Positions 1 to 45,562 of a stretch of 45,562 bases of DNA are shown here, in pieces (positions within the stretch are counted from its first letter, which is position 1; each line of letters opens with the position of its first letter). This stretch comes from an uncultured Clostridia bacterium (GTDB taxonomy: Bacteria; Bacillota; Clostridia; UBA1381), in NCBI GenBank assembly GCA_944390955.1, contig CALXRY010000053.1, positions 1-45,562 on the forward strand, in the 5' to 3' direction. Made by a program: the position numbers and the translations under genes. The notes beneath the pieces are model-generated. The model saw only the letters and a list, made by a program, of their open reading frames with translations. It searched no databases and was not told the DNA's origin.

Positions 1-22
1 TTGAATGTTTAAAGTTCTTCAT
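1..22 (-). CDS. 5' end of a leftward gene running off the left edge
   Basis: An ATG read leftward from position 22 opens a frame that stays open to the edge and encodes MKNFKHS. A GGGAGG ribosome binding site lies at 36-41, about 13 bases upstream, and a consensus promoter sits at 131-159. The first four residues match the start of the exported hydrolase at 14869-18678 (MKNFKK), so this may be the beginning of a signal peptide. Only seven codons are visible and no product can be named. The call rests on the promoter, the ribosome binding site and the open frame together. Confidence 0.45.
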
Positions 23-130
23 AATTCAAATAAAACCTCCCGATAATATCAGACCGGCGAATTTGGTTTCAAAAATATTTCACCGGTTACGTTTTGATTT
101 CTGTTCTATTACAATTCGATTACAAGTAGC

Positions 131-159
131 ATTATACACCATAATCCGCGCTTTGTCAA
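131..159 (-). promoter_or_regulatory. Consensus sigma-A promoter for the left-edge gene
   Basis: Read leftward: TTGACA (154-159), 17-base spacer, TATAAT (131-136). Both boxes are perfect. The predicted leader is about 100 bases, down to the ATG at 22. Confidence 0.8.
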
Positions 160-185
160 CACCTTTTTTCTCTCGGAGAAACATT

Positions 186-228
186 TTTGTAACAAATGCG
201 TAATAAAAGCGGCCGTTTTGTAACAAAA
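186..228. promoter_or_regulatory. Paired palindromes upstream of the left-edge promoter
   Basis: TTTGTAACAAA (186-196) and TTTTGTAACAAAA (216-228) are perfect odd palindromes whose centres are 31 bases apart, about three helical turns. They lie upstream of the -35 box, where an activator or repressor dimer could bind. Two related direct repeats (ATTACAATTCG, ATTACAAGTAG) lie near the transcription start at about 110-130. The regulator is unknown. Confidence 0.45.
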
Positions 229-367
229 ACGACATGGTTTTTTATGATGTTTAGCTATCAGATATATTTACCAACATAATAAATTGTATACATTAAACAA
301 AAAGCAAGCCGCCATATCAAAGACACAGCAGGTTGATTGATTTTAGATACAACTCCGCGAAAACAAA

Positions 368-400
368 ACAAAATGCGCCGTTTTATGACGCATTTTGTTG
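368..400 (-). terminator. Hairpin terminator after the 970-residue SLH gene
   Basis: Perfect 11-bp stem (368-378 with 390-400), 11-base loop, then a moderately T-rich tract when read leftward. It lies about 100 bases past the stop codon at 499. Confidence 0.6.
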
Positions 401-498
401 TCTTGACGTAATCACTCAGTTATTCAGCTTTCTGACATGCTGGCTACGCCAAAAAGCAGCCCCTGCTTGCCGTCCTATTTAATTTTATTCGTAATTGC

Positions 499-3411
499 TT
501 ATTCACTTATTCCAGCATCAGCATACGTGCCGATAAAGAAATACAGCTGATCCTTTTCTGTTTTTTCCTGCTTGTTCAGTCCGCTTACTTCAACTACATT
601 TTCGGTAATCTCACTTACTTTATCAATCCATACTGTCGGATTTGACGCGGATTCGGTATCGTTTTTCAGATTCTCAGCAGAACCTATCAGCAGCGGCGCA
701 GTTTCAACAAGACTGCCCTTCGACACTTCGATACCGCCGAATTCGTTACCGCTTACATCCACCACTCCGTCAAGCGTCACATTCGCTCCGTTCACAAGTA
801 TCGCCGCATCAGCTCCGCTTACGGACACATTGCTAAGTGTAACGTTCGATGCGCCGTATGCCTGTATCCCATAAAGTCCCTGCCAGTCCTCGGCGTTATT
901 TATTACCTCAAAAGATATATTCTCAAAAGTAACCTCGCCGGCATTTACTATTTCAACGCCGTCTGTATTATCAAATATTATCGATGCGCCCTCAACGCCT
1001 GCAACGGATACCGGTCTTGTCACCGAAATAACCTTGTCGGCCTCGATACTGCCCGATACATTTATTGTCTTTATATTTTCATCCGCAAGCGCATCCTCAA
1101 GCTCCTCAAGGCTCGAAACGTCAGCCGAAGTGATATCCTCTTCTTCCTCCGTTTCTATCGACAGATAATAGAACATCTGATCCTTTTCATTGTTTGCCTT
1201 TTTATTCAGTCCGTCCACAGCAACGACGCTTTCTGTAAGCTCACTCAGCTTGTCTATCCATATTGTAGGCTGCTCCTCGGTTTCCGTATCATTTTTAAGA
1301 TTTTCCGCAGAGCCCGTTAATAGCGGCGCAGTTTCCGCTTCAATGCCCTTTGCTACTTCAATTCCTCCGAACGCATTACCGCTTACGTCCACTACTCCAT
1401 CAAGCGTCACATTCGCTCCGTTTACAAGTATTCCTGCGTCAGCTCCCGTTACGGAAATGTTTTTCAGCGAAACTTCCGATGTCCCATATGCCTGAACTCC
1501 ATAAAGCCCCTGCCAGCCCTCGGCGTTATTTATTATCTTGATATTTATATCCTCAAGCGTCACATTGCCGGCGTTTACGATCTCTATGCCATCCGTGTTG
1601 TCAAATGTTATTCCGGCCTCGGCTGACCTTGCAGCGCCCTGACCCTTGATGACTACGCTTCTGTTTATCGAAAGCGCCTCGTCTGCCGTTATCTCATCCG
1701 TTATCGTGATGACCTTGATCTCAGGATTTGAAACCGCATCACTCAGCTCCTCAGGCGTCGACGCCTCTGCCTGCATCGACTCAGGTATCCCGTTTATAAA
1801 GAAATGCGCCTGATCCTTCTCAGATATATCTATTTTCTCAAGCCCGCTTACCTCAACAACGCTTTCTGTAAGCGCGCTGACCTTATCTATCCATACAGTT
1901 GGTTTTGACGCAGACTCACTGTCGTTTTTCAAATTTGATGCGCTGCCCTTGAGCTTCGGAGAAGTCTGTATCTCGGCGCCCTTTGATACCTCTATGCCGC
2001 CGAATTCGTTGCCGCTGACATCTACCGTTCCGTCAAGCGTCACCTCCGAGCCGTTCACAAGCACTGCCGCGTCGGCTCCCGTTACTGAAATATTACTTAG
2101 CTCCGCATTACCGCCGTATACCTGTACACCGTACGAACCGTTCCACTTGTCGGCTTCATCGTTCATTTTTATTGAAACGCGCTTGAGCGAAAAGCCCTCT
2201 GCGTTTACAGCCTGGATACCATCCTTCACGCCCTCGGCAAACTCTATCGTATAGTTTCCACCATCAATGGTGATATTGCTTCCCATAACCTCTACGCTGC
2301 TGTCCGAAGCAATGTTGCTCAGAAGTCTTATATTAGCCTTCTTGTCCAGACTGTTTGCCTTTTCAACTGCCTCCTTCAAACTTGAAAACGCATTCTTTCC
2401 TATTGTATATCGGTTCCCTCCCGATATAACACTTCCTGTTTTATCAGCATAGCTGCGGTTTACTATTATAGACGATTCAGAAGCTATCGCTATGTCCGAG
2501 CCGCCGGAGCTTCCTCCTGAGCCGCCTCCGCCAGGAGCTGCTGTCGGCTTGGGGGTTGCCTCCGGTGTTTCGCCGCCATTATCTTCGCCGCCATCATCTC
2601 CACTGCCGTTATCCTCATATACGCTTCCGCCCTGAGTTATTATTTCTCCCGAAACGGTAGTATTCTTTAATGTCACGATACCGTCCTTTACGCCCGGCGC
2701 AAGGATCAGGTCTCCGTCTATCTCCATATTTTCAAGAACTACATCGCTGCTGTTTACGATAACTATACCGCTCAGCTTCTCATCAGCCGTATATGTTCCG
2801 GCGCTTTTATAGAAGCCCTTTACTGCATTGTTTATTATCGTTACGAACTCCGCTCTGCTCATACTGTTCTGAGGACGAAAGGCGTTATCCTCAAAACCAT
2901 TTACATAGCCCTTATGCGCCAGAGCGTATATAGCCTCCGCAGCCCATTCGCTTATGCTGTCCGTATCGGTAAACGAGGGAGCATCCCCGCTCTGCAGAGC
3001 GATCTGAAGCGCTCTTGTAAGCATAACCGACGCCTCCTCGCGAGTTACCGGGTCCTCAGGTCTCATCTCATTATCGTAACCTTGAAGCACTCCACTTGAA
3101 ACCAGCTTCAGAACTGCCTCTGTATACCAGGTATCGTCAAGATCGGAATATACATTTTCCGCAGTTTCCTGATAGCCCATTATTCGGTCCAACATAACAG
3201 CCAGCTCGCCTCTTGTTACTGTGTCATCGGGACGGAATGCACCGTCATGACCAATAATTATATCATGGTTCGACCATACATTAATGGCCGACTCCGCCCA
3301 GTGATCCTTTGTGTCACCGAAATCCGCCGCAAGCGCTCCTGCCGCCGACGACGCGATCATTGACAGGCATATTGAATGCAGTACCGCAAATCTGCGTATT
3401 CTCTTATTCAT
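499..3411 (-). CDS. SLH-anchored surface protein with three 210-residue beta-helix-like repeats
   Basis: 970 residues. A signal peptide (about 1-29) is followed by three SLH domains (about 31-75, 88-136, 146-193), which in this family bind secondary cell-wall polymer. A short module then starts at GTYT (205-263) and is shared with the SLH protein at 8816-9943. A Gly/Pro/Ser-rich linker (about 265-305) leads to a Val/Asn/Thr-rich region of short beta-strand repeats resembling a right-handed parallel beta-helix. That region contains three long tandem repeats: the WNGSYGVQ/WQGLYG motif recurs with Trp at 423, 633 and 843, exactly 210 residues apart. No catalytic motif is recognised, so adhesin, S-layer component or carbohydrate-binding surface protein are all possible. 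The start has a GGAGG site six bases upstream. The gene is monocistronic with its own promoter and terminator. Confidence 0.85.
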   Translation of the reverse strand: MNKRIRRFAVLHSICLSMIASSAAGALAADFGDTKDHWAESAINVWSNHDIIIGHDGAFRPDDTVTRGELAVMLDRIMGYQETAENVYSDLDDTWYTEAVLKLVSSGVLQGYDNEMRPEDPVTREEASVMLTRALQIALQSGDAPSFTDTDSISEWAAEAIYALAHKGYVNGFEDNAFRPQNSMSRAEFVTIINNAVKGFYKSAGTYTADEKLSGIVIVNSSDVVLENMEIDGDLILAPGVKDGIVTLKNTTVSGEIITQGGSVYEDNGSGDDGGEDNGGETPEATPKPTAAPGGGGSGGSSGGSDIAIASESSIIVNRSYADKTGSVISGGNRYTIGKNAFSSLKEAVEKANSLDKKANIRLLSNIASDSSVEVMGSNITIDGGNYTIEFAEGVKDGIQAVNAEGFSLKRVSIKMNDEADKWNGSYGVQVYGGNAELSNISVTGADAAVLVNGSEVTLDGTVDVSGNEFGGIEVSKGAEIQTSPKLKGSASNLKNDSESASKPTVWIDKVSALTESVVEVSGLEKIDISEKDQAHFFINGIPESMQAEASTPEELSDAVSNPEIKVITITDEITADEALSINRSVVIKGQGAARSAEAGITFDNTDGIEIVNAGNVTLEDINIKIINNAEGWQGLYGVQAYGTSEVSLKNISVTGADAGILVNGANVTLDGVVDVSGNAFGGIEVAKGIEAETAPLLTGSAENLKNDTETEEQPTIWIDKLSELTESVVAVDGLNKKANNEKDQMFYYLSIETEEEEDITSADVSSLEELEDALADENIKTINVSGSIEADKVISVTRPVSVAGVEGASIIFDNTDGVEIVNAGEVTFENISFEVINNAEDWQGLYGIQAYGASNVTLSNVSVSGADAAILVNGANVTLDGVVDVSGNEFGGIEVSKGSLVETAPLLIGSAENLKNDTESASNPTVWIDKVSEITENVVEVSGLNKQEKTEKDQLYFFIGTYADAGISE
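502..2241 (-). repeat. Three in-frame tandem repeats of 630 bp inside the SLH gene
   Basis: The units correspond to residues 391-600, 601-810 and 811-970, the last one truncated by the stop. Shared blocks include FDNTDG.EIVNAG, SVTGADA, VDVSGN.FGGIEV and WIDK. Similarity is also clear at the DNA level around 730-830, 1360-1460 and 1990-2090, which suggests fairly recent duplication. Confidence 0.85.
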
Positions 3412-3474
3412 AATGATCCTCCATCTGTTCTTATTTTTCTTCTTAGGATTTTTATTAAATCCTATAACAATAGT

Positions 3475-3504
3475 AGGATAACATAAGACATGTATTTATG
3501 TCAA
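3475..3504 (-). promoter_or_regulatory. Promoter for the 970-residue SLH gene
   Basis: Read leftward: TTGACA (3499-3504), 18-base spacer, TATCCT (3475-3480). The -35 box is perfect and the -10 matches 4 of 6, so strength is uncertain. Confidence 0.45.
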
Positions 3505-3608
3505 TAGAAATTAATTGGATTACAGTAAGTATATTCATAATACAGACGCATTTTGCACCATGATGGAACAAAAGGAATAAATTTAGCTGTATGCAAAAGA
3601 ATAAAAAA

Positions 3609-3636
3609 AGAAAATGCGGATGCTTCCGCATTTTCT
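3609..3636 (-). terminator. Terminator of the YtxH-like gene
   Basis: Perfect 12-bp stem (3609-3620 with 3625-3636), 4-base loop, followed leftward by a run of seven T. It begins about 17 bases after the stop codon. Confidence 0.9.
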
Positions 3637-3652
3637 CCTGCAACAGCAAAAG

Positions 3653-3838
3653 TTATCTCATCATCTCAACGGCAGTATCTATAATGCCGCCGACATTTTT
3701 GAATACACCCTCTGTTTTTTTTTGAAGCTTATGACGCTGGCGGTCGCTCAATGGATCAGCCACCATTGCAACAGCCGCTCCGACAACAAGCCCTGCGGCC
3801 ATGCCCTTCATAAATTTTCCCGTGCCCTGCATATTCAT
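3653..3838 (-). CDS. Small YtxH-like membrane-associated protein
   Basis: 61 residues. A short charged N-terminus is followed by a Gly/Ala/Val hydrophobic segment (about 12-27, GMAAGLVVGAAVAMVADP), then a polar amphipathic helix rich in Lys, Arg and Gln. This is the layout of the YtxH family of small Firmicute envelope proteins, whose biochemical role is unclear. An AAGGAG site lies six bases before the ATG, a promoter is visible at 3890-3918 and a strong terminator follows, so the gene is real and transcribed alone. Family assignment rests on layout and composition only. Confidence 0.7.
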   Translation of the reverse strand: MNMQGTGKFMKGMAAGLVVGAAVAMVADPLSDRQRHKLQKKTEGVFKNVGGIIDTAVEMMR

Positions 3839-3889
3839 AATTTGCTCCTTTCATAATCCAGTTTTATAAAATTCGCCGCAAATCCGTAA

Positions 3890-3918
3890 TTTATATGACT
3901 GCGGTGAGCTTTTTTCAA
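3890..3918 (-). promoter_or_regulatory. Promoter for the YtxH-like gene
   Basis: Read leftward: TTGAAA (3913-3918), 17-base spacer, TATAAA (3890-3895). Each box matches 5 of 6. Confidence 0.6.
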
Positions 3919-4012
3919 CCTTAGTATTCGACAAAAAGCACAAAATACACGTGTTATTTTTAAAGAAAAACAACAATCTTTGGCGTGTAAATAAAATTTA
4001 ATCAAAATCACC

Positions 4013-4040
4013 TTGACTTGCCGTAAATATATGATATAAT
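4013..4040 (+). promoter_or_regulatory. Promoter for the DUF1015 gene
   Basis: TTGACT (4013-4018), 16-base spacer, TATAAT (4035-4040). The leader to the preferred start is about 110 bases. Confidence 0.7.
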
Positions 4041-4159
4041 GAACTCGGCAGTATATTCTGCCATACATGTTTGAATACTATTAAAAATGGGGATTATGCC
4101 AATATAGGAGATATATTCGATCATCGATGGGCTTGGAACGGAAAGGACTGAAAAAAGGC

Positions 4160-5479
4160 ATGGCAAACATAAAACCCTTTAAAGGATACAGATATAACCC
4201 TGACAAAATAAGCAATCTTGGCGAGGTAGTTTCACCTCCTTACTATAAAATAAAGCCGGAAGAAAAAGCGGCGCTTTTTGATATGAGCAAATATAATTCA
4301 GTAAGACTGTTTTCCGGCAGAAGTTATGATGATGATTCCGAAACGAATAACAGATTCACAAGAGCAGCAGCTTACCTTAGAGACTGGATTGCCGAAGGAA
4401 TACTGATGCGTGACGAGAAGCCCGCTATATATATGTACGAGGAAACGATCCAAGTCGGCGATGTTCAATACAGCAACCGCAGCTTTATAGCTCTTATGGA
4501 GCTTGAGGAACTTGGTAACGGTACTATCATGTCCTGTGAAGAAATACGAGAGGTATCGATGCAGGACAGATATGATTTCCTGACGGCTACCAACGCTGAT
4601 ATGAGTATGATAAGCTGTCTTTATGTGGAACGAGACAAACTGCTCCTTAACCTCATGACCGATCTTGCAGAGGAAGAGCCCGATGTTGAATTTGATTCCT
4701 ACGAGGATATGCACCAGCGCGTCTGGGTAATAACATATCAGCCCACTATTGATCTCATTATCGAACAGTTCAAGAGCCTTCCCCTTTACATATCGGAAGG
4801 ACAGACGAGATATGAAACGTGTTTGCAGTACAGAAATTACAAAAAGGCGAATAACCCGGAGCATAGCGGACTTGAACCGTATAATTATACGATGGTATCA
4901 CTCATAAACTCCGGTTCGGACGGAATCGTAATCCTCCCTGTACACAGGGCCGTTAAGTGCCCGCGGGGCTTTAAGGAGGAATACTTCATTGCATGCGCTC
5001 AGGATCATTTTAAAGTTGAAAAAATAATCGTTGATTCAACTGATGAAAGCATAGTTGAAACGATGAAAAAGCAAATCGCGACAACTCGGCATGAGACGCG
5101 TATAGCAATGTACTGCGGCGGAGAATATTTTTACAAAATGACGCTTACCGATAAGGACTTTATCAAAAAAGAGCTACTGCCGGAAATGTCGAAAGCGTAC
5201 TGCTCTCTTGACGTTGTAGCGCTAAATAAGCTCCTGCTTGAGGATATACTCAGCATAACCGACGAAACGTATCACGAGCGCGTCGTTGCCTCAAGGAGTT
5301 ATACGTCCCTGTTCAATGCGCTAAAAAACGACGAGTTTGATGTTATGTTTATGCTTAATCCCGTAAAAACAGACCAAATAAGGAATGTTACGGCAGCAGG
5401 AGAAAAAATGCCTGAAAGCACATTAAGTATTTTCCCTAAGCCTTCGGTTGGTATAGTAATAAATATAAAAGAAGATTAA
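4160..5479 (+). CDS. DUF1015 family protein
   Basis: 439 residues from the preferred start. The N-terminus MANIKPFKGYRYNP, the following SPPY segment (about 27-30) and the overall length are typical of DUF1015 proteins, a soluble family common in Clostridia and often found beside serine-biosynthesis genes elsewhere; no such genes are present here. The molecular function is not established, and no catalytic motif is obvious to me. An upstream in-frame ATG at 4127 would add 11 residues, but the ATG at 4160 matches the family start and follows AAAGGA (4142-4147) at a 12-base spacing also used by the SLH gene at 8816. Monocistronic, with its own promoter; the rplU promoter begins within ten bases of the stop. 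Confidence 0.8.
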   Translation: MANIKPFKGYRYNPDKISNLGEVVSPPYYKIKPEEKAALFDMSKYNSVRLFSGRSYDDDSETNNRFTRAAAYLRDWIAEGILMRDEKPAIYMYEETIQVGDVQYSNRSFIALMELEELGNGTIMSCEEIREVSMQDRYDFLTATNADMSMISCLYVERDKLLLNLMTDLAEEEPDVEFDSYEDMHQRVWVITYQPTIDLIIEQFKSLPLYISEGQTRYETCLQYRNYKKANNPEHSGLEPYNYTMVSLINSGSDGIVILPVHRAVKCPRGFKEEYFIACAQDHFKVEKIIVDSTDESIVETMKKQIATTRHETRIAMYCGGEYFYKMTLTDKDFIKKELLPEMSKAYCSLDVVALNKLLLEDILSITDETYHERVVASRSYTSLFNALKNDEFDVMFMLNPVKTDQIRNVTAAGEKMPESTLSIFPKPSVGIVINIKED

Positions 5480-5488
5480 AAAAAACAG

Positions 5489-5517
5489 TTGACAAGTGCG
5501 TATTATTCTGTTATAAT
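5489..5517 (+). promoter_or_regulatory. Consensus promoter for rplU-rpmA
   Basis: TTGACA (5489-5494), 17-base spacer, TATAAT (5512-5517). Both boxes are perfect, as expected for highly expressed ribosomal protein genes. Confidence 0.9.
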
Positions 5518-5523
5518 ATTATG

Positions 5524-5600
5524 GTGACCGCATAGAACAGGCTTGAAAGTCTCGAAAAGGCGCCTGCGATAGCGAGTCCTCGACTAATTAACAGGAGGTG
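5524..5600 (+). promoter_or_regulatory. Probable structured L21 leader
   Basis: About 80 bases of transcribed leader separate the promoter from rplU. It contains complementary CAGGC...GCCTG segments (about 5538-5566) and other short inverted pairs. An RNA leader family upstream of rplU is known in Firmicutes and is thought to mediate autoregulation by L21. I cannot run a covariance search, so membership is inferred from position and apparent pairing. Confidence 0.5.
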
Positions 5601-5608
5601 TTCAGATT

Positions 5609-5920
5609 ATGTATGCAGTTATAGTTACAGGCGGAAAGCAGTATAAGGTTTCCGAGGGCGATGTTCTTTTCATAGAGAAGCTTGAGGCTGAGGAAGGTGC
5701 GGCAGTTACCTTTGACCAGGTACTGATGACCGGCGACGGCGAAGACGTAAAGGTCGGCGCTCCCACGGTTGACGGCGCAAGCGTAGAGGCTAAAGTCGTT
5801 AAGAACGGCAAGGGCAAGAAGATCTACGTTTTCAAGATGAAGAGAAAGAAGAACTACAGACGCAAAAAGGGTCACAGACAGCCCTTTACGAAGGTAGAGA
5901 TAACAAAGATCAACGCATAA
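5609..5920 (+). CDS. rplU: 50S ribosomal protein L21
   Basis: 103 residues, the usual length for L21, which binds 23S rRNA in the large subunit. The start [18 protein letters not shown] and the C-terminal [17 protein letters not shown] segment are diagnostic. AGGAGG lies about 11 bases before the ATG. rpmA begins only 29 bases downstream. In most Firmicutes the small protease gene prp (ysxB) lies between these two genes; there is no room for it here. Confidence 0.97.
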
Positions 5921-5949
5921 GATTTTTAGGAGATAGCGAGGTGTTTTAA

Positions 5950-6204
5950 ATGGCTCATAAAAAAGGTATGGGTAGCACAAAGAACGGCCGCGACAGCGAG
6001 TCGAAAAGACTTGGCGCTAAGCGTGCTGACGGTCAGTTTGTACTTGCAGGCAACATCCTTGTAAGACAGAGAGGCACAAAGATCCATCCCGGCAACAATG
6101 TCGGAATCGGAAGCGATGATACTCTTTTTGCTCTGATTGACGGCAGAGTTAAGTTTGAAAGAAAAGGCAGAGACAGAAAGCAGTGCAGCGTTTATGCCGA
6201 CTAA
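5950..6204 (+). CDS. rpmA: 50S ribosomal protein L27, without N-terminal extension
   Basis: 84 residues beginning [19 protein letters not shown], the conserved L27 N-terminus that reaches toward the peptidyl transferase centre. Most Firmicute L27 proteins carry an extra leader of about nine residues removed by the cysteine protease Prp. Here an in-frame TAA lies immediately before the ATG, so no extension can be encoded. This fits the absence of prp between rplU and rpmA. Ribosome binding is provided by AGGAGA and GAGGTG within the 29-base gap. A strong terminator follows at 6219. Confidence 0.97.
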
Positions 6205-6218
6205 TGTTTGATTGCAAG

Positions 6219-6253
6219 GGCTGCCGCGGTAAAACGCGGCAGCCTTGTTTTTT
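6219..6253 (+). terminator. Terminator or attenuator after rpmA
   Basis: Perfect 10-bp GC-rich stem (6219-6228 with 6235-6244), 6-base loop, then TTGTTTTTTT. A second small hairpin (GCAGAG/CTCTGC, 6254-6274) lies before obgE, which has no obvious promoter of its own, so partial read-through into obgE is likely. Confidence 0.85.
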
Positions 6254-6297
6254 GCAGAGGCGCATTTTCTCTGCGCCCATCGAAAGGAGGGCTGTAT

Positions 6298-7575
6298 ATG
6301 TTTATAGATAAAGCAAAGATATTCATTAAAGCCGGAAAGGGGGGCAACGGCGCAATATCGTTCCGCCGTGAAAAATACATCGCCGCGGGCGGACCCGACG
6401 GCGGCGACGGCGGACGCGGCGGAAACGTTGTTTTCCGCGTCGAACTCGGAATGACGACGCTCATGGACTTTAAATACAAAAGAAAATACACCGCCCAAAA
6501 CGGCGAGGACGGCATGCGCCGCCGCAGAAAAGGAAAATCCGGCGAGGATATAATAATAAAAGTCCCGCAGGGGACAGTCGTGCGTGACGCAAAAACAAAC
6601 AGAATAATCGCCGACCTCTCCACCCCCGGCAAAGATTATGTCCTCGCAAAGAGCGGTAACGGCGGCTGGGGCAACGACCACTTTGCAACAGCAGTGCGTC
6701 AAACGCCTAATTTTGCAAAAAACGGTCAGCCCGGCGATGAGCGCGAAATTATCCTCGAGCTGAAGTTGCTTGCGGACGTCGGACTTGTAGGCTTTCCGAA
6801 CGTAGGAAAATCAACTATCCTTGCGCGCACCACAAAGGCGGACCCAAAGATTGCAAATTATCACTTCACAACCCTTCAGCCCAATCTTGGAGTCGTAGAT
6901 CTGGGTGAGCACAGGAGTTTTGTGCTTGCCGATATTCCCGGAATCATCGAGGGTGCAAGCGAGGGCGTCGGTCTCGGTCACGAGTTTCTGCGCCATATCG
7001 AGCGGACAAGGATACTCATCCATGTGGTAGATGTTTCGTCCGTCGAGGGCCGAAACCCGATAGAGGATTTCGATATAATCAACTCTGAGCTATCAAAATA
7101 CGATATGTCGCTTGAGGAAAGGCCGCAGATAGTCGCCGCGAACAAGACCGATATAATCCAGGACGAGGCTGTATACAACGAATTTCTTGAGGAAATGAAA
7201 AAGCGCGGCTACGAGGTGTTCCCTATTTCGGCAGCGACCAGTCAGGGTGTGGAGCAGCTTATGCTTAAGGTATACGGCGAGCTTTCGCAGCTTCCGCCGA
7301 TACAGATATTCGAGCCGGAAATGGATATTGAGGAAGATGAACGCGACACGAGCGGCGAAGGCTTCACGATAAGACGTGAAAATGAGTATTTTATCGTAGA
7401 GGGTTCATGGATAGAAGCCATCGGTGGAAGCGTGAATTTCTCGGACAACGAGTCTCTTGCATATTTTCAGCGCGCTCTGCTTAATAGAGGCGTTATCGAG
7501 GAGCTCATCAATATGGGTATCCGCGAGGGACAAATCGTCAAGATCGGCGATCTTGAATTTGAATTTGTGTATTAA
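6298..7575 (+). CDS. obgE: Obg family GTPase
   Basis: 425 residues. The glycine-rich Obg fold (1-158) starts MFIDKAKIFIKAGKGGNGAI and contains GGPDGGDGGRGG. The GTPase domain carries G1 GFPNVGKS (165-172), G3 DIPG (212-215) and G4 NKTD (282-285). A C-terminal OCT domain occupies roughly 350-425, as in Bacillus and Clostridium. Obg is an essential ribosome-associated GTPase involved in 50S maturation and stress signalling. The open frame extends upstream to 6208, but AAAGGAGG at 6283-6290 and the conserved N-terminus fix the ATG at 6298. It follows rplU-rpmA, its usual neighbours. Confidence 0.97.
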   Translation: MFIDKAKIFIKAGKGGNGAISFRREKYIAAGGPDGGDGGRGGNVVFRVELGMTTLMDFKYKRKYTAQNGEDGMRRRRKGKSGEDIIIKVPQGTVVRDAKTNRIIADLSTPGKDYVLAKSGNGGWGNDHFATAVRQTPNFAKNGQPGDEREIILELKLLADVGLVGFPNVGKSTILARTTKADPKIANYHFTTLQPNLGVVDLGEHRSFVLADIPGIIEGASEGVGLGHEFLRHIERTRILIHVVDVSSVEGRNPIEDFDIINSELSKYDMSLEERPQIVAANKTDIIQDEAVYNEFLEEMKKRGYEVFPISAATSQGVEQLMLKVYGELSQLPPIQIFEPEMDIEEDERDTSGEGFTIRRENEYFIVEGSWIEAIGGSVNFSDNESLAYFQRALLNRGVIEELINMGIREGQIVKIGDLEFEFVY

Positions 7576-7586
7576 TGCACATCAAA

Positions 7587-7630
7587 AAAACAAGCATGGT
7601 CTGTTGCTTTTAGCCTCTCATGCTTGTTTT
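7587..7630. terminator. Bidirectional terminator between obgE and the PqqD-like gene
   Basis: 12-bp stem (7587-7598 with 7619-7630) with a 20-base loop. A-rich and T-rich flanks give it a T run in both directions, serving two convergent genes. Confidence 0.85.
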
Positions 7631-7658
7631 TAAATTTCTTATAAATTACTATCCGTTA

Positions 7659-7928
7659 TCAATCATCTACGATAAGGCCCGCTCCCCTTGCAGTCTCAAG
7701 AAACTGATCCAATCCCGCGCGCGCGGTCATTTCCGTGACCTCGTAGGTCTCAAGCATCTTCGCAAGGAGCTCGTCATAGGTGCAGCCCTCTGCAAGAGCA
7801 TTCCATAAAAACGCTCCCGAATCGTTAAGAGTTATGAGACCGTTAAATTCCTCGGAAGCCTTTCCTACCGCAACAACAACGTGCCTTCCACCTACGCTTC
7901 TTAACATAAAACCCTTCTTTGTTTTCAT
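7659..7928 (-). CDS. PqqD-family peptide-carrier protein
   Basis: 89 residues from the preferred start MKTKKGFMLR. The pattern (FMLRSVGGRHVVVAVG, LNDSGAFLW, EGCTYDELLAKM, then a helical tail) is that of PqqD/RRE proteins, which bind leader peptides and present them to modifying enzymes in RiPP pathways. An upstream ATG at 7934 is rejected because GAGAGGG lies directly against it and six bases before the ATG at 7928. The kinase-like gene lies just upstream with a 12-base gap, so the two are co-transcribed. No precursor peptide, radical SAM enzyme or transglutaminase-like protein is adjacent, so the substrate is unknown. Confidence 0.82.
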   Translation of the reverse strand: MKTKKGFMLRSVGGRHVVVAVGKASEEFNGLITLNDSGAFLWNALAEGCTYDELLAKMLETYEVTEMTARAGLDQFLETARGAGLIVDD

Positions 7929-7940
7929 ATACATCCCTCT

Positions 7941-8639
7941 CTATCTGTTTTGAGTCATTCCTCTGTAAGATACCTCGGCAGCCTCCAGCTCCATGTTGCA
8001 GCAGAGCTTATATACCGGAACCGTTGTGATTAGCTTATCAAGAATTTTAAGTAGCTTATCCATACGCTCTTCCGATACCGGTCTGACCGTCTGATTTAAT
8101 ATTCCGAAAAGCGCAGCCTCCGGATCAGCTTTTTCTATGCTGTTTTCCTTACCACGCTCAAGCATACATATCCCACGCAGCGGAACACCCTCATTAACAT
8201 TAAGATCAGTCTTTCCCGAAAACGGCGTGCCGTAAACGTAAAAGCCGTCTTTTGTAAGCCTTATAGCCGGCTTATCATCGTTAAGGATATATGCTCCCTC
8301 AAAGCGCTTCAGCCATATCTGCGTATGCGTTGACTTTCCTGTGCCGCATGGCGCACTGAACAGAAAACCCTCGCCTTTATATACCACCGCCGATGAATGC
8401 AGCAGCAGGCCTCCGAATTCCGGCAGCAGCTCATAAAACTCACTCCCGAGCCATATATATTCACAGTCCTCAATCGTAAGATGCGGGTTCTCTCTTTGCT
8501 TATGTTCCAAAAATTCATCACTCAAGCGTATCCTTATGTCGGACTCCGAAGCCTCATCTGTCAAATAAGCTTCGCTCTGCCTGAGAGTTCGCGGATATTT
8601 TGGTGCCATATCAACATTTATTCCGGCAATATTATACAT
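7941..8639 (-). CDS. HPr-kinase-like P-loop kinase
   Basis: 232 residues. It has a Walker A loop APCGTGKST (96-104), an HSSAVV strand just before it (81-86) and an acidic NDDKP motif (120-124), all typical of the C-terminal kinase fold of HprK. It is too short and lacks the HprK N-terminal domain, so it is not the catabolite-control kinase itself. Related small kinases occur with PqqD-like proteins and, in lasso peptide clusters, phosphorylate the peptide. It is the first gene of a two-gene operon with the PqqD protein. GAGGAG lies nine bases before the ATG, and the promoter at 8670-8698 is embedded in a palindrome. The physiological substrate cannot be read from the sequence. Confidence 0.8.
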   Translation of the reverse strand: MYNIAGINVDMAPKYPRTLRQSEAYLTDEASESDIRIRLSDEFLEHKQRENPHLTIEDCEYIWLGSEFYELLPEFGGLLLHSSAVVYKGEGFLFSAPCGTGKSTHTQIWLKRFEGAYILNDDKPAIRLTKDGFYVYGTPFSGKTDLNVNEGVPLRGICMLERGKENSIEKADPEAALFGILNQTVRPVSEERMDKLLKILDKLITTVPVYKLCCNMELEAAEVSYRGMTQNR

Positions 8640-8660
8640 TTAAGTTTTCTCCTCTTGTTT

Positions 8661-8698
8661 TATAGGTATATTATACTATACAATACCTATAAATTCAA
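8661..8698 (-). promoter_or_regulatory. Promoter with embedded palindrome for the kinase-PqqD operon
   Basis: Read leftward: TTGAAT (8693-8698), 17-base spacer, TATAAT (8670-8675). The arms TATAGGTAT (8661-8669) and ATACCTATA (8683-8691) form a perfect 9-bp inverted repeat that brackets the -10 box. A repressor bound there would block transcription. It lies too close to the start to be explained simply as an RNA hairpin. Confidence 0.7.
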
Positions 8699-8737
8699 TA
8701 AAAATAAAAAAAATTTAAAAAAAATTAATAAATAAAG

Positions 8738-8767
8738 TAGACAAAGCACACTGTTTTAGTGTATAAT
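8738..8767 (+). promoter_or_regulatory. Promoter for the SLH gene at 8816
   Basis: TAGACA (8738-8743), 18-base spacer, TATAAT (8762-8767). The sequence between this promoter and the divergent kinase promoter is nearly pure A/T. Confidence 0.7.
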
Positions 8768-8815
8768 ATGTATATGTGATACAATTCACAAAAACAGAAA
8801 GGACTGATTACCATA

Positions 8816-9943
8816 ATGAAACATCTAAAGAAGCTTGCAGCGCTGATGATTGCAGGGGCTGTTTCGGTCGGAAGTGCATTTTCAGCTTTTGCTGCTTTCA
8901 GTGATATGCCGGAAGGAGAAATGGGCGTAGCGATCGATAACGCAGTAAATAACGGACTTCTTACAGGATATGAGGACAACACCGTGAGACCGTACGAGCC
9001 CATAACAAGAGCGCAGATGTCTGCGATAATTGTACGAGCCTTCGGCGCTACAGAGAGAACAGATACCTCCTTCGGCGATGTTCCGGATGACGCATGGTAT
9101 AAGGAATCCGTTGAGCAGGCGGTATATATGGGCGCATTCGAAGGAGATGAAAACGGAAACTTCAATCCGAACAACAACATCACATTCCAGGAAACATACG
9201 CAGTGCTTGCGAGAGTATTCCAGTTCGTTCCGCGCGATGTCACCGTATCTCCGCGTGTGGAGAGCAGTGTTGAGGAAACGCTCTCGGAATACAGCCGGAT
9301 ATCTAATCAGACATATACCACTTCGGAAAAAGACGGCAATACATACGTTACAATCACGGGTCAGATATGTGTTCCCGCCGACAATGCGCTCGATTCCTTC
9401 CCCGACAGAGATCAGCTTGCCTCATGGGCTTCCGATTACGCAAAGGCTGTAGTAGGCAACGGCGGCTATACCGGCATAGACGGTATGCTCAAGCCCAATG
9501 ATGCGATCTCAAGAGGAGAATTTGCCATGATCATGGACGAGCTTGTAAGTCTCTATATAGATGAACCAGGAACATATACAGACGGCTTCGGCTCCGGCAG
9601 CGTTGTTGTACGCTCGGGAGGAGTTACCATAGATGGACTTAACACAGATAATAATCTCATCCTCAGCTACGGTATCGACAGCAAGACCGAGGTCAAAAAC
9701 TCAACAATTGGCAACTGCATCGTTGTCTACGGCGGCAGCGATCCAACTCCGGTTGAAAATGAGAACGGCATATTACGAGCCGACGAATCATTCATAAGCA
9801 TTTCGGCAAACATATATGACTGCCGTATATTTGCTCCATATTCAGAAACGCTGGTAGTATGCACAAACGAAAATGTAAGAGATGCATTTATAAAGTCATA
9901 CCAGTTTGATACAGCAATTGTTAATCTCGGTTTTATGCAGTAA
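8816..9943 (+). CDS. SLH-domain surface protein with short post-SLH module
   Basis: 375 residues. A signal peptide (1-27) precedes SLH domains at about 28-76 and 86-136. The third SLH (about 195-244) is separated from the second by an insert of roughly 55 residues (140-194). A module starting GTYT (252-308) follows directly; its pattern (VVV..., NLILSYGI, VKNSTI, YGGS) matches the module at residues 205-263 of the SLH protein at 499-3411. The remaining 65 residues are unrecognised. No enzymatic motif is visible; an S-layer-like structural role is plausible. AAAGGA precedes the ATG by 12 bases. It is monocistronic. Confidence 0.82.
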   Translation: MKHLKKLAALMIAGAVSVGSAFSAFAAFSDMPEGEMGVAIDNAVNNGLLTGYEDNTVRPYEPITRAQMSAIIVRAFGATERTDTSFGDVPDDAWYKESVEQAVYMGAFEGDENGNFNPNNNITFQETYAVLARVFQFVPRDVTVSPRVESSVEETLSEYSRISNQTYTTSEKDGNTYVTITGQICVPADNALDSFPDRDQLASWASDYAKAVVGNGGYTGIDGMLKPNDAISRGEFAMIMDELVSLYIDEPGTYTDGFGSGSVVVRSGGVTIDGLNTDNNLILSYGIDSKTEVKNSTIGNCIVVYGGSDPTPVENENGILRADESFISISANIYDCRIFAPYSETLVVCTNENVRDAFIKSYQFDTAIVNLGFMQ

Positions 9944-9946
9944 CCC

Positions 9947-9984
9947 AAAAAACAGATAGAGCTCGCAGGCTCTATCTGTTTTTT
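9947..9984. terminator. Bidirectional terminator between two SLH genes
   Basis: Perfect 16-bp stem (9947-9962 with 9969-9984) with a 6-base loop and T runs in both directions, shared by the convergent genes ending at 9943 and 9991. Confidence 0.95.
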
Positions 9985-9990
9985 TATTTG

Positions 9991-11415
9991 CTATTCAAGA
10001 AACTCCTTACAGTATCGGTCTATGCCCTCGGCGATGGAGCGTCCTATCTGCTCCGACTCGTTTCTCAATATTTCAAGATCGCTGCTGTTGTCAAAGAAAC
10101 CTATCTCAAGATATGCTATTGTTATCGGGCATTTACAGAACAGCACCAGCTCCGGTAATGCTTCATAGCGTCCACCGGAATATGCGGACAAGCTCGTATT
10201 TTCAACTATCTTATCGTTTATGTATTGTCCGAGAGTATTGCCGTCCTGAGCATATGTCGGCGAGATGCCTGCCTGATCATAATAGCCGTCGAGCGCTATA
10301 TATGCGCTTCCGCGGCCGCCGCCAGCGTTTGAATGAACACATACAAACAGGTCGGCGTCAGGCGCCTGAGTTGTGTCGTTATTAGGATAACAGTATATGA
10401 GCCGCTTTGTCATCGACGGATTATCGTCTGCGGTCGGTCTTGAAAGACGCACTTCATAGCCCATTTCCTCAAGATACTGCTTTGCATAGCTTACATTTGA
10501 GAGGTTTATATCAGGTTCTATCGCCCTGTCGCCGTTAGCCATCGGATACCAGCAGCCGCCTCCGGACGGCGCCCGCCCCGAACAGCCCCAGCCCTCGCAG
10601 TCCTGCCATGTCGTCCAGGACTTCCAATGCCTCCACTCTCCCCAGGTGCCTGTATTTTCATTATATAGCCAGCCCTCGGCAAGCTTCTCCTCATCGCTCA
10701 TATAGCCAGAGTCCTTTCCGTGACCCGCGTCAAGGACTATGATCTTCTTCGGCTCCGGAGTCGGCATCGGCTCTGGAACAGCATTTTCGCCTACGAAGGA
10801 ATCGTATTCAAGCTTATCCTCTATCTTTGCATACATGCGCATTATCATAACGGCTGCATTTCCGCGGCTGACAAAATCCCCGCCGCCGAAGGTGTTATCC
10901 GTACGCTCTGTTATTATCCCCTCGTTCTTTGCTATCTTGACATAATCCCGTGCCCAGTCCGAAACGCCGTCCCTGTAGGTCAGCTCGATATCCGGCACCT
11001 GAGTCCCGTTCAAATCCTGAAGCACCCTGACAAGCACCGCCACAAGCTGCTCTTTTGTTATGCTGTCATTTCCCCTGAATGTCCCATCGTCAAAACCGTT
11101 TATGATCCCCTCTTTTTCAGACGAAGCTGCAACGTAATAATACCAGTCGTACTTCGTTACGTCAGTAAACGTGCACTCAAGCGTGTTATCCATTTTGTTC
11201 AGTATCCTAAGCATGACCGCCGCAAGCTCCGCACGGCTTATCAGCTTGAACGGCGAAAACTCAGTTTCCGACGTGCCATTTATATACCGCTTTTCAACCA
11301 TGGTGTTCACAGCGTTCTGCATCTCACTGCCGGTGCCCTCCATATCCTCAAACGCGGCAAACGCCGAAGGCATAAGCAGCACAATCGCCATTATCACCGA
11401 AATCAATTTTTTCAT
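9991..11415 (-). CDS. SLH-anchored N-acetylmuramoyl-L-alanine amidase (Amidase_3)
   Basis: 474 residues. A signal peptide (1-20) precedes three SLH domains (about 22-70, 82-132, 145-196), a Pro/Glu linker (about 210-222) and an Amidase_3 domain (225-474). The zinc-binding and catalytic residues are visible: His232 in DAGHG, Glu300, His361 in VHSNA and Glu437 in YLEIGF. Enzymes of this family cleave the bond between MurNAc and the peptide stem. Between His232 and Glu300 lies an insert of roughly 50 residues beyond the usual spacing, with eight Trp and three Cys at 249-289. AGAAGGG precedes the ATG by five bases. It is monocistronic. Confidence 0.92.
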   Translation of the reverse strand: MKKLISVIMAIVLLMPSAFAAFEDMEGTGSEMQNAVNTMVEKRYINGTSETEFSPFKLISRAELAAVMLRILNKMDNTLECTFTDVTKYDWYYYVAASSEKEGIINGFDDGTFRGNDSITKEQLVAVLVRVLQDLNGTQVPDIELTYRDGVSDWARDYVKIAKNEGIITERTDNTFGGGDFVSRGNAAVMIMRMYAKIEDKLEYDSFVGENAVPEPMPTPEPKKIIVLDAGHGKDSGYMSDEEKLAEGWLYNENTGTWGEWRHWKSWTTWQDCEGWGCSGRAPSGGGCWYPMANGDRAIEPDINLSNVSYAKQYLEEMGYEVRLSRPTADDNPSMTKRLIYCYPNNDTTQAPDADLFVCVHSNAGGGRGSAYIALDGYYDQAGISPTYAQDGNTLGQYINDKIVENTSLSAYSGGRYEALPELVLFCKCPITIAYLEIGFFDNSSDLEILRNESEQIGRSIAEGIDRYCKEFLE

Positions 11416-11450
11416 ATTTACCCTTCTTTCATAAATATATGTATATGTTA

Positions 11451-11479
11451 ATTATAGCATATTACATTTAAAAATACAA
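11451..11479 (-). promoter_or_regulatory. Extended -10 promoter for the SLH amidase
   Basis: Read leftward: TATAAT (11451-11456) preceded by TGC, giving an extended -10. The -35 position (11474-11479, TTGTAT) is weak. Confidence 0.6.
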
Positions 11480-11481
11480 GA

Positions 11482-11510
11482 TTGATTTAATGCGGCCGAT
11501 ATGTTATAAT
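11482..11510 (+). promoter_or_regulatory. Promoter for the aldose epimerase gene
   Basis: TTGATT (11482-11487), 17-base spacer, TATAAT (11505-11510). It is divergent from, and nearly abuts, the amidase promoter. Confidence 0.75.
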
Positions 11511-11542
11511 GATTACATTATAAAACTCAGGGAGAAAAGAAA

Positions 11543-12400
11543 ATGGAACAAATTATACATAACGAATATCTGAACATTCGCATAAGCTCCCTCGGAGCGG
11601 AGCTGCAAAGCGTTACGGGCACAGATGGACGCGAATACCTCTGGTATGGCGACGAAAAATTCTGGAGCAGTCGCGCGCCTCTGCTGTTTCCTGTATGCGG
11701 AGGGCTTATAGACGACAGCTATACATTAAACGGAAAGAAATATTCAATGCCGAAGCACGGTTTTGCAAAGCATTCGGAATTTACACCAGAGGACACGTCG
11801 GATGATTCTTGTACCTTCCTTCTGAAGTCGCATGAAAAAACCTTAAGCATATTTCCGTTTGAATTTGAGCTGCGCGTAAAATACTCGCTCGAAAAAAGCT
11901 CTCTTAAGGTCGGATACTCAGTAAAAAACATGTCGGACGGCACGATGTATTTTTCAATAGGAGCGCATGAGGGCTATTACCTTCCCGGCGGGATAGAGGA
12001 ATATTCGATTGAATTTGAAAAACCGGAAACGCTCGACACCTTTGAATTTGACGGGAGCTTCCCAAACGGCAAAAAGCGCCGGATACTTGAAAACAGCCTA
12101 AGCCTGCCGCTCGAATACAAATATTTTGACGACGATACACTGATGTTCAGGGGGCTATCCTCAAAAAAGGCTGCTATAGTACATTGCAGCGGAGAAAAAA
12201 TTGCCGAGGTCGACTTCAGCGCCTTTAAATATCTTCTGTTCTGGACAATGCCGGACGCGCCGTATATCTGCATAGAGCCCTGGCAGGGATCGCCCGATCC
12301 TGTCGGTTTGCATACAGATTTCTCGAAAAAACCCGATATTACCGCGCTTCCCGCCGGAGAAGAATTTAATATCTTGCACACAATCATATTCGGAGCATAA
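11543..12400 (+). CDS. Aldose 1-epimerase family protein
   Basis: 285 residues. The pattern fits the LACX/GalM-like branch of the galactose mutarotase family: SSLGAELQSV near the start, FPVCGG and KHGFAK (substrate-site His), SIGAHEGYYLPGG and a C-terminal CIEPWQG segment. These cytoplasmic beta-sandwich enzymes interconvert anomers of free aldoses, although several members act on phosphorylated sugars. The precise sugar is unknown. GGGAGA lies about ten bases before the ATG. The following HAD phosphatase has its own promoter, so the two need not be co-transcribed. Confidence 0.88.
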   Translation: MEQIIHNEYLNIRISSLGAELQSVTGTDGREYLWYGDEKFWSSRAPLLFPVCGGLIDDSYTLNGKKYSMPKHGFAKHSEFTPEDTSDDSCTFLLKSHEKTLSIFPFEFELRVKYSLEKSSLKVGYSVKNMSDGTMYFSIGAHEGYYLPGGIEEYSIEFEKPETLDTFEFDGSFPNGKKRRILENSLSLPLEYKYFDDDTLMFRGLSSKKAAIVHCSGEKIAEVDFSAFKYLLFWTMPDAPYICIEPWQGSPDPVGLHTDFSKKPDITALPAGEEFNILHTIIFGA

Positions 12401-12452
12401 AGGCCAAACACACTCTGAAGTATTATCCCCTGTATAAAATATATTTTTTTAC

Positions 12453-12481
12453 TTGAAAAACATCCGAAAGTGTTGTATAAT
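12453..12481 (+). promoter_or_regulatory. Promoter for the HAD phosphatase gene
   Basis: TTGAAA (12453-12458), 17-base spacer, TATAAT (12476-12481). The leader is only about 20 bases. Confidence 0.75.
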
Positions 12482-12504
12482 AATCATATTAGGAGAGTGA
12501 TAGC

Positions 12505-13137
12505 TTGAAGGGCGCTATATTTGACGTTGACGGAACACTGCTTGATTCAATGGGAGCGTGGTGGGTCGCATGCAGGAATTTCTTCGGACGGTACGGACTT
12601 GATTTTTCCGACGAGGCCGGTGCGGCTCTTAAAGAGCTGCGACTCGAGGAATCGTTGCCCATGCTTATAAACGAATACAATCTTGACATAACTCCGCGTG
12701 ATGCTGTCGCCGAAATAAAAGCGGCCGTAGACACGGCATATGAAACAAGCATTCCTCTTAAGCCCTATGCAAAGGAATATCTTATGCACCTAAAGCAACA
12801 TGGAACAAGGATAGCAATCGCCACATCGGGTTACAAAGAGCTTTGTCAGGCGGCATTCAAGCGGCTTGGTGTATTCGGGCTTATCGATGAATACGCATTT
12901 TCATTCGAAGTCAACAAGGGCAAGGATCATCCGGACATATATTTTCTTGCGGCGGAGCGCATAGGCGTTGAGCCTGGGCAGTGCACCGTATATGAGGATA
13001 TAGTCGCAGGGATCCGAAGCGCAAAGGCAGCCGGATTTACGGCCTGCGCCATATACGACCCCTCGAATGAGGGAGATACAGACGTGCTTAAACAGTATGC
13101 CGACCATTATATTACGGGGTGGAAGGATATGCTGTAA
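12505..13137 (+). CDS. HAD-superfamily phosphatase/phosphomutase, TTG start
   Basis: 210 residues. Motif I is DVDGTLLDS, with nucleophile Asp7 and acid/base Asp9. Motif II is the ATSG strand, and a downstream Lys and acidic YEDI complete the HAD site. The helical cap between motifs I and II places it in the beta-phosphoglucomutase/phosphoglycolate phosphatase group. The sugar or organic phosphate substrate is not determined. Translation starts at TTG: AGGAGA lies eight bases upstream and the protein opens directly with the catalytic strand. It sits between aldose epimerase and xylulokinase, consistent with sugar metabolism. Confidence 0.85.
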   Translation: MKGAIFDVDGTLLDSMGAWWVACRNFFGRYGLDFSDEAGAALKELRLEESLPMLINEYNLDITPRDAVAEIKAAVDTAYETSIPLKPYAKEYLMHLKQHGTRIAIATSGYKELCQAAFKRLGVFGLIDEYAFSFEVNKGKDHPDIYFLAAERIGVEPGQCTVYEDIVAGIRSAKAAGFTACAIYDPSNEGDTDVLKQYADHYITGWKDML

Positions 13138-13144
13138 GCAATAT

Positions 13145-13185
13145 AAAGGGACTGATGCGTTACTAAAAAGCGAATCAGTCCCTTT
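13145..13185. terminator. Terminator between the HAD gene and xylB
   Basis: Perfect 12-bp stem (13145-13156 with 13174-13185) and a 17-base loop, between convergent genes. T-rich on the plus side; weaker leftward. Confidence 0.75.
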
Positions 13186-13205
13186 GTTTACCACAAAATC
13201 AGCTT

Positions 13206-14723
13206 TTATAATTTCGCAAGCATCGAATACATGTCCTTTACACAGCCGTAAAGCTGTCTGTAAACTTCGTATACGTGCTCGTATTTTTCTGAATTGTCCA
13301 TATCTGGCGTCTGTGCCGGATTAAAGGCTATCATGCTTCGGCACGCCTCGCGTACCGACGGATATATCCCCGCTCCCACTCCTGCAAGTATCGCAGCTCC
13401 GAGCGCCGGACCCTCCTTTGAGATACACGTCTTTATAGGGCAGCGGTATATATCGGCAAGCATTGATCTCCACAACGGTGACGAGCCCCCGCCTCCGCAC
13501 GCCGTCATGTCCGAAACATCCACGCCCATTTCCTTTAATATCTCAAGGCAGTCCCTGAGCGAATACGAAACACCCTCCATGACCGCCCTTATCAGGTCAC
13601 GCTTTGTATGCATTGCCGAAAGCCCGAAAAACATCCCGCGGCAGTCGGCGTCAAGATGCGGCGTCCTCTCGCCCATCAAATACGGCAGATAGATAAGCCT
13701 GTTGCAGCCTATAGGCGACTTTTCCGCTTCTTTATCGGTAAGATAATATGTATCCACTCCCATTTCGGCTGCAGTCTTCATCTCGCTTTCACAGAAATTA
13801 TCCCTGAACCACTTAAGTGACAGACCGGCGGCAAGCGTCACTCCCATAACATGCCATTCGCCCGGCACGGCACAGCAGAAGGTATGCACCCTTCCGCCCT
13901 TGTCAAACGTCATTTTTGAAGTATGCGCAAAAACGACGCCGCTCGTACCGATAGTCGTGAACGCCTTATTGTCCTCGACAACACCCGTGCCGACGGCAGC
14001 CGCCGCATTGTCTCCGGCGCCGCCCACAACCGGCGTTCCCGCCCTCAGTCCGGTCACCGCAGCGGCCTCGCTTGTTATTTTGCCTGTGACCTCCGGTGAT
14101 TCATATACCTTTGCAAGCATCGACTTGTCTATATCGAGCTTTTCAAGCACCTCATACGACCAGCATCTGTTCGCTATATCAAGCAGCTGCATCCCGCTCG
14201 CGTCCGAAACGTCAGTCGCAAATTCGCCGGTCAGTCTGTAGCGCACATAATCCTTCGGCAGAAGGATATGACGGCATTTTGCGTAATTTTCCGGCTCATG
14301 TTTTCTTACCCACAGTATTTTTGACGCGGTAAAGCTCGGAAGCGCAGGGTTTGCCGTTATTTCAATAAGCCGCTCACGTCCCACAAGCTTCGTGATCTCC
14401 TCACATTCCGCCGAGGTCCTGCCGTCGCACCAGATTATCGACGGGCGGATAACTCCGCCGTTTTCATCGAGCATGACAAGCCCGTGCATTTGACCCGATA
14501 TCCCGACTCCGGCGATATCCGACGGGTCCACAAACGACGAGACGTATTTCAGCGTTTCGACGGCGGCATTATACCAGTCCTCCGGCTCCTGCTCTGCCCA
14601 GCCGTTCTGCGGCTGATACATCGGATATTCCACAGTCTTTGATGCAATCACCTTTCCAGAAGTATCAAAGAGCACTGTCTTTGTTCCCGAAGTCCCGAGG
14701 TCTATTCCTATAAGATATTTCAT
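13206..14723 (-). CDS. xylB: Xylulokinase (FGGY family)
   Basis: 505 residues, standard FGGY length. The N-terminal phosphate-binding loop is IDLGTSGTKTVLFD. The segment GWAEQEPEDWYNA, the substrate-site GQMHGLV and the second-domain motif ACGGGGSSPLWRSMLADIY are characteristic of xylulokinases, which phosphorylate D-xylulose for the pentose phosphate pathway. No xylose isomerase or transporter is adjacent, so activity on another ketose is possible. An AAAGGG site lies about 11 bases before the ATG. It is transcribed alone from the promoter at 14761-14789. Confidence 0.9.
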   Translation of the reverse strand: MKYLIGIDLGTSGTKTVLFDTSGKVIASKTVEYPMYQPQNGWAEQEPEDWYNAAVETLKYVSSFVDPSDIAGVGISGQMHGLVMLDENGGVIRPSIIWCDGRTSAECEEITKLVGRERLIEITANPALPSFTASKILWVRKHEPENYAKCRHILLPKDYVRYRLTGEFATDVSDASGMQLLDIANRCWSYEVLEKLDIDKSMLAKVYESPEVTGKITSEAAAVTGLRAGTPVVGGAGDNAAAAVGTGVVEDNKAFTTIGTSGVVFAHTSKMTFDKGGRVHTFCCAVPGEWHVMGVTLAAGLSLKWFRDNFCESEMKTAAEMGVDTYYLTDKEAEKSPIGCNRLIYLPYLMGERTPHLDADCRGMFFGLSAMHTKRDLIRAVMEGVSYSLRDCLEILKEMGVDVSDMTACGGGGSSPLWRSMLADIYRCPIKTCISKEGPALGAAILAGVGAGIYPSVREACRSMIAFNPAQTPDMDNSEKYEHVYEVYRQLYGCVKDMYSMLAKL

Positions 14724-14760
14724 ATTATTTATTTCCCTTTCGACTTATTTGCTTATCTTA

Positions 14761-14789
14761 ATTATATCATCGCCGCAGTACATCGTCAA
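14761..14789 (-). promoter_or_regulatory. Promoter for xylB
   Basis: Read leftward: TTGACG (14784-14789), 17-base spacer, TATAAT (14761-14766). Confidence 0.8.
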
Positions 14790-14826
14790 ATACTGTTTTT
14801 ACTGCTTGTGTTTGTTTTGCACAAAA

Positions 14827-14855
14827 ACACCGCCGCGCATGATGCGCAGCGGTGT
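14827..14855 (-). terminator. Terminator of the 1269-residue hydrolase gene
   Basis: GC-rich stem (outer arms 14827-14833 with 14849-14855, inner arms continuing with one mismatch), followed leftward by TTTTT. Confidence 0.8.
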
Positions 14856-14868
14856 GTAATGTTATGGT

Positions 14869-17800
14869 TTACTGAACCTGTACTGTGATTGTGTTGCCTT
14901 CTCCATCTTCAATAGACCATGTAAAGCTTGTATCGATGAAATCAATACCAGCATCATACATTTCCTGTGCAACTATTTCAGCATACTTCATGGCTCCGAG
15001 ATACGATGAGTGAAGTCCTCTGTCTATAGGATCACCCACATCAAGTCCGAAGTTTCTCTTGATTACATCTCTGTCACCACTGTAAAGCTCATTCAGATAA
15101 TCATATGACAACTGTGTCAAATCTATAAACAATACGTCGGGATTATTAGATGCCGCTGTTCTCATCGCTCCAGAATACGCTATATTAAAGCCCCATGAAT
15201 GGCCCGAAGCATTTGGCGAAACAAGAATAGGTGTAACACCTTTTGCTTTGCATCCATCTATCATCTGTTGCATATAATCCACGTACTGCTCTTCAGTAGT
15301 CTCGTTCTTTTCATTTGCATCATTATAGCCCGATTCGATTATCAGATAATCTCCTGCCTGTGCACTGTTCATAACTCCAACATACGAAGTATTAAGAATA
15401 TTTCTTGCTATATCTCCGCTGTTTGCCCAGTTTACTACCTCAACATCATCAGTAAAGTAATTCTCAAGCACCTGTCCCCATCCGGTTCTGCTCGAACCTA
15501 CAAGCTCAGACGTCTCACCGTAATATTCTGCAACAAGTGAATCACCTACAACATATACCTTAGGCACTCTGTTTACTATCGTAGCCGCCTTGTCAACAAC
15601 TATCTTGTTGAGATTTGCTCCGTCATTCCCACCGCTGGCATAATCTGCAGTACTTACAGTAATTGTTCCGCCGTTTACAGCTATATCAGATACACTGTAA
15701 ACCTTATCAGTGTCATCCATAGCTCTGCCGGCGCCGTATTGATCGACATTATTGCCTATCATATAGCCGTTTACATATATATCGGCTCTGTTTGTTGTAT
15801 CCTTTGTAACCTCAAAATTATACAGACCGTCTGCAAATACGCCGTCAAGCTGGTGTCCCTCACCGTCAAAGCTTACTGCATCATATTCATATGTGAATAC
15901 AGGTGAAACCTCAACCATTGCAGCGCCGGTTGTATCAACCGTTATTGCGCTTACAACGTCTACCGGCTGCATTTTATCAAACGAATCCCAGATATAAACT
16001 GTAGCGCCCTCAACAACAGGTGCGGCATCTCCTGCCTCTACACTACCTATAGTCGCGCTGTCAAGCGTTCCGTCCTCATTATATACAGCTGTGATTGTAA
16101 CTGCGTCTGCTTCAACAACGCTTGAAACGTCGCTCAGGTCAGCAACATATTCATTTACAAGATTGCCCTCGGCGTCCGCCGTAGTTACCTTATAGCCCGT
16201 GATATTGTCGTTTGTAACCATTCCTGTTATGTCAACGATCGTAGTATCGCCTGTGGCTTCTACAGTTGCATAGAATTTAGCAACATCCACGCTCTTTGAC
16301 TGCTGTGCGCTTGCTGTGCCGACTGTGACAACAACAGTCACATTTGCTGTACCTACAGCGTTTGCCGTTGCCGCTCCCGATACTGAATCTACCGATATAA
16401 TCTCCGGAGCATCCGATGTGTACTCGGCCGCAGCATACGATGTTATATCTTTTCCAAACTGATCTGTCACTCCCGAAACCGAATATGTTGTTTCAGCACC
16501 GAGCGTCACTGCCGATGCACCGTTAAACGTAAAGCTCGTTATTTCCGGAGCCGCTATCGTAACTTCCTTTGTTCCTGTTACGGCAGCCTCACCCGAACCG
16601 ACTGTTGCAGTGATCATTGCGGTTCCCGTTCCTGCATCTTCAGCTACAGTAAGAACTCCGTCTTCTATAGTTACGCCGTCTACGCCTTCTACCGACCAAT
16701 CAATTTCGCCGGCCACTCCCGAATCAAAGGTATATTCTTCGCTTTGGCCGCCGGTCAGAACCGTCATGCCGTCAGGTCCTATGATGTTGCCGGTTACTAT
16801 TCTTCTTACTACGATATAGTCAAGATAGTCCGTTGTTATTCCAGCGCCACCGCCCCAGCCTCTTATTGCAAGGTTGTCGCCTGCCTCAAGCAAAACTGTC
16901 TTTGCGGCATAAGCTCCGTACTGATCGTTATTTGAACCTATTACAAGAACAAGACCTGTTCCGCGTTCTGCTGCAGCCTGAGCCTCTGCGGCCGAAGCAA
17001 ATATCTCAGTACCTCTGGCTCTCGGGCCGGTAACCACAATTATCTGATAATAGCCCGTTTCTGTTATCGGATAAAATTCCTGTCCGGCTGTTTCGGTCGT
17101 TGTCATCTGTCCGCCGGAAGGAACATATCTTGACCTTACACTATTTTCTGCCGTAAGACCGAGAGCATCCTCAAACTCCGCATAGTATATTGCATCCGGC
17201 GATTCGGTTACATCGTACGAAATAGTTGTATCTGTTGTAAGCGCAACGCTCTGTCTGATGACTGCGTTGATCGGATTATTATTGTCGTTGCTGTTTATAT
17301 CCTGACTGTCTGCGTCATCTGTATAATCCAAACCTACGGCGTAGATCGTGTCATCATCGCCTACTACATAATTTGTGCTTGTGTATGTATAAGTATCCTG
17401 CTCGTAGTAGCCTGCCGGAACAGTCTCCGTCTTGGTTGCCACAACATTATCTCCGTTTTTGTACTCGACATTTACACTCGATACAGCCGCCTGTCTGTCC
17501 GCATAAACGACCTCTATCGTATTTGTACCGCTTACAACGGTATAATCCTCAACAGAAGGATCAACATATCTGTAATCGGCTGCGCTTATGGATTCGGGAT
17601 ATTCTACGCTGTCAGCAGCTATAGTGCTTCCTACAACAGCATTATTGATAGTATACCCTTCTCCTATTTCAATATCACCGTCAGTATCTCTGTAAATATA
17701 TGTGACGTCAACGTCTGTGACATCAACACCGCCAGAAAGCACCTCAACAACTTGTGAAACGGAAACGCCGTCAGCGCTTGTGGCAGTGATCGTTACATTT

Positions 17801-18678
17801 GTTTTTCCGCCCGCTACGCCGGTGATATTAACGCTGCCGTCAGCATATTCTGTTGTTACAATGCCTTCGGTATCGGCAACCGCTGTAACCTCTTCAGCAT
17901 TTTCCACGGTTGCTATGCTTATTGTCTCGTCTATGTCAACTTCCACAGAATTACTCGGAACAGTCAGAATAGGCTCCTCGTATGTGATCACTTCAAAATT
18001 ATCAAAGTATATGGCGGGGTTTGTCACGCCTCTGTATACATTCAAAGAGAGGGTGCCTATCTCTGAAACGCTTGTATCAATAAAATCTACAGTTCCCGAA
18101 TAAAGAACACTATCGCTGCCATAAGCCGTTATCGTCAGATCAACAGTCTTGTTGCTAAAATCAGCTATTCCGTAGACGCTGACCCACTGGTTAGGTTCTA
18201 TATCTGTTGTAATATTTCCATTTATGACTATGTTCCCCGTATTCTCGCTGGATCCGGCAGCAGTATTGCCCACAGCAAACACAGTCCCTGTTTCTGCAAC
18301 AGCATTACCGCCAATTCTTACCGGAGTAGAGTTGCCTATACCAACATATTTCATCTGTGTCGGCTCGCTTGTAAAATATGCATCATATTTAATACCTACA
18401 TGCGCTGCTGTAACAGGTCCGAACGTAGAATAAGCAGTACCGTTTGTGCTTCCGCTGTTAGTCATAAAAACAAAGTCGCCTGTATTGCCGCCCATGTTGC
18501 TCACAATAGATGTAGAGCTTCTCCAAGGCGTTGAAAATCCTGCGTCTGTAGCGCCTTCATATGTAAGTGGGCCATATACGGTCTCCTCCGCATTCGCGCT
18601 TATGCCCAGTCCCGCGAACATCGTTGCCGTCATGGCGAACGCCGTTACTGCGGAAATGAGCTTTTTAAAATTTTTCAT
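14869..18678 (-). CDS. Exported multidomain SGNH hydrolase, rhamnogalacturonan-acetylesterase-like
   Basis: 1269 residues with a signal peptide (1-30). By appearance: a lectin-like beta-sandwich (about 33-233), Ig-like segments (about 235-395, 640-800), a carbohydrate-binding-like domain (about 490-630), a second such domain preceding the enzyme (about 920-1035) and an SGNH hydrolase (1038-1245). SGNH blocks seen: GDS (Ser1047), Gly1088 after NWANS, and GYND (Asn1119). The final block reads IDRGLHSSYLGA, so His1223 is preceded by Arg at -3 instead of the usual Asp; an Asp lies at -4. Related enzymes remove acetyl groups from pectic rhamnogalacturonan. There is no SLH domain or sortase signal. 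GAGGG lies eight bases before the ATG. It is divergent from fbp with palindromes in between. Confidence 0.85.
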   Translation of the reverse strand: MKNFKKLISAVTAFAMTATMFAGLGISANAEETVYGPLTYEGATDAGFSTPWRSSTSIVSNMGGNTGDFVFMTNSGSTNGTAYSTFGPVTAAHVGIKYDAYFTSEPTQMKYVGIGNSTPVRIGGNAVAETGTVFAVGNTAAGSSENTGNIVINGNITTDIEPNQWVSVYGIADFSNKTVDLTITAYGSDSVLYSGTVDFIDTSVSEIGTLSLNVYRGVTNPAIYFDNFEVITYEEPILTVPSNSVEVDIDETISIATVENAEEVTAVADTEGIVTTEYADGSVNITGVAGGKTNVTITATSADGVSVSQVVEVLSGGVDVTDVDVTYIYRDTDGDIEIGEGYTINNAVVGSTIAADSVEYPESISAADYRYVDPSVEDYTVVSGTNTIEVVYADRQAAVSSVNVEYKNGDNVVATKTETVPAGYYEQDTYTYTSTNYVVGDDDTIYAVGLDYTDDADSQDINSNDNNNPINAVIRQSVALTTDTTISYDVTESPDAIYYAEFEDALGLTAENSVRSRYVPSGGQMTTTETAGQEFYPITETGYYQIIVVTGPRARGTEIFASAAEAQAAAERGTGLVLVIGSNNDQYGAYAAKTVLLEAGDNLAIRGWGGGAGITTDYLDYIVVRRIVTGNIIGPDGMTVLTGGQSEEYTFDSGVAGEIDWSVEGVDGVTIEDGVLTVAEDAGTGTAMITATVGSGEAAVTGTKEVTIAAPEITSFTFNGASAVTLGAETTYSVSGVTDQFGKDITSYAAAEYTSDAPEIISVDSVSGAATANAVGTANVTVVVTVGTASAQQSKSVDVAKFYATVEATGDTTIVDITGMVTNDNITGYKVTTADAEGNLVNEYVADLSDVSSVVEADAVTITAVYNEDGTLDSATIGSVEAGDAAPVVEGATVYIWDSFDKMQPVDVVSAITVDTTGAAMVEVSPVFTYEYDAVSFDGEGHQLDGVFADGLYNFEVTKDTTNRADIYVNGYMIGNNVDQYGAGRAMDDTDKVYSVSDIAVNGGTITVSTADYASGGNDGANLNKIVVDKAATIVNRVPKVYVVGDSLVAEYYGETSELVGSSRTGWGQVLENYFTDDVEVVNWANSGDIARNILNTSYVGVMNSAQAGDYLIIESGYNDANEKNETTEEQYVDYMQQMIDGCKAKGVTPILVSPNASGHSWGFNIAYSGAMRTAASNNPDVLFIDLTQLSYDYLNELYSGDRDVIKRNFGLDVGDPIDRGLHSSYLGAMKYAEIVAQEMYDAGIDFIDTSFTWSIEDGEGNTITVQVQ

Positions 18679-18771
18679 TTTGCATTCCCTCTTTCTCTCT
18701 TCTTCACATAACCGCTAAGCTCTGTCTTTTCTGTGCAATTCTCCCTCTATTGCGCAGAATATCATATATAT

Positions 18772-18800
18772 ATTATACATTATTCACTATTAGATGTCCA
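18772..18800 (-). promoter_or_regulatory. Promoter for the exported SGNH hydrolase
   Basis: Read leftward: TGGACA (18795-18800), 17-base spacer, TATAAT (18772-18777). Confidence 0.75.
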
Positions 18801-18803
18801 TTT

Positions 18804-18832
18804 AAAAATCAGACATGCATTGTCTGATTTTT
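18804..18832. promoter_or_regulatory. 29-bp palindrome next to the hydrolase -35 box
   Basis: Perfect 12-bp arms (18804-18815 with 18821-18832, core ATCAGACA/TGTCTGAT) around a 5-base centre, three bases upstream of the -35 box of the hydrolase promoter. It could be an operator. Because both ends carry A/T runs it could also act as a bidirectional terminator that insulates the divergent promoters. Confidence 0.6.
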
Positions 18833-18836
18833 GAAC

Positions 18837-18861
18837 AAAAATCAAATTTATATTGATTTTT
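18837..18861. promoter_or_regulatory. Palindrome overlapping the fbp -35 box
   Basis: Perfect 9-bp arms AAAAATCAA (18837-18845) and TTGATTTTT (18853-18861). The right arm contains the fbp -35 box. The outer sequence is shared with the neighbouring palindrome at 18804-18832. Confidence 0.55.
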
Positions 18862-18881
18862 TTCCTTGCCTGCTATATAAT
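18853..18881 (+). promoter_or_regulatory. Promoter for fbp
   Basis: TTGATT (18853-18858), 17-base spacer, TATAAT (18876-18881). Confidence 0.75.
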
Positions 18882-18931
18882 TAAAATATCGGAATATTGT
18901 TAAAAGAGAAAGAGAAAAAAGGAGTATTTAA

Positions 18932-20893
18932 ATGGGATACGATACAGATTATCTTAAGCTGCTGGCGGAGCAGTACCCTGACATAAAATCCGCATGCTCG
19001 GAGATCATACGGCTTCAGTCGCGGCAGAAGCTGCCAAAGCTTACGGAGCATTTTATGAGCGACATCCACGGAGAGTACGAGTCATTCTTACATATATTAA
19101 AGAATGCCTCGGGCGTGATAAAAAGCAAGATACGCGACATCTACGGACGGACACTTTCCGAGGAGGACAGGCAGATGCTCTGCACGCTGATCTACTATCC
19201 CGAGCAGAAGCTTGACTGGATAAAGCGGCGGGAAGACCTTAATCTTGACGACTGGTACAAGATAACGCTCTACAGGCTTGTGGAGATATGCCGCCTGGTA
19301 TCATCAAAATATACGCGCGCCGCGGTACGCGAGCTTTTGCCGCGCTCATTCGGCGACACTATAGACGAGCTTATCCACTCCCCCACCGATTACGGCAGCG
19401 ACAAGGAGGGCTACTACAACGAATCGATAAGCTGCATCATAAAGCTCGGTCAGGCCGACGCATTCATCGTAGACATTGCGGAGCTTATCCAAAAGCTCGC
19501 TATAGGACGGCTGCACATAATAGGAGATATATTTGACCGCGGCCCGAGAGCCGACATAATCCTTGATACGCTCATAAATTACCACAGCGTCGATATACAG
19601 TGGGGCAATCACGACGTCCAGTGGATGGGCGCGGCGGCAGGGTCGCTTGCGTGCATAGCAACGGTGCTTTCCGTTTCGACAAAGTACGCAAATTTCGACT
19701 GCATAGAAGACGGCTACGGCATAAACATGCGTCCTCTGACCGTCTTTGCAATGGAGACATACGGTTCGGACCCATGCGAATGCTTCCGCCTGCGCAACCC
19801 GAACCATGTACGCCTGTCGCAGCACGACAGCGCACTCTGGGCAAAGATGCACAAGGCCATATCGATAATACAGTTCAAGCTCGAGGCGCAGGTAATAAAA
19901 AGGCACCCCGAATTTTTGATGGACAATCATATAATGCTCGACCGCATCGATTATGAAAAGGGCACGGTGCTGATCGAGGGCAAAAAATATAAGCTCAGGG
20001 ACAAAAACTTCCCGACTATCGATCCCTCCGACCCGTTCCGGCTGACACAGGAGGAGCAGGCGCTTATGGAGTCGCTCCGCTCGTCGTTCCTGCATTCGGA
20101 GAAGCTGCAGAAGCATGTACGTTTTCTTTACTCAAAGGGCAGCATGTATCTGAGCTACAACAACAATCTGCTCTATCACGGCTGCATCCCGATGACCGAG
20201 AGCGGGGAGTTCCGAGAGGTTACGCTGAAGGGCGAAAAGGTGAGCGGCAAGCGCCTGCTTGATAAGGCGGAGCAGATAGCGCGCGAGGGGTATTTCGGCA
20301 AGAACGGCTCGCCCGAGAAGGCATACGGTGAGGATTTTCTGTGGTTCCTGTGGTGCGGATGCTATTCGCCCGTATACGGCAAAAACAAGATGACGACGTT
20401 CGAGAGATATTTTATCGAGGACGAGTCGATCTGGGAGGAGATAAAGGACCCGTATTACAAGCAGTCCTCGAACCCGTCGGTATGCAAAAAGATACTCGCA
20501 GAATTCGGGATAGACCCTGATTCGTTCTCACATATAATAAACGGTCATGTTCCCGTAAAGATAAAAAAGGGCGAAAGCCCCGTAAAGGCAAAGGGCAAAC
20601 TACTCGTCATAGACGGCGGCCTTTCAAAAGCATACCAGTCACAAACGGGCATCGCAGGGTATACTCTGCTATTCAACTCCCACGGGCTGCTCCTGAGCGA
20701 GCACGACGCGTTCGAAAGCGTGGAGAGCGCGATAACCGAGGAAAAGGATATATATTCAAGCCTTGATACGGTATCGACAGCGCCAAAGCGCATACTTGTC
20801 GAGGACACCGACGTCGGCAAGGAGATGAAAAAGCGCATAGATGCGCTGAGCGCACTGGTAGAAGCATACCAAAAAGGTATAATACGCGGGTAA
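18932..20893 (+). CDS. fbp: Fructose-1,6-bisphosphatase, class III
   Basis: 653 residues, the usual size of the Firmicute-specific class III enzyme, which hydrolyses fructose 1,6-bisphosphate in gluconeogenesis. Metallophosphoesterase-type motifs are visible: SDIHGEYESF near residue 43, IGDIFDRGPRAD, WGNHDVQWMGAAAG, NGHVPV and IDGGLSKAY. An AAAGGAG site lies seven bases before the ATG. The cytoplasmic SGNH hydrolase starts 56 bases downstream with no terminator between, followed by a Cof-type HAD gene, so these three probably form one operon. Confidence 0.97.
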   Translation: MGYDTDYLKLLAEQYPDIKSACSEIIRLQSRQKLPKLTEHFMSDIHGEYESFLHILKNASGVIKSKIRDIYGRTLSEEDRQMLCTLIYYPEQKLDWIKRREDLNLDDWYKITLYRLVEICRLVSSKYTRAAVRELLPRSFGDTIDELIHSPTDYGSDKEGYYNESISCIIKLGQADAFIVDIAELIQKLAIGRLHIIGDIFDRGPRADIILDTLINYHSVDIQWGNHDVQWMGAAAGSLACIATVLSVSTKYANFDCIEDGYGINMRPLTVFAMETYGSDPCECFRLRNPNHVRLSQHDSALWAKMHKAISIIQFKLEAQVIKRHPEFLMDNHIMLDRIDYEKGTVLIEGKKYKLRDKNFPTIDPSDPFRLTQEEQALMESLRSSFLHSEKLQKHVRFLYSKGSMYLSYNNNLLYHGCIPMTESGEFREVTLKGEKVSGKRLLDKAEQIAREGYFGKNGSPEKAYGEDFLWFLWCGCYSPVYGKNKMTTFERYFIEDESIWEEIKDPYYKQSSNPSVCKKILAEFGIDPDSFSHIINGHVPVKIKKGESPVKAKGKLLVIDGGLSKAYQSQTGIAGYTLLFNSHGLLLSEHDAFESVESAITEEKDIYSSLDTVSTAPKRILVEDTDVGKEMKKRIDALSALVEAYQKGIIRG

Positions 20894-20949
20894 CACGTTA
20901 TAATTTGTACCTGCCGATCAGATACAATAAAAATAAAGGAGCTTTTATA

Positions 20950-22071
20950 ATGTCACATGATATTTTGAATGCACGGTCATATGAAAAGGAGCCGATGGAG
21001 ATAAAGATACCCGTTCCCAACGGGACATATGAGGTCACGCTGCACATAACCGGCACGGAGGACACGGTATTTACCGTGCTTGCGCAGACGCGTCGCTTTA
21101 TGCTGAGCGACGTTCCGATAAAAAAAGGCGAACGAAAGGACTTTACGTTTGCCGTGAGCGTATGCGATTATCATATGCACGGAGACGAGCCAACAAAAGT
21201 CCACGGCGTGGAGCTGTATATCCTATGTGACGGCGGAATAACGGCCGCCGCTGCCGTTTCGCCCGTAGACATGCCGGTATTGTATATATGCGGTGACTCG
21301 ACGGTCACAGACCAAAAGGCGGATTATCCGTATAATCCCAAATCGACCTACTGCGGCTGGGGGCAGAGACTCCCGCAGCTGCTGAATGAAAAGATAGCCG
21401 TATCAAATCATGCGCAGTCGGGCGGAACCACCGCTGACTGTCTTTCGACGAATTTCAACGCCTTTAAAGACAAGATAAAGCCGGGCGATATTGTGATAGC
21501 CGAATTCGGGCATAACGACCAAAAGGTCGCGGAGCTTGCCGCGGAGGGTGGCTATTCGGAAAACCTGCGCATTATCGTAAACGAGGTAAGAAAGCTCGGC
21601 GCGACGGCGCTGCTGTCGTCGCCGATAAACAGGATAATATTCCAGCCCGACGGACATCTTAAAAACCTGCTCGGAAATTACAGGAACGCCGTGCGTGATG
21701 TTTGTGCGGAGCTTGATATACCGTTCATCGATATGTGGTCGCGCACTACTGAATTTTATGAACGCGCCGGCTGTGTAAAGGCGTGGGATTTCTTTTACGG
21801 AGACGAAAACGGGCGCGACTATACGCACACGAACGACATCGGCGGACTTGTCAACGCAAAGCTCATGGCGCGTGAGATGGTAAGGCTCAATATCGAGCCG
21901 CTCGCATCCTGCATCAAAAAAGACGCGCTTGAGCTGCCTGATGTAAAAGCAGATCCAAGCGACAAAATGAATAATTCCGCAGAACTTGAGCACCTGAAAG
22001 GCATAGGGCTCGTGAATACACCCGACTGCCTTGAGGAGCTTGACAGGGACGTAACTATGTTCAGACATTAA
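20950..22071 (+). CDS. Cytoplasmic SGNH hydrolase, rhamnogalacturonan-acetylesterase-like
   Basis: 373 residues from MSHDIL, with AAAGGAG eight bases upstream; the frame extends to 20905 but without a ribosome binding site. There is no signal peptide. An N-terminal beta-rich domain (about 1-112, with a VPNGTYEVTLHI strand and VHGVELYI) precedes an SGNH domain with CGDSTVTD, NHAQSGGTTADC, FGHND and DYTH, i.e. a complete Ser/Gly/Asn/Asp-His set. This is the layout of Firmicute rhamnogalacturonan acetylesterases. A cytoplasmic version would deacetylate imported pectic oligosaccharides. It lies between fbp and a Cof-type HAD gene, whose start is 21 bases downstream. Confidence 0.85.
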   Translation: MSHDILNARSYEKEPMEIKIPVPNGTYEVTLHITGTEDTVFTVLAQTRRFMLSDVPIKKGERKDFTFAVSVCDYHMHGDEPTKVHGVELYILCDGGITAAAAVSPVDMPVLYICGDSTVTDQKADYPYNPKSTYCGWGQRLPQLLNEKIAVSNHAQSGGTTADCLSTNFNAFKDKIKPGDIVIAEFGHNDQKVAELAAEGGYSENLRIIVNEVRKLGATALLSSPINRIIFQPDGHLKNLLGNYRNAVRDVCAELDIPFIDMWSRTTEFYERAGCVKAWDFFYGDENGRDYTHTNDIGGLVNAKLMAREMVRLNIEPLASCIKKDALELPDVKADPSDKMNNSAELEHLKGIGLVNTPDCLEELDRDVTMFRH

Positions 22072-22092
22072 ACAGCGAAAGGAAGTACAGCT

Positions 22093-22902
22093 ATGGCACA
22101 GTTTGACGGGCTTTTATTATGCACCGACCTTGACGATACGCTCCTTACGGATGACAAAAGAGTATCGGACGAAAATATCGAAGCGATAAAATACTTTATG
22201 GACAACGGCGGACTTTTTACATTCGCGACAGGACGCGTTCCGGCAGGAGCGCGGCTGATGCTCGATTATATCGTTCCGAACGCTCCGATGGTATGCTTTA
22301 ACGGCGGAGCAATCTATGACTATTCAAAAGAGGAATTTGTCTGGCAGGCGGCTCTCGGGGAAGACGCGCTTCCGGCAGTCGAATACGTAGAAAAGGCGTT
22401 CCCTCCGGTCGGCATCGAGGTCTGCACCGATGACAAGGTCTATTTCTGCAAAACGAACAGGATAGTTGAAGAGCATAAGCGGCTTGAAAAATTCCCCGAT
22501 AATTATCTTGACTACAAGGAGATAAAAAAGACGTGGCGCAAGGTCATATTCATGGTCGAGGAACGCGACATAGAGACTCTCAGGCGGATAGTTGACGAAA
22601 GCCCGTTCGCGGACGATTTTAGCTTTGTGCGCTCAAGCCCGTGGTATTACGAGCTGCTGCCAAAGGGTGCGACAAAGGGCGCAGGGCTCCTAAAGCTTGC
22701 CGATATTCTCGGGATAAAGCACGAAAACACGATAGGCATGGGCGACAATGAAAACGATCTGAGCCTTGTACAGGACGCGGGGCTCGGCATCGCCGTCGCA
22801 AACGCCGCCGGAATAGTCAAAAGAGCGGCTGACATGATAACAGTCGACAACAACTCCCACGCCGTCAGGGCCGTTGTGGAATATCTTAAGAAATTGATTT
22901 AG
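22093..22902 (+). CDS. Cof-type HAD phosphatase
   Basis: 269 residues. Motif I is TDLDDTLLTDD. The FATGRVP strand is motif II, a conserved Lys occurs in PKGATKGAGL, and GMGDNENDLSLVQDAGLGIAVANA forms the C-terminal motif. The C2-type cap between motifs II and III assigns it to the Cof/YidA group of sugar- or flavin-phosphate phosphatases. The substrate cannot be predicted. AAAGGAAG lies seven bases before the ATG, and a strong terminator at 22923 ends the operon. Confidence 0.9.
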   Translation: MAQFDGLLLCTDLDDTLLTDDKRVSDENIEAIKYFMDNGGLFTFATGRVPAGARLMLDYIVPNAPMVCFNGGAIYDYSKEEFVWQAALGEDALPAVEYVEKAFPPVGIEVCTDDKVYFCKTNRIVEEHKRLEKFPDNYLDYKEIKKTWRKVIFMVEERDIETLRRIVDESPFADDFSFVRSSPWYYELLPKGATKGAGLLKLADILGIKHENTIGMGDNENDLSLVQDAGLGIAVANAAGIVKRAADMITVDNNSHAVRAVVEYLKKLI

Positions 22903-22922
22903 CCTGCGCTGTTTTAAGAAGC

Positions 22923-22958
22923 AAAACACCTTGCCGCAATATCCCGGCAAGGTGTTTT
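22923..22958. terminator. Bidirectional terminator after the fbp operon
   Basis: Perfect 14-bp stem (22923-22936 with 22945-22958), 8-base loop, with T runs on both strands. It also serves the convergent SLH gene ending at 22998. Confidence 0.95.
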
Positions 22959-22997
22959 TTAATTTACCGTTTTTTAATACCGCGTACTCGGCTTATA

Positions 22998-24896
22998 TTA
23001 TTCCGAAAGCTCTGTACCGTCGGCAAGTGTTATCGTATAACCGTTAAAGTCTATCGTTCCGTCGTTTTCAATGCTTGTCAGAGTGCAGTCGCCGGTAAGC
23101 GTCCACGTCGAATCCTCGCTGATGTAAACGACTGCATTATCGGATACCGCCTCCCCGTCCTGTTCGTTATCTATAATATTTATAGTACCGGTGAAATCAG
23201 AACCGTTCGTAAGGCTGAAGTCAAGATTTGAGATAGTGTCAACGACTATATCTCCCTCAAGAGTCTGAGCATCGGCTGTCACCTCTGCCTGAGCGCCGTT
23301 CGCTCCTGCCTGTCCCCAGCCGCGCGAAGCACTGTTTCCGGTAACACGCATAAGATAGCTTTCATCATCCTCGTTAGTTATTTCAACACCGGAAAGCGTT
23401 ACTACCGCATGAGTATTGGTTATATAGAATACATCGCCATTATGGCTGAGCAGAGAGCCGCCGTTCATTGTAAAGGTAGATGTCCCTACCTCAGCGTCGC
23501 CCGACATCGACTGATATATCATAACATTATGCACGTTTTCATCTGAGCTTGCACCCTCTGTATCGCTCATATTGCCCGAAACATCACAGTCATTAAGGGT
23601 GATAGAATTATGCCCTTCAATAACGAGCGCCTCGGAATTATTGGCCGTCAGCTCCGCATTTGAAACAGTTATATCGGCAGTCGAATAAACAGCGGGCGAA
23701 TTATAACCGTTTGACGTGTATGTTCCGCCGTCAACAGTTACCGTACCGCCGCCGCGGTCAGAGCGTATGGCCGCCGACGAGCTGCCGGATGTGTCTACCG
23801 TAAGATCCGAGGCTGTCATAGACGCGCCGCCGGTCGTCTGTATGCCGCCCGAATTGTCAGCCGTCGTTGTTATGACTGTATCTGAAACCGTTACCGAGGT
23901 GCCTTCGCCATAGCTGAATATTCCATTTCCGTTCTGTGCGGAGGAACTCACCTCCGAATCGGTTATTGTCACGTTAGCTCCATCGGTTGCGAGCAGAGCC
24001 GCATTCATGCCGTAAAAATCGCCGTCCTCGGTATTTGACGACTCGCCTGCGGATTTATCCACGGTTATGCCGTCGAGCGTGACCTCTGCTCCTGTTATTC
24101 TGAGTGCGTTCTCATCATCGCCTGTAGAGGTATACATCTCACCGCTTATTTCACTGTCTGTATCTATCGTATTTGCCGAGGTGCCCTGTGTAACCTCATC
24201 CGAACCGCCAGTGCCCGGCGCATCGGGCGGCGTATTACCCATTATCCCAGTTGCTTCCAGCGCACGCACAAGTATCGCGGCCGTTTCCGCACGTGACAGA
24301 TCATCAGCCGGACGCAGGGTCGTACCGTCGCCCTCGATTATACCTTCGCCAACAAGCATTTGCACGGCTTCAAGCGCATCTTCAGAAATTTCGCTGCTGT
24401 CAGTGTAGGCTGAAAGCTCCGATGCCGTTTCTAATTCCACATTTTTATATTGCAGATAGCGGTACAGGAATACCATCATTTCCTCACGGCTGATAGCCGC
24501 ATCAGGGTCAAAAGAAGAAACATCCGTGAGAATCGAGCTTTGCTCCGCCCATTCAACAGCCGCAGTATACCAGCTTTCACTGTCCGCGGCTTCTGAATCA
24601 TCACCTGCATTGCCGCTGTCAGTACGGTAGAGCATTGTTAGAAATTCGGCTCCAGTAAGCGAGCTTTCCGGCGAAAATGTATCCTCCGAGGTCCCATTAA
24701 TGATTCCCAAAGAATACGCTTCTGAAACATAGGAATAATACCAGTCATCAGATGTGACATCCGTAAATGGGAGCGCGGCAATTTCTTCTGCGTTCTGTCC
24801 CTCGGTCTCTGCCGCCAATACCGAAAATGAGCCTGTGCCGGACAGCGCCAGCGATGCTGCAATAAGCACTGTCAAAAGGTTCTTTTTGTAAAGCAT
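22998..24896 (-). CDS. SLH-anchored beta-helix surface protein
   Basis: 632 residues. A signal peptide (1-29) precedes three SLH-like domains (about 44-92, 100-150, 160-215), a Gly/Pro linker near 222-235 and a long Thr/Ser/Asn/Gly-rich region of short imperfect repeats (VTITDSEVSSS, VTVSDTVITT, NSGGIQTTGGASM) typical of right-handed parallel beta-helices. Proteins of this layout are usually adhesins or polysaccharide-binding proteins; no catalytic residues are recognisable. The region is acidic and almost free of Lys. AAGGAGG lies nine bases before the ATG. The leader is unusually long (about 205 bases) and carries a hairpin at 24929-24967. It is monocistronic. Confidence 0.85.
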   Translation of the reverse strand: MLYKKNLLTVLIAASLALSGTGSFSVLAAETEGQNAEEIAALPFTDVTSDDWYYSYVSEAYSLGIINGTSEDTFSPESSLTGAEFLTMLYRTDSGNAGDDSEAADSESWYTAAVEWAEQSSILTDVSSFDPDAAISREEMMVFLYRYLQYKNVELETASELSAYTDSSEISEDALEAVQMLVGEGIIEGDGTTLRPADDLSRAETAAILVRALEATGIMGNTPPDAPGTGGSDEVTQGTSANTIDTDSEISGEMYTSTGDDENALRITGAEVTLDGITVDKSAGESSNTEDGDFYGMNAALLATDGANVTITDSEVSSSAQNGNGIFSYGEGTSVTVSDTVITTTADNSGGIQTTGGASMTASDLTVDTSGSSSAAIRSDRGGGTVTVDGGTYTSNGYNSPAVYSTADITVSNAELTANNSEALVIEGHNSITLNDCDVSGNMSDTEGASSDENVHNVMIYQSMSGDAEVGTSTFTMNGGSLLSHNGDVFYITNTHAVVTLSGVEITNEDDESYLMRVTGNSASRGWGQAGANGAQAEVTADAQTLEGDIVVDTISNLDFSLTNGSDFTGTINIIDNEQDGEAVSDNAVVYISEDSTWTLTGDCTLTSIENDGTIDFNGYTITLADGTELSE

Positions 24897-24928
24897 TAGT
24901 ATCTGCCTCCTTAAAATTTAGTTGTTCT

Positions 24929-24967
24929 GCCTGGTATAAAGCTCATGATAATTATGCTTTATACGGC
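24929..24967 (-). promoter_or_regulatory. Leader hairpin of the SLH/beta-helix gene
   Basis: GTATAAAGC (24934-24942) pairs with GCTTTATAC (24956-24964); GCC/GGC extends the stem beyond a 2-base bulge. It sits about 20 bases upstream of the ribosome binding site, inside a roughly 205-base leader. The rest of the intergenic stretch 24897-25300 holds only the two divergent promoters and A/T-rich sequence; I recognise no known riboswitch. Confidence 0.5.
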
Positions 24968-25108
24968 TTTTGTGTGTTTAAATATAATGAAATTCCTCCA
25001 TCTCTGTGGCATCATATATTTACAGACCACACCCCCAATTAAATCAAGGAGGGACTTTCATATATAAAAAATTAAGATAATTTATTTATATAGCCCTAAA
25101 TCACCTTC

Positions 25109-25137
25109 ATTATAGCTCACAAAGAGCTTAAATGCAA
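25109..25137 (-). promoter_or_regulatory. Promoter for the SLH/beta-helix gene
   Basis: Read leftward: TTGCAT (25132-25137), 17-base spacer, TATAAT (25109-25114). The spacer contains a small palindrome, AGCTC/GAGCT (25114-25128). Confidence 0.65.
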
Positions 25138-25234
25138 GCCTTTGACAAAAAACTTAATCATTTATTTACAAAATATACAACATTCAATTTTACATAAAGA
25201 ATATGCCTGTGTACTGTCACTTTTATTTTTTCTC

Positions 25235-25263
25235 TTGTAAAATCCTGCGATATAGTGTATAAT
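25235..25263 (+). promoter_or_regulatory. Promoter for the glycosyltransferase-trxB operon
   Basis: TTGTAA (25235-25240), 17-base spacer, TATAAT (25258-25263). The -35 box matches 4 of 6. Confidence 0.65.
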
Positions 25264-25290
25264 GAGATGTATAATATAGTGTATAGGAGT
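25255..25290 (+). repeat. Three tandem 12-bp units across the transcription start
   Basis: GTGTATAATGAG, ATGTATAATATA and GTGTATAGGAGT follow one another without a gap. The first contains the -10 box and the third contains the ribosome binding site. The spacing is close to one helical turn, so a repeated protein site is possible; a low-complexity A/T tract is the simpler reading. Confidence 0.5.
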
Positions 25291-25300
25291 ATTATATATA

Positions 25301-26284
25301 ATGGACAGTGTAAATTTGTATATCGTTGTTCCATGCTACAACGAGGAAGCAGTGCTTCCGGAAACGTCCTCAAGAATGCTGGAGCTTATAAAACAGATGC
25401 GCAGCGACGGCCTTGTAAATGAAAAAAGCCGCATAGTATTTGTTGACGACGGCTCAAAGGACAGAACATGGGAAATCATTGATAGCCTTACGCGTGAACA
25501 TACGGAGATAGCCGGAATAAAGCTTGCTTGCAACGCGGGACACCAGAACGCTCTTTTCGGCGGGCTCATGACGGTAAAGGACGACTGCGACTGCGCCATC
25601 TCAATAGACGCAGACCTACAGGACGATATAAACGTCATTCCCGAAATGGTGCGTAAATTTATCGGCGGCTGCGACGTCGTTTACGGAGTTCGCAATAAAC
25701 GAGATACCGACACTTTCTTTAAGCGCACAACGGCACAAGGCTTCTACAGGCTCATGCAGCTTATGGGAGTTAAAATGATATACAACCATGCCGATTACAG
25801 GCTTATGAGCGCAAGAGCCATCTCGGCTTTATCTCAGTTCCCCGAGCGCAATCTTTTCCTGAGGGGCATGGTCCCACTGACCGGCTTCAAGTCGGATTGC
25901 GTATACTATGACCGCAGCGAGCGCTTTGCCGGCGAATCAAAATATCCGCTCAAAAAAATGCTGTCATTCGCATTCGACGGCATTACGTCGTTCAGTGTGA
26001 GCCCGATAAGAATGATAAGTGCGCTCGGCGCGATCGTATGCGTTATCGCGGTTATAATGGGAATTTATACAATATACGAAAAATTGGCCGGGAACACCGA
26101 TGCGGGCTGGGCATCTCTTATGATGTCGATATGGTTTATCGGCGGAGTCCAGCTCCTGTCGCTCGGGCTTATCGGCGAATATATCGGCAAAATATATAAG
26201 GAATCAAAGCGCCGCCCAAGGTATATTATAGAGGCGTATGTGAATACGCCGGAAAGCGGCGAAATGGAGGATCAATATGTATGA
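25301..26284 (+). CDS. Polyprenyl-phosphate glycosyltransferase (GT2, GtrB/DPM1-like)
   Basis: 327 residues. The GT2 catalytic domain carries VVPCYNEE (9-16), VDDGSKD (48-54) and SIDADLQDD (101-109, DxD at 103-105). Two C-terminal membrane segments (about 238-258 and 270-294) anchor it, as in GtrB, CsbB and YkcC proteins that transfer a sugar from a nucleotide donor to undecaprenyl phosphate for envelope decoration. Donor and final acceptor are unknown. AGGAG lies about 11 bases before the ATG. Its end overlaps trxB by 8 bases, so translation is probably coupled. First gene of a four-gene operon. Confidence 0.9.
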   Translation: MDSVNLYIVVPCYNEEAVLPETSSRMLELIKQMRSDGLVNEKSRIVFVDDGSKDRTWEIIDSLTREHTEIAGIKLACNAGHQNALFGGLMTVKDDCDCAISIDADLQDDINVIPEMVRKFIGGCDVVYGVRNKRDTDTFFKRTTAQGFYRLMQLMGVKMIYNHADYRLMSARAISALSQFPERNLFLRGMVPLTGFKSDCVYYDRSERFAGESKYPLKKMLSFAFDGITSFSVSPIRMISALGAIVCVIAVIMGIYTIYEKLAGNTDAGWASLMMSIWFIGGVQLLSLGLIGEYIGKIYKESKRRPRYIIEAYVNTPESGEMEDQYV

Positions 26285-27209
26285 TGTTGTAATAATAGGC
26301 GGCGGGCCCGCGGGAATGAGTGCGGCAATTTATTCCTGCCGTGGAGGAATGAAAACTCTCGTAATAGAAAAGCTCTCCTTCGGAGGGCAGGTAATGCGCA
26401 CAAACGAGATCGACAACTACCCGGGCTTTTACGATAACCCATCAGGAGAGGAGCTTGCTGCAAGAATGCGCGAGCATGCGGGGAAATTCGGTGCTGAATT
26501 TGTAAGCGAAACGGTAAAATCGATCGAAAATGCTGAGTATGGCGTAAAGATCGTTCACACCCGCCGCAATAAATATATGACGAAGGCGATAATCCTTGCG
26601 ACCGGAGCATCGCCGAAAACCCTCGGCGCTGAGGGCGAGCAGGAATTTACAGGAGCCGGCGTATCGTACTGCGCAACATGCGACGGAGCGTTCTTCAAGG
26701 ATAAGGACGTCGCGGTGATAGGCGGAGGAAATACGGCGCTTGAGGACGCGCTTTATCTTTCGCCGATATGCAGCCGTGTATATCTCCTGAACCGCTCTCA
26801 GCGCTTCCGCGGCGCGGCGACGCTGTTTGAAAAGGTAAAGCAGCGCGGCAATATAGAGATAATGCCGGATACTGTCGCCGACAGGTTCATTGGCAGCAAT
26901 ATGCTGTCGGAGATAAAAATACGCAATACTGCCACCGGGGAAAGAGGCTCGCTTAAGGTCAGCGGTGTTATAATCGCGATAGGCGTGACGCCCGATTCAA
27001 AGCTTGCCTCAGACTGCGGGATACAGCTTTGCGAAAGAGGCTTTATCAAAACCGATATAAATCTTGAAACGAGCATAAATGGTATTTTTGCAGCAGGCGA
27101 TGTGCGTGTTACGCCGCTCAGGCAGGTAATAACGGCAGCAGCGGACGGCGCTGTAGCAGCAGCAAGCGCAGTTAATTATGTAAATGCTCTCGGAATAAAG
27201 TCCGTATAG
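26277..27209 (+). CDS. trxB: Thioredoxin reductase family flavoprotein
   Basis: 310 residues, the usual length of low-molecular-weight TrxR. FAD-binding GGGPAG (8-13), redox-active Cys132-Ala-Thr-Cys135 in the CATCDG motif, a second dinucleotide loop GGGNTA (149-154) and C-terminal FAAGDVR are present. The enzyme passes electrons from NADPH or ferredoxin to thioredoxin-like proteins; no thioredoxin gene is adjacent. The start overlaps the preceding glycosyltransferase by 8 bases, and the beta-CASP gene begins nine bases after its stop. Confidence 0.92.
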   Translation: MYDVVIIGGGPAGMSAAIYSCRGGMKTLVIEKLSFGGQVMRTNEIDNYPGFYDNPSGEELAARMREHAGKFGAEFVSETVKSIENAEYGVKIVHTRRNKYMTKAIILATGASPKTLGAEGEQEFTGAGVSYCATCDGAFFKDKDVAVIGGGNTALEDALYLSPICSRVYLLNRSQRFRGAATLFEKVKQRGNIEIMPDTVADRFIGSNMLSEIKIRNTATGERGSLKVSGVIIAIGVTPDSKLASDCGIQLCERGFIKTDINLETSINGIFAAGDVRVTPLRQVITAAADGAVAAASAVNYVNALGIKSV

Positions 27210-27218
27210 GAGAAGCTT

Positions 27219-28823
27219 ATGAAAATTACATTTATCGGCGCGGCTCACGAGGTCACGGGGAGCTGTACTCTCCTTGAATCCATGGGGCTGCGCGTGCTCA
27301 TTGACTGCGGAATGGAGCAGGGAGCCGACACCTTTGAAAATTACGAGCTGCCGGTGAACGCAGCCGAGATAGACTGCGTGCTCCTGACGCATGCGCATAT
27401 AGACCATTCGGGAAATCTGCCGCTTTTATACAAGCGTGGCTTCCGCGGTAAGATATATTCCACGCCCGAAACCGCCTCGCTCTGCGGGATAATGCTTCCC
27501 GACAGCGCGCATATACAGGAAAGCGAGGCAAAATGGCGGAATAAACGCGCAAAACGCAGCGGCGGCGCGCTCTATGAGCCAGTCTACAATAATGAAGATG
27601 CTCAGGGCGCACTGTCGCTTTTTTATACATGCCCATACGACAAGAAGATACAAATTTCGGAAAGCATCGAAATACGCTTTCACGATATAGGCCATCTTCT
27701 CGGCTCGTCATGTATTGAAGTATGGGTCACAGAGCACGGAATGACAAAAAAGATCGTATTCAGCGGCGATGTAGGCAATACTAACCAGCCTATAATAAAG
27801 GATCCTTCGCCGCTGCCGGACGATGAAGGAACAGATTTCCTCGTGCTTGAATCGACTTACGGCGACAGGCTTCACGACCCGCCGCCCGATTACGCAGCAT
27901 CTCTTGCAGATGTCATACAGACAACACTCGACCGCGGCGGAAACGTTGTAATACCGTCATTTGCCGTAGGCAGAACACAGGAGATACTGTATTTTATCCG
28001 AAGGATCAAGGAAAACAATATGGTTACGGGGCATGATAATTTTTCCGTCTATGTAGACAGTCCTCTTGCAAACGAAGCAACTGCAATATTTTTGCAGTGT
28101 GATAGGCGATGCCTTGACGACGAGACAATGCAGCTTGTTGAAAACGGCATAAATCCGCTTATGTTCCCCGGGCTTAAAACTGCAGTGACGACCGACGAGT
28201 CTATAGCTATAAACTTAGACCCAAAGCCAAAGGTGATAATATCATCAAGCGGAATGTGCGAGGCGGGCAGGATCCGCCATCATTTAAAATACAATCTGTG
28301 GCGCGAGGAAAGCACGATCGTTTTTGTCGGCTATCAGGCCGGCGGCACTCTCGGACGCTCCCTTTGCGACGGCGCGGGCTCCGTAAGGCTTTTCGGCGAG
28401 GACATACTCGTCCAGGCCGAAATAAAGATGCTGCCCGGGATAAGCGGTCATGCTGACAGGGACGGGCTTGTACGATGGGTGGAATCGCTGGGCAAAAAGC
28501 CTAAACTCATATTCGTCAATCACGGCGAGGACGAAGTCTGCGACAATTTTGCAAGGCATCTGCGCACTAAAGGCTATGAGACGTATGCGCCGTACAGCGG
28601 CACGGAATTTGACATGTTCTCAGGGCAGTTCGCTAAAATAACGCACGGCATCAGAATAGAGAAAAAATCAAAAACAAAACGCGCCGCGACAGTATTTGCA
28701 AGGCTCACGGACGCAGCCGCGAGGCTTACCGCCGTTGTCCGCCAATGCGAGGGCATGGCAAACAAGGACCTTGCAAAATTTGCAGATCAGATAAACACAC
28801 TATGCGACAAATGGTCGCGTTAA
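27219..28823 (+). CDS. Beta-CASP metallo-beta-lactamase-fold hydrolase (probable RNA-processing enzyme)
   Basis: 534 residues. The metal-binding HAHIDH motif is at 58-63, with further His and Asp in DIGHLLGSS and FSGDVG. A beta-CASP insert is indicated by SFAVGRTQEI and SSSGMCEAGRIRHH, followed by the RMMBL-like SGHADRDGLVRW and FVNHGED. This matches bacterial CPSF73-like nucleases or phosphodiesterases. The C-terminal 70 residues are basic and helical. AGGAGAAG lies a few bases before the ATG. The RNA substrate is unknown. Confidence 0.9.
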   Translation: MKITFIGAAHEVTGSCTLLESMGLRVLIDCGMEQGADTFENYELPVNAAEIDCVLLTHAHIDHSGNLPLLYKRGFRGKIYSTPETASLCGIMLPDSAHIQESEAKWRNKRAKRSGGALYEPVYNNEDAQGALSLFYTCPYDKKIQISESIEIRFHDIGHLLGSSCIEVWVTEHGMTKKIVFSGDVGNTNQPIIKDPSPLPDDEGTDFLVLESTYGDRLHDPPPDYAASLADVIQTTLDRGGNVVIPSFAVGRTQEILYFIRRIKENNMVTGHDNFSVYVDSPLANEATAIFLQCDRRCLDDETMQLVENGINPLMFPGLKTAVTTDESIAINLDPKPKVIISSSGMCEAGRIRHHLKYNLWREESTIVFVGYQAGGTLGRSLCDGAGSVRLFGEDILVQAEIKMLPGISGHADRDGLVRWVESLGKKPKLIFVNHGEDEVCDNFARHLRTKGYETYAPYSGTEFDMFSGQFAKITHGIRIEKKSKTKRAATVFARLTDAAARLTAVVRQCEGMANKDLAKFADQINTLCDKWSR

Positions 28824-28847
28824 ATACAGCCAAAGGAGACAACTCGG

Positions 28848-29867
28848 ATGAATTTTATAAAAAACAACTGGAAGGGCATGGCGCTCTGCCTTGCCATAGC
28901 TATACCGTCATGGTTCCTCGGACAGCAGTTTGAGGTGATAGGCGGCCCCGTATTCGCCATAATATTCGGCATGATAATCACGCTGTTCATAAAATCAAAG
29001 GACGCGCTTCAGCCCGGCATTACATACACTTCAAAAAAAATACTTCAGTATGCCGTTGTACTGCTCGGCTTTGGGCTTAACCTTTCTACTATTGCTCAAA
29101 CGGGCGCGCAGTCTCTGCCAATAATCGTCTCGACAATATCAGTATCGCTGATAATTTCCTTTGTACTCTATAAGCTGATGAAAATGCCCGCCAACATCTC
29201 GACGCTCATAGGCGTCGGCTCGTCAATATGCGGAGGCTCGGCGATTGCAGCAGCAGCTCCTGTGATAGGCGCGGACGATGAGGAGATAGCACAGTCCATA
29301 TCGGTCATATTCCTGTTCAACGTGATTGCAGCGCTCATATTCCCGACGCTCGGCTCGCTGCTCAATATGAGCAACGAGGGCTTCGGGCTGTTTGCCGGAA
29401 CAGCCATAAACGATACGTCGTCGGTAACGGCAGCCGCAGCGGCATGGGACGGTATGCACCCCGGCGCAAATACTCTTGACAGCGCTACCATCGTAAAGCT
29501 GACAAGAACGCTTGCTATAATCCCGATAACTCTTGTTTTGGCATTTTTCAGAGCCGGAAAAGAGAAGAAATCTGCCGGTCAGGGATTCTCGCTCAAGAAG
29601 ATATTCCCGTTCTTTATCCTGTTTTTCGTACTCGCATCAGTCATAACAACTATCGCAACATCCTTCGGAGTAGATGCAGAGGTATTCACACCTCTGAAAA
29701 CGTTATCGAAGTTCTTTATCGTAATGGCCATGGCTGCGATAGGGCTGAATACCAATATAGTAAAGCTTGTTAAAACGGGCGGAAAACCTATCTTCATGGG
29801 CCTGTGCTGCTGGATCGCAATCGCTCTTACGAGCCTTGTGATGCAGCATATGCTAGGGCTTATATAA
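28848..29867 (+). CDS. YeiH/YadS-family membrane protein (putative sulfate exporter)
   Basis: 339 residues with about ten hydrophobic segments. [20 protein letters not shown] and [19 protein letters not shown] are hallmark segments of the YeiH family (conserved hypothetical protein 698), annotated as putative sulfate or organic-anion exporters; transport has not been firmly established. GGAGA lies about nine bases before the ATG. Last gene of the operon; no clear terminator follows before the next promoter at 29953. Confidence 0.88.
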
Positions 29868-29952
29868 TCAAATCGATTTCCATACAAAGATAAAACAAGC
29901 TTGCAAATATGCGATAAAAAGTAAATAATCTTTTAACTTTATCCGATTTTTA

Positions 29953-29981
29953 TTGACAAAACCATGCCCCCGGGCTACAAT
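29953..29981 (+). promoter_or_regulatory. Promoter for the Big_2/glucosaminidase gene
   Basis: TTGACA (29953-29958), 17-base spacer, TACAAT (29976-29981). A short GC hairpin in the leader (GCCCC-TAG-GGGGC, 30018-30030) sits just upstream of the ribosome binding site and could modulate translation. Confidence 0.75.
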
Positions 29982-30044
29982 AATAGAGAATTGTTTGTTT
30001 GATTTATTGATTTGACCGCCCCTAGGGGGCTGAAAGGCATTGAT

Positions 30045-31874
30045 ATGCAGATAAATATAGCTCTGAAGAAAAGGACCGGAATCATGCAGACCGGCAGGCG
30101 CATATGGATCATTCTTGCCGCTTCTGCAATTGCTGCAGTGATTCTGTCTTTTGTCTTAATAAAAAATACGGATACCGGCGGCGATCACACTCCTGAGCTT
30201 ATAGGAGAGATTTCGTATCCGTCGTTGTTCTACCACTATACCGGCTTTGACGACGACCCCGAAGGCACAATGAAACTCATCTGGAAAAAGACAAGCGTGC
30301 GTCTTGAGGGAGAAACTGCGGAGCTGAAGCTCCGCGCAAGGATATTCCCGATAACGCTCGATGACAAGACAGTGACGTACAGCTCATCTGATGAAAGCAT
30401 AGCCACGGTAGACGAGTACGGAAATATTACGGCTCTTAAGCCGGGCAACGTGAAAATAACTGCAACACTCGTCAAATCAGGACACACAGAAACAGCCGAG
30501 CTTGAGGTCATACGTCCTGTCACCGGTGTGGTCATGAAAAACAGCTCGATGACTATCAATGTTTCTGATTCTCTCCATCATATGGAGGCGGATATATATC
30601 CCGAAGACGCCACAAATAAAGACGTTACCTGGACTTCAGCAGATACCGACGTTGCGACTGTGGATGAAAACGGAACACTCCGCCCTATGGGAGTGGGCAT
30701 GACCGAAGTCACTGCAACGACCGCAGACGGCGGATTTACCGCAAAATGCTTTGTAACCGTTGTGAATAAAGTTATCGATGTTGATTCTATAACAATACAG
30801 AACAAGGGCAGCGCCAAGCTCGGAGTCGGCGAAAGCATGAATATGATCGTTACGGTCTCACCATCAAATGCAAAAAACAAGACCGTTACATGGTCAAGCT
30901 CAGATGAAAACGTCGCAACCATATCAAAGACCGGTCGATTAAAGGCGGTTGCAGAGGGAAAAACGACCATAACCGTAAAGTCGTCAAACGGAAAGACAGA
31001 CACCATGGAGCTCACCGTTGACAAGGCATCCAGCGAAAGTGCGCTGAACCTCTATGGAAAAGTCACCTCCGATCAGGAGATCCCAACCGATATTCTCGGC
31101 AACACCTATATTGCGAACGGCTCGTCAACGTCGACAGCCACCGGAGGAACGACATACACCAGCTATGATATAACGCTCTCGGAAATCGTCGATATACAGA
31201 TGGGTCTGTCTCCTGCGCCAAAAATATGGCGCGGCGGTGGTTCTGTTTCCGCCACACGCGCCGAAACTCTCGAATATATGGATCCATCAAGTTATTATAC
31301 AGGCGCATATAAATACCAGTTCCTTGATCTGTCGCACACCAACGGAGTAAGCGCCGAATCGCTCAACAGCTTCCTTGAGGGCAAGGGAATACTTGAGGGA
31401 ATGGGACAGGCGTTCGTTGATGCGGCAAACGCCAGCGGCGTAAGCGAGGTATACCTAGTTGCTCATGCGTGCCTTGAAACAGGCAACGGAACCTCTACTC
31501 TTGCAAACGGTGTAAGCGTAAACGGCACAACGGTATATAACATGTTTGGCATAGGCGCTTACGATGACAGCGCTCTCTATTCAGGCTCACAAAGAGCCTA
31601 CAGCGAAGGCTGGACCTCACCCGAGGCCGCAATAAAGGGCGGTGCTGAATGGATAAGCCAATGGTATATAAATGCCGAATCTTCACGTCAGAACACGCTT
31701 TATAAGATGCTGTGGAATCCCGAAACGCCGGGCCAGCACCAGTATGCTACAGATATAAGCTGGGCGGTAAAGCAGGCCATCAATATAGAAAAGATATTCG
31801 CTGTCTTCCCCGAAGCGGTGCTGTCATATGACATACCCGTATATCAGGGCGAGACTGCGATAACAATTGAATAG
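30045..31874 (+). CDS. Membrane-anchored glucosaminidase with three Big_2 domains
   Basis: 609 residues from the ATG with GAAAGG seven bases upstream; the frame runs to a TTG at 30012, which lacks a site and would overlap the leader hairpin. A single N-terminal membrane helix (about 20-40) anchors it. Three bacterial Ig-like Big_2 domains (about 80-155, 160-243, 245-326) precede a linker and a C-terminal glucosaminidase domain (about 430-590) with AHACLETGNG. Glu478 is the likely catalytic acid, as in LytD-type enzymes that cleave between GlcNAc and MurNAc in peptidoglycan. It is monocistronic and probably acts in cell-wall turnover together with the SLH amidase. Confidence 0.9.
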   Translation: MQINIALKKRTGIMQTGRRIWIILAASAIAAVILSFVLIKNTDTGGDHTPELIGEISYPSLFYHYTGFDDDPEGTMKLIWKKTSVRLEGETAELKLRARIFPITLDDKTVTYSSSDESIATVDEYGNITALKPGNVKITATLVKSGHTETAELEVIRPVTGVVMKNSSMTINVSDSLHHMEADIYPEDATNKDVTWTSADTDVATVDENGTLRPMGVGMTEVTATTADGGFTAKCFVTVVNKVIDVDSITIQNKGSAKLGVGESMNMIVTVSPSNAKNKTVTWSSSDENVATISKTGRLKAVAEGKTTITVKSSNGKTDTMELTVDKASSESALNLYGKVTSDQEIPTDILGNTYIANGSSTSTATGGTTYTSYDITLSEIVDIQMGLSPAPKIWRGGGSVSATRAETLEYMDPSSYYTGAYKYQFLDLSHTNGVSAESLNSFLEGKGILEGMGQAFVDAANASGVSEVYLVAHACLETGNGTSTLANGVSVNGTTVYNMFGIGAYDDSALYSGSQRAYSEGWTSPEAAIKGGAEWISQWYINAESSRQNTLYKMLWNPETPGQHQYATDISWAVKQAINIEKIFAVFPEAVLSYDIPVYQGETAITIE

Positions 31875-31878
31875 ACAA

Positions 31879-31910
31879 AAAAACTTCCGGAATAAAGTCC
31901 GGAAGTTTTT
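31879..31910 (+). terminator. Terminator of the glucosaminidase gene
   Basis: Perfect 13-bp stem (31879-31891 with 31898-31910), 6-base loop, ending in a T run. Confidence 0.95.
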
Positions 31911-31927
31911 GTTTACCGCATTACAAC

Positions 31928-31963
31928 AAAAAACAGATGCCGCAAAAGCAGCATCTGTTTTTT
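31928..31963 (-). terminator. Terminator of tuf
   Basis: Perfect 13-bp stem (31928-31940 with 31951-31963), 10-base loop, T runs on both sides. It lies 17 bases past the tuf stop codon, back to back with the glucosaminidase terminator. Confidence 0.95.
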
Positions 31964-31979
31964 ATATGAATAAACTATA

Positions 31980-33182
31980 TTATTCGTCGATCTCCGATAC
32001 AACGCCCGAACCAACTGTTCTACCGCCCTCACGGATAGCGAAACGAAGTCCCTTTTCAATAGCGATCGGTGTGATAAGCTCAACAGCCATCTTTACGTTA
32101 TCGCCGGGCATGCACATCTCTGTGCCCTCGGGAAGCGTGATAACGCCTGTAACGTCAGTTGTTCTGAAATAGAACTGAGGTCTGTAGTTGTTGAAGAACG
32201 GTGTGTGACGGCCGCCCTCGTCCTTTGTCAGAACGTAAACCTCACCCTTGAACTTTGTGTGGGGGTGGATCGAACCGGGAGCCGAAAGAACCTGACCTCT
32301 CTGGATCTCTGTTCTCTGAACACCTCTCAGAAGAGCACCGATGTTGTCTCCAGCCTCTGCATAATCAAGAAGCTTTCTGAACATCTCGATACCTGTAACA
32401 ACGACCTTTCTCTTTTCATCTGTAAGACCAACGATCTCAACCTCGTCGTTAAGCTTCAGCTGACCTCTTTCAACTCTACCTGTAGCAACTGTACCACGGC
32501 CTGTGATTGAGAAGATATCCTCGATAGGCATAAGGAAGGGCAGGTCTGCCTTTCTCTCAGGAGTCGGGATATAGCTGTCAACAGCATCCATAAGGTCAAG
32601 TATGCACTTGTACTCAGGTGCATTAATATCTGTCGAGTCTGACTCTATAACCTGGAGAGCCGAGCCCTTGATGATAGGAATGTCATCACCGGGGAACTCA
32701 TACTCTGTAAGAAGATCTCTGATCTCCATCTCAACGAGCTCCATAAGCTCCTCATCGTCAACCTGGTCAGCCTTGTTCATGAATACTACGATATAAGGAA
32801 CTCCAACCTGTCTTGAAAGAAGGATGTGCTCTCTTGTCTGAGGCATAGGACCGTCAGCAGCCGAAACAACAAGGATAGCGCCGTCCATCTGAGCAGCACC
32901 TGTAATCATGTTCTTAACGTAGTCTGCGTGTCCCGGGCAGTCAACGTGAGCATAGTGACGTGCATCTGTCTCATACTCAACGTGAGCTGTTGATATAGTA
33001 ATACCTCTTTCTCTCTCCTCAGGAGCCTTATCGATCATGTCGTAAGCCTCATACTGAGCCTGACCCTTCATAGCCAATACCTTTGTGATAGCAGCTGTAA
33101 GAGTTGTCTTGCCGTGGTCAACGTGGCCGATAGTACCAATGTTAACGTGCGGCTTATTTCTTTCGAATTTAGCTTTTGCCAT
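31980..33182 (-). CDS. tuf: Elongation factor Tu
   Basis: 400 residues. GTP-binding motifs are [17 protein letters not shown] and NKAD (where NKCD or NKVD is commoner), followed by the two beta-barrel domains ending [13 protein letters not shown]-Tu delivers aminoacyl-tRNA to the ribosome. AAGGAGG lies nine bases before the ATG. It occupies the usual last position of the str operon but also has its own promoter at 33227-33255. Codon choice is strongly biased, as expected for a very highly expressed gene. Confidence 0.99.
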
Positions 33183-33226
33183 TGTAAGTTTCCTCCTTAA
33201 ATTTATACATTTACAATAGTACTTCT

Positions 33227-33255
33227 ATTGTACATTCTTTTTCAAAAAAAATCAA
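33227..33255 (-). promoter_or_regulatory. Internal promoter for tuf
   Basis: Read leftward: TTGATT (33250-33255), 17-base spacer, TACAAT (33227-33232). The -10 box lies in one arm of a 7-bp inverted repeat (33213-33219 with 33225-33231). Confidence 0.65.
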
Positions 33256-33297
33256 GAGCTTTTCCAAATTTTTTTGAAAAAGATAAGAAATTTATGA

Positions 33298-33326
33298 GCA
33301 AAACGGGAGCTGAACTCCCGTTTTGC
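33298..33326 (-). terminator. Hairpin between fusA and tuf
   Basis: Perfect 12-bp stem (33298-33309 with 33315-33326), 5-base loop, 18 bases after the fusA stop. Only a weak T tract follows leftward, so it is probably a partial terminator or processing site. Confidence 0.6.
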
Positions 33327-33343
33327 GGCAGCTTTTAACAAAA

Positions 33344-35455
33344 TTAGTTATCCTTTGCTCTTTCGTTCATTATCTTTTCCTGTATCGACTTAGGAACTTC
33401 GCTGTAGTGCGACGGCTCCATTGTATACTGGCCGCGCCCCTGAGTCCTTGAACGAAGGTCTGTTGCATATCCGAACATCTCTGAAAGCGGAACCATTGCG
33501 GTTATCTGCTGAGCTCCTCCGGATCTTGCCTCCATCTTCTGTATCATACCTCTTCTTGAGTTAAGGTCGCCCATAACGTCGCCCATGTACTCATCGGGCA
33601 TAATAACGTTTACAAGCATGATAGGCTCCTTGATAACAGGGTCTGCCTTCTTCATACCTTCCTTGAACGCCATTGATGCGGCAATCTTGAAGGCCATTTC
33701 CGAAGAGTCGACCTCGTGGTAAGAACCATCGTAAAGCGTAACTCTTACGTCAACAACAGGATATCCGGCAAGAACACCGTTCTGCATTGCGCCCTGAACA
33801 CCGGCGTCAACAGCAGGAATATATTCCTTCGGAATAGCACCGCCGACGATCGAATTTACAAACTCATAGCCTGCGCCCTCTTCCATCGGCTCAAGCTTAA
33901 GCAGTACGTGACCGTACTGACCCTTACCGCCTGACTGACGCGCATACTTGTGCTCAACGTTAACGGCCTTTCTTATAGCCTCTCTGTATGAAACCTGAGG
34001 TTCGCCGACATTTGCCTCTACCTTGAACTCACGGAGCAGTCTGTCAACTATGATCTCAAGGTGAAGCTCACCCATACCCGCGATGATAGTTTGACCTGTC
34101 TCGTCGTCTGTATATGTCTTAAATGTCGGGTCTTCCTCAGCCAGCTTTGCAAGGGCAATACCCATCTTCTCCTGGCCTGCCTTTGTCTTCGGCTCGATAG
34201 CTACGCGGATAACCGGCTCAGGGAAGTCCATCGATTCAAGAACGATGGGGTGCTTCTCATCGCACAGCGTTTCACCAGTAGTTGTATTCTTAAGTCCGAC
34301 AGCGGCAGCTATATCACCTGCATAGCAGGTATCTATATCCTCTCTGTGGTTAGCGTGCATCTGGAGTATACGGCCCATTCTTTCCTTATGACCCTTGCAT
34401 GCGTTAAGCACGTACGAGCCCGCATGAACCATACCCGAATAAACGCGGAAGAAGCATATCTTTCCTACAAACGGGTCTGTTGCGATCTTGAACGCAAGAG
34501 CTGCAAATGGAGCGTCGTCCGATGAAGGTCTTTCGTCCTCCTCGCCCGTATCCGGATTAACACCCTTAATGTTGGGAACGTCCGTAGGAGCAGGCATATA
34601 CTCGATTATAGCATCAAGCAGCATCTGAACTCCCTTGTTTCTGTAGGACGTACCGCAGAGTACCGGAACAATCTCATTGGATATCGTAGCCTTTCTGAGA
34701 GCGGCCTTCAATTCATCAATTGATATTTCTTCTTCCATAAGGAACTTCTCTAACAGCTCCTCATCTGTTTCGCATATGCTCTCTATCATGGCCTGTCTGT
34801 ATTCCTGAGCCTGCTCGAGCATATCAGCAGGGATATCTTCCTCCCTTACGTCCTTGCCAAGGTCATCGTAATATACCTCAGCCTTCATAGTCATAAGGTC
34901 TATTATACCCTTAAAGCTTTCCTCTGCGCCGATGGGCAGCTGAATAGGAACACCGTTCGCCTGAAGTCTCTCATGGATCATATCAACAACTCTGAAGAAA
35001 TCAGCGCCCATGATATCCATCTTGTTTACATATACCATACGCGGTACATTGTAGTCGTTGGCCTGTCTCCAAACAGTCTCCGACTGGGGCTCAACACCGC
35101 CCTTTGCGCACATAACGGTTACGGAACCGTCAAGCACTCTCAAAGAACGCTGAACCTCAACGGTAAAGTCAACGTGTCCCGGCGTATCGATAATATTTAT
35201 TCTGTGCCTTACACCGGCATAGGGACCAGCCTTCGGAGCCCACTGGCATGTTGTAGCAGCGGATGTGATGGTGATACCACGCTCCTGCTCCTGAGCCATC
35301 CAGTCCATAGTAGCCGCGCCTTCGTGTGTTTCACCGATCTTGTGAACGCGTCCGGTATAGAACAGGATTCTTTCCGTTGTGGTAGTCTTACCGGCGTCAA
35401 TGTGAGCCATGATACCGATATTTCTTGTGTTTTCCAAGCTAAAAGCTCTACCCAA
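33344..35455 (-). CDS. fusA: Elongation factor G, TTG start
   Basis: 703 residues. GTPase motifs AHIDAGKTT (17-25), DTPGHVDF and NKMD are followed by domains II-V, with [13 protein letters not shown]-type signatures near the C-terminus (here [14 protein letters not shown]). EF-G drives translocation and, with RRF, ribosome recycling. The initiation codon is TTG at 35453-35455: AAAGGAGG lies eight bases upstream and the following sequence [13 protein letters not shown] matches the family start. It lies between rpsG and tuf in canonical str order, but a 312-base gap carrying tandem repeats separates it from rpsG. Confidence 0.98.
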
Positions 35456-35517
35456 AATAATTTCCTCCTTTCAGATAAAGGTGATTTATTTGTGTAATGT
35501 TGTAAGCATAATGTTGT

Positions 35518-35536
35518 TTGAGCATGATGTGCTCAA
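35518..35536 (-). promoter_or_regulatory. Small hairpin in the fusA leader
   Basis: TTGAGCA (35518-35524) pairs perfectly with TGCTCAA (35530-35536) around a 5-base loop, about 60 bases upstream of the fusA start. Its role is unknown. Confidence 0.4.
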
Positions 35537-35553
35537 GCTCTGAAGATAACGCC

Positions 35554-35654
35554 TATTTTCGCGTTAGGTTTAGTGCATGAGTGCCGATACAGCGGCGCCG
35601 ATGTACTTTGTGTACCTCAAGTCGCGGCAGCGGTGCTCAGGCGCTGAAGATAAC
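35554..35654. repeat. Intercistronic 101-bp repeat, copy 1 (fusA side)
   Basis: Identical by eye to copy 2 at 35660-35760, with five bases between them (period 106). It contains a GTAC-TTTGT-GTAC hairpin and GC-rich internal inverted pairs. The 23 bases before it (35531-35553) resemble the tail of the unit, suggesting a third, decayed copy. No protein is encoded. Confidence 0.85.
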
Positions 35655-35659
35655 CATCT

Positions 35660-35760
35660 TATTTTCGCGTTAGGTTTAGTGCATGAGTGCCGATACAGCG
35701 GCGCCGATGTACTTTGTGTACCTCAAGTCGCGGCAGCGGTGCTCAGGCGCTGAAGATAAC
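35660..35760. repeat. Intercistronic 101-bp repeat, copy 2 (rpsG side)
   Basis: Flanking inverted repeats ATTTTCGCGTTA (35661-35672) and TAACGCGAAAAT (35757-35768) would close this copy into a hairpin of about 108 nucleotides. The right arm reaches the rpsG stop codon. On the transcribed strand this separates rpsG from fusA, so it could affect mRNA processing or relative expression. Confidence 0.85.
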
Positions 35761-35767
35761 GCGAAAA

Positions 35768-36238
35768 TTACCAGCGGTAATGTGCGAATGCCTTATTAGC
35801 CTCTGCCATCTTGTGCGTATCCTCACGCTTCTTAACGGAACCGCCGGTACCGTTGAGCGCATCGATAAGCTCGTTTGCAAGTCTTTCCTTCATGGTCTTT
35901 TCATTACGCTCTCTTGAGTAACGTGTAAGCCATCTTAAGCCCAGGGTCTGGCGTCTTTCGGGACGAACCTCCATGGGGACCTGATATGTCGCTCCGCCGA
36001 CACGTCTTGCCTTTACTTCAAGAACAGGCATGATGTTGTCCAATGCCTCTGTGAACGCCTCTAAGGGGTCCTTGCCGGTCTTTTCCTTTACGATTTCAAA
36101 TGCGTCGTATACGATTTTCTGAGCAACGCCCTTTTTACCGTCAAGCATTATGTTGTTGATGAGCTTTGTAACAACAACACTGTTGTATATCGGGTCAGGC
36201 AATATTTCTCTTTTTGCTATAAAACCTTTTCTTGGCAC
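35768..36238 (-). CDS. rpsG: 30S ribosomal protein S7, GTG start
   Basis: 156 residues from a GTG start, exactly the normal S7 length. The protein begins [19 protein letters not shown] after the initiator and ends AHYRW. AAGGAGGG lies seven bases before the GTG; an in-frame ATG at 36256 overlaps that site and is rejected. S7 nucleates the head of the small subunit and in some bacteria represses str mRNA translation. It is followed by tandem repeats before fusA. Confidence 0.98.
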
Positions 36239-36407
36239 TTTACTTCCCTCCTTCATTATTTACGCGGCACAGCCGCTTCATGAATATCACAGGTACTCTG
36301 AATTTAGTATTTCAAAATTCCGTCAGCGCGTATCAAAATCTATCTTATAAAATAACTCGATATGCACTTGTGATACATGCTGCTAAATCTAATTTTAACA
36401 GCGATCC

Positions 36408-36827
36408 TTATTTCTTTTCCTTAGGTCTCTTTGCGCCGTACTTTGAGCGGCCCTGAAGACGGCCGTTTACGCCCTGAGCGTCAAGAGTGCCTCTGATGAT
36501 GTGGTATCTTGTACCGGGAAGGTCTCTTACTCTTCCGCCTCTTATAAGAACAACACTGTGTTCCTGGAGGTTGTGGCCTATGCCGGGAATGTAAGCAGTT
36601 ACTTCTATACCGTTTGTAAGTCTTACTCTGGCAATCTTTCTCAGAGCCGAGTTAGGCTTCTTGGGTGTAGCTGTTCTTACGGCCGTGCATACGCCCCTCT
36701 TCTGCGGAGAGCTCTTGTCCGTTGTCTTCTTCTTCAGCGAGTTAAGGCTCTTCTGAAGAGCGGGAGCCGTGGACTTCTTTACAGACGTCTTTCTGCCGGT
36801 TCTTACCAGTTGGTTGAATGTAGGCAT
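36408..36827 (-). CDS. rpsL: 30S ribosomal protein S12, Arg at the streptomycin-position Lys
   Basis: 139 residues with the S12 core [36 protein letters not shown] and [14 protein letters not shown]12 lies at the decoding centre. Lys57 (equivalent to E. coli Lys42) is present, but the segment usually read GGRVKDLPG is GGRVRDLPG here: Arg101, codon AGA at 36525-36527, replaces the Lys whose change to Arg gives streptomycin resistance in several bacteria. GGAAG lies about nine bases before the ATG. Preceded by the L7Ae-like gene and followed by rpsG. Confidence 0.98.
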
Positions 36828-36855
36828 ACCGTGTTACTTCCTTTCTCTAAATTTT

Positions 36856-37107
36856 TTAGGCCTGAGCCTTTAATATGACTGCACAACTTGAGCCGACCTC
36901 GATGCCGCACATCTCGCCCAACTCCTTCATGGTCGGTACGTAAAAAATCTGCGTTCCGTTTGCGGAAGCAGCATTCTCAATAGGGTCGCTTATTCTTGAT
37001 TCGCAGTCGCCCGCAAGAAAAACCTTTTCGGCAAGCCCCGCACTTACGGCCTTCACCGTCTGCTTAAAGCCCACAATAAGCCTTTCTCTTTCAGCTTCGC
37101 TTATCAT
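36856..37107 (-). CDS. L7Ae/L30e-family ribosomal protein (YbxF-like)
   Basis: 83 residues from MISEAERERL, close to the 82 residues of Bacillus YbxF. KQTVKAVSAGLAEKVFLAGDCE and YVPTMKELGEMCGIEVGSSCAVIL fit the L7Ae fold, which binds RNA kink-turns. AAGGGAG lies eight bases before this ATG; an in-frame ATG at 37125 overlaps the site. In most Firmicutes this gene lies between rpoC and rpsL. Here it is the first gene of the str operon with a consensus promoter just upstream, and no rpoC precedes it. Confidence 0.9.
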   Translation of the reverse strand: MISEAERERLIVGFKQTVKAVSAGLAEKVFLAGDCESRISDPIENAASANGTQIFYVPTMKELGEMCGIEVGSSCAVILKAQA

Positions 37108-37157
37108 TTCATAATCTCCCTTCATACATTATACCCACCATAAAAGCAGTCTATAAA

Positions 37158-37186
37158 ATTATATATAAAAAGCCATGGATTGTCAA
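37158..37186 (-). promoter_or_regulatory. Main promoter of the str operon
   Basis: Read leftward: TTGACA (37181-37186), 17-base spacer, TATAAT (37158-37163). Both boxes are perfect. The leader to the L7Ae-like gene is about 45 bases. Confidence 0.92.
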
Positions 37187-37300
37187 GGGTTTTTCCTTAT
37201 TTTTTTTTCTTTTTACGCGTTCTTTACGATTTTCTTCAAAAATGCCCAAAAACCAACCTCAAACATCAGCTCTTTAGGGTAAAATCCACGGCATGTCGCT

Positions 37301-38533
37301 TTATTTTTTCCTGCGCAGTATCACGGCGGTACTTATTGCAAATACTATCGCTGAGGTAGCTGTGACTGCCAGCAGTATCCGTGCCGGGATATCGACACTG
37401 CTGTATTCCCCATGCGGAACGTCTGTATAAAAATAATTATTCCTCATACTGAGCGGAGCATACGGGGCGATCTCGGCATCAGTGAGCAGCGGCTCCCCCA
37501 TTCCCAGCCTCAGAATAGATCCGACACCATTTTCCGAGGGTCTCACAACGGCAAAGCTGTACTCCTCAATTTCCGTTTTGCCTCTATGATAAACATCCGA
37601 AACGATTACATAATAAACTCTGCCGCCGAGCTCATACACAGCAATAATATCAAGTATCTCAGTCGAAAAATCGACATTGAACATGTCTGAATAATAATAC
37701 AGTGTCCCGTTCAGGCAGTAGCCGCGTGTCACAAGCTCGTCAACGCCGGGCTTTACCGGCTCTATCCGAAAAACATTACCTATTATATAATCAATAAACT
37801 CGGCCGAAACATAATTTATGCCTCCTCCCCCGTCGCTCTGCGGCTTTATATCTGTAAGTGCGGTAAAATTTTTATGTGTGCACATAATATACCTCATCAG
37901 CCTGTCAGGGTCGGGATCGTTTACATCAAAGCTCATTATATCGGCGCACGACGCCAGCAAAGTAACAATTTTGGATTTCGTTTCCTCGTCTATATCGTTT
38001 ACGGCATTGTAATGCGCCGACTCACGGATGCGTCTGTTTTTCAGGCTTTTGAGTAGGGAAAAAACGCTTTCTTCAGCCTTGACATTGAGTCGCCCGTTTT
38101 TATACGATGCGATCTCTGTCTTTTTTTCCTGCGTTCTGTAGCTTCGTTCAAATCTGTCATTCCTTATAACAAAGGGCTCGTCTATGCCGTTTGTCGTGAG
38201 GATAACCGCGGTGTCGGCACCTACACTGCCTAACGAGAGCGTATAGGTATTCCTCCCGCCCACAGGAAACGAAAGCCTGTCAGTCGTTTCCGGACCATCT
38301 CTGTTGTCAAAAACGGCAAATCCAAGCTCTCCGCCCTTAAAATAAGCCGTAAAAAGCGACATTGAACCCCCGAAGCTCTCCATCGATGCATAAAGCAAGC
38401 CCTCACTCCCATTAAACACACCGTATTCGCGTATCTGCTCATCAAGCAGCTCATCAAATTCATATACCGCCGCATCCGCAGGCGAAGACGATATAACAAA
38501 AAACACTACAAAAATAAAAAACCACATCTTCAC
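37301..38533 (-). CDS. Unrecognised membrane-anchored extracytoplasmic protein
   Basis: About 410 residues. The N-terminus has a strong hydrophobic stretch (WFFIFVVFFVISSS) ending in a plausible signal cleavage site near PADAA. A large soluble domain with alternating beta-rich and acidic segments follows, and a single C-terminal membrane helix (AVTATSAIVFAISTAVIL) ends in RRKK, so the bulk should face outside. I recognise no family. The frame opens at a TTG at 38581 without a ribosome binding site; GAGGTG six bases before the GTG at 38533 supports that start, with the ATG at 38527 as the alternative. It is divergent from the EamA gene. No promoter or terminator is clear. Confidence 0.7.
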   Translation of the reverse strand: MKMWFFIFVVFFVISSSPADAAVYEFDELLDEQIREYGVFNGSEGLLYASMESFGGSMSLFTAYFKGGELGFAVFDNRDGPETTDRLSFPVGGRNTYTLSLGSVGADTAVILTTNGIDEPFVIRNDRFERSYRTQEKKTEIASYKNGRLNVKAEESVFSLLKSLKNRRIRESAHYNAVNDIDEETKSKIVTLLASCADIMSFDVNDPDPDRLMRYIMCTHKNFTALTDIKPQSDGGGGINYVSAEFIDYIIGNVFRIEPVKPGVDELVTRGYCLNGTLYYYSDMFNVDFSTEILDIIAVYELGGRVYYVIVSDVYHRGKTEIEEYSFAVVRPSENGVGSILRLGMGEPLLTDAEIAPYAPLSMRNNYFYTDVPHGEYSSVDIPARILLAVTATSAIVFAISTAVILRRKK

Positions 38534-38609
38534 GCATACCACCTCTGATTTATGTTTCCCTATTTTATTTAAAAATTTCAAAAATACTCTGTATTTTTTA
38601 AGAGATATG

Positions 38610-38618
38610 TGTTATAAT
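38610..38618 (+). promoter_or_regulatory. Extended -10 promoter for the EamA operon
   Basis: TGTTATAAT (38610-38618) is an extended -10. No good -35 box is present 16-18 bases upstream. Confidence 0.5.
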
Positions 38619-38656
38619 GTTTGTCGGCAATTTTTATTACAAACGGAGATGTTAAC

Positions 38657-39589
38657 GTGAAACAAATTTTTAAAAGCCCGGCATGGACGGCAGTATTAGC
38701 TGTATTATGCAATATGCTGTGGGGGAGCGCATATCCCGGAGTAAAGCTCGGATACGAAGCGTTCGGCGTGACCGACACCCCGCAGAAGCTGCTGTTTGCG
38801 GGGCTTCGATTTCTGATAGCCGGGGCAATAGTGCTTACCGTTTCGATCCCTATATCAAAGCGCACGCCAAAGCTGACAAAAAAGAATGCTCCGATGATAC
38901 TTCTTACAGCGCTTATATATACGACGGTGCAGTACGTATTTTTTTACATAGGGCTGTCAAATACAACGGGAACAAACGGCTCTATCGTAAATTCAACAAC
39001 AACGTTTATGGCGGTCATTCTTTCTCATTTCGTTTACAAAAACGATAAAATAACTGCACCGAGACTCATAGGGACATGCATAGGCTTTGCCGGTGTTCTT
39101 GTCGTCTGCTTTGGAGGCAGCGTTTCCTTTTCTCTTACCGGAGAGGGTTTTATACTTATCGCGGCACTGTGCTTTGTTATAGGAAGCATGCTATCAAAGC
39201 ACGCCTCATCAAGCAGTGACGCCTTTACCGTAACAGGCTTCAACCTTCTTTTCGGCGGTGCGCTGCTCACGCTTTTGGGACTTGCCTTTGGAGGGCGGCT
39301 CACCGCCGTTACGCCCGTAGGCATCGCAAACCTGCTGTACCTTGCACTTCTGTCGTCCGCGGCATTTACGATATGGACCATATTACTTAAATACAACAGC
39401 ATCGCATCGATAAGCGTATATAATTTTATAATCCCCGTATTTGGGACGCTCCTTTCGGCGCTGCTTCTTAATGAAAATATACTCGAATCAAAATATTTAG
39501 TGTCCCTTATTCTTGTATCGGCAGGAATTATAATCGTAAATACAGGGGCAACAAAAAGGCATTCTTTAAAAACCGGAGGGGAGAAATAA
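38657..39589 (+). CDS. EamA/DMT-family transporter, GTG start
   Basis: 310 residues with about ten hydrophobic helices arranged as two EamA repeats. The N-terminus LAVLCNMLWGSAYPGVKLGY and the mid-protein GFAGVLVVCFGG segment are typical. These drug/metabolite transporters move small metabolites such as amino acids or nucleosides; the substrate is not predictable. The open frame extends to 38621, but GGAG eight bases before the GTG at 38657 supports the shorter form. Its stop overlaps the hpt start by one base (TAATG), so the two are coupled. Confidence 0.88.
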   Translation: MKQIFKSPAWTAVLAVLCNMLWGSAYPGVKLGYEAFGVTDTPQKLLFAGLRFLIAGAIVLTVSIPISKRTPKLTKKNAPMILLTALIYTTVQYVFFYIGLSNTTGTNGSIVNSTTTFMAVILSHFVYKNDKITAPRLIGTCIGFAGVLVVCFGGSVSFSLTGEGFILIAALCFVIGSMLSKHASSSSDAFTVTGFNLLFGGALLTLLGLAFGGRLTAVTPVGIANLLYLALLSSAAFTIWTILLKYNSIASISVYNFIIPVFGTLLSALLLNENILESKYLVSLILVSAGIIIVNTGATKRHSLKTGGEK

Positions 39590-40125
39590 TGCACGGAGAT
39601 ATAGAAAATATATTGATGACCGAGGCCGAGATCGATGAATGCATCAGGAGGCTTGCCGCGCAAATAACCGCCGACTACAGAGATAAATCTCTTACAGCAG
39701 TCGTGATACTCCGCGGCTCACTCGTTTTTGCTGCGGACCTTATACGCAAGATCGAGCTTCCGATGACTGTAGATTTTATTCAGGCCTCAAGCTACGGCGC
39801 AGGTACCATCTCATCAGGGACACTAAATATCACTCACGGTCTTGAGGATGATCCGACAGGGAAAGACCTGCTGCTTATTGAAGATATAATCGACAGCGGC
39901 AATACTCTTTTACACCTCAGGGAGTATTTGAAAGGCTCAGGCGCAGCATCTGTAAAGGTATGTACGCTGCTTTCAAAGCCGGAACGCAGATCAGTCGATA
40001 TAGAGGCTGATTATACGGGGAAAATAATTCCTAATGAATTTGTGGTCGGTTATGGTCTCGACTACGATCAAAAATACAGAAACCTTCCGTATATCGGAAT
40101 ATTAAAGCGTGATATCTATGAATAA
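39589..40125 (+). CDS. hpt: Hypoxanthine phosphoribosyltransferase
   Basis: 178 residues, normal for bacterial HPRT. The PRPP-binding loop is LLIEDIIDSGNTL (about 99-111). ILRGSLVFAADL, DFIQASSYG and the C-terminal FVVGYGLDYDQKYRNLPYIG are diagnostic. The enzyme salvages hypoxanthine and guanine. It is coupled to the preceding transporter by a 1-base overlap and to the following radical SAM gene by an 8-base overlap, an unusual set of partners that might mean the transporter handles a nucleobase or nucleoside. Confidence 0.95.
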   Translation: MHGDIENILMTEAEIDECIRRLAAQITADYRDKSLTAVVILRGSLVFAADLIRKIELPMTVDFIQASSYGAGTISSGTLNITHGLEDDPTGKDLLLIEDIIDSGNTLLHLREYLKGSGAASVKVCTLLSKPERRSVDIEADYTGKIIPNEFVVGYGLDYDQKYRNLPYIGILKRDIYE

Positions 40126-41779
40126 CTGTACATATCTGCTCGTAGGCATCAATGCAAAGTATATCCACACATCGCTTGCCGTAAGGACGCTTTACGCATA
40201 CGTAAAAAGCCCTCGGCTTTCATGGCGCGAATATAATATAAACGAAGACATCGCCGCCGTATGCGCCGATATTTACGCACAAATGGCCGATACTATTTTG
40301 TTTTCATGCTATATATGGAATATCGAATTTATAATAAGGACTGCGCGGCGACTCAAGCAGGTCGCCCCGGAAACCGAAATAATTTTCGGCGGTCCCGAGG
40401 TATCGTATGCTGCGCAGGAATATATGGAGAAATATTCGTTCATAGACGCGGTCATCTGTGGAGAGGGCGAAGAAACTCTTAAGCGCATAATCGAAACAGG
40501 GACACTAAATCACTTCGGTGTTACATACCGCGATAAGACCGGTCGAATCATTTCGTGCCCTCATCGCCATCCTATAAATGATATTTCAGTTATCCCATTC
40601 CCGTATACCGATGAGGATATAGAACAAAATAAAAATAAGCTCATCTATTACGAATCAAGCCGCGGCTGTCCGTTCGGCTGTACCTACTGCCTTTCCTCGG
40701 CAGACAGATCTCTGCGCTTTCGGGATCTGAGCCTTGTTTTTAACGAGCTTGATTTTTTCATCAGGCACAGCGTTAAAATCGTGAAGTTCACCGACAGGAC
40801 ATTTAACGCCGATAAAAAGCGTGCCGAGGCTATAATAAAATTTCTTATAGACCGCGCACCTAAGACCACATTTCATTTTGAAGCCGCTGCCGACCCGCTT
40901 GACCGCGAAACGCTTAGTCTTTTAAAAACCGCGCCGCCCGGGCTGTTTCAGCTTGAGATCGGAGTTCAGTCGACAAATGAAAAAACGCTTGCCTCAATAA
41001 ACAGAAAAACAAGCATCGCAAAAATAGCCGATACAGTAAGGACAATACGCTCCTTCGGAAATATCCATCTTCATCTTGATCTTATAGCCGGGCTTCCGTA
41101 TGAGGATTACGAAAGCTTCCGCCGCTCATTCAACGACGTATTTGCCATGGAGCCGCACGTTATACAGCTCGGCTTTTTAAAGCTGCTTCACGGCACAAAG
41201 ATACGCGAAGCGCCTGCGATATATACATATGAGCCTCCGTATGAGGTTTTAAAAACGCCGTATATCTCATACGAGGAGCTCTTAAAGCTGAAGCGTATTG
41301 AGGATATAGTCGAAAAATATTATAACAGCGGTGCATTTTCGCGGTCAGTAAAGCAGCTTTGCGGGAGTTTCCCTTCGCCGTTTGATTTTTTTGAAGCGCT
41401 TTCGTTTTTTTATTCGAAAGGCGGATTCGATAAGATAGGTATACCTCGAGACAGGCTTTACGAAATTTTGCTCGCTTTTGCGCAAACGGTCCCGGAAATT
41501 TCCGTACCGCAGTTTACGGAGCTGCTGCTGTTTGACTACCTCGAAAACAACAAGCCGCGCACGCCAAAATGGGCAAAGCGTGAGCCTGTCCTGAAGCAGC
41601 GGTTCAATATCCTGACAGAGGATTTTATAAATGAAAAGCTGCCCGAATATTGCGGCATGAGCGCAAAGGAAATAATAAAGCACGTGTATTTTGAGCGCTT
41701 CTTTTTCCCGGAGCGCATCGTGATATTCGACAGGGAGCACCACAGAATAATCGATACAAAAAAGGAGTCTGATACATAA
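40118..41779 (+). CDS. B12-binding-domain radical SAM protein (DUF4080-type)
   Basis: 553 residues from the ATG at 40118; a GTG at 40109 would add three residues. An N-terminal cobalamin-binding-like Rossmann domain (about 1-120, with FGGPEVS and VICGEGEET) lacks an obvious DxHxxG signature. The radical SAM domain follows with CPFGCTYC (Cys184, 188, 191) binding a 4Fe-4S cluster. The C-terminal part resembles the DUF4080 region often found in Firmicutes. The substrate is unknown; relatives include methyltransferases acting on tRNA or small molecules. It overlaps hpt by 8 bases and the AEC gene by one. Confidence 0.85.
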   Translation: MNNCTYLLVGINAKYIHTSLAVRTLYAYVKSPRLSWREYNINEDIAAVCADIYAQMADTILFSCYIWNIEFIIRTARRLKQVAPETEIIFGGPEVSYAAQEYMEKYSFIDAVICGEGEETLKRIIETGTLNHFGVTYRDKTGRIISCPHRHPINDISVIPFPYTDEDIEQNKNKLIYYESSRGCPFGCTYCLSSADRSLRFRDLSLVFNELDFFIRHSVKIVKFTDRTFNADKKRAEAIIKFLIDRAPKTTFHFEAAADPLDRETLSLLKTAPPGLFQLEIGVQSTNEKTLASINRKTSIAKIADTVRTIRSFGNIHLHLDLIAGLPYEDYESFRRSFNDVFAMEPHVIQLGFLKLLHGTKIREAPAIYTYEPPYEVLKTPYISYEELLKLKRIEDIVEKYYNSGAFSRSVKQLCGSFPSPFDFFEALSFFYSKGGFDKIGIPRDRLYEILLAFAQTVPEISVPQFTELLLFDYLENNKPRTPKWAKREPVLKQRFNILTEDFINEKLPEYCGMSAKEIIKHVYFERFFFPERIVIFDREHHRIIDTKKESDT

Positions 41780-42720
41780 TGACAGAAGGTTTTTTTAGCA
41801 TTGTAAACTGCATAGCCACACTCGGGCTTGCGATACTTGTGGGCTTTGTCTGCTCAAAAACCGGATATCTGCCCGCAGCCGTAAAGCCGGCTCTTTCAAA
41901 AATCGTCGTAAAGCTCACACTTCCGGTTCTGAGAGCGACCTCTCTGACAAAAACAACTATTACACCCGAAAAGCTAATAAACAGCGTATTCATTGTGATA
42001 TGCGGATGGATAGTTATAGGGCTTTTGCAGCTGACAGGTCTTTTGACCGAGCGCATCTTCAAAAAAAGCGCACCACCCATACTACACCGCTGCATGACGT
42101 CGTTCGGAAACGTCGTGTTCGTGGCGTATCCTCTGATACAGAGCCTATACGGCGACGACGGGCTTTATTATGCGGCGCTGTTTGCGTTTGCCGGCGACTG
42201 CTGGCTGTGGACCTTTGGTGTATATTCTCTTTCAAAGCTCGGCGGACAAACCACCTCTCTCACGGCAAATTTAAAGCGGCTGATAAATCCATCAACAATA
42301 GCGTTTACCGTGTCGTTTATAATGATGATATTCGGGCTTAAATTTACCGGAATCATAGGCGATGTAATGAACGGCTTCGGCTCAATGACGACGTATCTTT
42401 CAATGCTGTTTATCGGCTGCGTGCTGGCGGAGGTCGACTTCCGCGGCATATACAAAAAAGCGTCGCTCATAGCGCTGACGCTTTTAAAAATGGTAGTCGT
42501 ACCGTTTATATTCATATTGATATTCAAGCTGATACCAGGAGATCCCATGGTGGAGGCAATAGTGGTTTTGCAGGCGGCAATGCCCGTTTCAACAGTGCTC
42601 GTCATGCTCTGCTCCGAATACGGCGGGGACACTAAATACAGCGCCGAGGGAGTTTTCCTCTCAACGCTTGCAAGTCTTGTCACATTACCTATCGTATACT
42701 CTCTTATAAATATAGTTTAA
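41779..42720 (+). CDS. AEC-family transporter (auxin efflux carrier/malate permease-like)
   Basis: 313 residues with about ten hydrophobic helices. GFVCSKTGYLP, SKIVVKLTLPVLRATSL, GNVVFVAYPL and the late LQAAMPVSTVLVMLCSEYGGD segment are typical of the AEC family, which exports or takes up small organic anions. It starts in the TAATG of the radical SAM gene, so it is translationally coupled. Its stop shares the TTAA at 42717-42720 with the convergent FAD-dependent gene, leaving no space for a terminator. Confidence 0.9.
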   Translation: MTEGFFSIVNCIATLGLAILVGFVCSKTGYLPAAVKPALSKIVVKLTLPVLRATSLTKTTITPEKLINSVFIVICGWIVIGLLQLTGLLTERIFKKSAPPILHRCMTSFGNVVFVAYPLIQSLYGDDGLYYAALFAFAGDCWLWTFGVYSLSKLGGQTTSLTANLKRLINPSTIAFTVSFIMMIFGLKFTGIIGDVMNGFGSMTTYLSMLFIGCVLAEVDFRGIYKKASLIALTLLKMVVVPFIFILIFKLIPGDPMVEAIVVLQAAMPVSTVLVMLCSEYGGDTKYSAEGVFLSTLASLVTLPIVYSLINIV

Positions 42721-44273
42721 TCTGCACACGCCGAGGCTATTGCCTCGGCCGTTTTTATGCCGTCTACCGCTGCAGAGGTTATCCCTCCGGCGTATCCTGC
42801 GCCCTCTCCGCACGGATATATCCCCTTTATGCTGCTCTCCATCCTGCTATTTCTCAATATCCTGACAGGTGATGACGAGCGCGTTTCGGGGCCGGTGAGA
42901 ACCGCATTTCCATCCGCAAATCCAGGCAGCTTTTTGTCCATTTCGATTATTCCTTCACGCAGCGATTCGACAATATAATCAGGAAAAACATCCGCAAGCT
43001 CGCACCAAACGACGTCCGGACGGTATGTAGGATCAGGAGCTTCTCCTGCTATTTTAGTGTCCCTTTTCAGAAAATCACCGACACGCTGTGCAGGCGCTTT
43101 ATACGAACCGGAAAGCTCATACGCCTTTTGTTCTATCTCTCTTTGCAAGTACATTCCGCCGAGAACTCCGCCTTCTTTGAAATCATCAGAAGAAACATTT
43201 ACAAGGACAGCACTATTTGCATTTTTTCCATCACGTGCAAAATAACTCATCCCATTTGTAGCAATTCCGCCTCTCTCAGATGCGGACGCCACTACGACTC
43301 CTCCTGGGCACATGCAGAACGTATATACTCCGCGCCCGTTTTTAAGATGCACTGCAAGCTTATAATCCGCCGCACCGAGCTTATCATAAAAATCACCATA
43401 CTGCGTCTTATTTATATTCTCCTGCAGATGCTCTATCCTTGCTCCTATTGAGAAGCTCTTGCTTTCCATTTTGAGCCCGTTTTTATAGAGCATAGAAAAA
43501 GTGTCCCTCGCACTGTGGCCGGCTGCGATAACCAGATATTTTGTTTTTATTGTATATTTAGCACCCCCGTTCTTTACGGCGTTTACCGCTTTAAGACATC
43601 CGTTTTCGGCTTCAAAGCTGTCAAATCTTGTGCAGAAACGCACCTCGCCTCCGAGCGACTCTATTTCCTTGCGTATTGCCTTTACGACCTTGCACAGATT
43701 ATCGGTACCGATATGCGGCTTTGCGTTATACAATATTTCCTCAGGAGCGCCGTGGCGGTAAAATTCCTCAAGCACAAGGCGTATTCGCGTGTCCTTTATC
43801 CCCGTGTTTAGCTTGCCGTCGGAAAAAGTCCCTGCACCGCCCTCACCGAACTGGACGTTTGATTCGGTATCAAGCTCTCCTCCGCTCCAGAAAGCTTCCA
43901 CATCTTTTCTGCGTTCGTCAACATTTTTTCCGCGTTCAAGGATTATGACCTTAAAACCGTTCCGCGCAAGCATAAGCCCGCACATAAGCCCCGCAGGTCC
44001 GCTGCCCGCTATGACGATCGGCTCCTCCGGCGGCGTTCCCTTTGGGAATTTATACGGCTTTTCCTTTACCTTAACGGCATTCTTGAGCTTTTTCAGCAGC
44101 TTTTCCTCATGCTTCGACTCAATATCTATTGTGTATACAAAATGGACGTCGCTTTTTCTGCGTGCGTCTACTGATTTTTTAAATATCTTAAACTCTGTTT
44201 CTCCTGTCAGCTTAGCAACGATCGAATTAATGTCCCCGTCGATCGGACATTTTATATTTGATATCCTTATCAC
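42717..44273 (-). CDS. FAD-dependent dehydrogenase (COG2509-like), GTG start
   Basis: 518 residues from the GTG at 44273; GGAGAGG lies nine bases upstream and the protein then starts with IRISNIKCPID, as in relatives. The frame extends to a TTG at 44291 without a site. A short N-terminal ferredoxin-like domain (about 1-80) precedes a Rossmann FAD domain with IAGSGPAGLMCGLMLARNG and ILERG, FGEGGAGTFSDGKL, VIAAGHSARDT and the C-terminal GEGAGYAGGITSAAVDG. The reaction is unknown. It shares direction with DUF4363, whose stop lies 44 bases upstream, so it may be the last gene of that operon. Confidence 0.88.
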   Translation of the reverse strand: MIRISNIKCPIDGDINSIVAKLTGETEFKIFKKSVDARRKSDVHFVYTIDIESKHEEKLLKKLKNAVKVKEKPYKFPKGTPPEEPIVIAGSGPAGLMCGLMLARNGFKVIILERGKNVDERRKDVEAFWSGGELDTESNVQFGEGGAGTFSDGKLNTGIKDTRIRLVLEEFYRHGAPEEILYNAKPHIGTDNLCKVVKAIRKEIESLGGEVRFCTRFDSFEAENGCLKAVNAVKNGGAKYTIKTKYLVIAAGHSARDTFSMLYKNGLKMESKSFSIGARIEHLQENINKTQYGDFYDKLGAADYKLAVHLKNGRGVYTFCMCPGGVVVASASERGGIATNGMSYFARDGKNANSAVLVNVSSDDFKEGGVLGGMYLQREIEQKAYELSGSYKAPAQRVGDFLKRDTKIAGEAPDPTYRPDVVWCELADVFPDYIVESLREGIIEMDKKLPGFADGNAVLTGPETRSSSPVRILRNSRMESSIKGIYPCGEGAGYAGGITSAAVDGIKTAEAIASACAD

Positions 44274-44317
44274 AAATATGTTCCTCTCCAAATATTTTTT
44301 ATGACATTATATCATAA

Positions 44318-44698
44318 TCACAGTATATTTTCAATCCTGAGCTTAAAATTTTTTGGCAGATGCTCAAATAAAAATTCCAATGAAGCGCATTTTGCAAGAG
44401 CATCGGCCTTGCTGCCGTTTTCAGTATAAGTCCTCAGCTCCGCGAGGTTTATTTCTATCTCATCCATTTCGTTATGCTTTCCCGTTGCATCCATTACAGC
44501 CCTTTTCTGCTCAAGATAAAAGCCTATTTCTTCTACACCGAGCAGCGCTTCCTCAAAGTTCTCGTCCTCTATAAACCGCCTGACCTCTTGGCTGTCTGAA
44601 ACAAGCTGACCCGATATTTTTTCAAGCCCTGAGGTATATTCAATGCTTCCCCACACTATGAGTGCACCTATGATAAGGGAAATAATAAGACTTTTCAT
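44318..44698 (-). CDS. DUF4363 family protein
   Basis: 126 residues from MKSLIISLIIGALIVWGS, a signal-anchor helix (about 3-18) followed by a helical, acidic extracytoplasmic domain. The size and layout match DUF4363, commonly encoded next to DUF421 genes in Clostridia, as here. GGAGG lies six bases before the ATG. The open frame continues upstream to 44905, but that extension runs through the repeat element at 44737-44897 and is not believed. Function is unknown; an accessory to the DUF421 membrane protein is plausible. Confidence 0.8.
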   Translation of the reverse strand: MKSLIISLIIGALIVWGSIEYTSGLEKISGQLVSDSQEVRRFIEDENFEEALLGVEEIGFYLEQKRAVMDATGKHNEMDEIEINLAELRTYTENGSKADALAKCASLEFLFEHLPKNFKLRIENIL

Positions 44699-44736
44699 TT
44701 TTATCCTCCATTCACCGTTCACCGTGGAATAAATCA

Positions 44737-44897
44737 TAACGAGAAAAAGAAGCAAACAGATTGCCGCACAACGGGGCGACGGCGTATACCTACGGTTTTG
44801 CTTTGCAAAACTTGCCTTTGGCAACTTCCGCACTGCGGAAGCGTAAGTACTCCGAGCCACAGTGGGTGGTGAGATGCGCCGCTTATTTTCCTCGTTA
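44737..44897. repeat. 161-bp hairpin-rich element with terminal inverted repeats
   Basis: The 17-bp ends (44737-44753 and 44881-44897) are inverted repeats with two mismatches, TAACGAG outermost. Inside are three consecutive perfect hairpins: GTTTTGC-TTT-GCAAAAC, TTGCC-TTT-GGCAA and CTTCCGC-ACT-GCGGAAG. The outermost TA on each side could be a target duplication, as in mariner-type miniature elements. It lies between DUF421 and DUF4363, and its right end supplies the TAA stop of DUF421. Confidence 0.75.
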
Positions 44898-45562
44898 GTG
44901 TCCATTCTTTAATTGGATAAACAATTCTCCCTCCGCATTAAGGGAGAATAAAAATACGTCCTGCGTCCGCTTTATCCCCTGCTTCTCAAGCTCATCACGC
45001 AGCCATGCAAGCGAATGCTGCGAGCGCTTCAGCTCCTCCTTATTTAGTGTCCCGTCTGAGATTATAACAAACGGCAGTCCCTCCTTTTTTACCTCTTTCC
45101 GCGAAAGGTCGTCCACCGTCACGCCCCGCGCTCCGCGCTTTTCAATAACGCTCAGCTTGCCGCTCGTCTCCACTACCGCCGCCTCCACATCGGAAATATC
45201 GTGACAGCCGTTCAGGCGCAGCTCCGACAGCAGGTCGTTCACGTTGAAGCGCAGCCTGAGCAGCTCGCTTTCGATTATCTTCCCATCATATATAACTATG
45301 CTCGGTTCTCCTGTCAGGAATCGCCTTGCACGCTTGCTCTTAAGGCTCAGGAACGACAGCACTACCTCCGCCACTATGAGCGTAAGCACAGGCAATATCC
45401 CCCACAGCAGCGGTATATCTATATCCTGCATCGGCACCGACGCAAGATCGCTTATCATTATCGCCACAACAAGCTCCGACGGCTGAAGCTCACCGAGCTG
45501 GCGCTTTCCCATGACCCTGAGCGAAACTATTACGGTGCCGTAAAGTATCAGCGTTCTGAGTA
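44895..45562 (-). CDS. DUF421 (YetF-family) membrane protein, 5' end cut by the window edge
   Basis: 222 residues visible. The frame continues upstream of the internal Met at 45512 to the edge, encoding LRTLILYGTVIVSLRVMGKR, the usual DUF421 N-terminal helix; only a few residues can be missing. Two to three membrane helices (to about residue 70) precede a cytoplasmic domain with FNVNDLLSELRLNG, VEAAVVETSGKLSV and a C-terminal SLAWLRDELEKQG region typical of YetF/YdfR proteins, whose role is not settled (spore and stress links in Bacillus). The stop codon is formed by the end of the repeat element at 44737-44897. DUF4363 follows. Confidence 0.88.
   Translation of the reverse strand, partial: LRTLILYGTVIVSLRVMGKRQLGELQPSELVVAIMISDLASVPMQDIDIPLLWGILPVLTLIVAEVVLSFLSLKSKRARRFLTGEPSIVIYDGKIIESELLRLRFNVNDLLSELRLNGCHDISDVEAAVVETSGKLSVIEKRGARGVTVDDLSRKEVKKEGLPFVIISDGTLNKEELKRSQHSLAWLRDELEKQGIKRTQDVFLFSLNAEGELFIQLKNGH

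Follow-up and report, generated by a model that had tools for sequence, protein, structure and literature searches.

A stand-alone kinase/RRE gene pair in a Clostridia genome as the probable hub of an LPP-like peptide kinase system with dispersed precursors

An HprK-like kinase and a PqqD-like protein encoded side by side in the genome of an uncultured Clostridia bacterium probably form the cytoplasmic hub of a trans-acting peptide kinase system that resembles the pathway for linear polyphosphorylated peptides (LPP) and would serve about 17 precursor peptides dispersed over the genome. The partners of the gene pair are encoded elsewhere in the genome, which is why the pair has the appearance of an orphan. 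It is located in a stretch of 45,562 nucleotides, here termed the window, for which a preliminary description had offered two explanations: a peptide phosphorylation system with its substrate encoded elsewhere, or some other use of the carrier fold. The former is supported by 17 leader-bearing open reading frames, phosphorylation itself being deduced; the latter is not supported. Stand-alone kinase/PqqD pairs are apparent dead ends for genome mining that relies on clusters. In this genome, the substrates missing from the locus were found scattered in a regular gene order, which makes 17 candidate substrates available for functional tests. We found no report of dispersed precursors for such kinases in the open-access literature, and our reading would add Clostridia and a trans layout to the LPP-type peptide family, which was described in 2026.

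The genome (G000) is metagenome-assembled and 88.8% complete, and among named taxa its closest relatives are members of Candidatus Ornithomonoglobus (Clostridia). As in any metagenome bin, misbinned contigs are possible, yet the congeners agree with the results reported below.

The kinase/RRE gene pair

Both genes were recovered at the place and on the strand given in the preliminary description, and, as it had also remarked, the genes next to them encode neither a precursor nor a radical SAM enzyme nor a transporter. On the minus strand, positions 7659..7934 encode a predicted RiPP recognition element (RRE) of 91 residues (PqqD fold, LppB-like) and positions 7941..8639 a putative kinase of 232 residues (HprK/PEPCK fold, LppK-like), which is present as a single copy in the genome. 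The gap between the two genes amounts to 6 nt, and orthologues of the RRE start at its third residue (MKTKK..., 7928). The PqqD match of the 91-residue protein is a firm prediction (PF05402, 59.2 bits against a Pfam cut-off of 23.4), and it is the only PqqD protein found in the genome. Its AlphaFold model (pLDDT 91.9) has its best Foldseek match in lasso RRE-leader complexes (TbiB1, TM 0.80), and the solved proteins closest to it by sequence are PbaB1 (E 0.034) and LppB (E 0.14). A second class of PqqD-like proteins with about 120 residues and low scores occurs in genomes G005, G008, G013, G020 and G030, and some genomes with this class are devoid of the kinase.

The kinase did not match any Pfam family above the cut-off, and its NCBIfam matches to HprK-type kinases were weak (ScmC, 1.7e-5). 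For its model (pLDDT 79.5), the nearest solved folds in Foldseek were PEPCK and HprK, with E values of 1.9e-5 and 2.9e-4, respectively, and low TM values of 0.3-0.45, such that an HprK/PEPCK fold is suggested with modest confidence. An HprK-like kinase also occurs together with a PqqD-like protein in HPr-rel-A (TIGR04352 and TIGR04353), and ScmC of SynChlorMet is likewise an HprK-like kinase; filing under either heading was rejected, as the scores fall well short of the curated thresholds (13.1 of 200, 15.7 of 35 and 24.3 of 125). The kinase motifs comprise H81, the Walker A sequence G99-x-G101-K102-S-T104-H105, N120-D-D122-K-P124 and G137-T-P139-x-x-G142-K143. In an alignment of 39 orthologues these positions are kept in 37-39 proteins, with His81, G-x-G-K-[ST]-T-H, N120-x-D122-x-P124 and G137-x-P139-x-x-G142-K143 being near-invariant. 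The protein therefore does not resemble a dead enzyme, and inactivating substitutions in relatives, which the preliminary description had named as a possible counter-argument, are absent, the kinase motifs being intact everywhere examined.

Promoter and inverted repeat

A good promoter had been described ahead of the pair, and a sigma-70-type sequence, TTGAAT-N17-TATAAT, is indeed present on the minus strand (8698 to 8670), although such matches are no rarer than in shuffled sequence (4 found vs. 3.4 expected). The perfect 9-bp inverted repeat reported at the -10 box proved to be longer. It consists of perfect 11-nt arms (left arm, 8659..8669, TTTATAGGTAT; right arm, 8683..8693, ATACCTATAAA) with the -10 box between them. 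When this AT-rich region was re-sampled with a Markov-1 model, about 2% of the resulting sequences contained arms of at least 10 nt. A role of the palindrome as an operator was considered and dismissed: in the nearest congener (L032, kinase identity 86%) the -10 box is conserved, but the repeat arms are not; a genome-wide search for the palindrome yielded no second perfect copy; and near matches in the genome numbered 11, compared with 20 for a reversed control pattern. The inverted repeat is real, yet probably incidental and unimportant.

Dispersed precursor peptides

A profile built from 14 leaders encoded beside kinase or RRE genes of relatives (A1) was run on 61 genomes. It found 14 matches in the window's own genome, and the matches that were retrieved are short open reading frames with strong Shine-Dalgarno sites. 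The refined leader profile A2, applied with a threshold of E <= 3.5e-4, identified 17 short open reading frames on 17 contigs of this genome, and the genome-wide search for leaders matching the RRE that the preliminary description had recommended has in this way provided 17 candidates. All 17 peptides contain [YF]xxP, a downstream Phe and Thr-x-Ser. In 16 of them, these elements are arranged as [YF]xxP-x6-F-x6-T-x-S with an identical 20-residue spacing, while the 17th is off by one residue. The consensus reads [YF]xxPxIx[IV]xxFxxENIVTxS, the first residue of the leader motif is Tyr in all but two of the 17 peptides, and the cores are variable. Searches of Pfam and NCBIfam did not return any real family match for the peptides. 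Comparison of the C96 peptide gene with its counterpart in a congener (L169) revealed 10 synonymous and 13 non-synonymous codon differences, with third positions most changed, which suggests purifying selection.

A few leaders (C190, C215, L111 and L241) have Phe instead of Tyr. Co-variation of Phe-for-Tyr leaders with an Asp-to-Gly exchange in the RRE is suggestive at best, given the few Phe cases, and is not claimed here.

Protease, NTP transferase and exporter

A protease of the A3 family is encoded in a single copy that stands alone in the genome (C159:9157-9567, E 3.6e-45). In relatives, the A3-family protease gene adjoins the kinase and RRE genes. Members of the family match archaeal-type signal peptidase I (TIGR02228, best E 4.1e-8) and SipW (5.7e-6); for the copy encoded in G000, Pfam gave no match. 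A gene for an NTP_transf_5 protein (PF14907), again present in one copy, is located at C198:17024-17764 inside a polysaccharide-type gene cluster. The exporter profile A8 gave a bimodal distribution, with likely true members scoring 441-895 bits and other ABC transporters at most 316 bits. The best score in G000, 286.6 bits, is background, and the same holds for all seven genomes checked from genera g1, g12 and g15 (G000, G001, G002, G013, G016, G027 and G033), several of which are 97-98% complete. The exporter-less members of these genera keep the kinase, the RRE, the protease and several to about 20 peptides each.

The lack of an A8-family exporter in g1, g12 and g15 could indicate a decayed remnant, that is, an LPP-like cluster that lost its exporter and was scattered and in which kinase and RRE persist by drift only. 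The absence of a precursor from the locus and the Gly that the RRE of the window's clade carries at the position of LppB Asp70 point in the same direction. We nevertheless regard decay as quite unlikely, because the kinase motifs are intact across the orthologues, the pair stays together in all three congeners (3/3) as well as in g12 and g15, the 17 precursors retain the leader, Thr-x-Ser and ribosome sites, the codon changes in C96 suggest purifying selection, and the protease is retained. Nor are orthologous pairs always part of a complete known cluster, an arrangement that the preliminary description would have taken as a sign of decay in the window: complete, partial and split arrangements all occur among relatives.

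Comparison with LPP and lasso peptide systems

LPP clusters were published in May 2026 for lppA-K-B-S-D-N of Paenibacillus alginolyticus (PMC13381572). Experiments showed that LppK attaches several phosphates to core Ser3, that LppS, which likewise matches archaeal-type signal peptidase, cuts behind Thr-1, and that the YxxP motif of the leader is bound by LppB, whose Asp70 forms a hydrogen bond with the leader tyrosine (PMC13381572). Words beginning with Clostridi- are absent from the main text of that article. The system considered here has the following in common with LPP: an HprK-like kinase, as judged by its motifs and by a fold with modest TM values, a discrete RRE of the PqqD fold, an archaeal-type (SipW-like) signal-peptidase-like protease, here in one copy away from the locus of the pair, and precursors in which a YxxP leader precedes a Thr closely followed by a Ser, the RRE motif [Y/W]xxPx[hydrophobic] of LPP precursors being represented by [YF]xxP in all 17. 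An NTP transferase gene, here within a polysaccharide-type cluster, is a candidate for a further shared component. On the other hand, the precursors are encoded at 17 loci behind secreted-protein genes instead of one to three in the cluster, the protease and NTP transferase genes are found on other contigs, an MsbA-like exporter was not found in G000, the leaders do not show the HQ and FETxxS details of the published consensus (YxxPxVLxHQxIxFETxxS, PMC13381572), and the host belongs to Clostridia. As the exporter, the full leader consensus and the single cluster are all lacking, we speak of an LPP-like variant and not of an LPP member. The Gly in place of LppB Asp70, the absent exporter, the match to the consensus in YxxP only and two peptides without a partner gene have to be counted against the LPP-like reading.

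By homology to this characterised system and in the light of the conserved residues, any one of the approximately 17 precursor peptides would be bound by the RRE through its [YF]xxPxI leader and presented to the kinase, which would phosphorylate the conserved serine in the Thr-x-Ser that closely follows the leader. Near that threonine, the leader would then be removed by the single protease encoded on C159.

A paeninodin-type lasso peptide pathway with its cyclase encoded elsewhere has to be weighed against this proposal. Clusters of this type (PadeK, PbaB1) share with the present system an HprK-type kinase and a discrete RRE, and they also have an NTP transferase in common with it (PMC13381572); the YxxP leaders resemble lasso leaders, for which the motif is [Y/W]xxP. 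However, the loci examined showed no recognisable macrolactam cyclase or B2 protease, the leaders contain Tyr or Phe and not Trp, and the co-occurring protease is of the LppS type, all of which renders a lasso pathway very improbable.

Gene neighbourhoods and co-occurrence in relatives

The kinase is present in 46 of the 61 related genomes, and its surroundings vary. Locus L048 combines the genes for kinase, RRE, protease, ABC exporter and NTP_transf_5 with that for a 35-aa YxxP peptide upstream, and such a gene set, as far as sequence comparison goes, is the set described as LPP in its one-cluster layout. In L052, the order is kinase, two peptides, RRE and protease; a peptide gene adjoins the kinase gene in L061, L067 and L127; L282 and L291 comprise kinase, RRE and protease genes in one operon that lacks a peptide gene; and some relatives have the pair by itself, the layout seen in the window.

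When genomes are counted as having both components, the kinase only, the other component only, or neither, the 61 relatives yield 45/1/3/12 for kinase and PqqD, 41/5/0/15 for kinase and protease, and 40/6/1/14 for kinase and peptides. Among 391 genomes of the class, the kinase was detected in 111, the peptides in 57 and both in 55, such that 55 of the 57 peptide-bearing genomes contain the kinase (p = 4e-33, phylogeny ignored). Since phylogeny is ignored and the peptide profile was built from kinase-bearing genomes, these counts support the link between kinase and peptides, but do not prove it.

The pair is flanked by a divergently oriented gene for an S-layer-homology (SLH) surface protein (Pfam SLH; 8816..9943, plus strand). 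This divergent neighbour recurs in L032, L033, L035 and L037, and in L042, L045, L047 and L048 an SLH gene is co-directional with the kinase gene and abuts or overlaps it. It is conceivable on these grounds that the pair has a separate substrate, such as the divergent SLH protein or some other protein of the cytoplasm, and that the YxxP peptides serve a different RRE-bearing system. We consider this unlikely, because the genome has just the one PqqD protein, kinase and peptides occur together in nearly all cases, and peptide genes adjoin the kinase gene in L127 and in three further loci (L052, L061 and L067). SLH genes are so abundant in these genomes that adjacency carries little weight, and the SLH protein was rejected as a candidate substrate. 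The window itself is rich in SLH-type surface proteins (499-3411, 8816-9943, 9991-11415 and 22998-24896). A dihydrofolate reductase gene adjoins the kinase or RRE gene in L035-L037, L041, L043, L046 and L241.

Secreted-protein genes upstream of the peptide genes

In the window's genome, 15 of the 17 peptide genes lie directly behind a secreted-protein gene or slightly overlap it. The precursor-like open reading frames C25:3976 and C158:6411 of G000 have no such gene upstream. Across several genera and families, a co-directional gene ends at most 100 nt upstream of 51 out of 55 peptide genes. A Sec-like signal, called by a simple rule, was present in 40 of 43 intact partners vs. 25 of 120 other genes of the same loci (p = 2e-17). 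The partners are diverse: BLAST yields several small clusters (11, 6, 5, ...), Pfam gave almost nothing for them, and a common C-terminal domain is not claimed.

Within the LPP-like reading, each peptide and the secreted protein whose gene directly precedes it are probably co-expressed, and the peptide product would therefore probably serve this protein or its surroundings at the surface; that it acts with or on the co-encoded protein is suggested by gene order. Going further, we tentatively propose that one hub phosphorylates an entire peptide family in trans, each member being dedicated to its upstream secreted protein and handled without the usual exporter. On the same tentative footing, the peptides might act as a tag, co-factor or regulator, and the arrangement might have arisen repeatedly in Clostridia. 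If true, this would be a peptide modification network linked to surface proteins, unlike a classical natural-product cluster, and the tie to secreted proteins would bear on the purpose of phosphorylated linear peptides.

The prochlorosins (ProcM/ProcA) provide a parallel in that one promiscuous enzyme acts on many genome-scattered precursors with conserved leaders and variable cores, while enzymes and chemistry are unrelated and a tie to secreted-protein genes is not mentioned in the parts of the source consulted (PMC10783134). Comparable dispersed sets are found in three or more further families. Genomes with at least five peptide matches come from the window's family and from f17, f19, f20, f30 and f77, and in the loci read in f19, f20 and f77, the peptide genes again follow secreted-protein genes.
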